Positions 1-56,743 of a stretch of DNA of 56,743 bases are shown piece by piece (position 1 is the stretch's first letter; each line of letters opens with the position of its first letter). The stretch lies in the NCBI RefSeq assembly GCF_000429225.1, contig NZ_AUBL01000028.1, positions 1-56,743 of the forward strand, in the 5' to 3' direction. Under the pieces are notes generated by a model, which had not been told where the DNA came from, searched no databases, and saw only the letters and a program-made list of their open reading frames with translations. Both the position numbers and the translations under genes were made by a program. The DNA comes from Actinomyces dentalis DSM 19115 (lineage in GTDB: Bacteria > Actinomycetota > Actinomycetes > Actinomycetales > Actinomycetaceae).

Positions 1-366
1 CGGCTCCCCGTCCGGGTCGAAGACCGGCTCGCCCATCCAGTCCGACTCCTGATGCAGCACCCCCTCGGGCATCTCCATCCACAGCCGGGAGCGGAACCAC
101 GCCCCCCGGCCCGGCAGCGCCTGCCACTCCCGCAGCGACTCGGCCGAGGGACAGGCCTCATCGACCTCCACCGACCTGCGCCGCCCGCCCTCCTCGACCA
201 GCCACGGCCTGATGAACTGGCACAGGCCCACCCCGGCGCACTCCACCTCCACCCGCCGCGCACCCGTCCCCTCCAGCAACTCGCGCAACTGAACCTGCGT
301 GCTGTTGAACTCGCCCCGGGCTATGCGCTCGCGCTCACCCGGCGAATAGAAATCATGAAGAGCCAC
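1..366 (-). CDS. YezG/DUF600-like immunity protein, 3' end outside window
   Basis: This reading frame runs off the left edge, so only the first 122 codons are visible. It starts at GTG 366, with a strong GGAGGAGG Shine-Dalgarno six bases upstream. The protein contains the signature shared by every paralogue in this window: ALPGRGAWF, then a hydrophobic strand, then PEGVLHQESDWMGEP. The layout (RG-W, strand, D-W/Y-EP) resembles YezG/DUF600 immunity proteins, which bind and neutralise polymorphic toxins in the cytoplasm. Family assignment is by eye. The toxin partner is not visible. The upstream region shares the block ctttctcaccag (409-420) with the next paralogue (1766-1777). Confidence 0.6.
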   Translation of the reverse strand, partial: MALHDFYSPGERERIARGEFNSTQVQLRELLEGTGARRVEVECAGVGLCQFIRPWLVEEGGRRRSVEVDEACPSAESLREWQALPGRGAWFRSRLWMEMPEGVLHQESDWMGEPVFDPDGEP

Positions 367-401
367 GAAACCTCCTCCTTACTCTTGTCAATAATCTGCT
401 T

Positions 402-580
402 ATTGAGTCTTTCTCACCAGAACTGGCGATCCAGAGTCGGGGATCGGAGCTGTGCTGCGGGAGGGATTGGTTGAGGGGCTCACGCGGGGGGTCGCAATAC
501 CCTGCGTCGCCCCGGGCCTTCCCGCGTCATCACGCCGATCCCAGCCAGTCAGCGGATCTTTCTGGTGAGGAAGGCTCAAT
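402..580. repeat. Imperfect 21-bp inverted repeat bounding 179 bp
   Basis: Positions 402-422 (attgagtctttctcaccaga, plus one a) pair with 560-580 at 19 of 21 bases. The pair brackets the gene-free stretch between the first two immunity-like genes. The interval has no convincing ORF. It could be a miniature element remnant or an ancient inverted duplication of the upstream region of the first gene. Confidence 0.5.
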
Positions 581-662
581 GGAATCGGCTCCGGCACGAC
601 GCCTCTCCCTTCACTTCCGAAAAGTCAGTCCTCTGCCACCGCCATCGGCTCTGCCCGTGATC

Positions 663-1706
663 TCATGAGCGCCTCGAGGAGGGAACAGGAGGGGAATAAG
701 TCGGACCCGGCTTGTCAATTCCAGATCGGGTTCTCAGCCAGTGGGGGGTGAGTCCGGGTTCGCGGGGGTGCATCTCCAGCTCCTCCGCGCACCGGTCGGC
801 GTCGGGCTCCCCGTCGCCGAGGTCGGGTTCGCCCATCCAGTCCGACTCCTGGTGCAGCACGCCCCTGCCGGCGTCGATCTCGGCGTCCATCCACAGGTGT
901 GAACTGAGCCAGGCCCCGTGGCGGGGCAGGGCCTGGGCGTGGCGCAGCCGCTCGACGACCTCCGCCACTCCCCCGTCGGCCCTCACCGGCCTGCTCTCGC
1001 CTCCGACGGTCAGCCGGTAGTCGATGCGCTGGGAGGAGCCCAGGGCCTCGATGCGGATGTCGACGCGCTCGGAGCCGCTGTCCGCCAGCCAGGCCAGCAC
1101 CCGCTGCCGGGCCAGGTCGAACTCCTGCCCGCCCTTCATCCGGGGGAGCCTCCCCGTGCGCACCGCCTCCCGCTCGGCCTGCGAGCCGCGAGGGCCGTGA
1201 GTCAGCACGTAGAAATCCTCCTCCAGCTCGGCGATGCGCCGATTGAACGCCGGAGCGCGCTCGACCTCCCACCGCGCCACCCTCTCGCGCAGCCAACCGG
1301 GAATATTCCCCTCATCGCGGGGGTAACGACTCAACTCGATCTTGTAATGGTACAGATCCGGCTCCTGTCCCGGGTCGAAGACCGGCTCGCCCATCCAGTC
1401 CGACTCCTGATGCAGCACCCCCTCGGGCAACTCCATCCACAAGTGCGACCAGAACCACGCACCCCGACCCGGCAGCGCCTGCACCTTCCGAAGAGTCTCG
1501 ACGAAGTTGCGAACTTCTTGATCCGGTTCGTCTACCAGCTTCTTCTCGCCGCCCTCGGTCAACCAGAACCTGATGCGCCCCAGCAGACCGACCCCGTCGT
1601 AGTGGACATCGACCCGCTCCGCCTCTATCTCCTCCAACCACGCCTGCATCTCGTTCTGAGTATCGTTGAACTCATCGCGGGCCAAACGCTCGCGTTCGCT
1701 GAGCAT
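663..1706 (-). CDS. Two-domain YezG/DUF600-like immunity protein
   Basis: The 347-residue protein starts at ATG 1706 behind GAGGAGG. It carries two copies of the same domain. Domain 1 is roughly residues 1-150, with QALPGRGAWFWSHLWM, GVLHQESDWMGEP and RYPRDEGNIPGWL. Domain 2 is roughly 190-330, with QALPRHGAWLSSHLWM, GVLHQESDWMGEP and HPREPGLTPHWL. No signal peptide or membrane segment is present, so it should be cytoplasmic. By family analogy with DUF600/YezG it would neutralise a secreted polymorphic toxin; this is inference. A close two-domain paralogue sits at 55186-56181. The last ~20 residues differ from that paralogue. The 1707-1992 gap upstream shows no gene. Confidence 0.7.
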   Translation of the reverse strand: MLSERERLARDEFNDTQNEMQAWLEEIEAERVDVHYDGVGLLGRIRFWLTEGGEKKLVDEPDQEVRNFVETLRKVQALPGRGAWFWSHLWMELPEGVLHQESDWMGEPVFDPGQEPDLYHYKIELSRYPRDEGNIPGWLRERVARWEVERAPAFNRRIAELEEDFYVLTHGPRGSQAEREAVRTGRLPRMKGGQEFDLARQRVLAWLADSGSERVDIRIEALGSSQRIDYRLTVGGESRPVRADGGVAEVVERLRHAQALPRHGAWLSSHLWMDAEIDAGRGVLHQESDWMGEPDLGDGEPDADRCAEELEMHPREPGLTPHWLRTRSGIDKPGPTYSPPVPSSRRS

Positions 1707-1992
1707 GACTCCTCCTCACTGTCCTCAGCCACAGTCATGAATGATTTTATCAAGGATCAGTGTCCCTTTCTCACCAGGAGCCGCGGTCAGACCGCCAAGA
1801 TCAGCGCGGTAACGGGGATGGTGGGTGCGAGAACGGGGGCGGCGAGCGCAGGAACCGCACCGCCCTCGTGCCAGCCCTTCTGCGTCACCCGCCGATCCCG
1901 ACCTTCAAGTCGCTGTTTGTCGCTGTTTCTGATGAGATAAGACTCAGTGGCCGGAGTCCACCGGCTCTACGCAGCCCACGGGCACCTCATGA

Positions 1993-2547
1993 CTAGAGGC
2001 AGTCCTCTCGCTCGAGCCGGGACTCCTCTCTCAGCTCCACAATGCGTCTGGCCACTACCGAGCCGCGCTCCAGGCGCCACCGTTCCACCTTGTCCCGCAG
2101 CCAGTCCGGAATGAAGTCCTGATCGCGCGGGTAGCGGTCCAGCTCCGTCTTGTACTCTCCCAGGTCCGGGCCGCCGCCGCGAATATCCAGGCCATCAGGG
2201 CCGACGTAGAAACCACCGGTTCCCATGTCCGGCTCGCACATCCAGTCCGACTCCTGATGCAGCACACCCTCCGGCATCTCCATCCACAGATGAGAATAGA
2301 ACCATGCTCCACGACCTGGCAACGCCTGCATTCCACGAAGTTTGTTAATTGCAGAGCTGGCATTTCTGTCAATGTGAACCGACTTCCTCTCCCCGTCAGT
2401 TGTCAGCCAGCACCGGGTATCTCCCACATCTCCAAGGCCGTTAAGATAGACGTCAACCCTGGTAATGCACTCCTCTTCCAGCCATGCCCTCACGAGAGTC
2501 TCGGCTTTTTCAAAAGCCTCCACCGCTGATTTCCGGTAGCGATCCAC
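1993..2547 (-). CDS. Single-domain YezG/DUF600-like immunity protein
   Basis: This is a single-domain paralogue of about 184 residues. Two GTG starts are possible, 2553 and 2547. I choose 2547 because AGGAGG then lies seven bases away, whereas 2553 leaves almost no spacing. Motifs are QALPGRGAWFYSHLWM, GVLHQESDWMCEP and RYPRDQDFIPDWL. An insertion rich in Gly and Asp (FYVGPDGLDIRGGGPD) lies between the last two. The stop of the small ORF at 2563-2838 is 15 bases upstream, so the two are probably cotranscribed and may be translationally coupled. Its closest relative in the window is the truncated gene at 56274-56657. Confidence 0.65.
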   Translation of the reverse strand: MDRYRKSAVEAFEKAETLVRAWLEEECITRVDVYLNGLGDVGDTRCWLTTDGERKSVHIDRNASSAINKLRGMQALPGRGAWFYSHLWMEMPEGVLHQESDWMCEPDMGTGGFYVGPDGLDIRGGGPDLGEYKTELDRYPRDQDFIPDWLRDKVERWRLERGSVVARRIVELREESRLEREDCL

Positions 2548-2562
2548 AAACACTCCTCCTAA

Positions 2563-2838
2563 TTATTTCACGTCCGACGCATTCACAAACCTGCGGTCAC
2601 GCGAAGACCCTTGCGAATAGTTCCATTTGGCCGTGAACTCATTCGGCGTCATTTGTGCGTCGCCGGGAGAGGTCGAGCCGATCTGAGTCCCTGGGCGATC
2701 TGTCGTAATTGCAATACTATTGCAACCATGTTCTCCATGATTCACGGTAATTCGCCGCTTCAGCCTCCCGATCGCAGCAGCGATTGCAGGCATTCTAATC
2801 TGGGGGCGGGCCGGTGCCGGACGCCAGGTGTCCGCCAT
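2563..2838 (-). CDS. Small hypothetical protein upstream of immunity-like gene
   Basis: The 91-residue ORF starts at ATG 2838 with GGGGGAG seven bases upstream. It lies about 105 bases downstream of a good sigma-70-type promoter (2950-2979). It ends immediately before the ribosome binding site of the immunity-like gene at 2547, so an operon is likely. The protein is basic, has no membrane segment, and ends in a hydrophilic tail (FTAKWNYSQGSSRDRRFVN). I do not recognise it. Codon use is less GC-biased than in the core genes, consistent with accessory DNA. It might be a toxin remnant, a second immunity factor, or spurious. Confidence 0.4.
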   Translation of the reverse strand: MADTWRPAPARPQIRMPAIAAAIGRLKRRITVNHGEHGCNSIAITTDRPGTQIGSTSPGDAQMTPNEFTAKWNYSQGSSRDRRFVNASDVK

Positions 2839-2949
2839 TTCGATTCTCCCCCGATCCCATCGGAATAACATTGGTTTCTTCTGGAACGCCCCGAACTGCG
2901 CCCCCGCCGGACGTCCGCCATCGCACATCAATTCGAGGCACAGTGACTT

Positions 2950-2979
2950 AGGATACCCTGTTCCCGCCTTGATCGTCAA
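2950..2979 (-). promoter_or_regulatory. Sigma-70-type promoter for the left immunity cluster
   Basis: On the minus strand TTGACG (2979-2974) and TATCCT (2955-2950) are separated by 18 bases. This is one of the best -35/-10 pairs in the window. The predicted start is near 2943 and leads into the small ORF at 2838 and the immunity-like gene at 2547. Confidence 0.55.
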
Positions 2980-3057
2980 GGACCTCACCCAACTTTGTAT
3001 CATGTCTAAAACATCGGGCGTGTCGTGGTCGTTGTTTTTCTATAGAAACTCCGGTCC

Positions 3058-3090
3058 GCTGAGAGAGGCTGAGAGAGGCTGAGAGAGGCG
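3058..3090 (+). repeat. Three tandem copies of a 10-bp unit
   Basis: The unit gagagaggct occurs three times in a row (3061-3090; the last copy ends in g), preceded by a partial unit. It lies in the gene-free stretch 2839-3306 between the immunity cluster and the 3' end of rpe. Apart from the promoter at 2950-2979 I see nothing else convincing in that stretch. Confidence 0.7.
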
Positions 3091-3306
3091 GAGTCAAGCC
3101 AGAGGGTCGACGAGGACGGTAGAATGCCTGAGACCGCTGCGCGTCATGCCCTGACCACGATCCTGCGCCCGGCGGAGTGCCGCAGTCTGGCGGCGATGCG
3201 CGAGCACGTCGCGGACCTCGGCCCCGGACGATCTGGGGCCCTGGGGCCGGGTCCGCGGAACTTGCCGACCTCGGAGTCGACGGCCCGGTTAACGCGAGCG
3301 CGCCCG

Positions 3307-3975
3307 TCAGCGGGTGTGTGCGGCGGCGAGGTCGCGCAGTCGGGCGATGGCGGCCGGGGCGTCGTCGGCGCCGTAGACGGCGCTGCCGGCCACGAAGACC
3401 CCGGCCCCGGCCTCGGCGGCGCGCTCGATGGTGCGGGCGGTGACTCCGCCGTCGATCTGGATGCGCAGCTCCAGGCCCTCTTCGCCCACCAGTCGGCGGG
3501 CCCGTTCGATCTTGGGCAGCATCGCCTCGATGAAGGACTGGCCGCCGAATCCGGGTTCGACGGTCATGAGCAGCAGGAGGTCGATGCGGCCGAGCAGGTG
3601 CTCGACGGCGGACAGGGGCGTGGTGGGGCGCAGGGCGATGCCGGCGCCGGCGCCCAGGCGGTGCAGCTCGGCGGCCAGGCGGAAGGGGGCGGCCGTGGCC
3701 TCGATGTGGGTGGTGACGATCGCCGCCCCGGCTTCGGCGTAGGCGGGGGCCCAGCGGTCGGCGTCCTCGATCATGAGGTGGGCGTCGACGGGCAGGGCGG
3801 TGTGGGCCAGGACGGTCTCCACGAGGGAGGGTCCGCCGAACTGGTTGGGGACGAAGTGGTTGTCCATGATGTCCACGTGCAGGCCGTCGGCGTCGGCGAC
3901 GCGGTCGAGCTCGTCGGCCAGGTGGGCCTGGTCGGCGTTGAGGATCGAGGGGTGGATGGCGGGGGCGGGCGTCAT
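3307..3975 (-). CDS. rpe: Ribulose-phosphate 3-epimerase
   Basis: This cytoplasmic enzyme interconverts D-ribulose 5-phosphate and D-xylulose 5-phosphate in the pentose phosphate pathway. The 222-residue length is normal for the TIM-barrel family. Visible family motifs are HPSIL near the N-terminus, HVDIMDNHFVPN (metal-binding and catalytic region, with DN where many members have DG), MTVEPGFGGQSF and IQIDGGV near the phosphate-binding end. ATG 3975 is chosen because the protein begins exactly at the family N-terminus, with GGAGGAGC just upstream. It is the last gene of the fmt-rsmB-rpe run, 65 bases after rsmB. Confidence 0.93.
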   Translation of the reverse strand: MTPAPAIHPSILNADQAHLADELDRVADADGLHVDIMDNHFVPNQFGGPSLVETVLAHTALPVDAHLMIEDADRWAPAYAEAGAAIVTTHIEATAAPFRLAAELHRLGAGAGIALRPTTPLSAVEHLLGRIDLLLLMTVEPGFGGQSFIEAMLPKIERARRLVGEEGLELRIQIDGGVTARTIERAAEAGAGVFVAGSAVYGADDAPAAIARLRDLAAAHTR

Positions 3976-4040
3976 GGGCTCCTCCTCGGGCCGGGTCCTC
4001 CGGCCGGTTCGCGGGTCGGGTTCGCGGCGGGTCGGTCGGT

Positions 4041-5609
4041 TCAGAGCGTACGCCGCAGCAGGGCGCAGAACATGGCGTCGGTGCCGTCGGCGTGGGGCCA
4101 CATCTGGAGCATGGGGCGCTCGGCGCCGGCGGGCGGGCGGGGGGCGATGCGGGTGGCGGCGTCGCCGGCGTGGAGGATCTGGGCGCCGCCCCCGTTCTTG
4201 TCCCAGTGCCTGAGGACGTCGCGCACGACGAGTTCGGTCTCCAGCACGTGCGGGGAGCAGGTGACGTAGGCGACCAGGCCGCCGCGCCGCACCGCCCCCA
4301 GGGCGCTGGTGAGCAGTTCGCGCTGGAGGGCTGCCAGTTCGGTGACGTCCTTGGGGGTGCGCCGCCAGCGGGCCTCGGGTCGGCGGCGCAGCGAGCCCAG
4401 TCCGGAGCAGGGGGCGTCGACGAGGATCCGGTCGAAGCCGCCGGGCTCGTCGGTCCCGTAGGCGCGCCCGTCCCCGCAGCGGACTTCGACGACGCCGGGG
4501 TTCAGGGCGCTCACGGCGGCGCGCACGAGGTCGGCGCGGTGGGGGGCGATCTCGTTGGCGACCAGGCGGGCCCCGCGCTGGGCGGCGCGCGCGCCCAGGA
4601 GGGCGGCCTTGCCGCCGGGGCCGGCGCACAGGTCCAGCCAGTGCTCGTCGCGGCCCTGGAGCGGGGCCTCGGACAGGATGAGGGCGGTGAGCTGGCTGGC
4701 CTCGTCCTCGACGCCGGCCCGCCCCTCGCGCACGGCGGCGATGCGGCCGGGGTCGCCTCCGGGCAGGACGACGGCGCAGGGGCTGTGCTCGCCCGGACTG
4801 GCCTTCTCGTGGGCGGCGGCGCGGGCGGCGCGGGCGAGCTGCTCGGGGGTGATCAGTCCGGGGCGGGCGCACAGGACGACGCGCGGGTCGGTGTTGTCGG
4901 CGGCGAGCAGGTCGGCCAGTTCGGCCTGGTCGCATCCGTTGGCGGTCAGGGCCTGGCGCATGGCCTTGACGATCCACGGCGGGTGGGAGTGGGTGCGGCT
5001 CAGGGCGGTCGTCTCGTCGGGGGCCTCCCGGCGCAGGAGGGCCAGCCACTCGTCCGTGTCGCGGCGGGCCGTGCGCCGCAGGACGGCGTTGACCAGTTTG
5101 GCCGATCCGCGTCCGGCGGCCCGGGCGGCCAGGTCGACGGTGGCGGACACGGCGCCGTGGGCGGCGACCCGCATGCCCAGGATCTGGTGGGCGCCCAGGC
5201 GCAGCACGTCCAGGACGACGGCGTCGAGCTCGTCCAGGGGGCGGTCGACGCAGTGGGCCAGGACGGCGTCGTACCTGCCGCGCAGGCGCAGGGTGCCGTA
5301 GGTCAGGGCGGTGGCGAAGCCGGCGTCGCGCCGGTTCAGGCGCTCGGCGTCGAGCAGGGGCGGCAGGATGAGGTTGGCGAAGGCACCGTCCCGGTGGACC
5401 CTGGTCAGGGCCTCCAGGGCGATGCGGCGGGCCGGGTCGTCCGCGGGTTCGCGGCGCGGCGCCCCGCCCCGGCGGTCAGAGCGGTCAGAGCGGTCGGGGC
5501 GGCGCTGTCCGGCGCCGGATCCGGCGCGCCGCCGCTGCCCGGCACCGGGGTCGGCTGCGCCCCTCCTGCGGTCGTGGTCGGGGCGGTCGGGGCGGGCGCG
5601 GCCGGTCAC
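4041..5609 (-). CDS. rsmB: 16S rRNA (cytosine-967-C5)-methyltransferase RsmB
   Basis: This enzyme transfers a methyl group from SAM to C967 of 16S rRNA. The start is GTG 5609, which overlaps the fmt stop as GTGA. It yields 522 residues with a disordered, Arg/Asp-rich N-terminus of ~65 residues. A NusB-like RNA-binding domain follows (about 65-210: ARRIALEALTRVHRDGAFAN, KLVNAVLRR). The Rossmann methyltransferase domain then has the SAM loop DLCAGPGGKA, the motif IV cysteine in VDAPCSGLGSLRRRPEARWR, and the motif VI cysteine in YVTCSPH. Both catalytic cysteines are therefore present. It is translationally coupled to fmt. Confidence 0.92.
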   Translation of the reverse strand: MTGRARPDRPDHDRRRGAADPGAGQRRRAGSGAGQRRPDRSDRSDRRGGAPRREPADDPARRIALEALTRVHRDGAFANLILPPLLDAERLNRRDAGFATALTYGTLRLRGRYDAVLAHCVDRPLDELDAVVLDVLRLGAHQILGMRVAAHGAVSATVDLAARAAGRGSAKLVNAVLRRTARRDTDEWLALLRREAPDETTALSRTHSHPPWIVKAMRQALTANGCDQAELADLLAADNTDPRVVLCARPGLITPEQLARAARAAAHEKASPGEHSPCAVVLPGGDPGRIAAVREGRAGVEDEASQLTALILSEAPLQGRDEHWLDLCAGPGGKAALLGARAAQRGARLVANEIAPHRADLVRAAVSALNPGVVEVRCGDGRAYGTDEPGGFDRILVDAPCSGLGSLRRRPEARWRRTPKDVTELAALQRELLTSALGAVRRGGLVAYVTCSPHVLETELVVRDVLRHWDKNGGGAQILHAGDAATRIAPRPPAGAERPMLQMWPHADGTDAMFCALLRRTL

Positions 5610-6562
5610 CGGGCGGGCTCCTGCCGGTCGTCGTCGCCCAGAGCGGCGCCGGGGGCGGGGCGGGCGCCGCGGGCCCAGGCGTCGGCCGCCATCCAGTTCC
5701 TGCCCGCGGGGGCGAGCCGCCCCAGGCGCACGGCGCACGTGCCGGTGCCCACGAGCACCTCGTGCCCGGTGGCGCGCAGGGCGCCGGGGGGCAGGTCGGT
5801 GATGCCGGGGACCGGTTCGACCGGGCCCAGGCGCAGCCGCCCCCCCCGGTAGGAGGTGTGGGCGCCGGGGGCGGGGGTGACGGCGCGGATGCGGGCGTCG
5901 ACGTCCCGGGCCGCCTCGCTCCAGTCCACGAGCCCGTCGCGGGCGCTCAGGGGCGGGGCGAGGCTGACGCCCTCCTCGGGCTGGGGGACGGGGGCGGCGG
6001 TGCCCTGGTCCAGGGACGCCAGGACCCCCATGATGAGCGGGGCGCCGGCGTCGGCCAGGCGGGCGAGCAGGTCGCCGCCGGTGTCGCGCGGCCCGATCGG
6101 CTCGCTCAGGCGGGCGTAGACGGGCCCGGTGTCCAGGCCCTCCTCCAGGCGGAAGACGCAGGCGCCGGTCACGGCGTCGCCGGCCATGACGGCCCGCTGG
6201 ACGGGGGCGGCGCCGCGCCAGGCGGGCAGCAGGGAGAAGTGGAGGTTGATCCAGCCGTGGGCGGGGGCGTCCAGCAGCGCGGGGGGCACGATGCGCCCGT
6301 AGGCGACGACGACGGCGACGTCGGCGCCCAGGGAGCGCACCCACCCCCGGGCGGCGGCGTCCCTGAGGGTGGCGGGGGTGCGCACGTCCAGGCCGGCGGC
6401 GCGGGCCAGGGCGGCCACCGGCGAGGGGCTCAGGGTCCGGCCGCGGCCGCGGCGCGCGTCGGGGCGGGTCAGGACGCCGACGACCTCGTGGTCCGGGGAG
6501 TCGATGAGGGCCCGCAGCGAGGGCAGGGCGGCCTCGGGGGTGCCTGCGAAGAGAACGCGCAT
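5606..6562 (-). CDS. fmt: Methionyl-tRNA formyltransferase
   Basis: This enzyme formylates initiator Met-tRNA using 10-formyltetrahydrofolate. The 318-residue protein begins with the family N-terminus MRVLFAGTPEAALPSL. It shows the catalytic block NLHFSLLPAWRGAAPVQ (Asn and His of the formyl-transfer site) and the catalytic Asp in EEGLDTGPVY. A C-terminal OB-like tRNA-binding domain follows. It begins four bases after the HAD gene and overlaps rsmB by four bases. No peptide deformylase gene is next to it in this window. Confidence 0.94.
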   Translation of the reverse strand: MRVLFAGTPEAALPSLRALIDSPDHEVVGVLTRPDARRGRGRTLSPSPVAALARAAGLDVRTPATLRDAAARGWVRSLGADVAVVVAYGRIVPPALLDAPAHGWINLHFSLLPAWRGAAPVQRAVMAGDAVTGACVFRLEEGLDTGPVYARLSEPIGPRDTGGDLLARLADAGAPLIMGVLASLDQGTAAPVPQPEEGVSLAPPLSARDGLVDWSEAARDVDARIRAVTPAPGAHTSYRGGRLRLGPVEPVPGITDLPPGALRATGHEVLVGTGTCAVRLGRLAPAGRNWMAADAWARGARPAPGAALGDDDRQEPAR

Positions 6563-6566
6563 GGGG

Positions 6567-7217
6567 TCAGTCTACGGGGGCGTCCAGCAGGCCCCGGTCG
6601 GTCAGGTCGGCGCGCAGGCGCCCGGCGCCGCGGAACAGGTGGGTGTCCATGCCCAGGGAGGCGGCGGCCGCGACATTGGCGGGCGCGTCGTCGACGAAGA
6701 GCGCGTCGGCGCCCCGCAGCCCGTGGCGCTCCAGCAGCACCCGGAAGACGGCCGGGTCCGGCTTGGTCAGGCGCTCCTGGCCGGAGACGACGATGCCGCT
6801 GAAGCGCTCGAGCTGGGGCACGCGGGGGCGGCCGAAGGCGGCGAACAGCTCGTGGTTGAAGTTCGTCAGGGCGTACAGGCGGACCCCGGCGTCGAGCAGG
6901 TCGTCCACGACGGCGCCCACGCCGGGGATCGGCCCGGTGAGCGTGTCCGGGAAGTGGCGCCAGTAGTCGGCCAGGAGATCGGCCCAGTCGGGGCGGTCGG
7001 GGTGGGCGCGCCCCAGGGCGGCGAGGATGTCGCCGAAGGGGACCCCGGCGTCGGCCATCTCGTTCCAGCGGGGAAAGCCGCCGCGGGTCACGAACTCCTC
7101 CCACACCCGGGCGGGGCGCCGCCCGGCCAGCGCCCCGTGGGACTCCCAGGCGTACAGGACGTTGCCGTAGTCGAAGACGACGGCGCGCCCGCGCCGCCCC
7201 GTGCCGTTGCCGCTCAT
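6567..7217 (-). CDS. HAD-family hydrolase, YihX-like
   Basis: The 216-residue protein is a haloacid-dehalogenase-superfamily phosphatase, cytoplasmic. Motif I is VVFDYGNVLY. This is the FDxGNV variant typical of the YihX/epoxide-hydrolase-N-terminal subgroup, some of whose members act on sugar phosphates such as glucose 1-phosphate. Motif II is ALTNFNHE, motif III lysine is in ERLTKPDPAVF, and motif IV is LFVDDAPANVAAA. A helical cap lies between motifs I and II (residues ~25-95). ATG 7217 is chosen for the family N-terminus; CACAAT six bases upstream could be a -10 of a leaderless transcript. It lies four bases before fmt. The substrate is not predictable. Confidence 0.8.
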   Translation of the reverse strand: MSGNGTGRRGRAVVFDYGNVLYAWESHGALAGRRPARVWEEFVTRGGFPRWNEMADAGVPFGDILAALGRAHPDRPDWADLLADYWRHFPDTLTGPIPGVGAVVDDLLDAGVRLYALTNFNHELFAAFGRPRVPQLERFSGIVVSGQERLTKPDPAVFRVLLERHGLRGADALFVDDAPANVAAAASLGMDTHLFRGAGRLRADLTDRGLLDAPVD

Positions 7218-7318
7218 GGGGGCATTGTGGCACGCGTCGGGCGGGCGCCGCCCGGCCGCGGCGGGGCGGGTGGGGAGGACGGGCGCGGCGCCGCCCTCCG
7301 CCCGCCGCGGGCCCGGCC

Positions 7319-9103
7319 TCAGGGCAGGATGTCCTCGTAGTAGGTGCCGCGCAGGAGGCGGGTGAGCATCCTCTCGCCGGGCAGGCGCCCGTCGTTCATG
7401 GTCTTGGCGGCCGCCAGCAGGGCGCGCACGTCGTACTGGGCGGGCCAGATCGGGGGCACGTCGCGGTCCAGGTCGAGCAGCCCGTAGACGGCCATCATGG
7501 CGGTGCGCGCCGAGCCCTCGGTGGTGAACACGCAGTCGTCGGGCGTCTCGACGAACTGGCCGATCAGGCCCAGGTTGACGCACCCGTCGGGGATGACCTC
7601 GGGGCGGTCGCCGGCGCGCCGCGGCATGAAGAAGGAGGTGATGTAGGGCATGGTGGCCAGGCGGACCTTGGTGCGCTCCCTGATCCGGTCGAAGCAGTCG
7701 ATCAGACCGAAGTGGTAGCAGTACTCCTTGAGGACCTCCTCGCCGGTGCACTCGATCATGGGCTTGGGCACGCAGTCGCCCGGGGCGTGCGGGTGCAGTC
7801 CGTAGGCCCAGGCCACGCCCCAGTCGGCCGGCTGGGCGCGGAACTGGGGCTGGCGGTTCATGGTCAGCGACAGGCACCAGCCGGAGTCCTCGGCGGTGAT
7901 GATCCCGCCGGTGACGGTGCGCCCGGACAGGGGGTCGTTGCCGGTCAGCTCGCGGATCCTGGTCAGGAAGGGGTGGTCGGCGCCGATGAAGCTGAAGGAG
8001 GCCGACTCCCACACGGTCTTGCGCGGGTCGGAGCAGAAGACGTCGGGGCGGCCGAAGACGGCGGACTTCCTGGCCAGGTTGCGCCACAGGGTCCAGGCGC
8101 CGCCGGGGCGGTCGGTGTGGAAGGGCGGGACGGTGTCCATGTCGCCGTAGCCGGTGGACTCGGTGCACGAGCCGATGGTGGCCAGGACCAGGTCCCGCTC
8201 GCCCACCTCGATGGTCTCCTCCCCGTCGCCGTCGCGCAGCCGGATGGCGGTGACGACCTTGCGCCCGGAGGTGATGAGCATGTCCAGGTCGTCCACGCGC
8301 GCGCCGTAGCGGAAGACGACGCCGCGGTCCTTGAGCCAGTCGGTCAGCGGGACGATGAAGGACTCGAACTGGTTGTAGCGGGAGAAGCGCAGGCAGGACA
8401 GGTCGGAGAAGCCGGGGAAGTACTGGAGGAAGCGGTGCATGTAGCGCTTCATCTCGGTCAGGGACTCGTACTGCTGGAAGGCGAACATCGTCTTGAACAG
8501 CGTGTAGAAGGTCGAGGCGAGGAAGTCGGCGTCGAACCAGTCCTCGATGGCGAGCCCGTAGGTGTCCTCCTCTCTGGCCATGAGGAGCCTGATGACGTCT
8601 TTGCGGCCCTTCTTGTTGATGCCCATCTTGTAGGCGTCCCGCCGCCTGCCGCAGCGGTGGATGATGCGGCAGGGGTCGATGTTGGGGTCGTTCTCGTTGA
8701 CGGTGCGGAACTCGTCCAGGACGGTGTAGGGCGCCGGCATCTCCAGGGCGGGGATCTCGCGCATGATGTCCCAGAAGCACTCGAAGTGCTGGCCCATCTC
8801 CCGGCCGCCGCGGGCGATGAAGCCCCGCTCGGTGTCCCCGGCGCCGTCGAAGGAGCCGCCGGGGACGTCGAGCTGCTCGAGGACGGTGATATTGGACCCG
8901 GGCATGCGCCCGTCGCGGATGAGGAAGGCGGCCGCCAGCAGGGCGCCGATGCCCGAGCCGACGAGGTAGGCGCGGCGCTCGGCCACGTCGGCCGGCGGGG
9001 TGGGGTGGTTGTGGGTGTACAGGCCCAGGTCGTTGTGGACGAAGGGGTTGCCGTCGGGCGAGACGGGGCGGGTCCGCTGGCGGTTGCGTTCGGTGCTGGT
9101 CAT
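7319..9103 (-). CDS. ohyA: Oleate hydratase (MCRA family, FAD-binding)
   Basis: The 594-residue protein matches the myosin-cross-reactive antigen/oleate hydratase family. These enzymes add water to the cis double bond of unsaturated fatty acids (oleate to 10-hydroxystearate) and detoxify host fatty acids. ATG 9103 is chosen for its AAGGAGA site; an in-frame start 25 codons upstream lacks support. Motifs are YLVGSGIGALLAAAFLIRDG (FAD Rossmann loop), FIARGGREMGQHFECFWD (conserved block, including the Glu implicated in catalysis), EDWFDADFLASTFYTLFKTM, and a C-terminal SVYG-equivalent helix near MMAVYGLL. It interrupts the usual priA-fmt neighbourhood with gaps on both sides (151 and 101 bases), so it may be an acquired gene. 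Confidence 0.92.
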   Translation of the reverse strand: MTSTERNRQRTRPVSPDGNPFVHNDLGLYTHNHPTPPADVAERRAYLVGSGIGALLAAAFLIRDGRMPGSNITVLEQLDVPGGSFDGAGDTERGFIARGGREMGQHFECFWDIMREIPALEMPAPYTVLDEFRTVNENDPNIDPCRIIHRCGRRRDAYKMGINKKGRKDVIRLLMAREEDTYGLAIEDWFDADFLASTFYTLFKTMFAFQQYESLTEMKRYMHRFLQYFPGFSDLSCLRFSRYNQFESFIVPLTDWLKDRGVVFRYGARVDDLDMLITSGRKVVTAIRLRDGDGEETIEVGERDLVLATIGSCTESTGYGDMDTVPPFHTDRPGGAWTLWRNLARKSAVFGRPDVFCSDPRKTVWESASFSFIGADHPFLTRIRELTGNDPLSGRTVTGGIITAEDSGWCLSLTMNRQPQFRAQPADWGVAWAYGLHPHAPGDCVPKPMIECTGEEVLKEYCYHFGLIDCFDRIRERTKVRLATMPYITSFFMPRRAGDRPEVIPDGCVNLGLIGQFVETPDDCVFTTEGSARTAMMAVYGLLDLDRDVPPIWPAQYDVRALLAAAKTMNDGRLPGERMLTRLLRGTYYEDILP

Positions 9104-9254
9104 GGTCTCTCCTTCAGGAGCAGCCGGTGGGCGGTGTCCGCCGCCGGCTCGGCAGCGGTCGGCCGGTGCGGGCGCCACGACTCTAGGCCCGCGGGCGCGG
9201 GGTCCGTCGAAGGCCGCCGCCCGGCGCGCCGGGCGCGGGGGTCCGCCGCGCCGC

Positions 9255-11324
9255 TCACCACAGCAGGGTCGGGTCGAGCTCGACGCGCACCGCCTCCTGC
9301 CGGTGCGCGGAGCGCTCGCGGGCCCACAGGGCCAGCGCGTCGGCCAGTTCGCGCCCCCTCGAGGAGGGCGCGCGGATGAGGGCGCGGTGGACGACGCCGG
9401 ACGCGGGGGCGCCGGTTGGCGCCGCGTCGGCCGGGGCGCCGGCGCCCGGGGCCGGCACGGGGCCGAGCACGTCCCAGCCGGCGGCCCGGGCGGCGTCCAG
9501 CAGGGAGCCCACGGCGCGGGGCGGGCCGTCCAGGCGGGCGCAGCGCCAGGCGGGCGGCAGGCGCAGTTCGGCGCGCTCGGCCAGCTCGCGGCGGGCGAAG
9601 CCGGCGTGGTCCCAGCGCACCAGGGCCTGGGCGACGGCCGCGTCGGCCCCTCCCAGCAGGATGACCCGGGCGTCGGCGCGGGCCAGGGCGGCGGCGTTGG
9701 CCCACAGGCGCAGGGCCTGGCAGGCGGCGCCCAGCTGCGGGCGGGACGACAGGGCGGCGCCGTCGAGCAGGAGGACGGCGCGGTAGCCGCCCTCGGCGAC
9801 GGGCTCGGCGCCGGGGGTGGCCACGACGAGCCGGGGGCGGGAGTCGACCGCCGCGATGACGCCGTGGTCCTCCCGGGCCCCGGAGACGACGACGGGCACG
9901 CCGGGGAAGGCGCGGCCGAGCTCCTCGCCGGTGCGCGTCGAGCCGACCCCCGTCATGCGCAGGGCGGTCCCCCCGCAGGCGGGGCAGGTCCACGGCGCGG
10001 CGGCGCGGGCGCACCAGCGGCAGCTCGTGGCGCCGTCGCGCCCCCGGGACAGGGGCCCGCCGCAGGCGGGGCAGCGGGCGCCGGCGCGGCAGGTCCCGCA
10101 GGCCAGGCGCAGGACGTAGCCGCCGCGGGGCACCTGGACCAGGGCGGGGCCCCATTCCAGGGCGCGGCGCAGGGCCCGGTGGGCCAGGGAGGGGATGCGG
10201 GCGCGGCCGCTGGCGCCCTCGGCGTCGAGCTCGGGGGCGCCGGGGGCCTCGACGCGCGCCACGGCGCGGCGCACGAGGTTGCGCGGCGCGCTCAGGTCGG
10301 CGGCCCAGCCCCGCTCGACGTAGCCCTGCGCCTCCACGCTGCGGGCGTGGCCGGCGATGAGCAGGCCGGCGCCCTCCAGGCCGGAGCGCAGCGCCAGGAC
10401 GGTGCGGGCGTGGACGTAGGGGGCGCGGGGCTCGTCGAGGCGGTCGTCGCCGTCGTCCCAGACGGCGGCCAGGCCCAGGCGGGGCACGGGGGCGAAGGCG
10501 GCGGCGCGGGTGCCCACCGCCAGGCGGGCGCGGCCCAGCAGGAGGCGCAGGAAGGCGCGGTAGCGCCGGGCGGGGCCGTGCTCGGCGGACAGGACCTCGA
10601 CCGGCTCGCCCTCCAGCTCGCGCTCCAGGCGCCGGGCCAGGGTCTCGGCCCGGGCGGTGGTGGCCACGACGACGAGCCCGCCGCGCCCGCCGGCCAGGGT
10701 CGCCCGCAGGGCCCGGGCCAGGAGGGTCTGCCAGGGGGCGACCAGGCCGGCGCGCCCGGGCAGGGCGGTCCACACGGCCCGCGGGCGGTGGCCGGCGGCG
10801 AGTTCGCCCAGCAGCTCGGGGCCGCCCAGGTAGGCCCCCCAGCCGGCGGCGTCGACGTCGGGCGGGCGCCAGACGGGCAGAGGCGGGGCGGGGGCGTCGC
10901 GCTCGGCGCGCTCGGCGGCGGCGTGCCGGGCGGGCACGGCCAGGCGCATCACGTCGGCGCGCGTGCCGGCGGCGCGGGCGGCCACGGCCCCGACCAGGCC
11001 CATGGTGGCGGGGGTGAGGACCGGCAGGTCGGAGACCACGCGGCCCAGGGGCGCCAGGCGCCCGGGGTGGGTGGTGGTGGCGCCGCGCTCCCAGATCCAG
11101 CCGCGCACGTTCTTGCCGCCGAAGCGCACGGTGACGCGGGTGCCGATCCCGGCGGCGGCGTCCAGGCGGGGCGGGACGAGGTAGTCGAAGAGCCGGTCCA
11201 GGTGCGGCACGGGGGTGTCGAGCAGGACGCGGGCCACCGGGTCCGTCACGCCGTCGGCGTCCACGCGGCGCTCGGCGGGGGCGGGCACGGCGAGCAGGGC
11301 GTCCTGCCGGGCCGGCTCGCTCAC
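9255..11324 (-). CDS. priA: Primosomal protein PriA, actinobacterial helicase-less form
   Basis: PriA recognises stalled forks and reloads the replisome. The 689-residue protein starts at GTG 11324 behind a G-rich site 28 bases after metK. It has the N-terminal DNA-binding domain (VLLDTPVPHLDRLFDYLVP, VRFGGKNVRGWIW) and a zinc module with paired cysteines (CGTC, CPAC, CRWC, CPAC). Helicase motifs are degenerate: the Walker A position reads ALPGRAGLVAPW, without GKT, and the DEEH box reads WDDGDD. Actinobacterial PriA proteins are known to lack these motifs, so it is probably a structural or loading factor rather than an active helicase. Confidence 0.9.
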   Translation of the reverse strand: MSEPARQDALLAVPAPAERRVDADGVTDPVARVLLDTPVPHLDRLFDYLVPPRLDAAAGIGTRVTVRFGGKNVRGWIWERGATTTHPGRLAPLGRVVSDLPVLTPATMGLVGAVAARAAGTRADVMRLAVPARHAAAERAERDAPAPPLPVWRPPDVDAAGWGAYLGGPELLGELAAGHRPRAVWTALPGRAGLVAPWQTLLARALRATLAGGRGGLVVVATTARAETLARRLERELEGEPVEVLSAEHGPARRYRAFLRLLLGRARLAVGTRAAAFAPVPRLGLAAVWDDGDDRLDEPRAPYVHARTVLALRSGLEGAGLLIAGHARSVEAQGYVERGWAADLSAPRNLVRRAVARVEAPGAPELDAEGASGRARIPSLAHRALRRALEWGPALVQVPRGGYVLRLACGTCRAGARCPACGGPLSRGRDGATSCRWCARAAAPWTCPACGGTALRMTGVGSTRTGEELGRAFPGVPVVVSGAREDHGVIAAVDSRPRLVVATPGAEPVAEGGYRAVLLLDGAALSSRPQLGAACQALRLWANAAALARADARVILLGGADAAVAQALVRWDHAGFARRELAERAELRLPPAWRCARLDGPPRAVGSLLDAARAAGWDVLGPVPAPGAGAPADAAPTGAPASGVVHRALIRAPSSRGRELADALALWARERSAHRQEAVRVELDPTLLW

Positions 11325-11352
11325 ACCCCCTCCCCCGCTCGGCGCCGCGCCG

Positions 11353-12564
11353 TCACACGGCGTCCCGCAGCGCCCGGACGCGGTCGGTGGCCTCCCAGCT
11401 GAAGCCGGGCCTGCCGAAGTGGCCGTAGGCGCTGGTGGCCCGGTAGATGGGGCGCAGCAGGTCGAGCTGGGCGATCATGGCGGCCGGCCGCAGGTCGAAG
11501 ACCTCCTCGATGGCGGCGCGGATCCGCTCGACCGGGACCGTGTGGGTGGCGAAGGTCTCGATGTGCAGGCCCACGGGGCGGGCCGAGCCGATGGCGTAGG
11601 CGACCTGGATCTCGCAGCGCCGGGCCAGGCCGGCGGCGACGACGTTCTTGGCGATCCAGCGCATGGCGTAGGAGGCGGAGCGGTCCACCTTCGAGGGGTC
11701 CTTGCCGGAGAAGGCTCCGCCGCCGTGGCGGGCCGCGCCGCCGTAGGTGTCGACGATGATCTTGCGGCCGGTGACCCCCACGTCCCCGGCGGGGCCGCCG
11801 ATGACGAACTGGCCCGACGGGTTGATGAGGACCTGGGCGTCGGCGGCGTCCAGCTCCAGGCCCTTGGCCTCCTCGGCGGCGAGCACGGGGGCGATCACCT
11901 CGGCGGAGACGGCGCCGGTCAGGGCGGCCCGGCCCAGGTGCGGGTCGTGCTGGGCGGAGACGACGACGGCGGCCAGGCGGGCGGGCCGGTCCCCGTCGTA
12001 GTCGATGGTGACCTGCGTCTTGCCGTCGGGGCGCAGCCCCTCCACCACGCCCTGCTTGCGCACGAGTGCGAGCCGCTCGGCCAGGCGGTGGGCCAGGTGG
12101 ATGGGCAGGGGCATGAGCTCGGCCGTGTCGGTGCAGGCGTAGCCGAACATGAGGCCCTGGTCGCCGGCGCCCTGCAGGTCGAAGGGGTCGCGGCTGGCCT
12201 CCTGGCGGGCCTGGAGGGAGGCGTCCACCCCGGCGGCGATGTCCGGGGACTGGCGGCCCACGGAGACCAGGACGTCGCAGGAGGCGCCGTCGAAGCCGAT
12301 CTCGGGGGAGGTGTAGCCGATGGCGGAGATCTCCTCGTGCACGATCCGCGGGATCTCCACGCGGGCGGTGGTGGTCACCTCGCCCGCCACGTGCACCAGG
12401 CCGGGCGTCGCCATGGTCTCCACCGCGACGCGGGCGGAGGGGTCCTGGGCCAGGATGGCGTCCAGGACGGCGTCGGAGATGCGGTCGCAGACCTTGTCGG
12501 GGTGGCCCTCGGTGACGGACTCCGAGGTGAACAGGCGAGCGGACGGGCGGTGCGAGGCGGTCAC
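11353..12564 (-). CDS. metK: S-adenosylmethionine synthetase
   Basis: This cytoplasmic tetramer makes SAM from methionine and ATP. The 403-residue protein begins at GTG 12564. Motifs are [20 protein letters not shown] (ATP/Mg binding), [16 protein letters not shown] (the hallmark hexapeptide region), [12 protein letters not shown] and [24 protein letters not shown] box sits six bases before the GTG, so it probably has its own leaderless transcript in addition to readthrough from coaBC (113-base gap). priA follows after 28 bases. SAM made here supplies RsmB and the RsmC-like methyltransferase in this window. Confidence 0.96.
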
Positions 12565-12570
12565 GGCCCC

Positions 12571-12576
12571 ACCCTA
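12571..12576 (-). promoter_or_regulatory. -10 box of probable leaderless metK promoter
   Basis: TAGGGT (minus strand 12576-12571) lies exactly six bases before the metK GTG. Transcription would start at or within a base of the start codon. No clear -35 is visible. Confidence 0.5.
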
Positions 12577-12677
12577 CCGGCGGCCTCCGACGCCAATGGC
12601 GTGGCCTGGCGCACGCGGATCCCCGGGTCGGGATCGGCGCGCCGGCGGGCGCGATGCCGTCCGGCGCGCCGAACGGA

Positions 12678-14021
12678 TCAGCGCCCCAGGCGCCGGGCGA
12701 TCAGGGCGATCAGGGCGCGGGCGACCTCGTCCTTGCTGCCGGCGGCGCGGGCGACCTCGGCGCCGGCGGCGTCGAGCACGATCACGGAGTTGGGCACGTC
12801 GCCGAAGCCCGTGGCGGGTCCCACGGCGTTGACGGCCATCAGGTCGGCGCCCTTGCGGCGGGCCTTGGCGGCCCCGTGGGCCAGGACGTCGCCGGCGTCG
12901 TCGCCGGTCTCGGCGGCGAAGCCGACCAGGAGGGTGCGTCCGGGTGCGGGGCGGGGCGGGTCGGCGGCCAGGCCCGCCAGCACGTCGGGGTTGGCCACCA
13001 GCTCCAGGGCAGGCGGGGCGGGCTGCGCCCCGTCGGGGCCCGGCGGGCGCTTCTTCAGCTTCACGTCCAGTGGGCGGGCGGGTCGGAAGTCGGCCACCGC
13101 CGCGGCCATGACGACCGCGTCCGCGTCGCGGGCCGCGCCGCGCACGGCGTCGCGCAGCTCCAGGGCGGTCCCCACGGGGATGACCTCGACGCCGTCGGGG
13201 ACCAGGGCCAGGACCTCGGGGCCGATATTGGCCGCCACCAGGACGACGTCGGCGCCGGCGGCCTTGGCGGCCGCGGCCAGCGCCGCGCCCTGGCGCCCCG
13301 AGGAGCGGTTGCCCAGGTAGCGCACCGGGTCGATGGGCTCGCGGGTCCCGCCCGCCGAGACGACCACGCGCAGCCCGGCCAGGGGGGCGCCGCCCCGGCC
13401 CGCGCCGGCGTCGGCGGCATCAGCGGCGCGGGCGGCGTCCGCGCAGTCCCCCGCGCTGGCCGGCGCGCGGGCGGCGTCCAGGACGGCCAGGGCCCGCTCG
13501 ACGATCCGCTCGGGCTCGGGCAGGCGCCCGGCGCCCACGTCGCCGCCGGTCAGGGGCCCGGTGTCGGGGTCGATGACCGTCAGGCCGCGGCTGCGCAGCG
13601 TCGCCACGTTGTGCGCCGTGGCCGGGTTGGTCCACATGCGGGTGTGCATGGCCGGGGCGAGGACCACGGGCGCCCCCGTCGTCAGGATCGTGGCCGTCAG
13701 CAGGTCGTCGGCCCGGCCCGCCGCGACCCTGGCCAGCAGGTCCGCGGAGGCGGGCGCCACGACGACCAGGTCGGCCCGCTCCCCCAGCGCCACGTGCGAG
13801 GCGGCGGCCGGGTCGTCGAACAGGCCCGTGGCCACCGGCCCCCCGGAGACGGCGGCCAGGGCGGGCTCCCCGATGAAGCGCAGGGCGGCCGCGGTGGCCA
13901 CCACCTCGACCTCGTGACCGGCGCGTCGCAGCAGCCGGATGACGAAGGGCGCCTTGTAGGCGGACACGGAGCCGGCCACGCCCACGACGATGCGCCGCGC
14001 GCCGGCGTCGGTCGCGCTCAC
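12678..14021 (-). CDS. coaBC: Bifunctional phosphopantothenoylcysteine decarboxylase/synthetase
   Basis: This enzyme carries out two successive steps of coenzyme A synthesis: CTP-dependent joining of cysteine to 4'-phosphopantothenate (CoaB) and decarboxylation (CoaC, FMN-dependent). The 447-residue protein starts at GTG 14021. The CoaC half (about 1-185) shows VGVAGSVSAYKA, ASHVALGERADLVVVAPASA and LAPAMHTRMWTNPAT. The CoaB half (about 215-447) shows VVSAGGTREPIDPVRYLGN, RSSGRQGAALAAAA, MAAAVADFRP and the lysine-rich KLKKR loop. It begins eight bases after rpoZ, an order conserved in actinobacteria. Confidence 0.94.
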   Translation of the reverse strand: MSATDAGARRIVVGVAGSVSAYKAPFVIRLLRRAGHEVEVVATAAALRFIGEPALAAVSGGPVATGLFDDPAAASHVALGERADLVVVAPASADLLARVAAGRADDLLTATILTTGAPVVLAPAMHTRMWTNPATAHNVATLRSRGLTVIDPDTGPLTGGDVGAGRLPEPERIVERALAVLDAARAPASAGDCADAARAADAADAGAGRGGAPLAGLRVVVSAGGTREPIDPVRYLGNRSSGRQGAALAAAAKAAGADVVLVAANIGPEVLALVPDGVEVIPVGTALELRDAVRGAARDADAVVMAAAVADFRPARPLDVKLKKRPPGPDGAQPAPPALELVANPDVLAGLAADPPRPAPGRTLLVGFAAETGDDAGDVLAHGAAKARRKGADLMAVNAVGPATGFGDVPNSVIVLDAAGAEVARAAGSKDEVARALIALIARRLGR

Positions 14022-14029
14022 CGGCCGGC

Positions 14030-14434
14030 TCAGAACTCGATGCTGTCCAGGTCCCCCGGGGCCTGGGCGTCCTCGCCGCCCGGCAGGGGCGCCGCGTCCA
14101 GGGGGATGTCGGAGAACACGTCCGTCTCGGCGGCGCGGCGGGCCTCCTCGGCGGCGGCGCGCCGGGCCCGGGCGTCCTCCCCGGAGATGACCTGGAGCTT
14201 GTCGGCGGCGACCTCGCGCAGCGCGATGCTCAGGGGCTTCTCCTCCGGCTCGGTGTCCACCAGGGGCGGGAAGAACTCGAAGCGGTTCTCCTCCAGCTGG
14301 CGGATGTAGGTGTTGATCTGACGGGCGCGCTTGGCGGCCTCCACCACGAGCCCGTACTTCGAGTCGACCTTCTCCAGCAGGTCGTCGATGGGCGGGTTGG
14401 TGATGCCCTCGGGCCGGGCGGAGGTTCCGAGCAT
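14030..14434 (-). CDS. rpoZ: RNA polymerase omega subunit
   Basis: Omega helps fold and assemble the RNA polymerase beta-prime subunit. The N-terminal ~85 residues are typical ([51 protein letters not shown]). The 134-residue protein then has an additional acidic, Ala-rich tail of ~45 residues ending in DSIEF. It lies between gmk (48-base gap) and coaBC (8-base gap), the canonical position. ATG 14434 has only a weak AGG upstream. Confidence 0.93.
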
Positions 14435-14482
14435 GTGCGACCTGCTTTCGTGGGTGACTGGCGGACAGGGGACCGGTACAGT

Positions 14483-15058
14483 CTAGCCCGACAGCCCCAT
14501 CAGCCCCTCCAGTTCGTCCGTGGCGCGCGACACGGTGTCATTGACGATGACGTGGTCGAACTCCCCGGCCGCCGCCAGCTCGACGCGGGCGGTGGCCAGG
14601 CGCCGGGCCCGCTCCCCCTCGTCCTCCGTGCCGCGGCCCGCGAGCCGGGCCACCAGCTCGTCCCAGCTGGGCGGGGCGACGAAGACCAGCCGGGCCCCGG
14701 GCATGGAGCGGCGCACCTGGCGGGCGCCGTCGAGGTCGATCTCCACCAGCGCCGGGCGGCCGGCGTCGAGCTCGGCCTGGACCGGGCCGCGGGGCGTGCC
14801 GTAGCGGTGCAGGCCGTGGACGAGCGCCCACTCCAGCATCTGGCCCCGCTCGACCATGCGGTCGAAGGCCGCCTCGTCGACGAAGTGGTAGTGCACGCCG
14901 TCGATCTCCCCGGGCCGCGGGGCGCGGGTGGTGGCGGACACGGACACGAACAGGCCGGGGTGGCGCCGCCGCAGCTCGGCGACGATCGTGCCCTTGCCGA
15001 CGGCGGTGGGGCCCGCCAGGACGGTGAGGCGTCCGGGGGCGGGGCGGGGGTCGCTCAT
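14483..15058 (-). CDS. gmk: Guanylate kinase
   Basis: This enzyme phosphorylates GMP to GDP using ATP. The P-loop LAGPTAVGKGT, the GMP-binding SATTRAPRPGEIDGVHYHFV, and the ALVEIDLDGARQVR block are all present. I choose ATG 15058 (MSDPRPAPGR, 191 residues). An in-frame ATG at 15076 would add six residues, and neither has a strong Shine-Dalgarno. The gene follows pyrF by 49 bases. In many actinobacteria a mihF gene sits between pyrF and gmk; there is no room for it here. Confidence 0.95.
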   Translation of the reverse strand: MSDPRPAPGRLTVLAGPTAVGKGTIVAELRRRHPGLFVSVSATTRAPRPGEIDGVHYHFVDEAAFDRMVERGQMLEWALVHGLHRYGTPRGPVQAELDAGRPALVEIDLDGARQVRRSMPGARLVFVAPPSWDELVARLAGRGTEDEGERARRLATARVELAAAGEFDHVIVNDTVSRATDELEGLMGLSG

Positions 15059-15086
15059 GGGCCCATCATGGCCCACGCCGGCCCGC

Positions 15087-15106
15087 CCCCGCGCACCGGC
15101 GCGGGG
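15087..15106. terminator. GC hairpin between pyrF and gmk
   Basis: The 8-bp perfect stem ccccgcgc/gcgcgggg (15087-15094 and 15099-15106) has a 4-base loop and directly follows the pyrF stop. There is no T-tract. It may attenuate or process the transcript, or pause it at the pyr/gmk boundary. Confidence 0.4.
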
Positions 15107-15107
15107 A

Positions 15108-16006
15108 TCAGGCCCTCAGCGCCCGCGCCGCCCGCGCGCTCGCCGCCCCGGCCGCCGCCCTGAGCGCGCCCACGTCCGGGCCGGCCCTCAGCACGCCGCG
15201 GGACGTGGAGGCCAGGACCTGGCGGCGGGCCGGGCCGAAGACGGCCTCCAGCTCGGCGGCCCCCGCCCCCTGCGCACCCACGCCCGGCGCCAGGACGGGC
15301 CCGCCCGCCCCGCGCAGGTCCAGGCCGAGCCCGGCCACCGCCCCGCCGGTGGTCGCCCCCACCACCAGGCCCACGCTGCCCAGGACGCCGGCGGCGCGCG
15401 CGGCGGCGTTGGAGGCGGCCACCCCCTCCACGACGCCGGCGGCCACCGAGCGCCCGTTTGCGCCCCGGGCGTGCTGGACGCCCGCCCCCTCCGGGTTGGA
15501 GGTCAGGGCCAGGACGAACACGCCCCGCCCCGAGGCCGCCGCCGCGTCCAGGGCCGGGGCCAGGGACCCGTAGCCCAGGTAGGGCGAGACCGTGATGGCG
15601 TCGGCGGCCAGCGGGGCGCCGTCGACCAGGTAGGCCTGGGCGTAGCCGGCCATGGTCGAGCCGATGTCCCCCCGCTTGACGTCCAGCACGCTCAGCGTCC
15701 CGCACTCGCGCAGCGCCGCCAGAGTCTGCTCCAGGACGGCGATCCCGGCGGCCCCGTGGCGCTCGAAGAAGGCCGACTGCGGCTTGACCGCGGCCACGCG
15801 CCCGCCCACGGCCTCCACCGCGCGCAGGCAGAAGTCCCGCAGGCCCGCCGCGTCGTCGCCCAACCCCCAGGCCCCCAGCAGCTCGCGGTGCGGGTCGATG
15901 CCCACGCACAGCGGGCCCCGCTCGTCCATGACCGCGGCCAGGCGCGCCCCGAAGGGCGGGCGCCCGGAGAGCCCCGGCTCCGCGTCCCGGCCCGCTCCCA
16001 CGGCGC

Positions 16007-16010
<4 letters not shown>
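15108..16010 (-). CDS. pyrF: Orotidine 5'-phosphate decarboxylase, class 2
   Basis: This enzyme performs the last step of UMP synthesis, decarboxylating OMP. The 300-residue protein belongs to the longer, mycobacterial/myxobacterial-type family. It carries [29 protein letters not shown] and the catalytic [26 protein letters not shown] and [11 protein letters not shown] follow. Its ATG overlaps the carB stop as ATGA, so translation is coupled to carbamoyl-phosphate synthesis. The Ala-rich C-terminus is unremarkable. Confidence 0.95.
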
Positions 16011-19333
<3,323 letters not shown>

Positions 19334-19334
19334 G

Positions 19335-20672
19335 TCAGTGCTCCTCGGGGGTCGTCTCGCCGGTCGCGCCGGCCGTCCGTTCGGGGGCCGTCCCGTCGGC
19401 CCGCCCGGTCGTCTCACCGGCCGCGCCGGCCGTCCCGTCGGTCGCGCCGCCGCGAGCGCCCTCGCGGTGGGCGCGCATGAGGCGCACGAACCGGTCGAAC
19501 AGGTGCTCGCCGTCGTGGGGGCCGGCGGCGGCCTCGGGGTGGTACTGGACGGAGAAGGCCGGCAGGTCCAGGGCGCGCAGCCCCTCGACGACGCCGTCGT
19601 TGAGGCCCACGTGACTGACCTCGACGCGCCCGTAGCGGCCCAGGTCGTAGGGCGCCAGGCTCGGCTCGTCGACGGGCGCGTCGACGGCGAAGCCGTGGTT
19701 GTGGGCGGTGATCTCCACCCGCCCGGTGGCCCGGTCGAGCACGGGCTGGTTGACGCCGCGGTGGCCGTAGTCGAGCTTGTAGGTGCCGTAGCCCAGGGCC
19801 CGTCCGAACAGCTGGTTGCCCAGGCAGATGCCGAAGAAGGGGATGCGGGCGTCAAGCACCCCGCGCAGCAGCTCGATCTCGCTCACGGCCGTGCCCGGGT
19901 CGCCGGGGCCGTTGGAGAAGAACACGCCGTCGGGGTGCAGGGCCAGGACCTCGGCGAGGGTCGCCGACTGCGGCAGGACGTGGACGCGCACGCCCCGCTC
20001 GGCCAGCTGCCAGGGGGTGCGGGCCTTGATGCCCAGGTCGATGGCGGCCACGACGGCGACGGGCTCGGCGCCGGCGAAGTCCCCGGAGGGCTCGACGACG
20101 TAGCCCTCGGGCGTGGTCACCTCGGCGGCCAGGGCCTGGCCCGCCATGCGCGGCTCGCGGCGCACGGCGTCCAGGCAGATGTCGACGGCGGCCCGGGAGG
20201 GGCCGGCGGCGTCGTCGGCCCCGGAGGGCAGGGCCTCGCCGGAGAAGATGCCGGCGCGCATGGCGCCGCGCTCGCGCAGGTGGCGGGTCAGGGCCCGGGT
20301 GTCGACCTCGCACACGCCCACGACCCCGGCGCCCGCCAGCTCGTCCTCCAGTTCGCGCCGGGCCCGCCAGGACGAGGCGCGCCGGGCCGGGTCGCGCACC
20401 ACGTAGCCGGCGACCCAGATCCGGCCCGATTCGGGGTCCTCGTCGTTGACGCCCGTATTGCCGATGTGGGGGGCGGTCTGCACCACGATCTGGCGGTGGT
20501 AGGAGGGGTCGGTGAGCGTCTCCTGGTAGCCGGTCATGCCGGTGTTGAAGACGATCTCGCCCACGGTGCGCCCGGTGGCGCCGTAGGCCCGTCCGCGCAG
20601 CACGTAGCCGTCCTCCAGGACGAGCAGGGCCGGGCCGCGCGCGGGCAGGCCGGCGGCGGGGTCGGCACTCAT
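19335..20672 (-). CDS. carA: Carbamoyl-phosphate synthase small subunit
   Basis: This is the glutaminase subunit that supplies ammonia to CarB. It has the CarA N-terminal domain ([25 protein letters not shown]) and the class I glutamine amidotransferase domain. The nucleophile Cys is in [17 protein letters not shown], and the His/Glu pair is in [13 protein letters not shown]. Its ATG is one base after the pyrC stop. Odd feature: after the normal end (HREGARGG) there is a ~40-residue repetitive Thr/Gly/Ala/Glu tail of TGETT-like units, absent from typical CarA. Confidence 0.96.
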
Positions 20673-20673
20673 C

Positions 20674-21980
20674 TCAGCCCTCCCCCCGCGCGACGGGCTC
20701 GCCGCCCAGGACCGTGGGGCGCCCGTGCAGGAAGGTCGCCATGACCCGCCCCGGCAGCTCCATGCCCGCGTAGGGGGTGTTGGTCGAGCGGGTCCACTGG
20801 GCGGCGCCGTCGACGGTGCGGCGCACGGCGGGGTCGATCACGGCGACGTTGGCGGGCGCCCCGGCCTCCAGGCCCCGGCCCTGGTCCTCCAGGCGGCCGA
20901 TGCGCGCGGGGGCGGATGACATGACGCGGGCGATGTCGCGCCAGGTCATGCGGCCGGTGTCCACCATGGTGGCGATGAGCACGCTCAGCGCCGTCTCCAG
21001 TCCGGTCATGCCGAAGGCGCCGGCCTGCCACTCGCAGTCCTTGTCCTCCAGCGGGTGGGGGGCGTGGTCGGTGCCCACGACGTCGATGGTGCCGTCGGCC
21101 AGGGCCGCGCGCACCGCCTCGACGTCATCGGCCGTGCGCAGCGGCGGGTTGACCTTGTAGCGCGGCGAGTAGGTGCGCGCCATCTCGTCGGTCAGCAGCA
21201 GGTGGTGGGGGGTGGCCTCGGCGGTCACGTCGATGCCGCGGGCCTTGGCCCAGCGGATGATGTCGACGCTGCCGGCCGTGGACAGGTGGCACACGTGCAG
21301 GCGCGAGCCCACGTGCTCGGCCAGCAGGACGTCGCGGGCGATGATGGACTCCTCGGCCACGGCCGGCCAGCCGCGCAGGCCCAGCTCGGCGCTGACGGCG
21401 CCCTCGTGCATCTGGGAGCCCTCGGTCAGTCGCGGGTCCTGGGCGTGCTGGGCGATGACGCCGTCGAAGCTCTTGACGTACTCCAGGGCGCGGCGCATGA
21501 GGACCGGGTCGGACACGCACCGCCCGTCGTCGGAGAAGACGCGCACGCGGGCGGCGCAGTGCGCCATGGCGCTCATCTCGCTCAGGTGCTCGCCCTTGAG
21601 CCCCGCGCTGACGGCGCCCACCGGGTGGACGTCGACCCACCCGGCCTCGCGCCCCAGGCGCAGGACCTGCTCGACCACCCCGGCGCTGTCCTGCACGGGG
21701 GTGGTGTTGGCCATGGCGAACACGGCGGTGTAACCGCCCACGGCGGCGGCGCGGGTGCCGGTGAACACGGTCTCGGCGGACTCGCGGCCCGGCTCGCGCA
21801 GGTGGGTGTGGATGTCGACCAGGCCGGGCAGGGCGATCAGGCCGTCCAGGTCGTGGCGCACGGCGTCGGCGGGGGCGAGCGCGGCCGCGTCGGGCCCGAC
21901 GGCGGCGATGGCCCCGTCGACCAGCAGGATGTCGGCGGCGTCCTCCCCGTAGGGGCGGACACCGGTCAGCAGGTGGGCGC

Positions 21981-21984
<4 letters not shown>
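20674..21984 (-). CDS. pyrC: Dihydroorotase, class I
   Basis: This zinc enzyme cyclises carbamoyl-aspartate to dihydroorotate. The 436-residue protein carries the metal-binding [13 protein letters not shown], the FAMANTTPV block, histidines in IAQHAQD and LHVCHLST, and the catalytic [17 protein letters not shown] 21984 overlaps the pyrB stop as GTGA, indicating translational coupling. It sits in the expected pyrR-pyrB-pyrC-carA order. Confidence 0.96.
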
Positions 21985-23626
<1,642 letters not shown>

Positions 23627-23824
23627 ATTCAAGGATGTCGGATGCCCGCATCGTAACGCCGGCGCCCCCGCCGCGCTCGGGCTGGCCGCCGCGGGTGTCG
23701 CCGGCCCGGCCCCGTCCGGCCGCGTCCGGGCGCCGGCGGGCCTGCGCGCGGGGCCGTGCGCATGGGCGGGGCCGGGCCCGCGCGGGGCATCTTGCGGCGC
23801 GCGGGCGAGGCGCGGGCGCGCGGG

Positions 23825-24705
23825 TCAGTAACGGTGCGGCCCCGGGGGCGCGGGGGTGAATCCCGGCCGCCCGGGCGCTGCGGCCCCGGGTCCGACCCCG
23901 GAGCCCAGGGTGCGGAGTTTGGAGATGAGGACCACGTGCACGAAGAAGAGCGCGACGGCGACGAGTATCGCCGCCGTCGCCGCGGCCGGGCCGGAGTCGC
24001 CCGTGGCGCCCTCGTTGGCGGCGGTCAGGATGATTATGGTGAGCGGCGCGCCCTGGAAGATGGAGGCGGCGAGGACGCCGCCGGTGACGCCGCCGATGCC
24101 CGCCCACCGCGCGGGCAGCGGCGTCGACCTGCGGGTGTTCGCCACTATGCACGCCGCCAGGGACAGCCCGAAACACGTGGCCCAGATCACTATAACGATC
24201 AGGGGCACGAGCATGATGCTCAGTAAGGCGGCCATCAGCCAGATCAACACGTCCTCCACCGACCAGGAGTCGCTTGCGCCGAGGGGCAGAAGGATGCCCA
24301 GCGGGGCGATGCCCTGGATGATGACGGAGACCAGCCCGGTGATCGCCGCCCCCATTCCCAGCCCGCGGGCGGTCCGCAGGCTCTTCTCCGCGGCCTGCTC
24401 GGGGGTGGGCGGGAGGACGGGCATGGGCGCGGGCGCGTACGGGGGCGCGCCGCCATACGCAGATGCACCGCCGTACGGGGGCGTCCCGGGGCGGGCCGGT
24501 CCCACGCCGTACGGGGGCGCGCCCGCCACGCATAGCATGTTTCGGCTGCCCGAAACGCCGGTCCCACGCCGTACGGGGGCGCGCCACTATGCGGAGATGC
24601 CCCGGGACCGGTCGGTCCGACGCCGTACGGGGACGGCGTCGGACCGGCCCCCTGCACGGACGTCGGATAGGGGTCGGACTCGTACGACGGCTGATACTGT
24701 CCCAT
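23825..24705 (-). pseudogene. Four-TM membrane protein gene, frame-disrupted by direct repeat
   Basis: Reading begins at ATG 24705 (MGQYQPSYESDPYP, with GAGGAT eight bases upstream). It encodes a Pro/Tyr/Gly-rich cytoplasmic leader of GAPPYGVGP-type units. This frame goes wrong after 24557, and the natural continuation (GAPPYGVGPARPGTPPYGG, then about four membrane segments) is in another frame down to the stop at 23825. The switch falls between two 29-bp direct repeats spaced 62 bp apart. Loss of one repeat unit would restore a single ORF. A late start at ATG 24538 is possible but lacks a ribosome binding site. Function unknown; the Pro/Gly/Tyr leader followed by TM helices is common in actinobacterial membrane proteins. 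Confidence 0.6.
24495..24585 (-). repeat. 29-bp direct repeats, 62-bp period, with hairpin spacer
   Basis: Identical 29-base copies occupy 24495-24523 and 24557-24585. The 33-base spacer contains a perfect 7-bp inverted repeat, gtttcgg-ctgc-ccgaaac (24539-24556). The 62-bp period is not divisible by three, so gain or loss of a unit changes the frame of the surrounding gene. Confidence 0.85.
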
Positions 24706-24817
24706 TGCTCGGATCCTCAATATGCGCTTCGCGTGTGCTTCACGGCGTCCCGCCCCACTGCGGGCGCCCGCCGGCGGCGGCGCGACCGGGTCGTGCCGCC
24801 CGTGGGGCCCGCGGCCG

Positions 24818-25702
24818 TCAGGGGCGGCCGGCGAGGAGCTCGGCGAAACCGAGCGGGCGGCGCCCGGTCAGGCGCTCGACGTCGTGCGTGATGCGGTCGA
24901 GGGCGCCGGAGGCGATGGCGGTGTAGGTCGACACCCAGGCGTCGACCTGCCAGTCGGGGGCGCCGTAGACCGAGCGGGAGGCGTAGGCCTCCTCGACGCT
25001 CTCCTGACGGTAGACCGTGGGGCGCCCGGCGGCGGTGAGGGCGGCGGCGACGTCGGACAGCGACAGCGCCTGCGGGCCGGTGAGCTCGTAGACGGCGCCG
25101 TCGTGGCGCCCGTCCCCCGCGGCCAGGTCGGCCAGGACGGCGGCCGCGGCCCGGGCGACGTCCTCGCGCGCCACCGCGCCGACCCGCCCCGTCCCGGCGG
25201 GTCCGGCGATGACGCCGTCGACGACCAGGTCGGGCAGGAAGTCGAGGTAGAAGGAGTCGCGCAGGAGGGTGAAGCCCATTCCCGAGGCGCGCAGGTGCTC
25301 CTCGGTGGCCCAGTGGGTGCGCGCCAGGGTGAAGACCGCGTCGGCGGCGGCGCCGAGGAAGCTGGTGTAGACGACGTGGCGCACTCCGGCGGCCGCGGCG
25401 GCGTCGATGAAGGTCCTGTGCTGCAAGAGGCGGTCGGCGGATTCGGAGGCGGAGACCATGAGGAGCACGTCGACGCCCGCCAGGGCCGCGCGCACCGCCT
25501 CGCCGTCTCCGTACTGGGCGACGGCGACCTCGACGGACGGCGCGTTGCGGGCCCACCGCGGGGTGCGGGAGGGGTCGCGCAGCAGCAGGCGCAGCGGCGC
25601 GCCGCGCTCGTGCAGGAGGGCCGCGACGGCGCCGCCGATGCGGCCGGTCGCGCCCGTGACGGCGATGGGTGTCGGAGGGCCGGGGGCGGCGGGTGTGCTC
25701 AT
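24818..25702 (-). CDS. NmrA/QorB-like NAD(P)-binding oxidoreductase
   Basis: The 294-residue protein is an atypical short-chain dehydrogenase of the NmrA/SDR_a5 type, related to NAD(P)H:quinone oxidoreductase 2. The dinucleotide loop is AVTGATGRIGGAVAALL. VDVLLMVSASES and VRHVVYTSFLGAAAD follow. The C-terminal half has the substrate-side ELTGPQALSLSDVAAAL and YRQESVEEAY. It is cytoplasmic, and the substrate is unknown. A TAGTCT box six bases before ATG 25702 suggests a leaderless mRNA. It lies in the accessory insert between nusB and pyrR. Confidence 0.85.
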   Translation of the reverse strand: MSTPAAPGPPTPIAVTGATGRIGGAVAALLHERGAPLRLLLRDPSRTPRWARNAPSVEVAVAQYGDGEAVRAALAGVDVLLMVSASESADRLLQHRTFIDAAAAAGVRHVVYTSFLGAAADAVFTLARTHWATEEHLRASGMGFTLLRDSFYLDFLPDLVVDGVIAGPAGTGRVGAVAREDVARAAAAVLADLAAGDGRHDGAVYELTGPQALSLSDVAAALTAAGRPTVYRQESVEEAYASRSVYGAPDWQVDAWVSTYTAIASGALDRITHDVERLTGRRPLGFAELLAGRP

Positions 25703-25708
25703 GAGTTC

Positions 25709-25714
25709 AGACTA
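25709..25714 (-). promoter_or_regulatory. -10 box of probable leaderless oxidoreductase promoter
   Basis: TAGTCT (25714-25709) ends six bases before ATG 25702. There is no Shine-Dalgarno in the intervening sequence. Confidence 0.45.
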
Positions 25715-25997
25715 TTCGACGGTGCCGCGTCAGCCCCTTTCCCTTCGCCGGGATCGGCCTCGCGCCGGCCCGGCAGGCCGTGAGCGCGGCGGAGGCCTCC
25801 CTCCCCTGTCGGGATCGACTCCGGCCCTGCCCTGACCGCACAGCACCGACCGCACAGTTCTCCCCATCACCCGGACCAGCCCCAGCCTGCCAAGGGGTCT
25901 CGGGCCCGGAGTCCCCCAGCCGTCCCCTGTCCTCTGAGCGCCCCGCCCCTGGGGGAGTCGGGCGCCGGCCCCCGGGGAGTCGTTTTGGTGATGTCAC

Positions 25998-26115
25998 CTG
26001 GGCTCGCATTGCGCCAGGTGGGATCACGCGGATTGCGCTCAGGTGGATTTCGTCGCGCTGGGCTCGCACGGCGCGAGGTGGGGTGGACTGTGTTGCGCTG
26101 GGCTCGCATTGCGCA
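25998..26115 (+). repeat. Degenerate 40-bp tandem repeat
   Basis: Units beginning ctgggctcgca(tt/cg)gcgc start at 25998, 26058 and 26098, with an extra 20-bp half unit at 26038-26057. The array lies in the 1.4-kb stretch 25715-27103, which has no gene I can support. That stretch holds, in order, this array, the palindrome at 26291, a 7-bp-stem hairpin at 26581-26599 and the MITE-like element at 26725. Confidence 0.65.
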
Positions 26116-26290
26116 AGCCCGGCCCGGCGCGCGGGCGCGGTCCACTTCCATGCTCTCGTCCTCTCGGACGTCGATGCCGGGCTCTGCATGTACGTACGGG
26201 TCCGGTCCCGGCCGCGTCGAGTCCGGTGTTGTTGCGGACTCGGTCCTGATCTTCTTGTTCCGGCTCGGCCCGGTTCCGAGAGGACCCCGG

Positions 26291-26365
26291 CCGCGAGCAC
26301 GTCACTTAACCCGCGAGCACGTCTGCTAGAGGTACGTGCTCGCGGGTTAAGTGACGTGCTCGCGG
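26291..26365. repeat. Perfect 32-bp-arm palindrome, copy 1 of dispersed repeat
   Basis: The arms 26291-26322 and 26334-26365 are perfect reverse complements around an 11-base loop (ctgctagaggt). Each arm contains two copies of a gtgctcgcgg(gtta) module. It is followed by gttacccggcgatctcgcgg. The same block appears inverted at 45768-45848, so this is a dispersed intergenic element of REP type. Confidence 0.8.
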
Positions 26366-26580
26366 GTTACCCGGCGATCTCGCGGGCCCGAGGGCGCCCC
26401 CGATCACGGGCGCCGGCATGAGCGTCCCCGGGTGGCTCGCGGCCGAGAACCCGGACCCCGTCGCGCCGAGAGACCCGCGAGCGTCGCGCGGTATGGCGGT
26501 GATCTGCTCCGGGGACCGACGCTGCACCGGGGGACCCGCCCGCGAAAAGGTGGCCGGCACGTGCTTTCACTGTCCCAACT

Positions 26581-26599
26581 CCACGGCTGTACGCCGTGG
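26581..26599. terminator. Hairpin in gene-free region
   Basis: The stem ccacggc/gccgtgg (26581-26587 and 26593-26599) has a 5-base loop. There is no T-tract. It could end readthrough from nusB, whose stop is about 500 bases away on the minus strand, but this is weak. Confidence 0.25.
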
Positions 26600-26724
26600 A
26601 AGGGCGCAATGGGCCTTTCTCACTGGGTGCGACGGTCCGTGGGTCCGGATCGTCGTGATGTGGCGGGGATGGGCGGGCACGGGGTGGTGCGGGTGGGGCT
26701 CCTGGGACGGTCCGGGGCGGGGCG

Positions 26725-26844
26725 TGTCCAAATCTGTTGCAAAGGCGCTCAAGGCCGGGATCGGCCGCGAGAAGAACCGCGGAATATCAACGATTCTCTT
26801 TCGGCGCTCCGGCCCGATCCGGGCCTTTGCAACAGATTTGGACA
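26725..26844. mobile_element. 120-bp MITE-like element with 22-bp terminal inverted repeats
   Basis: The ends 26725-26746 and 26823-26844 are perfect 22-bp inverted repeats starting TGTCCAAATCTGTTGCAAAG. The ~76-bp interior has no ORF and is less GC-rich than its surroundings. I see no clear target-site duplication. Size, perfect termini and lack of coding capacity fit a non-autonomous miniature element moved by a transposase in trans; the parent element is not in the window. Confidence 0.65.
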
Positions 26845-27103
26845 ACCGACCCTCCGGTAGATTGAACGAGCGCCCCGAGCTCCGGTTCCGATGGGGCGCA
26901 TGGGACTCGTGGGACGCCCGGGGTGCTCCGGCGAGGCGAGGATCCGGGGATCGCTACCCCTGGCCCCCGACGACCGCACCCGGGCCGAGACGAGGAGCAT
27001 CGCGGCCGTGGTGCCGCGACGATCCGCCGGACCCGCGAGCAGGCCTCGGCGCGGCGGTTCGTTTGAGACGGGACCGACCACGACCCCGGCGCCCCCGGCG
27101 GCC

Positions 27104-28027
27104 TCAGCGCAGCGTGTCGGCCAGATCCCCGATGCGTCCGAGGAGGCCGCTCAGGTAGCGCGGCGAGTCGTCGGTGGACAGCATGCGCGCCAGCGTTATC
27201 GCCTCATCCACGGCGACCGGGGCGTCGACGTCGTCATTCCACACGATCTCCCACGTGGCGACCCTGGCGATGGCGCGGTCGACCGCCGGCATGCGGGCCA
27301 GCGCCCAGCCCTGGGCGTAGGTCTCGATGGCCTCGTCGACCTCCGCCAGGTGGTCGGCCACCCCGGCGAGGATCTCGCGCGCGTAGGCGGGGGCCGGCGT
27401 GTGGTTGGCCGAGTGCTCGGCGCGCTCGGCGGCCAGGTCGCGCAGCGCCCGGGCGGCCCCGGACTCCTCCGCGCGGGCCGCGGCGACCCCGCCGTACTCG
27501 TCGTACGCGGGGCGCCCGTCGTACTCGTCGTGCACGAGGCGGTGTCCGTCCCGCTCGTCGTATTCGCCGTGCACGAGGCGGTGTCCGTCCCGCTCGTCGT
27601 ATTCGCCGTGCACGTCGTACTCGTCACGCACGGGGTACTCGTCGCGTCCGCCGTACCCGCCGCGAGCGCCGTACTCGTCGTACGCGGGGCGCCCGTCGTA
27701 TTCGCCGGGGGCGTCGTACACGGAGTGCTCGTCCCGCTCACCGCGGGCGGGGTACTCGTCGTACTCGCTGCGAGCAGGGCGCTCGTCGGGGGCGGAGCGC
27801 GCATCCCGCTCGCCGTACTCGTCACGCCCGCCGCGGACAGGATAGTCGCCGCGCCCGGGGGCCCCGCCGCGCTCGTCGCGCAGCAGGCCGCGCTGGTCGG
27901 CCTCGAAGAGGATCTCGACGGCGCGGCGGCGCGCCTTGGTGCGGGCCGTGACGGAGTGCTTGGCGCCGTGCGGGCGCGCGGCCCCGCCGGGGTCCGGGGC
28001 GCCGGTGGTGGCGTCGGAAGGGGTCAT
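27104..28027 (-). CDS. nusB: Transcription antitermination factor NusB with large insertion
   Basis: NusB binds boxA RNA with NusE to prevent premature termination in rRNA operons. The conserved parts are the first helix (TARTKARRRAVEILFEADQR, residues ~26-46) and the C-terminal helical bundle (ILAGVADHLAEVDEAIETYA, RMPAVDRAIARVATWEI, VDEAITLARMLSTDDSPRY). Between them, residues ~50-185 form a low-complexity Tyr/Asp/Glu/Arg/Gly insertion rich in YDEY motifs and containing an exact 13-residue tandem duplication. The total is 307 residues instead of the usual ~140-160. The frame stays open throughout. Its ATG shares one base with the efp stop (TGATG). Confidence 0.88.
   Translation of the reverse strand: MTPSDATTGAPDPGGAARPHGAKHSVTARTKARRRAVEILFEADQRGLLRDERGGAPGRGDYPVRGGRDEYGERDARSAPDERPARSEYDEYPARGERDEHSVYDAPGEYDGRPAYDEYGARGGYGGRDEYPVRDEYDVHGEYDERDGHRLVHGEYDERDGHRLVHDEYDGRPAYDEYGGVAAARAEESGAARALRDLAAERAEHSANHTPAPAYAREILAGVADHLAEVDEAIETYAQGWALARMPAVDRAIARVATWEIVWNDDVDAPVAVDEAITLARMLSTDDSPRYLSGLLGRIGDLADTLR
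27531..27608 (-). repeat. 39-bp tandem duplication inside nusB
   Basis: Two identical 39-base copies (27531-27569, 27570-27608) encode GEYDERDGHRLVH twice. A second repeated unit, YDGRPAYDEYG, occurs on either side. Units are multiples of three, so the frame is preserved. Confidence 0.85.
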
Positions 28028-28590
28028 CAGTCGCTGACGCGGGAGATGTAGGCGCCCGAGCGGGTGTCGACCTTGACCCGGTCCCCCTCGTTGAGGAAGA
28101 GCGGGACCTGGATCTCGGCGCCGGTCTCCAGCGTGGCGGGCTTGGTGCCGGCCGACGAGCGGTCGCCCTGGAGGCCGGGCTCGGTGTGGGAGACGGTCAG
28201 GACGACGGCGGCGGGCAGCTCGACGAACAGGACGTCGTCGTCGTGGAAGGCGACGATGACGTCCTGCCCCTCGAGCATGTAGGCGGAGGCGTCGCCGACG
28301 GTGGCGGCGGGCACGTAGGTCTGCTCGTAGGACTTGAGGTCCATGAAGACGAAGTCCTCGCCGTCCCGGTAGGAGAACTGCATGTCGCGGCGGTCGACGG
28401 TGGCGGTGTCGATCTTGAGGCCGGCGTTGAAGGTCTTGTCGACGGTCTTGCCGGACAGGACGTTCTTGATCTTGGTGCGCACGAAGGCCGGGCCCTTGCC
28501 GGGCTTGACGTGCTGGAACTCGACAACCTGCCACAGCTGGCCGTCGATGTTGAGCACGAGGCCGTTCCTCAGGTCGTTCGTCGTTGCCAC
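28027..28590 (-). CDS. efp: Elongation factor P
   Basis: EF-P binds between the P and E sites and rescues ribosomes stalled on polyproline. GTG 28590 gives 187 residues, the standard length, with GAGGAAA at a good distance. The upstream in-frame GTG at 28605 would overlap that site. The domain I tip is [15 protein letters not shown]; a lysine flanked as PGKGP is the form reported to work without modification in actinobacteria. Domains II and III follow ([39 protein letters not shown]). Pro-rich proteins are frequent in this window, which fits a need for EF-P. Confidence 0.95.
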
Positions 28591-28814
28591 GGGCGGTTTC
28601 CTCACTGTCGGGGGGACTTGCGAAGTCTTGGAACGGCGCGAGTCTACCGCGCGGCCCCCGCCCGTCGGCCGCGGGCTCCTGCGAGGCCCGTCACGGGGCC
28701 GGGCGGCGCGGCGGGGCGGGATTCGGGCCGGGCGGCGCGGGGAAGACGGACGCAGCCGCGCGGCGGGGCGGGGCCGCCCCGAGCGGGCCGGGGCGGTTGA
28801 GGGCAGCGACGGCG

Positions 28815-29492
28815 CTAGTGGAAGTCGGCGACATCCCGCCCGATGGTCCTCAGGCCGCGCAGGCGGGCGAGGGTGGCGAAGCGCTCCTCGGCGTAGGGCA
28901 GGGACACGGTCCGCAGGAAGTCCGCCATCCTCGCCTCGCCCTGCCGCTCGAACTCGTCGGCGAGGGAGCGGATGTCGTCGGGGTGGCGGTTCTGGCTCAT
29001 CTTCGCCTTGCCGCGCACCTGCTCGACGCCGACTCCGACGGCGACGATGGCGCGCGCCATGCGGGCGAGCTTGTCCTCCCCCACGGGCGCCAGGACGTCC
29101 TCGTGCTCCATGGCCCCGGTCAGGCGCCGGGCGACGTCCAGGGCGGCGGCGGGCTCGGGGTCGATGCTGACCGGGCCGCGCACGTGGATGGTGATGTAGT
29201 CCCAGGTGGGGACGTTGGCCTTGACCTCGTTGGTGGCGTACCAGCGGGGCGAGACGTAGGCGTCGACGTCGTCGAGGATGACCAGGCCGGGGCCGGTGAT
29301 GGGCTCGGTGACCTGGGGGTTGTTGCGCACGAGGTGGGTCATGAGGGCGCCGCGCTCCTCGTCGAGGTAGAAGGGCACCATGGTCGCCTCGGGGCCGAAG
29401 TCGTGGACGGTGACGAGGTTGCCCGCGCCGGGGCGGGACAGCAGCCGGCGCGTGTAGTCCTCGGGCAGGGAGAAGTGTCGGGGGACGTACAT
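28815..29492 (-). CDS. FMN-binding PaiB-like protein
   Basis: The 225-residue protein matches the PaiB/FMN-binding split-barrel family, first described as a negative regulator of protease and sporulation genes in Bacillus. Motifs are [12 protein letters not shown] at the start, [11 protein letters not shown], the [20 protein letters not shown] block and the C-terminal [12 protein letters not shown]. No DNA-binding domain is obvious, so a flavin- or heme-linked enzymatic role is equally possible. A TAGGGT box six bases before the ATG suggests its own leaderless transcript, separate from the aro genes (122-base gap) and efp (224-base gap). Confidence 0.85.
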
Positions 29493-29498
29493 GGGCCG

Positions 29499-29504
29499 AC
29501 CCTA
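29499..29504 (-). promoter_or_regulatory. -10 box of probable leaderless PaiB-like gene promoter
   Basis: TAGGGT (29504-29499) ends six bases before ATG 29492, the same geometry as metK and rarA. Confidence 0.5.
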
Positions 29505-29614
29505 GCCGACTCCTCCCCGCCCGTCAGACGTCGTCGCGGACCGGGACGGGCCCGGACGGCTGCTTCCGGTGTCTTCGGCGCCCCGGGCGGTCGCCGCGGC
29601 GGCTCGGGGGCGGC

Positions 29615-30268
29615 TCACGCGCTCGGCTCCGCCGCCGGCCGGGGATTCCGCCCGCGCAGCGCGGCGGCGGCCTGCTCGGGGGTCGTGTCCGTGGTGTCGA
29701 AGGTCGAGGAGGCCAGTTCCCGGCACAGCGCCTCCCGGTCGCGCAGCATCTGCACGAAGGCGCGGTGGACATTGCCCAGGGCCACCGAGCGGGGCGCGTC
29801 CAGCCCGTTGCGACCGGCCAGGCGCCGCGCGCTCGCCGTCAGCGCGACGACCCGCCCGCCCGCCGCCAGGGGGCGCAGGAGCGCGCGCACGGCGTCGTCG
29901 GCCAGGCACCCCGAGCCCAGGGCCACGACCCCTCCGCGCCGGCGCGCCTCCTCCAGCAGGGCGCGGGCGGCGTCCGCCTCGACGCGGCGGTAGCGGCGCT
30001 CGCCGGCCGCCACCAGGGCCAGTTCGGGGGCGCTGCCCAGCTCGGCGGCGACGACGGCGGCCAGGTCGGCGAAGGGGGCGCCCGTCGCCCGCGCCAGGGC
30101 GCGGCCCACGCTGGTGCACCCCGCCCCCGGCGGTCCGATGAGCACGACGGCCCCGCCCCGCCCGCCCGCGCGGTCCGCGGCGCCTTCCCCGTCCGGCCCG
30201 GGGCCCGGCGTCCGCCCCCGGCGGCGTTCGGGATCGTCCGCCGGCGCGCCCGGGGCCGTCGCGCTCAC
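29615..30268 (-). CDS. Degenerate shikimate kinase-like protein (Walker A Lys lost)
   Basis: The 217-residue protein starts at GTG 30268, overlapping the aroK-aroB stop as GTGA. After a ~38-residue disordered Gly/Arg leader it has a shikimate-kinase-like P-loop fold: VVLIGPPGAGCTSVGRALA, then AAGERRYRRVEADAARALL and VVALGSGCL. The invariant Walker A lysine is Cys51 (GAGCTS). The DxD shikimate/Mg motif reads ADLAAV and the Gly-Gly-Gly shikimate loop reads GSG. The lid arginine is unclear. Catalysis is therefore doubtful; a regulatory or scaffolding role beside the genuine AroK domain is an inference. It could also bind another small molecule. Confidence 0.75.
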   Translation of the reverse strand: MSATAPGAPADDPERRRGRTPGPGPDGEGAADRAGGRGGAVVLIGPPGAGCTSVGRALARATGAPFADLAAVVAAELGSAPELALVAAGERRYRRVEADAARALLEEARRRGGVVALGSGCLADDAVRALLRPLAAGGRVVALTASARRLAGRNGLDAPRSVALGNVHRAFVQMLRDREALCRELASSTFDTTDTTPEQAAAALRGRNPRPAAEPSA

Positions 30269-32238
30269 GCCCCGGACCCGGTGACGGCCCCGTGGGCCGC
30301 GCGCAGGACGGCCTCGTCGGGCACGACGCCGCGCACGGGGCGGGCGACGTCGTCGAGCAGGACCATGCGGATGCGGCCGGCGCGCACCTTCTTGTCCGAG
30401 GCCATGACGCGGACCAGCTCCTCGAAGCGGCCCGCCCCCTGCTCGAAGGACACCGGCAGGCCGGCCGCCGAGAGGGCCTGGCGGTGCAGGGCGACGACGG
30501 CGGGGTCGAGGCGGCCCAGGGCGCGGGCGACCTCCGCGGCGAAGACGCAGCCCACGGCCACGGCCTCGCCGTGGCGCCAGGCGTAGCCGGTGACCCTCTC
30601 GATGGCGTGGGCGCAGGTGTGCCCGTAGTTGAGGATCTCCCGGGCCCCCGCCTCGGCGGGGTCGACGCCCACCACGGCGGCCTTGACGGCCGCGCAGCGG
30701 GCCACGAGCTCGGCCAGCACGGGGGCGTCCCAGCGCTTCAGGTCGGCCGGGTCGGCCAGGACGCGGTCCAGGATGACGGGGTCGGCGATGAAGCCGCACT
30801 TGACGACCTCGCCCAGGCCCGCGCGCAGCTCGGCGGCGGGCAGGCCGGCCAGGGCGTCCAGGTCGCACACGACGGCGGCCGGGGCGTGGAAGGCGCCCAC
30901 GAGGTTCTTCCCGGCGGGGGTGTCGATCCCCGTCTTGCCCCCGATGGCGGCGTCGACCATGGCCAGCAGGGTCGTGGGGACCTGGACGACGGGCACGCCG
31001 CGCAGCCAGGTGGCGGCGGCGAAGCCCGCCAGGTCCGTGGTCGCCCCGCCGCCCAGGCCGACGACCGCCCCGTCCCGGCCCAGGCGCAGCTCGCCCAGGC
31101 GCCCCCACACCGACTCCAGGACGGCGGCGGTCTTGGCGGCCTCCCCGCCGGGCACCTCGACGAGCCCCACCCGCAGGCCGGCCCCGGTCAGGGCGGCGCG
31201 CACGGCCCCGGCCCGGTCCGCCAGGGCGTCGGCGTGGATGAGGGCCACTCCCCCGGCCCCGCCGCCGGCGGCGCCGACGACGCCGCGCACGATCTCGTCG
31301 GACAGGTCGTGGCCGACGACGACGTCGTAGGGCCGGGCGCCGGCGACCCCCAGGCGCAGGACGCCCGACGGGTCGGGTTCGAGGGGTCGACTCGGCGGCA
31401 CGGGGACGGCCCGCCCGCCCCCCGCGGCCGCAGGGCCCGGGGCGGGGCCGCCCCGGGCGGCGGAGGCCGGGGCGGCGGTCGAAGCGGCATCCGCGGCGCC
31501 GTCGGCCGCAGCGGCGCCGGCCGGGGCGGTATTCCGGCGCGCGGCGCCGGTCCGGGGCCGGTCCGGCGGGCCCGGGCGCGCGACCGCGGACAGGGCCCGG
31601 GCCGTGTCGGGCGCCTGCGCCCCCAGGGCCACCAGCACCAGGGCGGCCACCTGCTCGGGCGTGAGGCCGTCGGTGGGCACGGTCAGCGTGGACACCTGCG
31701 CGTACAGGGGCCCGCGCTGGGCGTGCAGGGCCTCCATGCGGGCCAGGACCGCGGCGGCGCCCGCGACGCCGTCGGCCGCGGCGCCGGGCCCCGCCCCGGC
31801 CCGGACGGCGTCGGAGTCCGCGGCCGGGTTGACGACGGGCCGGCCGGCGCCGTCGCCGACGTGGGCGGCGGCGGTGCTCGGGGAGGCGGACAGGTGGATG
31901 ACGGTGCGCCCGGCCAGGAGCGCGCGGTTCTCCTCGCGCAGGACCGCGCCGCCGCCCAGCGCGACGACGCCCTGCGCGCCCGCCTGGGCGCCCAGCACGG
32001 CGCGCAGGGCGCGGGTCTCGCGGTCGCGGAAGGACTCCTCGCCCTCCCGGGCGAAGATCTGGGGGATGGTCATCCGGGCCCGGCGGCGGATCTCGGCGTC
32101 GGTGTCGGTCGCCTGGACCCCCAGGGCGGCGGCCAGCAGGCGCGCCACGGTGGTCTTGCCGGCCCCGGGCAGCCCGACGAGCAGGAGGGGGAGGCGGACG
32201 TCGGCCAGGGTGATGCGGGGCCGGTGTCGGGGGGTCAT
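30265..32238 (-). CDS. aroKB: Fused shikimate kinase / 3-dehydroquinate synthase
   Basis: This single 657-residue protein joins two shikimate-pathway enzymes. Residues ~15-208 are shikimate kinase, with Walker A GLPGAGKTT, TDTDAEI, EESFRDRETRAL and the VALGGGAVL loop. Residues ~209-290 are an Ala/Pro/Gly linker. Residues ~291-657 are the NAD-dependent dehydroquinate synthase (GGEAAKTAAVLESVW, GLGGGATTDLAGFAAATW, PTTLLAMVDAAIGGKTGID, LNYGHTCAHAIE with metal-binding His). The order is kinase first, although the synthase acts earlier in the pathway. ATG 32238 has GGAAGG upstream. Similar fusions occur in some bifidobacteria and Actinomycetaceae (from memory). Confidence 0.94.
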   Translation of the reverse strand: MTPRHRPRITLADVRLPLLLVGLPGAGKTTVARLLAAALGVQATDTDAEIRRRARMTIPQIFAREGEESFRDRETRALRAVLGAQAGAQGVVALGGGAVLREENRALLAGRTVIHLSASPSTAAAHVGDGAGRPVVNPAADSDAVRAGAGPGAAADGVAGAAAVLARMEALHAQRGPLYAQVSTLTVPTDGLTPEQVAALVLVALGAQAPDTARALSAVARPGPPDRPRTGAARRNTAPAGAAAADGAADAASTAAPASAARGGPAPGPAAAGGGRAVPVPPSRPLEPDPSGVLRLGVAGARPYDVVVGHDLSDEIVRGVVGAAGGGAGGVALIHADALADRAGAVRAALTGAGLRVGLVEVPGGEAAKTAAVLESVWGRLGELRLGRDGAVVGLGGGATTDLAGFAAATWLRGVPVVQVPTTLLAMVDAAIGGKTGIDTPAGKNLVGAFHAPAAVVCDLDALAGLPAAELRAGLGEVVKCGFIADPVILDRVLADPADLKRWDAPVLAELVARCAAVKAAVVGVDPAEAGAREILNYGHTCAHAIERVTGYAWRHGEAVAVGCVFAAEVARALGRLDPAVVALHRQALSAAGLPVSFEQGAGRFEELVRVMASDKKVRAGRIRMVLLDDVARPVRGVVPDEAVLRAAHGAVTGSGA

Positions 32239-32260
32239 GGGGCTTCCTTCCCTGCGGGGC

Positions 32261-33481
32261 TCACCACCGGGTGCGCTCGGCGACCCGGTCGAGGTAGGCG
32301 GTCAGGTTGCGGCGGGCCTCGGCCACGCAGTCGCCCCCGGTCTTGTCCGTGAGGGCGTCGGCCAGGACGAGGGCGACCATGGCCTCGGCGATGACCGCCC
32401 CGGGCACGACCGCGGTGGTGTCCGAGCGCTGGTGCAGCGCCGTGGCGGCCCCGCCGGTGGCCAGGTCGACGGTGCGCAGCGCCCGGGGCACCGTCGAGAT
32501 GGGCTTGTAGGCGGCGCGCACGACGACGTCGGAGCCGTTGGACATCCCGCCCTCAATCCCGCCGGCCAGGTTGGAGGCCCGCTCCACCCGCCCGTCGCGC
32601 ACCGCCAGGATCTCGTCGTGGGCCCGGCTGCCGCGCATCGCCGCCTGGGCGAAGCCCCGCCCGATCTCCACGCCCTTGACGGCCTGGATGCCCATGAGCG
32701 CCCCGGCCAGGCGGGCGTCGAGGCGGCGGTCGGCCTCGACGTGGGTGCCCAGGCCCACCGGCACCGGGGTCGCGATGACCTCCACCACGCCGCCCACGGT
32801 GTCCCCCGCCCGCCTGGCGGCGTCGATCTGCTCGACCATGGCCCGGCTCGTGGCCGGGTCCGTGCAGCGCACCGGGTCGGCGCTCAGGCGCTCCTCGTCG
32901 TCGGGCGCGGGGCGGGGGATCTCCTCGTCCAGGGCGACCGCGCCGACGCGCACCACGTGGCTGACCAGGCGGGTGCCCGCCACCTGCTCCAGCAGCGCCT
33001 CGGCGACGGCGCCCAGGGCGACCCGGGCCGCGGTCTGGCGGGCGGAGGCCCGTTCGAGCACGGGGCGGGCCTCGGGCAGGTCGTACTTGAGCATGCCGGC
33101 CAGGTCCGCGTGGCCGGGCCGGGGGCGGGTGAGCGGGCGGTTGCGGGCGATCTCGCGCTCGTCGCCCGCGCCGGCGTCCACGAGGAGGTCGGCCGGGTCC
33201 ACCGGGTCGGCGCTCATGACGGTGGACCAGGCGGGCCACTCGGAGTTGCGGATGAGGATGGCCACGGGCCCGCCCATGGTGCGCCCGTGGCGGATCCCGC
33301 CCAGGACGGAGACCTCGTCGGCCTCGAAGGCCTGGCGGGCGCCGCGCCCGTGGCCGAGCCTGCGGCGGGCCAGGGCGGCGCGGATCGCATCGGTCGTGAT
33401 CTGCACGCCCGCGGGGACCCCCTCGATGAGGGCGGTCAGGGCCTCGCCGTGGGACTCCCCGGCAGTCATCCATCGCAGCAT
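32261..33481 (-). CDS. aroC: Chorismate synthase
   Basis: This FMN-dependent enzyme forms chorismate from EPSP, the last step of the shikimate pathway. The 406-residue protein begins [15 protein letters not shown], exactly the family N-terminus. It shows [41 protein letters not shown] and the [12 protein letters not shown] block. ATG 33481 overlaps the aroE 3' end by 16 bases, so the two are translated together. aroKB begins 22 bases downstream. Confidence 0.96.
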
Positions 33482-34503
33482 GGCGCCGATCCTCCCACAG
33501 GCTCCCGGCCCGCCCCGGGAGCGTCCGGCCCGCGGGCCCCGGCGTCCGGGGCGGGCGCGCCGGGGGCGGGCCGGGAGCGCGCGTCCAGGGCGGCGGCCAG
33601 GGCGGCGCGCATGGGGGCCAGCCGGGGGCGGCGCCCGGTCATGAGCCCGACCTGCGGCGCCGCCTGGTGCAGCAGCATGAGCCACCCGGGGGCCACGGCG
33701 CCGCCCCCCGCCCGCCAGGCCGCGGCCAGCGCGGTGGGCCAGGGGTCGTAGACGACGTCGAGCAGGACGGCGCCGGCGTCCGGGGGCTCCCCGTCGAGCG
33801 CCTCGGCCAGGGCGGGGGCGAGCACGTCGGCGGCGCCGGCGGTCACCGTGGAGACGACCGCCTGCGCCCGGGCCATGGCCCGGGCCACTTGCCGGTTGGA
33901 GCGGGGGTCGTCCGGCCGCCAGACGGGCGCCTCGATCTCCAGGCCCATCCGGCGGGCGGCGGAGGCCGCCCGGCGCGGCCCGGCGTGGTTGCGGGCGGCC
34001 ACGATGATGCGGGCGGCGCCGAGCTCGGCCAGCGCCGCCAGGGCGGAGCAGGCGGTGGCCCCCGAGCCCAGGATCAGGGCCGTGCCCACCTCGCGTAGGG
34101 TCCCGCCGCCGGTCTCCCGCAGGGCGCCGACGACGCCGGCCACGTCGGTGTTGAAGCCGGCCAGCAGCGCCGGGCCGGTCCCGGAGCGCTGGGCGACGAC
34201 GGTGTTGGCCGCGCCGACCGCGGCGGCCAGGGGGTCGACGACGTCCAGGGCGGGCAGCATCGCCTGCTTGTGCGGCATGGTCACGCTCAGGCCCGCCCAG
34301 ACGGGCCCCGGGCCGCAGGGGGCGGCCAGCTCGGCCAGCACCCCGGCCAGGGCGCCGGGGGCGACGTCGCGCGGGGCGTACTCCCAGCCCTCCAGCCCCA
34401 GGTCCGCGTAGGCGGCGCGGTGCAGCACCGGCGACAGCGAGTGCGCGACCGGCGATCCTATGACGGCCGCGCGGTGGCGCGGCGCGGGGCCCGTCGTCGT
34501 CAT
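33466..34503 (-). CDS. aroE: Shikimate 5-dehydrogenase
   Basis: This enzyme reduces 3-dehydroshikimate with NADPH. Motifs are [19 protein letters not shown], the catalytic Lys in [26 protein letters not shown] and the nucleotide loop [17 protein letters not shown]. The gene is longer than average (345 residues) because of a ~35-residue Ala/Pro/Gly tail after the catalytic domain ([17 protein letters not shown] onward). It lies 16 bases after mltG and overlaps aroC. Confidence 0.92.
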
Positions 34504-34519
34504 GCGCGCTCCGCCCGGC

Positions 34520-35710
34520 TCACGACTTGTGGGTGCCGCTGGAGCACTTGGCCTCGTTGGCCGCGCAGTACTGCTGGAGGAGCTGCTCGTTGGCCTGCTG
34601 CTCGGCGTAGGTGCTCGCGAAGCGGGTCTCGCCGGTGTCGAGGTTGATGGTGACGAAGTAGAGCCAGTCGCCCGCCGGCGGGTTGAGGACGGCGGTGATG
34701 GTCCCCTTGCCGGGGCTGCCGATGGGCGTGGGCGGCAGGCCCGGGTGGATGCGCGTGTTGTAGGGGTTGGAGGCGTCGTCGAGCTCGGCCTGGGTGGGCA
34801 TCCCCCCGCTGCGCCCGAGGCCGTAGAGGATGGTGGAGTCCATGCCGAGCTTGCCCTGGGTGTCGCCGTCGGTGTCGGCCAGCCGGTTGTCGATGACCCG
34901 GGCGACCTGGCCGTAGTAGGTGGGGGTCGCCTCGCGCTCGACGATCGAGGCCTTGATGAGGACGGTCTCGTAGTCGGCCTCCGCCACGCCCGCGTTCTTC
35001 AGGCGCGAGACCGTCCGCTTGACCATCTCGGCGACGACCTCGGTGGCGGTGGCGCCCTGGGAGATGTTGTAGGTGTCGGGCGCGAGCCAGCCCTCGACGT
35101 GGCCGCCCGCCGCGGCCGGCAGGCCGATGCCGGCGGCGTCCGCGAAGGCCGCGTCGACCTGGGCGTCGGTGAAGCCGCCGGTGGATATGAGCTTCTCCTT
35201 GACCTGGGCCTGGGTGAAGCCCTCCGGGATCGTCAGCCGGCGGGTCTGGGAGGCCGGGTCCAGGAGCGCGGCCACGGCGTTGGCGGCCGACATCTTGGCC
35301 TTGAGCGTGTAGACGCCCGCCTGGATGTTGCCGGAGTTCGCATTGGCGGCGTAGGCGTCGGCGAAGGCGCCGACGCTGGCGACCACGCCCTTGTCGTAGA
35401 GGATCTTCCCGATCTCCTGGCCCGAGGCGCCGTCGGGTATCTCCACCTCGACCGCCCCCTCCCCGGCCCCCGAGTAGTCGGATGCGGCGGTGGTGGGCGC
35501 CGGCGGCCTGTGCTTGTAGGCCCAGTAGCCGCCGATGCCGACGCCCGCCAGGACCAGGACCATGATGAGCGTGGTCACTATCCGGCGCCGGCGCCGGCGG
35601 CGCTTGCGCTCCTTGGTGCGGCGCTTGCGGTCGCGGCGGGTGGGCGGCGGGGAGTCGGCCGAGCCCGGGGGCTCGACGCCGATCTGGGCGAAGAAGTCGT
35701 CCTGGCTCAC
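34520..35710 (-). CDS. mltG: Endolytic transglycosylase MltG
   Basis: MltG cleaves nascent peptidoglycan strands at the outer face of the membrane and sets glycan chain length. GTG 35710 overlaps the ruvX stop (GTGA). The protein has an Arg/Lys-rich cytoplasmic segment (to residue ~48), one TM helix (IVTTLIMVLVLAGVGIGGYW), a LysM-like region (VEIPDGASGQEIGKIL) and the YceG-like catalytic domain. The catalytic Glu is in IKASIVEREA; LGMDSTILYG and YNTRIHPGLPPTPIGSPG are conserved. 396 residues. Confidence 0.93.
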   Translation of the reverse strand: MSQDDFFAQIGVEPPGSADSPPPTRRDRKRRTKERKRRRRRRRIVTTLIMVLVLAGVGIGGYWAYKHRPPAPTTAASDYSGAGEGAVEVEIPDGASGQEIGKILYDKGVVASVGAFADAYAANANSGNIQAGVYTLKAKMSAANAVAALLDPASQTRRLTIPEGFTQAQVKEKLISTGGFTDAQVDAAFADAAGIGLPAAAGGHVEGWLAPDTYNISQGATATEVVAEMVKRTVSRLKNAGVAEADYETVLIKASIVEREATPTYYGQVARVIDNRLADTDGDTQGKLGMDSTILYGLGRSGGMPTQAELDDASNPYNTRIHPGLPPTPIGSPGKGTITAVLNPPAGDWLYFVTINLDTGETRFASTYAEQQANEQLLQQYCAANEAKCSSGTHKS

Positions 35711-36183
35711 TGCCTGCCTCCCTGGGTCGATGGGACGAGCTCCCCCGCGGGGGCGCCGGTCCGCCTCTCGGTCTCGAGCGCGTGCTCGAGGATGACCACG
35801 GCCGCGGCCTGGTCGACGACGCCGCGGAAGTCCCTGGCGCGGCGCCCCGCCTCGTGCAGCGCCTGGTGGGCCGAGACCGTCGTCAGCCGCTCGTCGACGA
35901 GCCGCACGGGCACCGGGGCGATGAGGGGGGCGAGCCGGCGGGCCCACCGGCGGGCGTCCCTGGTGGAGGACGAGGACCCCCCGTTCAGGCTGCGGGGCAG
36001 GCCGACGACGGCCTCGATGGCCCCGTGGTCGGCCACCAGGTCGGCCGCCTCGTCCAGGTCGGCGCCGTAGCGGTCGCGTCGGAGCGTGGCCACCGGCACG
36101 GACAGGATCGCGTCGGCGTCGCACCGGGCCACGCCCACGCGCGCCCGACCCACGTCGAAGGCCATCCTGCTGCCCGTGCGCAT
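35707..36183 (-). CDS. ruvX: Holliday junction resolvase-like RuvX (YqgF)
   Basis: This is an RNase H-fold nuclease family protein implicated in 16S rRNA 5'-end processing and/or Holliday junction resolution. The 158-residue protein has MAFDVGRARVGVARCD (first catalytic Asp), VVGLPRSLNGG, VRLVDERLTTVSAHQAL (catalytic Glu) and VDQAAAVVILEHAL (last Asp). ATG 36183 has GGAGG six bases upstream. It follows alaS by 29 bases, the conserved alaS-ruvX-mltG order. Confidence 0.93.
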   Translation of the reverse strand: MRTGSRMAFDVGRARVGVARCDADAILSVPVATLRRDRYGADLDEAADLVADHGAIEAVVGLPRSLNGGSSSSTRDARRWARRLAPLIAPVPVRLVDERLTTVSAHQALHEAGRRARDFRGVVDQAAAVVILEHALETERRTGAPAGELVPSTQGGRQ

Positions 36184-36212
36184 CGGCGTCCTCCTCCCCG
36201 TCCCCCGCGGCT

Positions 36213-38948
36213 TCAGGCGCCCAGCTCGCGGGCGACGGCCGCCATGGCCTCGGGCAGGGCGGCGGCGTCGGAGCCCCCGCCCTGGGCGAGGTCGGGCCTC
36301 CCCCCGCCCCCGCCCCCCAGGGCCGAGGCCGCGGTCCTGACCAGGTCGCCGGCCCTGGCGCCGAGGCCGCGGGCGGCGCCGTTGGTGGCGATGACGACGA
36401 CGGGGCGCCCGTTCGCCGCGCCCGCGACCAGCACGACGGCCGGCTCCGCCTCGCCCAGGCGCGCGCGCACGTCCAGGGCGAGGGCGCGCAGGGCGTCGGC
36501 GCCGCCCGCCGGCCCGAGGTCGGCGGCGGCGAAGAGGTAGGGGCCCACCCGCTTCGCGCCGGCGGCGACCCCGGCGGCGCGGGCGGTCGCGGCGGCCTGC
36601 TCGGCCGCCGCCAGCTTCTTCTCGGCGTCCTTGAGCCGGGCCATGAGGGACTCGACCCGGCCGGGCAGGTCCTCGCTGCGCCCGCCGACCAGGGCGGACA
36701 GCTGGGAGACCAGGGCGTGCTCCTTGGCCTGGAAGCCGTAGGCGCCGTCGCCCACGAGGGCGTCGATGCGGCGCACGCCCGAGCCGATGGAGGCCTCGCC
36801 CAGGACGACGACGCGCCCGATGTGCCCGGTGGAGGGCACGTGGGTCCCGCCGCACAGCTCCTTGTCGAAGCCGTCGCCGATGGTCACCACGCGCACCCGC
36901 CGGCCGTACTTCTCGCCGAACAGGGCGATCGCCCCGGCGCGGCGGGCCTCCTCCAGGCTCATGACCTCGGTGGTCACGGGCAGGTCCTGGGCGAGGCGCT
37001 CGTTGACGAGGGACTCGATGTCGCCGACCTGCGAGCCGGACAGGGCCGAGCCGTGGCGGAAGTCGAAGCGCAGGCGCGAGGGGGAGTTCTCGCTGCCCGC
37101 CTGGTCCGTGTGCTCGCCCACCACGCGGCGCAGGCCCCCGTAGACCATGTGGGTGCCCGTGTGGGCGCGGGCGATGGCCAGGCGGCGCTCGACGTCGATG
37201 CGGGCGCGGGCCCTCTCCCCCACGGCGGCCGACCCCTCGGTCAGGGTGCCGCGGTGGACGGACAGGCCGCGCACGGGGGCCTGCACGTCATGGACCTCGA
37301 CGAGGCCGCCGCCGGCCAGGCGGATGGTGCCCCGGTCGGCGAGCTGGCCGCCCATCTCGGCGTAGAAGGGGGTGCGGTCCAGGACGATCTCGACCTCGGC
37401 GGGGGCCGTGGCCGCCGGCTGCGGCGCGCCGTCGACGAGCAGCCCGGTGACGACGGCGTCGGCGGCCGACTCGGTGTAGCCCAGGAAGGTCGACCCGCCG
37501 CCCATGCTCCTCTCGATGTCCTGGAAGGCGCGGATGTCGGCGTGACCGGCCTTCTTGGCGCGCGCGTCGGCGCGGGCGCGCTCCTTCTGCTCGTCCATGA
37601 GGGCGCGGAAGGCGGCCTCGTCGACGTCCACGCCCTGCTCGGCGGCCATCTCCAGGGTCAGGTCGATGGGGAAGCCGTAGGTGTCGTGCAGCTCGAAGGC
37701 GCTGCGGCCCGACACGAGCGGGCGCGCGGGGGCGCCGGCCCCCCCGCCGGCGGAGTCCCCGGCGGCGTCCTTGGCGGCGGCCACCGCGGTGTCCAGGATG
37801 GTGGTGCCGGCGGCCAGGGTGCGCCGGAAGGCGTCCTCCTCGGCGTAGGCGACCTCGCTGATCGCGGGCCACTGCGCCTCCAGCTCGGGGTAGGAGGCCC
37901 TCATGGCGTCCTTGGAGGCGGTCAGCAGGGTCGGCATGGCGGCGTCCTCCACGCCCAGCAGGCGCATGGAGCGCACGGCGCGGCGGATGAGGCGGCGCAG
38001 GACGTAGCCGCGCCCGTCGTTGCCGGGGCGCACGCCGTCGGAGATGAGCATGAGGGCGGAGCGGATGTGGTCGGCGACCACGCGCATGCGCACGTCGTCC
38101 TCCCAGGCGGCGCCCGAGTGCGGCCCGGCGGCGCCGCGCCCGTAGCTGCGCCCGCTCATGGCCTCGGCCGCCGCGATGACGGGGTAGACCTCGTCGATCT
38201 CGTACATGTTCGGCTTGTCCTGCATGATGAAGGCCAGGCGCTCCAGGCCGGCGCCGGTGTCGATGGCGGTGCGCTCGAGCTTGCCGACGAGCTCGAAGTC
38301 GTGGCCCCGGCCCTCGCCGCGGATGAACTCGTCGAAGACGAGGTTCCAGATCTCCAGGAAGCGGTCGCCCCGGGCATCGACGGCGGGCCCGCCGTCGGGA
38401 CCGTAGTCCGGGCCGCGGTCGTAATGGATCTCACAGCAGGAGCCGGCGGGTCCGGGCTGGCCGGTGGACCAGGAGATCTCGGCGAAGGGGAGCCTCTGGA
38501 CGCGGCGCTCGGGCACCCCGATCGTCCTGGTCAGGTGGTCCCAGGAGACCTCGTCCTCCTCCCAGATCGTCATCCACAGCCGCTCGCCGTCCAGCCCGTA
38601 GCCGCCCCGGTCCGTCCCGGAGGTCAGCAGCTCCCAGGCGTAGTCGATGGCCCCCTCCTTGAAGTAGTCCCCGAAGGAGAAGTTGCCGCTCATCTGGAAG
38701 AAGGTGCCGTGGCGCGTGGTGCGCCCGACGTTGTCGATGTCGTTGGTGCGGATGCACTTCTGCACGCTGGCCGCGCGCGGCCAGGGCGGCTGCTCCGTGC
38801 CCAGGATGTAGGGGATGAAGGGCACCATGCCGGCGACGGTGAACAGGATCGAGGGCTCCGGGGAGACCAGGGACACCGAGGGGCGGATCTCGTGCCCGTT
38901 CGCGGCGAAGTAGTCGAGCCAGCGGGTGCGGATCTCGGAGGTGCGCAT
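36213..38948 (-). CDS. alaS: Alanyl-tRNA synthetase
   Basis: This enzyme charges tRNA-Ala and edits mischarged Ser/Gly. The 911-residue protein starts at ATG 38948 (MRTSEIRTRWLDYFAANGHE). The class II aminoacylation domain follows, with TRHGTFFQMSGNFSFGDYFK and RRLIRRAVRSMRLLG. The editing domain has HTGTHMVYGGLRRVVGEH, FDFRHGSAL and the zinc Cys in LCGGTHVPSTGHIG. A C-terminal DHHA1/C-Ala domain with a coiled coil (LKDAEKKLAAAEQAAATA) ends the protein. In the editing site the common DFSH is FDFRH. It heads the alaS-ruvX-mltG-aroE-aroC-aroKB run. Confidence 0.97.
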   Translation of the reverse strand: MRTSEIRTRWLDYFAANGHEIRPSVSLVSPEPSILFTVAGMVPFIPYILGTEQPPWPRAASVQKCIRTNDIDNVGRTTRHGTFFQMSGNFSFGDYFKEGAIDYAWELLTSGTDRGGYGLDGERLWMTIWEEDEVSWDHLTRTIGVPERRVQRLPFAEISWSTGQPGPAGSCCEIHYDRGPDYGPDGGPAVDARGDRFLEIWNLVFDEFIRGEGRGHDFELVGKLERTAIDTGAGLERLAFIMQDKPNMYEIDEVYPVIAAAEAMSGRSYGRGAAGPHSGAAWEDDVRMRVVADHIRSALMLISDGVRPGNDGRGYVLRRLIRRAVRSMRLLGVEDAAMPTLLTASKDAMRASYPELEAQWPAISEVAYAEEDAFRRTLAAGTTILDTAVAAAKDAAGDSAGGGAGAPARPLVSGRSAFELHDTYGFPIDLTLEMAAEQGVDVDEAAFRALMDEQKERARADARAKKAGHADIRAFQDIERSMGGGSTFLGYTESAADAVVTGLLVDGAPQPAATAPAEVEIVLDRTPFYAEMGGQLADRGTIRLAGGGLVEVHDVQAPVRGLSVHRGTLTEGSAAVGERARARIDVERRLAIARAHTGTHMVYGGLRRVVGEHTDQAGSENSPSRLRFDFRHGSALSGSQVGDIESLVNERLAQDLPVTTEVMSLEEARRAGAIALFGEKYGRRVRVVTIGDGFDKELCGGTHVPSTGHIGRVVVLGEASIGSGVRRIDALVGDGAYGFQAKEHALVSQLSALVGGRSEDLPGRVESLMARLKDAEKKLAAAEQAAATARAAGVAAGAKRVGPYLFAAADLGPAGGADALRALALDVRARLGEAEPAVVLVAGAANGRPVVVIATNGAARGLGARAGDLVRTAASALGGGGGGRPDLAQGGGSDAAALPEAMAAVARELGA

Positions 38949-39066
38949 GAAGTCCTGAATTCCTCTGTCGTGCTTGGGTAACGGGTGACCGGGGGGCCGG
39001 GGTGCGGGGCGGGCCGCGTCATCGGGGCGCGAGGAGCAGCCGGTACGAGAGTACCCCGGATAGCCC

Positions 39067-39101
39067 GGACGCCCCGAACCGACGAGGGGTCCGGGGCGTC
39101 C
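39067..39101. terminator. 10-bp-stem hairpin downstream of rpsD
   Basis: ggacgccccg (39067-39076) pairs perfectly with cggggcgtcc (39092-39101), loop 15 bases. It lies 25 bases past the rpsD stop, before alaS. There is no U-tract, as usual in actinobacteria. It probably separates the rpsD and alaS transcripts. Confidence 0.45.
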
Positions 39102-39125
39102 CGGCATCCGCCGCGCCGGGCGCGG

Positions 39126-39749
39126 TCAGCGGGAGTAGTACTCGACGACCATCTGGACGTCGCAGGTCACGGGGACCTCGTCGCGCTTGGGGCGGCGCAC
39201 GAGGGTGGCGGAGAGCTTCTCGAGCTCGACCCTCAGGTAGTCGGGCACGGGCGGCAGCACGTCGCGGTGGGTGCCGGCCGCGGCGATCTGGAAGGGCGTC
39301 ATCACCTGGGAGCGCGGGCGGACCTGGATGGTCTGGCCGGGCCTGACCCGGAAGGAGGGGCGGTCGACGGTCTTGCCGTCGACGAGGATGTGGCGGTGGA
39401 CGACGACCTGGCGGGCCTGGGCGATGGTGCGGGCGAAGCCGGAGCGCAGGACCAGGGCGTCCAGGCGCATCTCGAGCAGCTCGACCAGCGACTCGCCGGT
39501 CAGGCCCTTCTCGCGGCGGGCCTCCTGGAAGACGCGCTGGAGCTGGGCCTCGCGGATGCCGTACTGGGCGCGCAGGCGCTGCTTCTCCTTGAGGCGCACG
39601 GCGTAGTCGGACTCGGTGCGCCTGCGGGCGCGGCCGTGCTCGCCGGGGCCGTAGGCGCGCCTCTCGAAGTAGCGCACGGCCTTGGGGGTCAGCGGGATGC
39701 CGAGGGCGCGCGAGAGGCGCACCTGGCGGCGGGAGCGGGAGGAGCTCAT
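39126..39749 (-). CDS. rpsD: 30S ribosomal protein S4
   Basis: S4 nucleates 30S assembly by binding the 5' domain of 16S rRNA. The 207-residue protein begins MSSSRSRRQVRLSRALG. It has YGPGEHGRARRRTESDYAVR, YGIREAQLQRVFQEAR, the S4 domain ARTIAQARQVVVHRHILVDG and the C-terminal VEYYSR. It is the cysteine-free, zinc-less form. It is a stand-alone gene here (gaps of 202 and 177 bases), not part of an alpha operon. Confidence 0.97.
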   Translation of the reverse strand: MSSSRSRRQVRLSRALGIPLTPKAVRYFERRAYGPGEHGRARRRTESDYAVRLKEKQRLRAQYGIREAQLQRVFQEARREKGLTGESLVELLEMRLDALVLRSGFARTIAQARQVVVHRHILVDGKTVDRPSFRVRPGQTIQVRPRSQVMTPFQIAAAGTHRDVLPPVPDYLRVELEKLSATLVRRPKRDEVPVTCDVQMVVEYYSR

Positions 39750-39951
39750 GCTTCTTGGGTTCTCTTCCTGTCGGATGTAACGGGTCGCGCGCCGCGCGGG
39801 TGCGCGGCGCGGGGTCGAGCCTCTGCCGGGCCGGGACCCCAGGAGTGCCGCGACGCGCGTCGAGCCGCCGACCCGCGCCATGACAACCCGGTCACTCTAG
39901 CGGGCCGCGGAACCGGAGCGCACCCCGAGGAACCGGGGTGTGAGGCGATCC

Positions 39952-40731
39952 TCAGGCCCGCGGTTGCCGGCGCCGGGCCCGCTCCCGGCGCAGGGTGTTC
40001 GCGACGACGGCCAGGAGGAAGATGTTGAACAGGAGGCTGCCCGTGGCCGGGCTCACCGCGGCCGCGACGGCGGCGCCCGCGGGGGCCGTCGTCGCGGCCG
40101 CGGCCCCGACGAGCAGGCCGGTGCGCAGGTCGACGACGCCGTGGCGGGCGTTGGACCGGGTCCCGGCGATCGCCGTGGGGATCATGACCAGCAGGGAGGT
40201 GCCGCGCGCCATCAGGTCCCCCACGCCCACGACGAGCTCGAGGCCGGGCACGATGACGGCCCCGCCGCCCACTCCCACCAGCCCCGACAGGATTCCGGCC
40301 AGCAGGCCGACCCCGGCCAGCGCGGCGCCGCGGGGCGCGTCGAGGACGAGGGCGGCCTCCCGCACGGGCGCGTGCAGTTGCTGGGAGACGACGACGAAGC
40401 CGACGAAGGCGACGAAGATCCACGGCAGCGCCGCGGCCGGCAGCCGCCGCAGGAGCCGGGTGCCGATCTGCGCCCCCACCAGCGAGCCCGCCACCAGAAC
40501 GGCGGCGGCGAGCGGGTGGACCTGCCCGCGCAGGCCGTAGGAGACGGAGCCGACGGCGGCGGTGAGCACGATGGCGGCCAGCGAGGTCGCCGCGGCGCGG
40601 CGCTGGTCCATGCCCAGCGCCGCCATGAGCGCCGGCACGATGACGAGCCCGCCGCCCACCCCGAACAGTCCCGCCAGGAACCCCGCCGCCGCCCCGGTGA
40701 GCAGGACCGGCGCCGTCGCGCGCGCCCTCAC
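39952..40731 (-). CDS. TSUP/TauE-SafE family membrane permease
   Basis: The 259-residue protein has about eight membrane helices in two pseudo-repeats. Each repeat begins with a glycine-rich motif: [20 protein letters not shown] (N-half) and [20 protein letters not shown] (C-half). These duplicated G-rich motifs are the signature of the sulfite exporter TauE/SafE family. Substrates are usually small anions or sulfur compounds; this one is unknown. GTG 40731 overlaps the rarA stop (GTGA), so it is translated from the rarA message. Confidence 0.88.
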
Positions 40732-42110
40732 GAGCGCCCCTGGAGCCGCCGGACCGCCTCCAGGCGCGAGGACAGTCGCTTCTCGAAGCCGTTGGCGGTG
40801 GGCTCGTAGTAGCGCGCCCCGGCCAGGGAGTCGGGCAGGTGGCTCTGGGCGGCCACGGCGTGGGGGAAGTCGTGCGGGTAGAGGTAGCCGGCGCCGTGGC
40901 CCAGCGCCTGCGCGCCGGGGTAGTGGGCGTCGCGCAGGTGGGCGGGCACGGGCCCGCCCCGACCGGCCCGCACGTCGGCCAGCGCCCGGTCGATGCCCAC
41001 GGTCACGGCGTTGGACTTGGGGGCGGTGGCCACGGCCAGGGCGGCCTGGGCCAGGACCAGGCGGGCCTCGGGCATGCCGATGAGCGCGACCGCCTGCTGG
41101 GCGGCCACCGCCGTGGCCAGCACGGCCGGGTCGGCCAGGCCCACGTCCTCGGCGGCGTGGACGGCGATGCGCCGGGCGATGTAGCGCGGGTCCTCCCCGG
41201 CCGCGATCATGCGGGCCAGGTAGTGCAGCGTCGCGTCGGGGTCCGAGCCCCGCATCGACTTGATGAAGGCGCTGACGACGTCGTAGTGCTGGTCCCCGGC
41301 GCGGTCGTAGCGCACCGCGGCCGCGTCCGCCGCCCGCTCGACGTCGGCCGGGGTGATGAGGGGGGCGCCGGCCCCCTCCCCTTCCGCGGACCGCCCCGGG
41401 GCGGCGAGGACCATGCCGGCGGCGGCCTCGAGGACGGTGAGGGACTTGCGCGCGTCCGAGCCGGCCAGGCGCACGATCCGCTCGCGGGCGGCGCCGTCGA
41501 TGCCGACGGCGCCCGCCAGCCCGCGCTCGTCGGCCAGCGCCCGGTCGATGAGCACGCCCACGTCGTCGGCGCCCAGCGGGCGGAGGGTCAGCAGCAGGGA
41601 GCGCGACAGCAGGGGGGAGACGACCGAGAAGCTCGGGTTCTCCGTCGTGGCGGCCACCAGGACGACCCAGCGGTTCTCCACCCCGGGCAGCAGGGCGTCC
41701 TGCTGGGTGCGCGAGAAGCGGTGCACCTCGTCGATGAACAGGACCGTCTCCTCGCCCCCGACCAGGTGGCGGCGCGCGTCCCCGATGACCTCCCGCACCC
41801 GCCCGACCCCCGCGGTCACGGCCGACAGCTCGACGAAGCGCCGCCCGGAGGCGCGCGCCACCAGGTGGGCGAGGGTCGTCTTGCCCGTCCCCGGCGGACC
41901 CCACAGAATGATGCTGGACACACCCGCGCCCCGCCCGCGGGCCTCGTCGGCGGGCTCCACGAGCCGGCGCAGGGGCGAGCCGGGGGCCAGCAGGTGGTCC
42001 TGGCCCAGGACCTCGTCGAGGCTGCGCGGCCGCATGCGCACGGCCAGCGGCGCCCGGGCGTCCAGGGGCAGGCCGGCGTCGTCGGTCCCCGCGCTGTCGA
42101 AGAGGTCCAC
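40728..42110 (-). CDS. rarA: Replication-associated recombination ATPase RarA (MgsA)
   Basis: This AAA+ ATPase, related to clamp loaders, acts at stalled replication forks. The 460-residue protein has Walker [15 protein letters not shown], Walker [13 protein letters not shown], sensor [11 protein letters not shown], and the family-specific C-terminal half ([42 protein letters not shown]). GTG 42110 is six bases from a TAGGGT box, so the mRNA is likely leaderless. It diverges from the MMPL gene at 42267. Confidence 0.94.
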
Positions 42111-42116
42111 GCCGCG

Positions 42117-42122
42117 ACCCTA
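42117..42122 (-). promoter_or_regulatory. -10 box of probable leaderless rarA promoter
   Basis: TAGGGT (42122-42117) ends six bases before GTG 42110. Confidence 0.5.
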
Positions 42123-42266
42123 TCGCCGCGACCCGCCCGACGGCGCCCCCTGACGTCGCTCCAGCGGCGCTCCGACAGCGCTCCCGACGCCACTGCGGCG
42201 GCGCGGCGCAACGCCGCTGGGCGGTCCGATGAGGAGCCCGGCGCCAGGTGATGGAACAATGCCCCC

Positions 42267-45200
42267 ATGCTCAGCTGGCTGGTTCGACGCGTCGTCAAGG
42301 ACGCCTGGTTCGTCGTCGTGACCTGGGCCGTGCTCGCAATCGTCCTCCTGACCGCATCCCTGGGGATCCTCGGGGGCAGGGGGCTCTTCGAGCGGCTGGA
42401 GGCCGGGACCCTCTCCGTCGGCGGCACCGAGTCGGCGCAGGGGGACCAGATCATCTCCGTCCTGTCCGGCGACGGCCGCATTGTGACCCTCATGGTCGAG
42501 GGCATCGACATCTCCTCGCCCGAGGCGCAGGCGCAGGTCGCCGAGGCCCTGGGGCCCGCCCACACGGAGCTGGCCTCGCTGGCGGGCGCCACCAACGTGT
42601 TCGACCCCTTCAACGTGCGCCGGTCCCTCTACGCGTCGGCGGTGCAGTCCTTCGGCTCGGACCGCCTCGACGGCTTCCTGGTGGTGGTCTCCGTCGACCC
42701 CAACGGCACCGAGGTCGCCTCCCCCGACGACCAGGCCTACGCCGCCGAGGTCGACCGGATCGTCGAGCGCGTCGAGGACCGGCTCAGGCAGATCCCGGGC
42801 GAGCTGTCCTCCATCTCCCCGCAGGTGTCCGGCATCGTCTCCGACGACGCCCTCAAGACCGACGCCGTCAACGACCAGGCGAGGCGGGACCTGCTCCCCG
42901 CCGTGCTCATCGCCGTGCTCGCGCCCCTGGTCATGATGATCCTCATCCTGGGGCGGGTGCGCGCCGCCGCCGCGCCCGCCCTGGGCGCCCTCGTGTCGCT
43001 GGCGGGCTCCCTGGGGATCCTGTGGGCCCTCAGCCTCATGATGAAGGTGCAGGCCGGCACCGTCGGCGTCATCACCGCCGTCGGGCTGAGCCTGTCGATC
43101 GGGTACGGCCTGCTCATCGCCTGCCGGTACCAGGAGGAGCTCGTCTCGGCGCAGCGGGAGGAGGCGCTCGACACCGGCGAGGGCGAGATCGTCGCCGGGG
43201 CGCACCGGCGCCCGCGCCCAGGGCGCCGCTCCTCGCTGCTCGTCCCGGCGATGCAGGCCGCGGTGAGCACGACCGGGCGGACCATGATCCTGTCCGGGGT
43301 CCTCGTCGCGGCCTGCATGATCCCCCTCCTGCTCATGGGCTCCGACGCCCTGCGCGCCACCGGCCTGGCGGGGATCGCCGTCGTCCTGCTGTGCGTGACC
43401 GTCTCGCTCACGGCGGTCCCCGCGGTCCTGTCCCTCCTGGGCGAGGCCATGCGCAGGCCCACCATCCTCCAGCGGGCCACCGCCGCGCTCAGGAGCCCGC
43501 GCCCCGGGCAGGGGGCCGTGCGCGAGGAGGGGGTCTTCTCCCGGCTCGCCTCGCTCATCCACCGCCTGCCCTGGGTGGTCCTCGTCGCCGGCGCCGTCCT
43601 GCTGGTCATCCTCGCCTCGCCCGCGCGCCACCTGCACATGCTGACCTCCACCGACGACCTGCTGCCCGCCGGCTCCGACCAGCAGGCCTACCGGCAGATG
43701 CTCCTCGAGCACTACCCGGTCGCCGGGCAGCAGGAGGACGCCGCGGTCGTCATCGCGGGCACCGGGGAGAACGTCACCAACTTCATCAACAGCAAGATCG
43801 CGACGACCCCGGGCGTGGACAAGATCCAGCGCACCGCCACCGCCGGGAAGTACACGGTGGCCTACCTCGACCTGGCGGGCCCGGCCTCCGGGGGCCAGGC
43901 CGAGGCCGCGGTCAGGTCCCTGCGGGCCCTGGAGGCGCCGGCGGACACCTGGGTGACCGGTCAGGCGGCGAGTCAGGTCGACTTCGCCGACGCCGTCGTG
44001 CGCAGCCTGCTCGCGGTGGGCGCCGCCATGCTGACGGTCCTGGTCATGCTCTGCCTGGTGACGGGGTCCATCCTGGTGCCGGTCAAGACCCTGATCGTCA
44101 ACGTCCTGTCGGTCGCGGCCTCCCTGGGGATGGTCGTGTGGGTCTTCCAGCAGGGGCACGCCGCGGGGCTGCTGGGCTTCACCCCCCTGGGAGGGGTGGA
44201 GGCCTACGCCGTCGTCACCGCCGCGTGCGCGGGCCTGGGGCTGTCGACGGGCTACTCGGTCTTCTCCCTGGGGAGGATCAAGGAGCGCTGGCAGGAGGGG
44301 TACGACAACAACCGGGCGGTCGAGCTGGGGCTGCAGCGCTCGGGCAGGACCCTGACCTCGATGGCGCTGGTGATGACGGTGGTCTTCCTCGGCTTCGTGA
44401 CGGGCAAGACGCTCATCGTCAAGGAGGCCGCGCTGATCCTGGCCCTGACCGTGGTCATCGACGCCGTCGTGGTGCGCGTGCTGCTGCTGCCGGCGGCCAT
44501 GGCGCTGCTGGGCCGGTGGAACTGGTGGATGCCCCGCGCCCTGCGCCAGCCCAACGGGCGCTACGGCCCGGAGCCGACCGCGGCCCAGGCCGCCGCCGCG
44601 GGCGCGGGTGCGGGCGGCGCGGATGCAATCGCCGCGGGCGCGGCGGGCGATGCAGCGACTGGCGCGGCCGTGGGGGCGGCTGGCACGGCCGCGGGCGATG
44701 CTGGCGCCGCGGGTACGAGCGATGCGGCCGCCGCGGGCGCGGGCTATGCGGAAGAAGACCACGACGCCTTCACGGGACCCGGCGCCGCGGAGCCCATCAC
44801 CGCAGCAGGGCCCGGCGCCGCGGAGCCCGCCGACTGGGCGGCGGCCCCAGTCGAGCCGGCTGCACCGCCGGACTGGTCCGATCGCGCCGGACCCGAGGCG
44901 GGTGCGGACGCCTCGGACTTCGACGACTGGCAGGCGGCTTCCGCCGACGGGTCGGCGCCGGTCGGCAGCCCCTCGGTGCCGGACTGGCAGACCCCCAAAG
45001 ACTGGGCAGCGGCCTCCGATGGCGGCCCCGCAGCCCCCCCCGCCGACGGATCGGCCCTGGTCTACGGGTCGGGTCCCGAAGGCGGTCCCGCGGCGCCCGA
45101 CTGGCAGGCCCCCGACGACTGGCAGGCCTCGCTCGATTTCCCGGGGCCCGACGGGCCCGCGGCCCCGTCGGACTGGTCGGTTCCGGCTCCGGCCGACGGA

Positions 45201-45752
45201 TCGGTCCCGGCCGGGCCCTGGGCCCCCGACCAGCCGTACGAGGTGGACGCCTCCCAGGACGCCGACCGGGCCGACCGGGATCCGGAGGAGGCCCAGTGGG
45301 CGACCGGCGCCTCTCCGGCGTCCGCCGACTGGTCGGCCGAGCCCCTGGTGGCGCCCGTGGACTTCTCGGCCGCCGCGGACCCCCTGGCGCTGCCCGACTG
45401 GTCGATCTCGACGGGCCCCGCGGCGGCCCCGGGGGGCGCCCCGGCGGCCGAGGACTCCGCGATCGACGACACCCTGTCGACCAATGGCCCTCTGGCGACC
45501 GAGGACACCCTGGCCACCAGCGGGCCCCTGGCGACCGGCGGCCCTTCGGCGACCGACTGGTCTGTTCCGACTGGCTCCTGGGCCCCCGACCGGCCGCAGG
45601 AGGCAGGGGTCGGCTACGGCGGCGTCGGCGAAGACGACTGGGATCCGAAGGGAACCGAGCAGGCGGCCGATGACCAGGACCGCAGGTACGGTCCGAATCC
45701 CCATCTCGCAGCGGATGAGACCGATCCCCCCTGGGAGGGGCGTCCCGAGTAA
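42267..45752 (+). CDS. MMPL/RND-type membrane protein with long disordered tail
   Basis: The 1161-residue protein has the MMPL layout: a TM helix near residue 15, an extracytoplasmic domain (~35-205), six TM helices (~205-390), a second TM and extracytoplasmic domain (~430-575), and six TM helices (~575-750). Such proteins export lipids or drugs using the proton gradient. The Asp-Tyr proton-relay pairs in TM4 and TM10 are Gly-Tyr here (GLSLSIGYGLL, residues ~279-280; GLSTGYSVFSL, ~662-663). Residues ~770-1161 form an Ala-rich, then Pro/Asp/Trp-rich low-complexity tail with many (P/S/A)DW units. The ATG has no strong ribosome binding site. Confidence 0.85.
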   Translation: MLSWLVRRVVKDAWFVVVTWAVLAIVLLTASLGILGGRGLFERLEAGTLSVGGTESAQGDQIISVLSGDGRIVTLMVEGIDISSPEAQAQVAEALGPAHTELASLAGATNVFDPFNVRRSLYASAVQSFGSDRLDGFLVVVSVDPNGTEVASPDDQAYAAEVDRIVERVEDRLRQIPGELSSISPQVSGIVSDDALKTDAVNDQARRDLLPAVLIAVLAPLVMMILILGRVRAAAAPALGALVSLAGSLGILWALSLMMKVQAGTVGVITAVGLSLSIGYGLLIACRYQEELVSAQREEALDTGEGEIVAGAHRRPRPGRRSSLLVPAMQAAVSTTGRTMILSGVLVAACMIPLLLMGSDALRATGLAGIAVVLLCVTVSLTAVPAVLSLLGEAMRRPTILQRATAALRSPRPGQGAVREEGVFSRLASLIHRLPWVVLVAGAVLLVILASPARHLHMLTSTDDLLPAGSDQQAYRQMLLEHYPVAGQQEDAAVVIAGTGENVTNFINSKIATTPGVDKIQRTATAGKYTVAYLDLAGPASGGQAEAAVRSLRALEAPADTWVTGQAASQVDFADAVVRSLLAVGAAMLTVLVMLCLVTGSILVPVKTLIVNVLSVAASLGMVVWVFQQGHAAGLLGFTPLGGVEAYAVVTAACAGLGLSTGYSVFSLGRIKERWQEGYDNNRAVELGLQRSGRTLTSMALVMTVVFLGFVTGKTLIVKEAALILALTVVIDAVVVRVLLLPAAMALLGRWNWWMPRALRQPNGRYGPEPTAAQAAAAGAGAGGADAIAAGAAGDAATGAAVGAAGTAAGDAGAAGTSDAAAAGAGYAEEDHDAFTGPGAAEPITAAGPGAAEPADWAAAPVEPAAPPDWSDRAGPEAGADASDFDDWQAASADGSAPVGSPSVPDWQTPKDWAAASDGGPAAPPADGSALVYGSGPEGGPAAPDWQAPDDWQASLDFPGPDGPAAPSDWSVPAPADGSVPAGPWAPDQPYEVDASQDADRADRDPEEAQWATGASPASADWSAEPLVAPVDFSAAADPLALPDWSISTGPAAAPGGAPAAEDSAIDDTLSTNGPLATEDTLATSGPLATGGPSATDWSVPTGSWAPDRPQEAGVGYGGVGEDDWDPKGTEQAADDQDRRYGPNPHLAADETDPPWEGRPE

Positions 45753-45767
45753 GGGCTGGCGCCGTGG

Positions 45768-45890
45768 CCCGCGAGATCGCCGGGTAACCGCCGAGCACGT
45801 CACTTAACCCGCGAGCACGTACCTCTAGCAGACGTGCTCGCGGGTTACCCGACGATCTCGTGGGTTAAGTGACGTGCTCGCGCGCCGGGG
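45768..45890. repeat. Dispersed palindromic repeat, copy 2 (inverted, expanded)
   Basis: Positions 45768-45848 are nearly the reverse complement of the element at 26291-26390, including the loop acctctagcag. The block then continues with an added module (acgatctcgtgggttaagtg, then acgtgctcgcg). A further gacgtgctcgcgcgcc occurs at 45930-45945. The element fills the gap between the convergent MMPL and brnQ genes and may act as a bidirectional terminator. Confidence 0.75.
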
Positions 45891-45952
45891 CGTCAGCTGG
45901 CGGAGGGTCCGCACATCGCAGTCCAGAATGGACGTGCTCGCGCGCCAGGGCC

Positions 45953-47353
45953 TCAGCGCTGGCCGATGACGGCCCGCTCGACGTCCTCGGCGGCGTCGGA
46001 CATGTCGCTGGCGGGCGTGGACCAGCGGCCCGCGCGCACGTCCAGGGCGGCCCCCAGGACCAGGGCGAGCAGGGTCGGCGCGATCCAGCCCGTCGAGCCG
46101 TTCCACGCCCCGCTGCGCGCCAGCAGCGCGCTGGGGGCGTCCCAGCCGGCCTCGGCCAGGGCCGAGACGAGGCCGAGGACGCCCGCCACCGCCACGGGCC
46201 ACGTGTAGGCGGTGCGCAGGCGGCCCGGCGCGACGACGTCGAGGATCGTGGCCGCCACGAGCGTGATGGTGATGGGGTAGAGCAGCAGCGTCAGGGGCGC
46301 GACGATCCTGATGATGACCGCCAGCCCCAGGTTGGACAGGATGAGGGCGCACCCGGCCCCGGCGACGAGGTGGCGCGAGAAGGTCGTGCGCGGGAGGGTC
46401 GCGTAGGCGTAGCCGGCCCAGGCGGACAGGAGCCCCACGCTCGTCGTCAGGCAGGCCAGGATGACGATCGCCGCGAAGACGATGACGCCCGCCGGCCCCA
46501 GGGCGCTGGAGGCGGCCGAGCGCAGCAGCGCCGTGCCGTCGTCGGCGGCGCCGCCGGTGCGCGTCCCAATCATCGCCAGGCCGATGTACACGGCGGCCAG
46601 GAGGGCCGCCGCGATACCGCCGGCCGCCGCGGTGGCGCGCACGACCCGGCCGGTCGAGCCGATCCCGCGGGAGCGCAGCGTCTGGATCACGACGATGCCG
46701 AACACCGTCGCGGCCAGGACGTCCATGGTCAGGTAGCCCTGGGTCAGCCCGGTGCTGAAGGGGGAGGCAGCGTACGGGCCCGAGGCGGCGCGCTCGACGA
46801 CGTCGTCCCCGGCGATGGTCGCGACGCACAGCACGGCGATGAGGACCAGCAGCGCCGGGGTGAGCCAGCGCCCGACGCGGTCGGCGAGCCTGCTGGGCCG
46901 CAGGGCGATGAGGACGGAGACGACCAGGAAGCCCGCGGCGTGCGCCGGCAGCGTCCACCGGCCGGGGGCCGCGCCGAGCAGCTCCAGCACGGGGCGCGTG
47001 GCCAGCTCGTAGGCGACGGTCACCACCCGCGGTATCGCGTAGAGCGGCCCGATGGACAGGTACACGGCCGCGGGCGCGACCGCGCCGAACCGTCCGCCCA
47101 CGCGGCGCGCCAGCCCGAGGATGCCCTCGCCGGAGGTGGACACGGCGATGACGGCGACCAGCGGCAGGAGCACCCCGGTGATGAGGAACCCCGCCATGAC
47201 CGCGGGGAGCCGGTCCCCCGCCGAGGCGCCGAGCACCGGCGGGAAGATGAGGTTGCCCGCGCCGAAGAACAGGGCGAACAGCATCAGGCCGGTGACAACG
47301 GTCGTCCCGGGGCGTCCGGGGGCGTTCTGGTCGGTTCGTGCCGGTTGGGTCAT
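45953..47353 (-). CDS. brnQ: Branched-chain amino acid transporter BrnQ (LIVCS family)
   Basis: This is a cation-coupled permease for Leu, Ile and Val with about twelve membrane helices, 466 residues. Helix 1 carries TGLMLFALFFGAGNLIFPP. STSGEGILGLARRVGGRFG, YLSIGPLYAIPRVVTVAYE and PFSTGLTQGYLTMDVLAA are all characteristic BrnQ/LIVCS blocks. ATG 47353 has GGAG four bases away. An in-frame extension upstream (to 47524) is Arg/Pro-rich and not part of the family. It converges with the MMPL gene. Confidence 0.93.
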   Translation of the reverse strand: MTQPARTDQNAPGRPGTTVVTGLMLFALFFGAGNLIFPPVLGASAGDRLPAVMAGFLITGVLLPLVAVIAVSTSGEGILGLARRVGGRFGAVAPAAVYLSIGPLYAIPRVVTVAYELATRPVLELLGAAPGRWTLPAHAAGFLVVSVLIALRPSRLADRVGRWLTPALLVLIAVLCVATIAGDDVVERAASGPYAASPFSTGLTQGYLTMDVLAATVFGIVVIQTLRSRGIGSTGRVVRATAAAGGIAAALLAAVYIGLAMIGTRTGGAADDGTALLRSAASSALGPAGVIVFAAIVILACLTTSVGLLSAWAGYAYATLPRTTFSRHLVAGAGCALILSNLGLAVIIRIVAPLTLLLYPITITLVAATILDVVAPGRLRTAYTWPVAVAGVLGLVSALAEAGWDAPSALLARSGAWNGSTGWIAPTLLALVLGAALDVRAGRWSTPASDMSDAAEDVERAVIGQR

Positions 47354-47662
47354 GGTGCTCCGTCCTCGGTCCGGGCTCTGGCGGGGGCGTGGTGCGGAGC
47401 GGGTGCCCGCGGGTGGTGGGGTCGGACGACGGCCGCGCGCCCGGCGGCCGCGGCGGGTCCGCCCGGCAGGCCGGACCGGACCGCGGAACGGCGGGCCGGG
47501 CACGACGGCGTCGATCGCCGTCACGTCTCATCGCGCGCGAAATCGTCTCACCGCGTGCGAAACGGACCTCACCGGCGGCATCGTAGCGCCGTCGGGCGCT
47601 CCGGGCCAACGCGCTCCCCGCCCGGAGGCCGGGGGACGGGCGGGGGATGATCACGATCCGAT

Positions 47663-47668
47663 TACAGT
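47663..47668 (+). promoter_or_regulatory. -10 box of probable leaderless promoter
   Basis: TACAGT ends six bases before ATG 47675. The intergenic stretch 47354-47674, divergent with brnQ, shows no other feature. Confidence 0.4.
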
Positions 47669-47674
47669 GTGCGC

Positions 47675-48136
47675 ATGAGATTCCCACGCAGAGAATCCGG
47701 TGAGGAGAGCGCCTACGCCCCCGACGGGTACGCCTACGCCCCGTATCCCGATCCGGCAGCGGACGCCGTGCAGACGCGCCCCGAGCTCTCCCCGGAGCAG
47801 GCCGAGGCCAGGGGGAGTGTGATCGGCTCGCTCCTCATCGGGGCAGTGGCCCTGGTCGCCGGCGCGGCGGCCGGTATCGCCCTGTTCGCCGCGGTGACGA
47901 CTCCGCCGATCACGCAGGACCTGCCCGGGACTGCGGTCTTCGCCGCCTTCGGGGCGGCGCTCCCCTTCGGCTGGCGGGCCACCAGACTGCGCAACACCAG
48001 TCTCACCCTTCCCCTGCTCGTCTGGCCCATCGCCATTGTGCTGCGGGCGTGGTTCTCCATCATCATCGGCATTCCGGCCCTCGTCTTCTACCTGGTTCGC
48101 AACCTGTGGTGGCTGCACCGGATCGGGCGCGCATAG
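47675..48136 (+). CDS. Small membrane protein, unknown function
   Basis: The 153-residue protein has a hydrophilic N-terminus with Tyr/Ala/Pro repeats (AYAPDGYAYAPYPDPAADA). About four hydrophobic segments follow (SVIGSLLIGAVALVAGAAAG, TAVFAAFGAALPFGW, LTLPLLVWPIAIVLRAW, FSIIIGIPALVFYLV). I do not recognise the family. I prefer ATG 47675 over the in-frame GTG two codons earlier because of the TACAGT box. It precedes the MFS gene on the same strand, separated by a 125-base gap with its own promoter-like box. Confidence 0.65.
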   Translation: MRFPRRESGEESAYAPDGYAYAPYPDPAADAVQTRPELSPEQAEARGSVIGSLLIGAVALVAGAAAGIALFAAVTTPPITQDLPGTAVFAAFGAALPFGWRATRLRNTSLTLPLLVWPIAIVLRAWFSIIIGIPALVFYLVRNLWWLHRIGRA

Positions 48137-48249
48137 CGGCGGGCGCCCGGTAGCGGGCCGCGGGCGGAGCCGGCAGCGCCGACAGGCCTCGTCCACGGCG
48201 CCCGCCGGACCGGCCCGCCCCGGCGCCGGTCCGAAACGACGGATCCGGT

Positions 48250-48255
48250 TACGCT
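48250..48255 (+). promoter_or_regulatory. -10 box of probable leaderless MFS promoter
   Basis: TACGCT ends six bases before GTG 48262. Confidence 0.4.
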
Positions 48256-48261
48256 CCCGCC

Positions 48262-49716
48262 GTGACCAGCCCGAGCCCCCAGCCGCCCCGGTCGGACCCC
48301 CAGCCGCCCGGGAAGAGCCCGCGGCCGCCCGGGGCGGGCCCCCGATCGCCGGGCCGGTCCGACCGGCCCGTGTCGGTGCGAGCCGTGCTCACCACCCCGG
48401 TCGGGCACCTGGCCCTGGCGATGCTCGTCGTCGAGCTGCTCGCCGGCATGCAGACCTACCTCAACCAGACGGTCCTGCCCCTCCTGGCCGCCGACCTGGG
48501 CGCCCGCGACCGCTACGGGCTGGTGACCGCGGCCGGGACGGTGCCCGCCTTCCTCACCATGCCGCTGGGCGGGGCGATGCTCGCCCGGTGGCGGGCCGGG
48601 CGGCTCATGACCGTCCTGACCGGCGTCCTCGTGGCCGGGGCGGTGCTGGGCGCCCTCTCCCCGAACGTGGGCGTGTACGCCGCCGGGGAGGTGCTGCGCG
48701 GCCTGGCCGCCGGGGCCCTGGCGACGGTGACCATGGGGGTGCTGGTCGCCGGTCTGCCCGAGGCGTGGCGGCGCCTGTTCCTGGCGGCGGGCTCGGCGAC
48801 GTGGATCGTCTCCTCCCTGCTGGGCCCCGCCTACGCGGCCGGGGTCTGCGCCGCCTGGGGCTGGCGGTGGGCGCTGGTGGCCTACACGCCGCTGCTCATC
48901 GCGGCGCGCCTGGTCATGGCCCGCCAGATCCGCGGGCTGCGGGTGTCCGACGACGGCGGGGCCCGCCCCCCGCTCCTGCCGGCGGCGGTCATGGCGGCCG
49001 GCGTCGCCGTCATCGGCCTCGCGCCCGCCGGGGCCTGGCTGCGGCTCGCGGGCCCGGTTGGGGCGGCCGCCCTCGTCTGGGCGTGCGGCCGGGTCTTCCC
49101 CGCGGGCGTGCTGCGCCTGCGGCCGGGCCGGCGCGCGGCCATGGCGACCCTGGCGTGGGTGTGCGCCGCCTACTTCGCCCTGGACTTCCTCATCTCGCCG
49201 GCCGCCCACGACGTCCTGGGCCTGGGGCCGGCGGCGATCGGCTGGGCGCTGACCGCGGCGGGCCTGGCCTGGAGCGCCGTGGCCATGTGGTGCGGGGCGC
49301 ACCCGGCCCGGGGGCGAGGCGCCTACCTGGCGCGCACCGGCGCGGGCGGGGCCTGCTTCGCCGTCGGCGGCGCCCTCGTGGCCGCAGCGCTGGCCGGCGC
49401 GCTGCCGTGGTGGCTGCTGCACGCGGGCTGGGCGAGTGCGGGCCTGGGGATGGGGCTGACCCACCAGGACACGATCATCCGCTGCGTCACGGCGCCCGGC
49501 GAACTGGGGCTGGACGACGACGGGATCTCCGAGGCCCGCGCGGCCACGGCGGTGACGGTCGCCTCGAACGCCGGCGGGGCGGCGCTGGGGACCCTGGTGA
49601 CGGCGGGCGCGGCCCCCTCGGCGACGGGCGTGGAGGAGGGACTGGCGGTGCCCGTCGTCGCAGCGCTGACGCTCATGCTGGCCCTGACCCCGCTGCTGGC
49701 CCGCCGCGCCGCCTGA
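48262..49716 (+). CDS. MFS transporter
   Basis: The 484-residue protein has a Pro/Ser-rich cytoplasmic leader (~36 residues). About twelve to fourteen membrane helices follow, starting at VGHLALAMLVVELLAGMQTY. The MFS motif A region is GGAMLARWRAGRLMTVL, and motif C-like glycines lie in SLLGPAYAAGVCAAWGWRWAL. This arrangement resembles the DHA family of multidrug exporters, but no substrate can be assigned. GTG 48262 is used because the frame opens there next to the TACGCT box. Confidence 0.85.
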   Translation: MTSPSPQPPRSDPQPPGKSPRPPGAGPRSPGRSDRPVSVRAVLTTPVGHLALAMLVVELLAGMQTYLNQTVLPLLAADLGARDRYGLVTAAGTVPAFLTMPLGGAMLARWRAGRLMTVLTGVLVAGAVLGALSPNVGVYAAGEVLRGLAAGALATVTMGVLVAGLPEAWRRLFLAAGSATWIVSSLLGPAYAAGVCAAWGWRWALVAYTPLLIAARLVMARQIRGLRVSDDGGARPPLLPAAVMAAGVAVIGLAPAGAWLRLAGPVGAAALVWACGRVFPAGVLRLRPGRRAAMATLAWVCAAYFALDFLISPAAHDVLGLGPAAIGWALTAAGLAWSAVAMWCGAHPARGRGAYLARTGAGGACFAVGGALVAAALAGALPWWLLHAGWASAGLGMGLTHQDTIIRCVTAPGELGLDDDGISEARAATAVTVASNAGGAALGTLVTAGAAPSATGVEEGLAVPVVAALTLMLALTPLLARRAA

Positions 49717-49874
49717 ACGCCGGAACCGGCGGAAAAGTCACGCGGAACCGGCGGGAAGTGCACACCCTGTGGACAACTCGGCGCGCCGGTCCGCCGGTGC
49801 GGGCGGACTGTTCCATCGCGGCGCGAACGGACCCGCCGGAGATCGGACCACCGCTCACGAGCCGCGAGAACCGA

Positions 49875-49880
49875 TAGCCT
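49875..49880 (+). promoter_or_regulatory. -10 box of probable leaderless methyltransferase promoter
   Basis: TAGCCT ends six bases before ATG 49887. Confidence 0.45.
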
Positions 49881-49886
49881 GAGCCG

Positions 49887-50513
49887 ATGAGCGAGCACTA
49901 CTTCACCGCCTCTCCCGCCGGCCCCGCCGAGGAGCGCGAGCACTCCTTCGTCATCCGCGGCACCCGGCACACGGTGACGACGGCGTCGGGCGTCTTCTCA
50001 GCCGACCGTCTGGACAAGGGCACGCAGGTCCTCCTCGACCGCGTCCCCGACCCTCCCGAGTCCGGCCTCCTGCTGGACCTGGGCTGCGGGTGGGGGCCGA
50101 TCGCTCTGGCCCTGGCCGACGCCGCCCCGGGCGCGACCGTCCTGGCCGCGGACGTCAACGAGCGCGCCGTCGACCTCGCCGCCCGCAATGCCGCCGCGGC
50201 CGGGCACGCCAATATCCATGCCGCCGAGGCCACGGCCCTGGCGGCCGAGCTGAAGGGATCGGGCGCGTACGTGGACCTCATCTGGTCCAATCCGCCGGTG
50301 CGCATCGGCAAGGCGGCGCTGCACGACATGCTGCTCACCTGGCTGGGACTGCTGAGCGACGACGGCGAGGCCTGGCTCGTCGTGAGCAGGAATCTCGGGG
50401 CGGACTCGCTGATGAAGTGGCTGGCCGCTCAGGGGCACGACGTCGAGAGGGCGGCCTCCTCCAAGGGGTTCCGCGTCCTGCGGGTCGGGCGGCCGTCCAT
50501 GCGGGCCGCCTGA
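49887..50513 (+). CDS. RsmC-like SAM-dependent rRNA (guanine-N2) methyltransferase
   Basis: The 208-residue class I methyltransferase corresponds to the catalytic domain of the RsmC/RlmG family. It begins HYFTASPAGPAEEREHSFVI and has the SAM loop LLLDLGCGWGPIALALAD, the acidic ADVNERAVDLAARNA, and the base-flipping motif WSNPPVRIGK. Family members make m2G in 16S or 23S rRNA; the exact target is not deducible. It stands alone between the MFS gene and the membrane-protein triplet. Confidence 0.88.
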   Translation: MSEHYFTASPAGPAEEREHSFVIRGTRHTVTTASGVFSADRLDKGTQVLLDRVPDPPESGLLLDLGCGWGPIALALADAAPGATVLAADVNERAVDLAARNAAAAGHANIHAAEATALAAELKGSGAYVDLIWSNPPVRIGKAALHDMLLTWLGLLSDDGEAWLVVSRNLGADSLMKWLAAQGHDVERAASSKGFRVLRVGRPSMRAA

Positions 50514-50579
50514 GGGCCCGGGGCGGGCGAGCGGCCGGGCGGTTGAGCGGGATCGGTGTCGTCGGCAATGAGATCGTCC

Positions 50580-50585
50580 TATACT
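50580..50585 (+). promoter_or_regulatory. -10 box, leaderless promoter of membrane paralogue 1
   Basis: TATACT ends six bases before ATG 50592, preceded by gagatcgtcc, which is shared with the promoters of paralogues 2 and 3 (with one base changed in copy 2). Confidence 0.55.
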
Positions 50586-50591
50586 CCACTC

Positions 50592-51227
50592 ATGACGCAG
50601 CCCGGTGCCCCCTACACGAATACGGGTCTGCCCGAACTGTCCGACAAGCTCGTCGTGCGCTCCCAGGACGACATCGTGAGATTAGCCTGCGGCATCCTCT
50701 GCATAATTATCTTATTCATCCTGCTCCTCGCAGTCATGGAATGGGCGACCACTCCTTCATATTATCACGGTTCAGGATCGTTGTCGGAAATGCGTTCTGC
50801 TGTCATTTTCTTCACACTGTTCTCCCTCGTCCCCATCGGTTATCTATTGTGGAGGATATACAGGGCGAGCGGAACGCGCACCACCGTCGACAAAAATGGC
50901 CTCCTGCTTGAGCAGCCCGGAATGCAGACGCTATTCATTCCCTGGCGGAATGCGCACGGGCATATCACGGTCAAGACCGTGATCCAGTACGTCCCCAGGT
51001 CCGCCACCCCGGCCATGATGAGCCTGATCCTCGTGGCCCTCGACCAGGAGCAGATCGTTCTTCCCGGCAGCATCCTGAGCTCCTACCGCCCGCGCAACAT
51101 CGCGCAGCAGACGTACGCCACCGCCGTGCAGATCCTCGCCTACGACCCCTGGGGGCAGAAAGAGCCCCTCATGCAGTCCGACAACACCTTCACCCCCTGG
51201 ATGCCCCGGAATACCCTCTACACCTGA
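50592..51227 (+). CDS. Membrane protein with C-terminal PH-like domain, paralogue 1
   Basis: The 211-residue protein is the first of three tandem paralogues. It has a short hydrophilic N-terminus (MTQPGAPYTNTGLPELSDKL), two TM helices (~30-50 and ~72-92) and a conserved soluble C-terminal domain. That domain includes GLLLEQPGMQTLFIPW, AHGHITVKTV, TPAMMSLILVALDQEQIVLP and QILAYDPWGQKEPLMQSDN. The IPW-xx-h pattern and two-TM anchor recall bacterial PH-like membrane proteins, but I cannot name a family. The tail is short (TPWMPRNTLYT). AT content in the TM-coding part is clearly higher than in the core genes. Confidence 0.7.
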   Translation: MTQPGAPYTNTGLPELSDKLVVRSQDDIVRLACGILCIIILFILLLAVMEWATTPSYYHGSGSLSEMRSAVIFFTLFSLVPIGYLLWRIYRASGTRTTVDKNGLLLEQPGMQTLFIPWRNAHGHITVKTVIQYVPRSATPAMMSLILVALDQEQIVLPGSILSSYRPRNIAQQTYATAVQILAYDPWGQKEPLMQSDNTFTPWMPRNTLYT

Positions 51228-51506
51228 GACCCCTCGGCCGGCATGCGCACGACGCGGGCGCCACCGTCGACGAGGACGAGCAGGACTCGGCGGCACCCCA
51301 GGATCTCGGCGAAGTCGGTAGCGGATTGTCGGATGATCGGTGCCGTCGGCGTGCTGGTGGGGCGTTCGGAGCCCGACGGCGGCACGGGAGCGCGCCGCGG
51401 ACTCGGGGCGGCCGATCCTGGAGGCGCCGGGCCCGGAAGCGGGGAGGGAGATTCCTCCGGAGGCGCACGGGGAGGAGGGCCCGTCGCCTCAGCGACGAGA
51501 TCGCCC

Positions 51507-51512
51507 TATAAT
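51507..51512 (+). promoter_or_regulatory. Consensus TATAAT box, leaderless promoter of paralogue 2
   Basis: TATAAT ends seven bases before ATG 51520. The region 51484-51560 is almost identical to 52504-52580. The rest of the 51228-51519 gap contains a degenerate copy of the sequence that also follows paralogues 2 and 3. Confidence 0.6.
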
Positions 51513-51519
51513 TCCCTCC

Positions 51520-52200
51520 ATGGCACAGCCCCCTGCTCCGCGCACGAATCCAGGCCTCCCAGACAAATTCGTCGTGCGCTCGCAGATCTCCGGCAACAGG
51601 AGTATCAACGTCATCGCCGGCCTCATCCTCTTCATTCTGGCGGTCATGACGCTGTTTTTCATCGTTTTCCTATTGAGTTATGACAGCTATTCGAGGGGAT
51701 ATCCATCCGGGGCGCCCTCGTCCTTGTTCCTCATCGCCCTCTTCGCGATTCTGCTCACCCCTATTTGCATCTATTACAAGCACCTCGTGAACAAGGAGCA
51801 GAGGAAATGCACCGTCGTCGACGGCAGTGGCTTTCTGCTCGAGCAGCCGGGAATGCGGGCGCGGTTCATCCCCTGGCAGGACGCGCACGGACATATCGCA
51901 GTCAAGACCGTGTCCCAGTATATTTCAGGGACCTCCACCCCGGCCATGATGAGCCTGATCCTCGTAGCCCTCGACCAGGAGCAGGTCGTTCTTCCCGGCA
52001 GCGTCCTGAACTCTCAGCCCAATAGTTCGCGCGACATCGCGCAGCAGTCGTACGCCACCGCCATGCAGATCCTCGCCTACGACCCCTGGGGGCAGAGCGA
52101 GCCCCTCATGCAATCCGAGAACAACTTCACCCCCTACGCGCCCCGTAACATGTACGCGCTCCATAACATGTACATGTTCCAGAACATCATGCGCTCCTGA
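51520..52200 (+). CDS. Membrane protein with C-terminal PH-like domain, paralogue 2
   Basis: The 226-residue second copy begins MAQPPAPRTNPGLPDKFVVR, identical to paralogue 3 through residue 16. Two TM helices (~32-52, ~70-90) are followed by the conserved domain (FLLEQPGMRARFIPW, TPAMMSLILVALDQEQVVLP, QILAYDPWGQSEPLMQSEN). The C-terminus is extended by repeats of an NMY motif (RNMYALHNMYMFQNIMRS). The TM part differs strongly from the other copies whereas the soluble domain is nearly constant. ATG 51520 is chosen for the TATAAT spacing; the frame is open further upstream but has no promoter there. Confidence 0.7.
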   Translation: MAQPPAPRTNPGLPDKFVVRSQISGNRSINVIAGLILFILAVMTLFFIVFLLSYDSYSRGYPSGAPSSLFLIALFAILLTPICIYYKHLVNKEQRKCTVVDGSGFLLEQPGMRARFIPWQDAHGHIAVKTVSQYISGTSTPAMMSLILVALDQEQVVLPGSVLNSQPNSSRDIAQQSYATAMQILAYDPWGQSEPLMQSENNFTPYAPRNMYALHNMYMFQNIMRS

Positions 52201-52527
52201 CACCCCAGCATCCGGCACGCGCGCGATACGGCCGCCGCCGTCGACGAGCAGGATTCGAGCGAGCCGGTCCGAGCCCCGGGGCGCCACGGCCCTGAAAAGG
52301 GGCCACCCGACCGGTTACGCGAGTCGACGGTCCGGCCGCGACGGCGCCCAAGGGCTCTTGCTGCGGGCCGAGGTCGTCGGCTCGCCCCACTCCACGGCCC
52401 GAGCACCCGGCCGGATCGGCTCGCCCTCCGCGCCCAGACCGACCGAACCGATCCTCGCCGAGACCCTGGGAACCTCCCCGGAAACGCATGGGAAGACGGA
52501 CCCGTCGCCTCAGCGACGAGATCGTCC

Positions 52528-52533
52528 TATAAT
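52528..52533 (+). promoter_or_regulatory. Consensus TATAAT box, leaderless promoter of paralogue 3
   Basis: TATAAT ends seven bases before ATG 52541, in the same context as paralogue 2. The remaining 52201-52527 gap shows no gene. Confidence 0.6.
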
Positions 52534-52540
52534 TCCCTCC

Positions 52541-53209
52541 ATGGCACAGCCCCCTGCTCCGCGCACGAATCCAGGCCTCCCAGACAAGCTCATTGTGAGC
52601 TCCCAGACCACCAGCGACAGGCTCATCGCCATCCTCATATTACTCATCTTCCTCATCCTGATGACCATGATGTTATTCATCGGCATACTCGGCTCTAACT
52701 ATGATTCAGGAGGGGAATCGCTAGGGACGATTTTCTTGGTCATCACCCTTTTCGTACTGCTATTCCTCCCCATTGTGGCCTATTTTGTGTGGCTCATACG
52801 CAAGGAGCAAGGAACGCGCACCGTCGTCGACAGCAGTGGTCTTCTGCTCGAGAAGCCCGGAATGCAGGCACTGTTCATCCCCTGGCAGAATGCGCACGGG
52901 CATATCACGGTCAAGACCGTGTCCCAGTACGTCCCGGGGACCTCCACCCCGGCCATGATGAGCCTGATTCTCGTGGCCCTCGACCAGGAGGAGATCGTTC
53001 TTCCCGGCAGCGTCCTGAACTCCTACCCCCTCAGTTCGCGCGACATCGGGCAGCAGACGTACGCCACCGCCATGCAGATCCTCGCCTACGACCCCTGGGG
53101 GCAGAAAGAGCCCCTCATGCAATCCGACAACACCTTCACCCCCTACATGCCCCAGAACATGTATGCGGCCCGAAACATGTACATGCCCCATAATACCTTC
53201 TACACCTGA
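52541..53209 (+). CDS. Membrane protein with C-terminal PH-like domain, paralogue 3
   Basis: The 222-residue third copy has the same plan: N-terminus MAQPPAPRTNPGLPDKLIVS, two TM helices (~28-50, ~66-88), then GLLLEKPGMQALFIPW, AHGHITVKTVSQYVPG, TPAMMSLILVALDQEEIVLP and QILAYDPWGQKEPLMQSDN. The tail again carries NMY repeats (PQNMYAARNMYMPHNTFYT). It converges with dapF. Tandem duplication with retained promoters and diverging TM regions suggests functional diversification; the function itself is unknown. Confidence 0.7.
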   Translation: MAQPPAPRTNPGLPDKLIVSSQTTSDRLIAILILLIFLILMTMMLFIGILGSNYDSGGESLGTIFLVITLFVLLFLPIVAYFVWLIRKEQGTRTVVDSSGLLLEKPGMQALFIPWQNAHGHITVKTVSQYVPGTSTPAMMSLILVALDQEEIVLPGSVLNSYPLSSRDIGQQTYATAMQILAYDPWGQKEPLMQSDNTFTPYMPQNMYAARNMYMPHNTFYT

Positions 53210-53257
53210 CACCCTTCGACCGGCATGCGCACAATAGAGTTACCGCCGCCAACGAGC

Positions 53258-53275
53258 CGGGCCCAACGGGGCCCG
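53258..53275. terminator. Hairpin between convergent paralogue 3 and dapF
   Basis: cgggccc (53258-53264) pairs with gggcccg (53269-53275) around aacg. It lies between two converging genes and may stop transcription from both sides. No T-tract. Confidence 0.4.
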
Positions 53276-53289
53276 CCGCCCGCACGGCC

Positions 53290-54765
53290 TCAGTCCCACC
53301 AGCACATGACCATGCGGCTGGCGGGGACGCCGATGTCCTCGTAATCGCCCTTCTCCTTCTCGCTGATCCCGCGGATGGCGTCGGGAGCGACATCGCTGTA
53401 GAACCACTTGCGGACGGTGGTGGCGTCAACGTCGGTCACCAATATGACCTCCTCCGAGAACGGCCAGTCGGGATTCTCGATGTCCGAGACCGCCACGCGG
53501 AGGTCGTCGACCTCCGGGCGGCTGCGGATCTGCTCCAGCACTTCGCGGGCCATGGCCGGTGTGGGCGAGCTCGTGCCCTGCGGGGTCTCGATAATGAGAT
53601 TGCACCAGATGCTTCCGTCGACGTCGTTCCCGTCGAAGAACTCCTCGATGGTCAGCAGCGGGCGGGGTCTGAAGATCCCGCCCCCGATGGAGAAGGGGGC
53701 GATTCGGGCCATAATCCGCTTAAGCGGCGCGATCGCGGGAGGCTCTTCCCGATCGGCCTCGCGTCCGGGCCGGGCGGCCTCGCGCTCGGGCGGAAGGGTG
53801 AGGTGGGCGACGATCTGCGCCGGGCCGGTGAGCAGGACGGTGGCGCCCGGCGCCCACGGGTCGGCGCCCACGTGCACCCCGACCCGCCCGCCGGGGGTGT
53901 CGATGAGGTAGTCCTCGGGCGCGTCCTCGCCGCTCCACTCGTGCAGGGCGATGGCGACGGCGCAGCAGCCCGTTCCGCACGAGCGGGTCTCCCCCACCCC
54001 GCGCTCGAGCACCCGCATCCGGGCCCGGCCCACGGGGGTGCCGCCCTCGCCGTCGAACTCATCCGCCAGGGGGACGACGAGCTCGAGGTTGGTGCCCGAG
54101 GGAGGTCGAGGGTCGTAGTCGGGGGCGTCGGAGTCCGTCAGGCCCGCGAAGAGGGCGGCCTCCAACTCGGCCTCGGTGGCCAGGGCGACGACGGTGTGCG
54201 GGTTGGGCATGGCCACGCTCAGGGCCGCCCGCTCCCCCTCCAGGCCGGGGACGACCACGGTCGTGTCCCAGCCCTCGGCGTCGAGGTCGGCGACGGCGCC
54301 GTCGGGGCGGATGAGCCGGGCCGGGCCCATGTCCACCGTCCACAGCTCGCCAGCGCGGGTGAGGGTGCGCGCCCCGCCGCGGGTGCCGATGGTGATCGAC
54401 TGCCCGTCCGCGATGCTCGCCAGCCCCTCCTCGTTCAGGACGGCGGCGAAGAGCCGGGAGGCGTTGCCGCACATCTCCGCCACCGACCCGTCGGCGTTGT
54501 AGTAGTCCATGAACCACTCCGCCTCCGGGACCGCCTCGTGGAAGGACTGCGCCCCGGGCAGGGCGGCGGTGCGCACCACGCGCACGAAGCCGTCGGCCCC
54601 GATACCGGCGCGGCGGTCGCACAGGGCGGCGACCTCGGCGGCGCTCACATCGACCTCGCGCTCGGGGTCGACGAGCAGCAGGAAGTCGTTCTGCGCGCCG
54701 TGCCCCTTGATGAGGGTGCGGCCCGCCAGCGGCGCGCGCGCGGCGGCGTCGGTCGTCTCGGTCAC
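53290..54765 (-). CDS. dapF: Diaminopimelate epimerase with extra C-terminal domain
   Basis: DapF converts LL- to meso-diaminopimelate for lysine and peptidoglycan. Residues ~1-328 are a complete enzyme: KGHGAQNDF, first catalytic Cys99 in EMCGNASR, MPNPHTVV, and second catalytic Cys263 in RSCGTGCCAVA. After an Arg/Glu linker (~329-365) there is an unrelated ~125-residue domain (~366-491) with WCNLIIETPQG, VLEQIRSRPEVDDLRVAVSD, VILVTDVDATTVRKWFYSD and a terminal MVMCWWD. I do not recognise that domain. The frame is continuous. GTG 54765 follows a TAGGCT box by seven bases, so the mRNA is probably leaderless. Confidence 0.9.
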   Translation of the reverse strand: MTETTDAAARAPLAGRTLIKGHGAQNDFLLLVDPEREVDVSAAEVAALCDRRAGIGADGFVRVVRTAALPGAQSFHEAVPEAEWFMDYYNADGSVAEMCGNASRLFAAVLNEEGLASIADGQSITIGTRGGARTLTRAGELWTVDMGPARLIRPDGAVADLDAEGWDTTVVVPGLEGERAALSVAMPNPHTVVALATEAELEAALFAGLTDSDAPDYDPRPPSGTNLELVVPLADEFDGEGGTPVGRARMRVLERGVGETRSCGTGCCAVAIALHEWSGEDAPEDYLIDTPGGRVGVHVGADPWAPGATVLLTGPAQIVAHLTLPPEREAARPGREADREEPPAIAPLKRIMARIAPFSIGGGIFRPRPLLTIEEFFDGNDVDGSIWCNLIIETPQGTSSPTPAMAREVLEQIRSRPEVDDLRVAVSDIENPDWPFSEEVILVTDVDATTVRKWFYSDVAPDAIRGISEKEKGDYEDIGVPASRMVMCWWD

Positions 54766-54772
54766 GGTCGCA

Positions 54773-54778
54773 AGCCTA
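54773..54778 (-). promoter_or_regulatory. -10 box of probable leaderless dapF promoter
   Basis: TAGGCT (54778-54773) ends seven bases before GTG 54765. Confidence 0.45.
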
Positions 54779-54988
54779 GGCGAGGTCGCCGCGCCCGCGG
54801 CCCTCCCCGCCCGCCGGAGCCGTGCCTGCCGCGTCACGCGGATGGACGACGACGTCAAACTCCACTTGCCAGCGATCTCGACACCCATGGGAGTACCTAT
54901 GAGTCGATCGACAGTCTCCCGTAACCGCCTCATGATCAAGCGCGTCTCGTCCCCAGCTGGCACCGGCAGCGATCTGCGGCACTTGAGA

Positions 54989-55018
54989 TTGAGGCTCGTC
55001 CGCTACTCGTTGTATACT
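54989..55018 (+). promoter_or_regulatory. Sigma-70-type promoter pointing into the immunity gene antisense strand
   Basis: TTGAGG (54989-54994) and TATACT (55013-55018) are 18 bases apart on the plus strand, in an AT-rich part of the gene-free stretch 54766-55185. Nothing convincing is encoded downstream on this strand; a transcript would run antisense to the immunity-like gene at 55186-56181. No other feature is visible in that stretch. Confidence 0.4.
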
Positions 55019-55185
55019 CACTTTATAAACACCAGCCCCGCTCACGTATCATCGGTCGCGGCCACCGATACACGATGGGCTGGTTTTCTATTCCCGATTC
55101 CTTATTCCATAATGAGTTTTTCCCACCGGGAAGATCAGGGCCAGCCGGGACCGACGCAATGGCGCGGTCGGCCGGGTCCGGCTTG

Positions 55186-56181
55186 TCAGTGGTGTTCGGT
55201 CCGGGTTCTCAGCCAGTGGGGGGTGAGTCCGGGTTCGCGCGAGTGCATCTCCAACTCCTCCGCGCACCGGTCGGCGCTGGATTCCCCGTCGCCGAGATCG
55301 GGTTCGCCCACCCAGTCCGACTCCTGATGCAGCACGCCCCTGCCCTCATCCATAGTAGTATCCATCCACAGGTGTGAGCGCAGCCAGGCCCCGTGGCGGG
55401 GCAGGGCCTGAGCGTGACGGAGTTGTTCGACGGCCTCCGCCACGCCCTCATCGGCCCGGGCAGCCTCCTTCTTCCCATCCGCGGTCAACCAGTACCTGAT
55501 GTGCTGAAAGGAGCCCAGCCCCTCGATGCGGATGTCAATGCGCTCAGCACCGCTGTCCCCCAGCCAGGCCAGCACCCGCTCCCGGGCCAGGTCGAACTCC
55601 GCCCCGCCCCTCATCCGGGGGAGCCTCCCCGTACGCACCGCCTCCCGCTCGGCCTGTGAGCCACGAGGGCCGTGAGTCAGCACGTAGAAATCCTCCTCCA
55701 GCTCGGCGATGCGCCGATTGAACGCCGAACCCCGCTCGACCTCCCACTGCGCCACCTTCTTACGCAGCCAGTCGGGGATGTTCTTCTCATCGCGGGGGTA
55801 GTGATTCAGTTCCGCCTTGTAATGGTACAGGTCCGGCTCCTCGCCCACATCAAGGTCGGGTTCACGCATCCAATCCGACTCCTGATGCAGCACACCCTCG
55901 GGCATCTCCATCCACAAGTGCGACCAGAACCACGCACCCCGACCCGGCACGGCCTGCACCTTCCGAAGAACCTGAACAAAACCGTAGACCTCCTCATCCG
56001 GCTCATCCAGCGGCCTTTTCACGCCGTTCTCGGTCAACCAGAACCTGATGCGCTCCAGCAAGCCGACCCCGTCATAGTGGACATCGACCCGCTCCGCCTC
56101 TATCTCCTCCAACCACGCCTGCATCTCGTTCCGCGCAAAGTTGAACCCGTCCCGAGCCGCGTACTCCCATTCACCGGCCAT
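55186..56181 (-). CDS. Two-domain YezG/DUF600-like immunity protein, second copy
   Basis: The 331-residue protein is highly similar to the one at 663-1706 and has the same two-domain plan. Domain 1 has QAVPGRGAWFWSHLWM, GVLHQESDWMREPD and HYPRDEKNIPDWL. Domain 2 has QALPRHGAWLRSHLWM, GVLHQESDWVGEPD and REPGLTPHWL. ATG 56181 follows GAGGAGGGG. A promoter (56219-56247) lies just upstream. It should be cytoplasmic; the role as a toxin-neutralising immunity protein is inferred from family resemblance. It ends ~420 bases from the dapF start. Confidence 0.7.
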   Translation of the reverse strand: MAGEWEYAARDGFNFARNEMQAWLEEIEAERVDVHYDGVGLLERIRFWLTENGVKRPLDEPDEEVYGFVQVLRKVQAVPGRGAWFWSHLWMEMPEGVLHQESDWMREPDLDVGEEPDLYHYKAELNHYPRDEKNIPDWLRKKVAQWEVERGSAFNRRIAELEEDFYVLTHGPRGSQAEREAVRTGRLPRMRGGAEFDLARERVLAWLGDSGAERIDIRIEGLGSFQHIRYWLTADGKKEAARADEGVAEAVEQLRHAQALPRHGAWLRSHLWMDTTMDEGRGVLHQESDWVGEPDLGDGESSADRCAEELEMHSREPGLTPHWLRTRTEHH

Positions 56182-56218
56182 GACCCCTCCTCATTGTCAT
56201 CGATTAAGATCTTACAAA

Positions 56219-56247
56219 ATGATACCGCGATGCTGCGGAGCTGTAAA
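56219..56247 (-). promoter_or_regulatory. Sigma-70-type promoter of right two-domain immunity gene
   Basis: On the minus strand TTTACA (56247-56242) and TATCAT (56224-56219) are separated by 17 bases. The predicted start is ~30 bases before ATG 56181. It lies in the 92-base gap after the truncated gene, giving the second gene independent expression. Confidence 0.55.
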
Positions 56248-56273
56248 AATTTCATGAGGCTCGGAGAACAGTT

Positions 56274-56657
56274 TCACGGATAACGATACCTCCTGCCTTC
56301 AAGCCGGTATTCTTCCTCCGTCTCCGCCACATATTCGGCAACCACATGGCCGCGCTCCAGACGCCATTGTTCGACCTTATTACGCAGCCAGTCCGGAATG
56401 AACTCCTGATCACGAGGATAGCGGTCCAGCTCCGTCTTGCACGCCCCCAGATCCACGGCGTTCTCCATGCCTGGTGTGCACATCCAGTCCGACTCCTGGT
56501 GCAGCACACCCTCCGGCAATTCCACCCACAGGTGTGAGTAGAACCAGGCCCCGCGACCCGGCAAAGCCTGCGCATCACGAAGGCCAGTCACGGCAGAACC
56601 GACGCTCTCGCTAACCCTAACCGACTCCTTTTGACCGTCCACCGTCATCCAGGAAGG
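56274..56657 (-). pseudogene. 5'-truncated YezG/DUF600-like immunity gene, cut by an IS end
   Basis: The reading frame encodes the C-terminal two-thirds of a single-domain paralogue: SWMTVDGQKESVRV, then QALPGRGAWFYSHLWV, GVLHQESDWMCTPG and RYPRDQEFIPDWL. It aligns with the protein at 1993-2547 from CWLTTDGERKS onward, so about 50 N-terminal residues are missing. An in-frame TAA (56660-56658) lies at the junction, and the sequence beyond it belongs to a transposase gene. Reinitiation at ATG 56648 is possible but has no ribosome binding site. Confidence 0.75.
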
Positions 56658-56661
56658 TTAT

Positions 56662-56743
56662 TCAGTGGGTGGTCTTGAAGGAATAGAGTGCGAGTGCCGC
56701 GGTGATGGTCTGCTCGAATGTTTCCAGGGGTCTCCTGTAGGGG
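56662..56743 (-). mobile_element. Insertion sequence: transposase C-terminus (partial)
   Basis: On the minus strand the last 26 codons read PYRRPLETFEQTITAALALY and then SFKTTH before the stop at 56664-56662. The wording is typical of the extreme C-terminus of a transposase, but I cannot fix the IS family (an IS1249-type element is one candidate). The stop lies within about seven bases of where immunity-gene homology resumes, so the IS terminus overlaps the end of its own ORF. The rest of the element is outside the window. Confidence 0.55.

Follow-up and report, generated by a model that had tools for sequence, protein, structure and literature searches.

A 62-bp addition in the window (the whole 56,743-nt stretch analyzed here, on contig C24 of Actinomyces dentalis DSM 19115) interrupts a predicted membrane-protein gene and is very probably a scar, left when a type I-E integrase inserted a spacer off target into coding sequence that resembles a CRISPR repeat. 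Three observations taken together point to this reading: a 29-bp duplication that encloses a 33-bp insert, a matching spacer in a CRISPR array of the same genome, and a series of repeat pairs spaced at 60–62 bp.

Anatomy of the Interrupted Gene

The gene is read on the minus strand from ATG 24705, which is preceded by a GAGGA-like sequence. Within it lie two identical 29-bp direct repeats at an offset of 62, the first copy in gene order at 24557–24585 and the second at 24495–24523 (both minus strand); the upstream frame reads GAPPYGVGP from copy 1, and the downstream frame reads the same residues from copy 2. The upstream frame (24244–24705, 153 aa) is truncated, being in the wrong frame after the insert, and the rest of the membrane protein is carried by the downstream frame (23825–24538, 237 aa), whose ATG lies inside the insert. 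A hairpin occupies 24539–24556, and its 6-bp core pattern has a single match in the window at ≤1 mismatch, with 0.02 expected. The coordinates, frames, hairpin, and ATG had all been given correctly in the initial annotation; it did not note that the repeated part accounts for just 29 of the 62 bp and that the remaining 33 bp (24524–24556, minus strand) are unique.

The 33-bp segment has a G+C content of 0.61, versus 0.73 for the downstream part of the gene. It contains no CRISPR-repeat sequence and has no other match in the 3.53-Mb assembly at ≤3 mismatches; at the same tolerance, a 28-base pattern of the flanking repeat has no further match either. Exact direct-repeat pairs of at least 18 bp at spacings of 20–300 number four in the window, and the single one at 60–62 is the pair described here. 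A simple tandem duplication was rejected because the middle is not repeated. Integration by a type I-E system predicts a duplication of about 28 bp, an insert of 32–34 nt, and type I-E Cas1 and Cas2 in the host; the site has 29 bp and 33 bp, and the host encodes both proteins. The total of 62 is one more than the usual 61. The duplication can alternatively be parsed as 28 bp with a 34-nt insert, a length that one array spacer of the genome has. The dyad in the target has a stem of 4, versus 6 in the CRISPR repeat.

Relatives of the gene show what the uninterrupted product looks like. With the downstream frame as query, 5.8 billion clustered proteins yielded 22 relatives, and these predict a product in which a hydrophobic membrane part comes after a Pro/Gly-rich tail; Pfam holds no family for it. 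Seventeen of the 22 start with MGQ and have an N-terminal region that is uninterrupted in a single frame, and an eighteenth, the fragment P0016, has the same residues on either side of the site with nothing between them. The other four (P0009, P0011, P0020, and P0022) lack the N terminus and begin downstream; they are uninformative or otherwise broken, so that other frame breaks may exist in this gene. The N-terminal tail itself contains repeats, related motifs recurring every 36 bp, and its length differs between alleles. Residues of the insert occur in none of the 13 hits to the upstream frame and, read in either frame, in none of the homologous proteins found, among which clustering at 90% identity could hide some. 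In the nearest species, G015, the gene is uninterrupted and the insert is absent at the DNA level, so that an insert-free site is documented in relatives both as protein (P0016) and as DNA (G015). Within the collections searched, then, the insert is either rare or private.

Elsewhere in the window, a coding region at 27479–27680 carries tandem repeats with units of 18, 27, and 39 bp, and its protein is possibly length-variable; the single RNA-family match is a sub-threshold PyrR-binding site (23589–23638; 27.4 bits versus a gathering score of 54) that closely precedes a pyrR-like gene.

Similarity of the Insert to a Host Spacer

The host carries a type I-E system. On contig C60 all eight products of the gene set match PADLOC models, with a partial Cas2 sequence, and the CRISPR repeat of the genome has 71 matches, distributed over C4, C7, C13, and C60. 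It has no match on C24, and by this measure the window site is not a canonical array. The arrays combine 28-nt repeats with spacers that measure 33 nt in 64 of 66 cases (one is 34 nt and one 45 nt), giving a repeat–spacer unit of 28 + 33 = 61, versus 29 + 33 = 62 at the window site. Very large type I-E arrays are also present in G015 (C1, about 667,600–704,300; L103 and L104), where 252 repeat matches in these two stretches yielded 245 extracted spacers and a second, variant repeat lies beside the arrays.

The insert resembles one of the host spacers over its full length. Aligned at offset 0 on the same strand, from first to last base, it is identical to the spacer at C7:2122–2154 at 26 of 33 positions. 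The runner-up among the 64 distinct own spacers reaches 16 of 33, or 17 once G015 spacers bring the set to 303 distinct, and 3,000 random 33-mers from the window scored at most 24. One end of the C7 array is flanked by the likely leader, which shares 91% identity across 107 bases with the sequence next to cas2 on C60. The matching spacer is the fourth from this end, and from its position it is judged to be young. Another co-terminal variant pair among the array spacers agrees at 28 of 33 positions and sets a precedent in this genome for the capture of diverged versions of one protospacer.

Part of the match may reflect a shared motif. The hairpin in the insert (24539–24556, minus strand) is a palindrome that resembles an operator-like sequence of the genus and is present in the C7 spacer as well; counted by eye, insert and spacer agree at 15 of 18 positions within the palindrome and at 11 of 15 outside it. 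At ≤2 mismatches the palindrome was found in 10 of 39 genomes searched, the host included, and in the neighborhoods inspected it often lies upstream of genes whose translations read as metal transport. A palindrome of this kind, GTTTCGGNNNNCCGAAAC, occurs around base 1501 of L020, L022, L024, L025, L027, L030 (with one variant base), and L031, upstream of genes reading like metal-binding lipoproteins or NRAMP-type transporters; it is a probable metal-responsive operator of the genus.

Searches for a protospacer or PAM of the insert gave none in viral contigs, genome contigs, phages, plasmids, or 48 other genomes of the genus, the best phage and plasmid hits (E = 0.2 and 6) being at chance level. 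A search of viral contigs with a neighboring spacer likewise found nothing.

A Series of Repeat Pairs at 60–62 bp

We scanned for isolated direct repeats of about 27 bp with sharp edges at shifts of 35–100, leaving out CRISPR arrays. The sample of the host genome (G000) covered 897 kb, or 25% of the genome, at a G+C content of 0.735. At ≥24/27 identities, 15 of 39 pairs lie at shifts of 60–62, with 1.8 expected if shifts were evenly spread (P = 6.5 × 10−11); at ≥25/27, the count is 10 of 30 (P = 4.9 × 10−7). The idea arose from the first 505 kb of G000, and in the 392 kb fetched afterward 8 of 17 pairs (shifts 40–90) fall at 60–62. The sister species G015 (433 kb, ≥25/27) has 10 of 22 pairs in this range, with one site counted twice, and 9 of 20 on a rescan with an added array filter; G005, another cas1e genome (400 kb), has 2 of 6 at ≥25 and 3 of 8 at ≥24. 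Of the two 62-bp pairs in G000 at ≥25/27, the added filter removed one, probably the window's own, because its motif recurs nearby.

Three genomes without cas1e over the family cut-off (G007, G020, and G023; 800 kb together) served as controls and gave, at ≥24/27, 0 of 2, 1 of 2, and 0 of 0 pairs at 60–62. Compared by length, cas1e-positive and control genomes hold 26 versus 1 such pairs (P = 5 × 10−4), but the controls hold few repeats at any spacing and by proportion do not clearly differ from the positives; the peak within genomes is therefore the stronger argument. The G007 counts exclude five pairs, 5 of 5 at the 25/27 cut-off and all at 61, that lie in one degenerate CRISPR array.

From these scans we assembled 26 candidate sites. 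Sixteen are in G000 (15 from one scan and L120, picked up in another at the stricter cut-off), and 10 are in G015, merged from eight of the nine pairs of one scan, with an L103 array pair omitted, and two from another. Left out were a site on C13 caught by the CRISPR-repeat filter, a pair at shift 63 (L123:5917), and pairs with similarity outside the repeat or within tandem repeats, such as L099:6353, L086:548, and L080. Ordinary coding repeats may make up some of the 26, especially at shift 60, a value that in-frame coding repeats can also produce. The window holds a weaker candidate second scar of this shift at 45871–45957, where a 27-bp direct repeat (two mismatches) encloses a 33-bp insert and dispersed repeats are present in the region. 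Dispersed families of roughly 50–160 bp, with many copies in G000 and G015, occur in the window at 25963–26098, 26684–26844, and 45831–45882.

Targets, Inserts, and Donors of the Candidate Sites

Duplications measure 27–29 bp in 14 of the 26 sites, and inserts are exactly 33 in nine. The targets differ from site to site, apart from two steps of one site, and what they tend to have in common is a central dyad. Their mean stem is 4.19, versus 3.16 (sd 0.24) at random sites, and 0 of 2,000 random samples was as high, with the caveat that random sites do not make a perfect null model where repeats are GC-rich. A central dyad is also a feature of the type I-E repeat.

Two inserts have donors. The C8 insert (L097:7432) is identical at 30 of 30 bases to a C2 gene of the same genome, kinase-like on our reading of its sequence. 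The C15 insert (L124:786) matches chromosomal sequence along its whole 33-base length, at 32 of 33 positions in G015 and, in its own genome (C6:21210–21242), at 31 of 33. Local searches of the sampled sequence gave no convincing donor for most other inserts, and a genome-wide pattern search with the L096 insert matched only itself. Empty-site searches for the other candidate scars returned mostly dispersed-repeat hits, leaving the window gene as the one usable comparison.

A solitary CRISPR repeat outside the arrays (C13:63844–63871; L067:1345–1372), which lies just 3′ of a gene that we read as xseA-like, is flanked by direct repeats at 60–61 bp; its insert consists of the CRISPR repeat plus five bases, and the flanking duplications differ by one G. 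The arrangement looks like an off-target integration with a CRISPR repeat as the insert. The xseA-like site of G015 lacks this insert, and its downstream flank is too divergent for an empty-site call. On C9 (L119:12153–12302), three copies of about 28 bp at 61-bp steps enclose two different spacers, with a repeat unlike the genomic CRISPR repeat; the site is possibly a newborn mini-array.

Proposed Mechanism and Alternative Readings

In the mechanism that we propose, type I-E Cas1–Cas2 of the host would carry a prespacer of ~33 nt, whose source was probably an element related to the one from which the proper array also acquired a spacer. The complex would attack both strands of a CRISPR-repeat-like GC dyad in coding sequence at points ~28 bp apart, and gap filling would duplicate the target to give target–33 bp–target, a net gain of 62 bp that would shift the frame and break the Pro/Gly-rich membrane-protein gene. 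Recombination between the two copies could later lose the insert, a step that would not be reversible. Cas1–Cas2 as the enzyme, a mobile element as the donor, and the loss of the protein are parts of this scheme that we infer from sequence.

The initial annotation had proposed instead a phase-variable locus, in which gain or loss of the 62-bp unit by slippage or recombination turns a membrane protein on and off. Part of that proposal stands: the gene is out of frame here, and alleles without the 62 bp exist. Exact 29-bp repeats, the frame shift, and a hairpin between the repeats would suit such a switch. Its reversibility is what the evidence does not support. Deletion between the repeats would remove the unique 33 bp, which slippage cannot remake, so that the unit, once lost, could not be regained in this way; no further allele with the unit was found among homologous proteins, nor any other sequence with the insert, and the same spacing is seen again at unrelated loci. 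We regard the switch as very unlikely. Expansion of a coding Pro/Gly repeat, with one stretch then decayed into the 33-bp segment, would draw on the repetitive tail, its 36-bp steps, and its variable length between alleles, but it would have to leave two 29-bp copies identical around a middle that has no trace of the repeat and resembles a CRISPR spacer over its full length, and 62 is not a multiple of 3; this origin we consider highly unlikely.

A draft assembly of 90 contigs and an insert found in no other sequence invite the suspicion of an assembly or sequencing artefact. Such an error is extremely unlikely, given that the insert has no second match in the assembly (≤3 mismatches) and carries no CRISPR-repeat sequence, and that the genome of G015, which is a single contig, also has pairs of this kind. 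It is barely credible that the insert provides a working operator and start codon, with a shorter protein made from ATG 24538 under metal control. The palindrome does resemble the operator-like motif upstream of metal-transport-like genes, and that ATG does lie inside the insert, but no evident ribosome-binding sequence precedes it, whereas one precedes ATG 24705, and the upstream N terminus is kept in 17 of 22 homologues. A start at 24538 was rejected on these two grounds.

Discussion

The probable off-target type I-E integration at the window gene leads to a broader proposal, toward which we lean with some reserve: that the CRISPR integrase is a standing insertional mutagen in this lineage, having left perhaps dozens of 60–62-bp scars at repeat-like dyads across the chromosome, copying self and foreign 33-mers, breaking genes, and occasionally seeding a mini-array as on C9. 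The usual description of spacer integration has it guided to the array. Reading off-target events from genomes would provide a natural measure of how faithful the integrase is, of its target rule, and of its mutational cost. If the proposal is true, seeding of the C9 type would offer new CRISPR loci a natural way of arising, and counts of 61-bp signatures across sequenced genomes could test how such loci originate. We found no earlier report of recurrent natural scars of off-target integration in a literature search that covered subscription sources poorly; such scars appear to be new, and an earlier report is possible.

The window site shares features with three known systems. In contingency loci, phase-variable direct repeats in coding regions shift the reading frame. 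The window likewise has frame-shifting direct repeats in a coding region; unlike contingency loci, it has a unique segment between just two copies, and loss of the unit is irreversible by slippage. With the canonical type I-E arrays on C7, C60, and C4 it shares a unit of 61–62 bp, a 33-bp spacer, and a duplicated repeat with a dyad, here of the shorter stem; unlike in those arrays, its repeats consist of host coding sequence, different from the CRISPR repeat of the genome, and a leader is absent. Passages of two later articles (PMC11788318 and PMC9456107) credit spacer integration outside arrays after Cas1–Cas2 overexpression to Nivala et al. 2018. As represented there, the E. coli type I-E work of Nivala, Shipman, and Church likewise involved a type I-E host in which spacer-sized DNA was integrated away from the array. 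The E. coli case arose under laboratory overexpression, whereas the present one lies in a natural genome, inside a gene, and is accompanied by many similar candidate sites.
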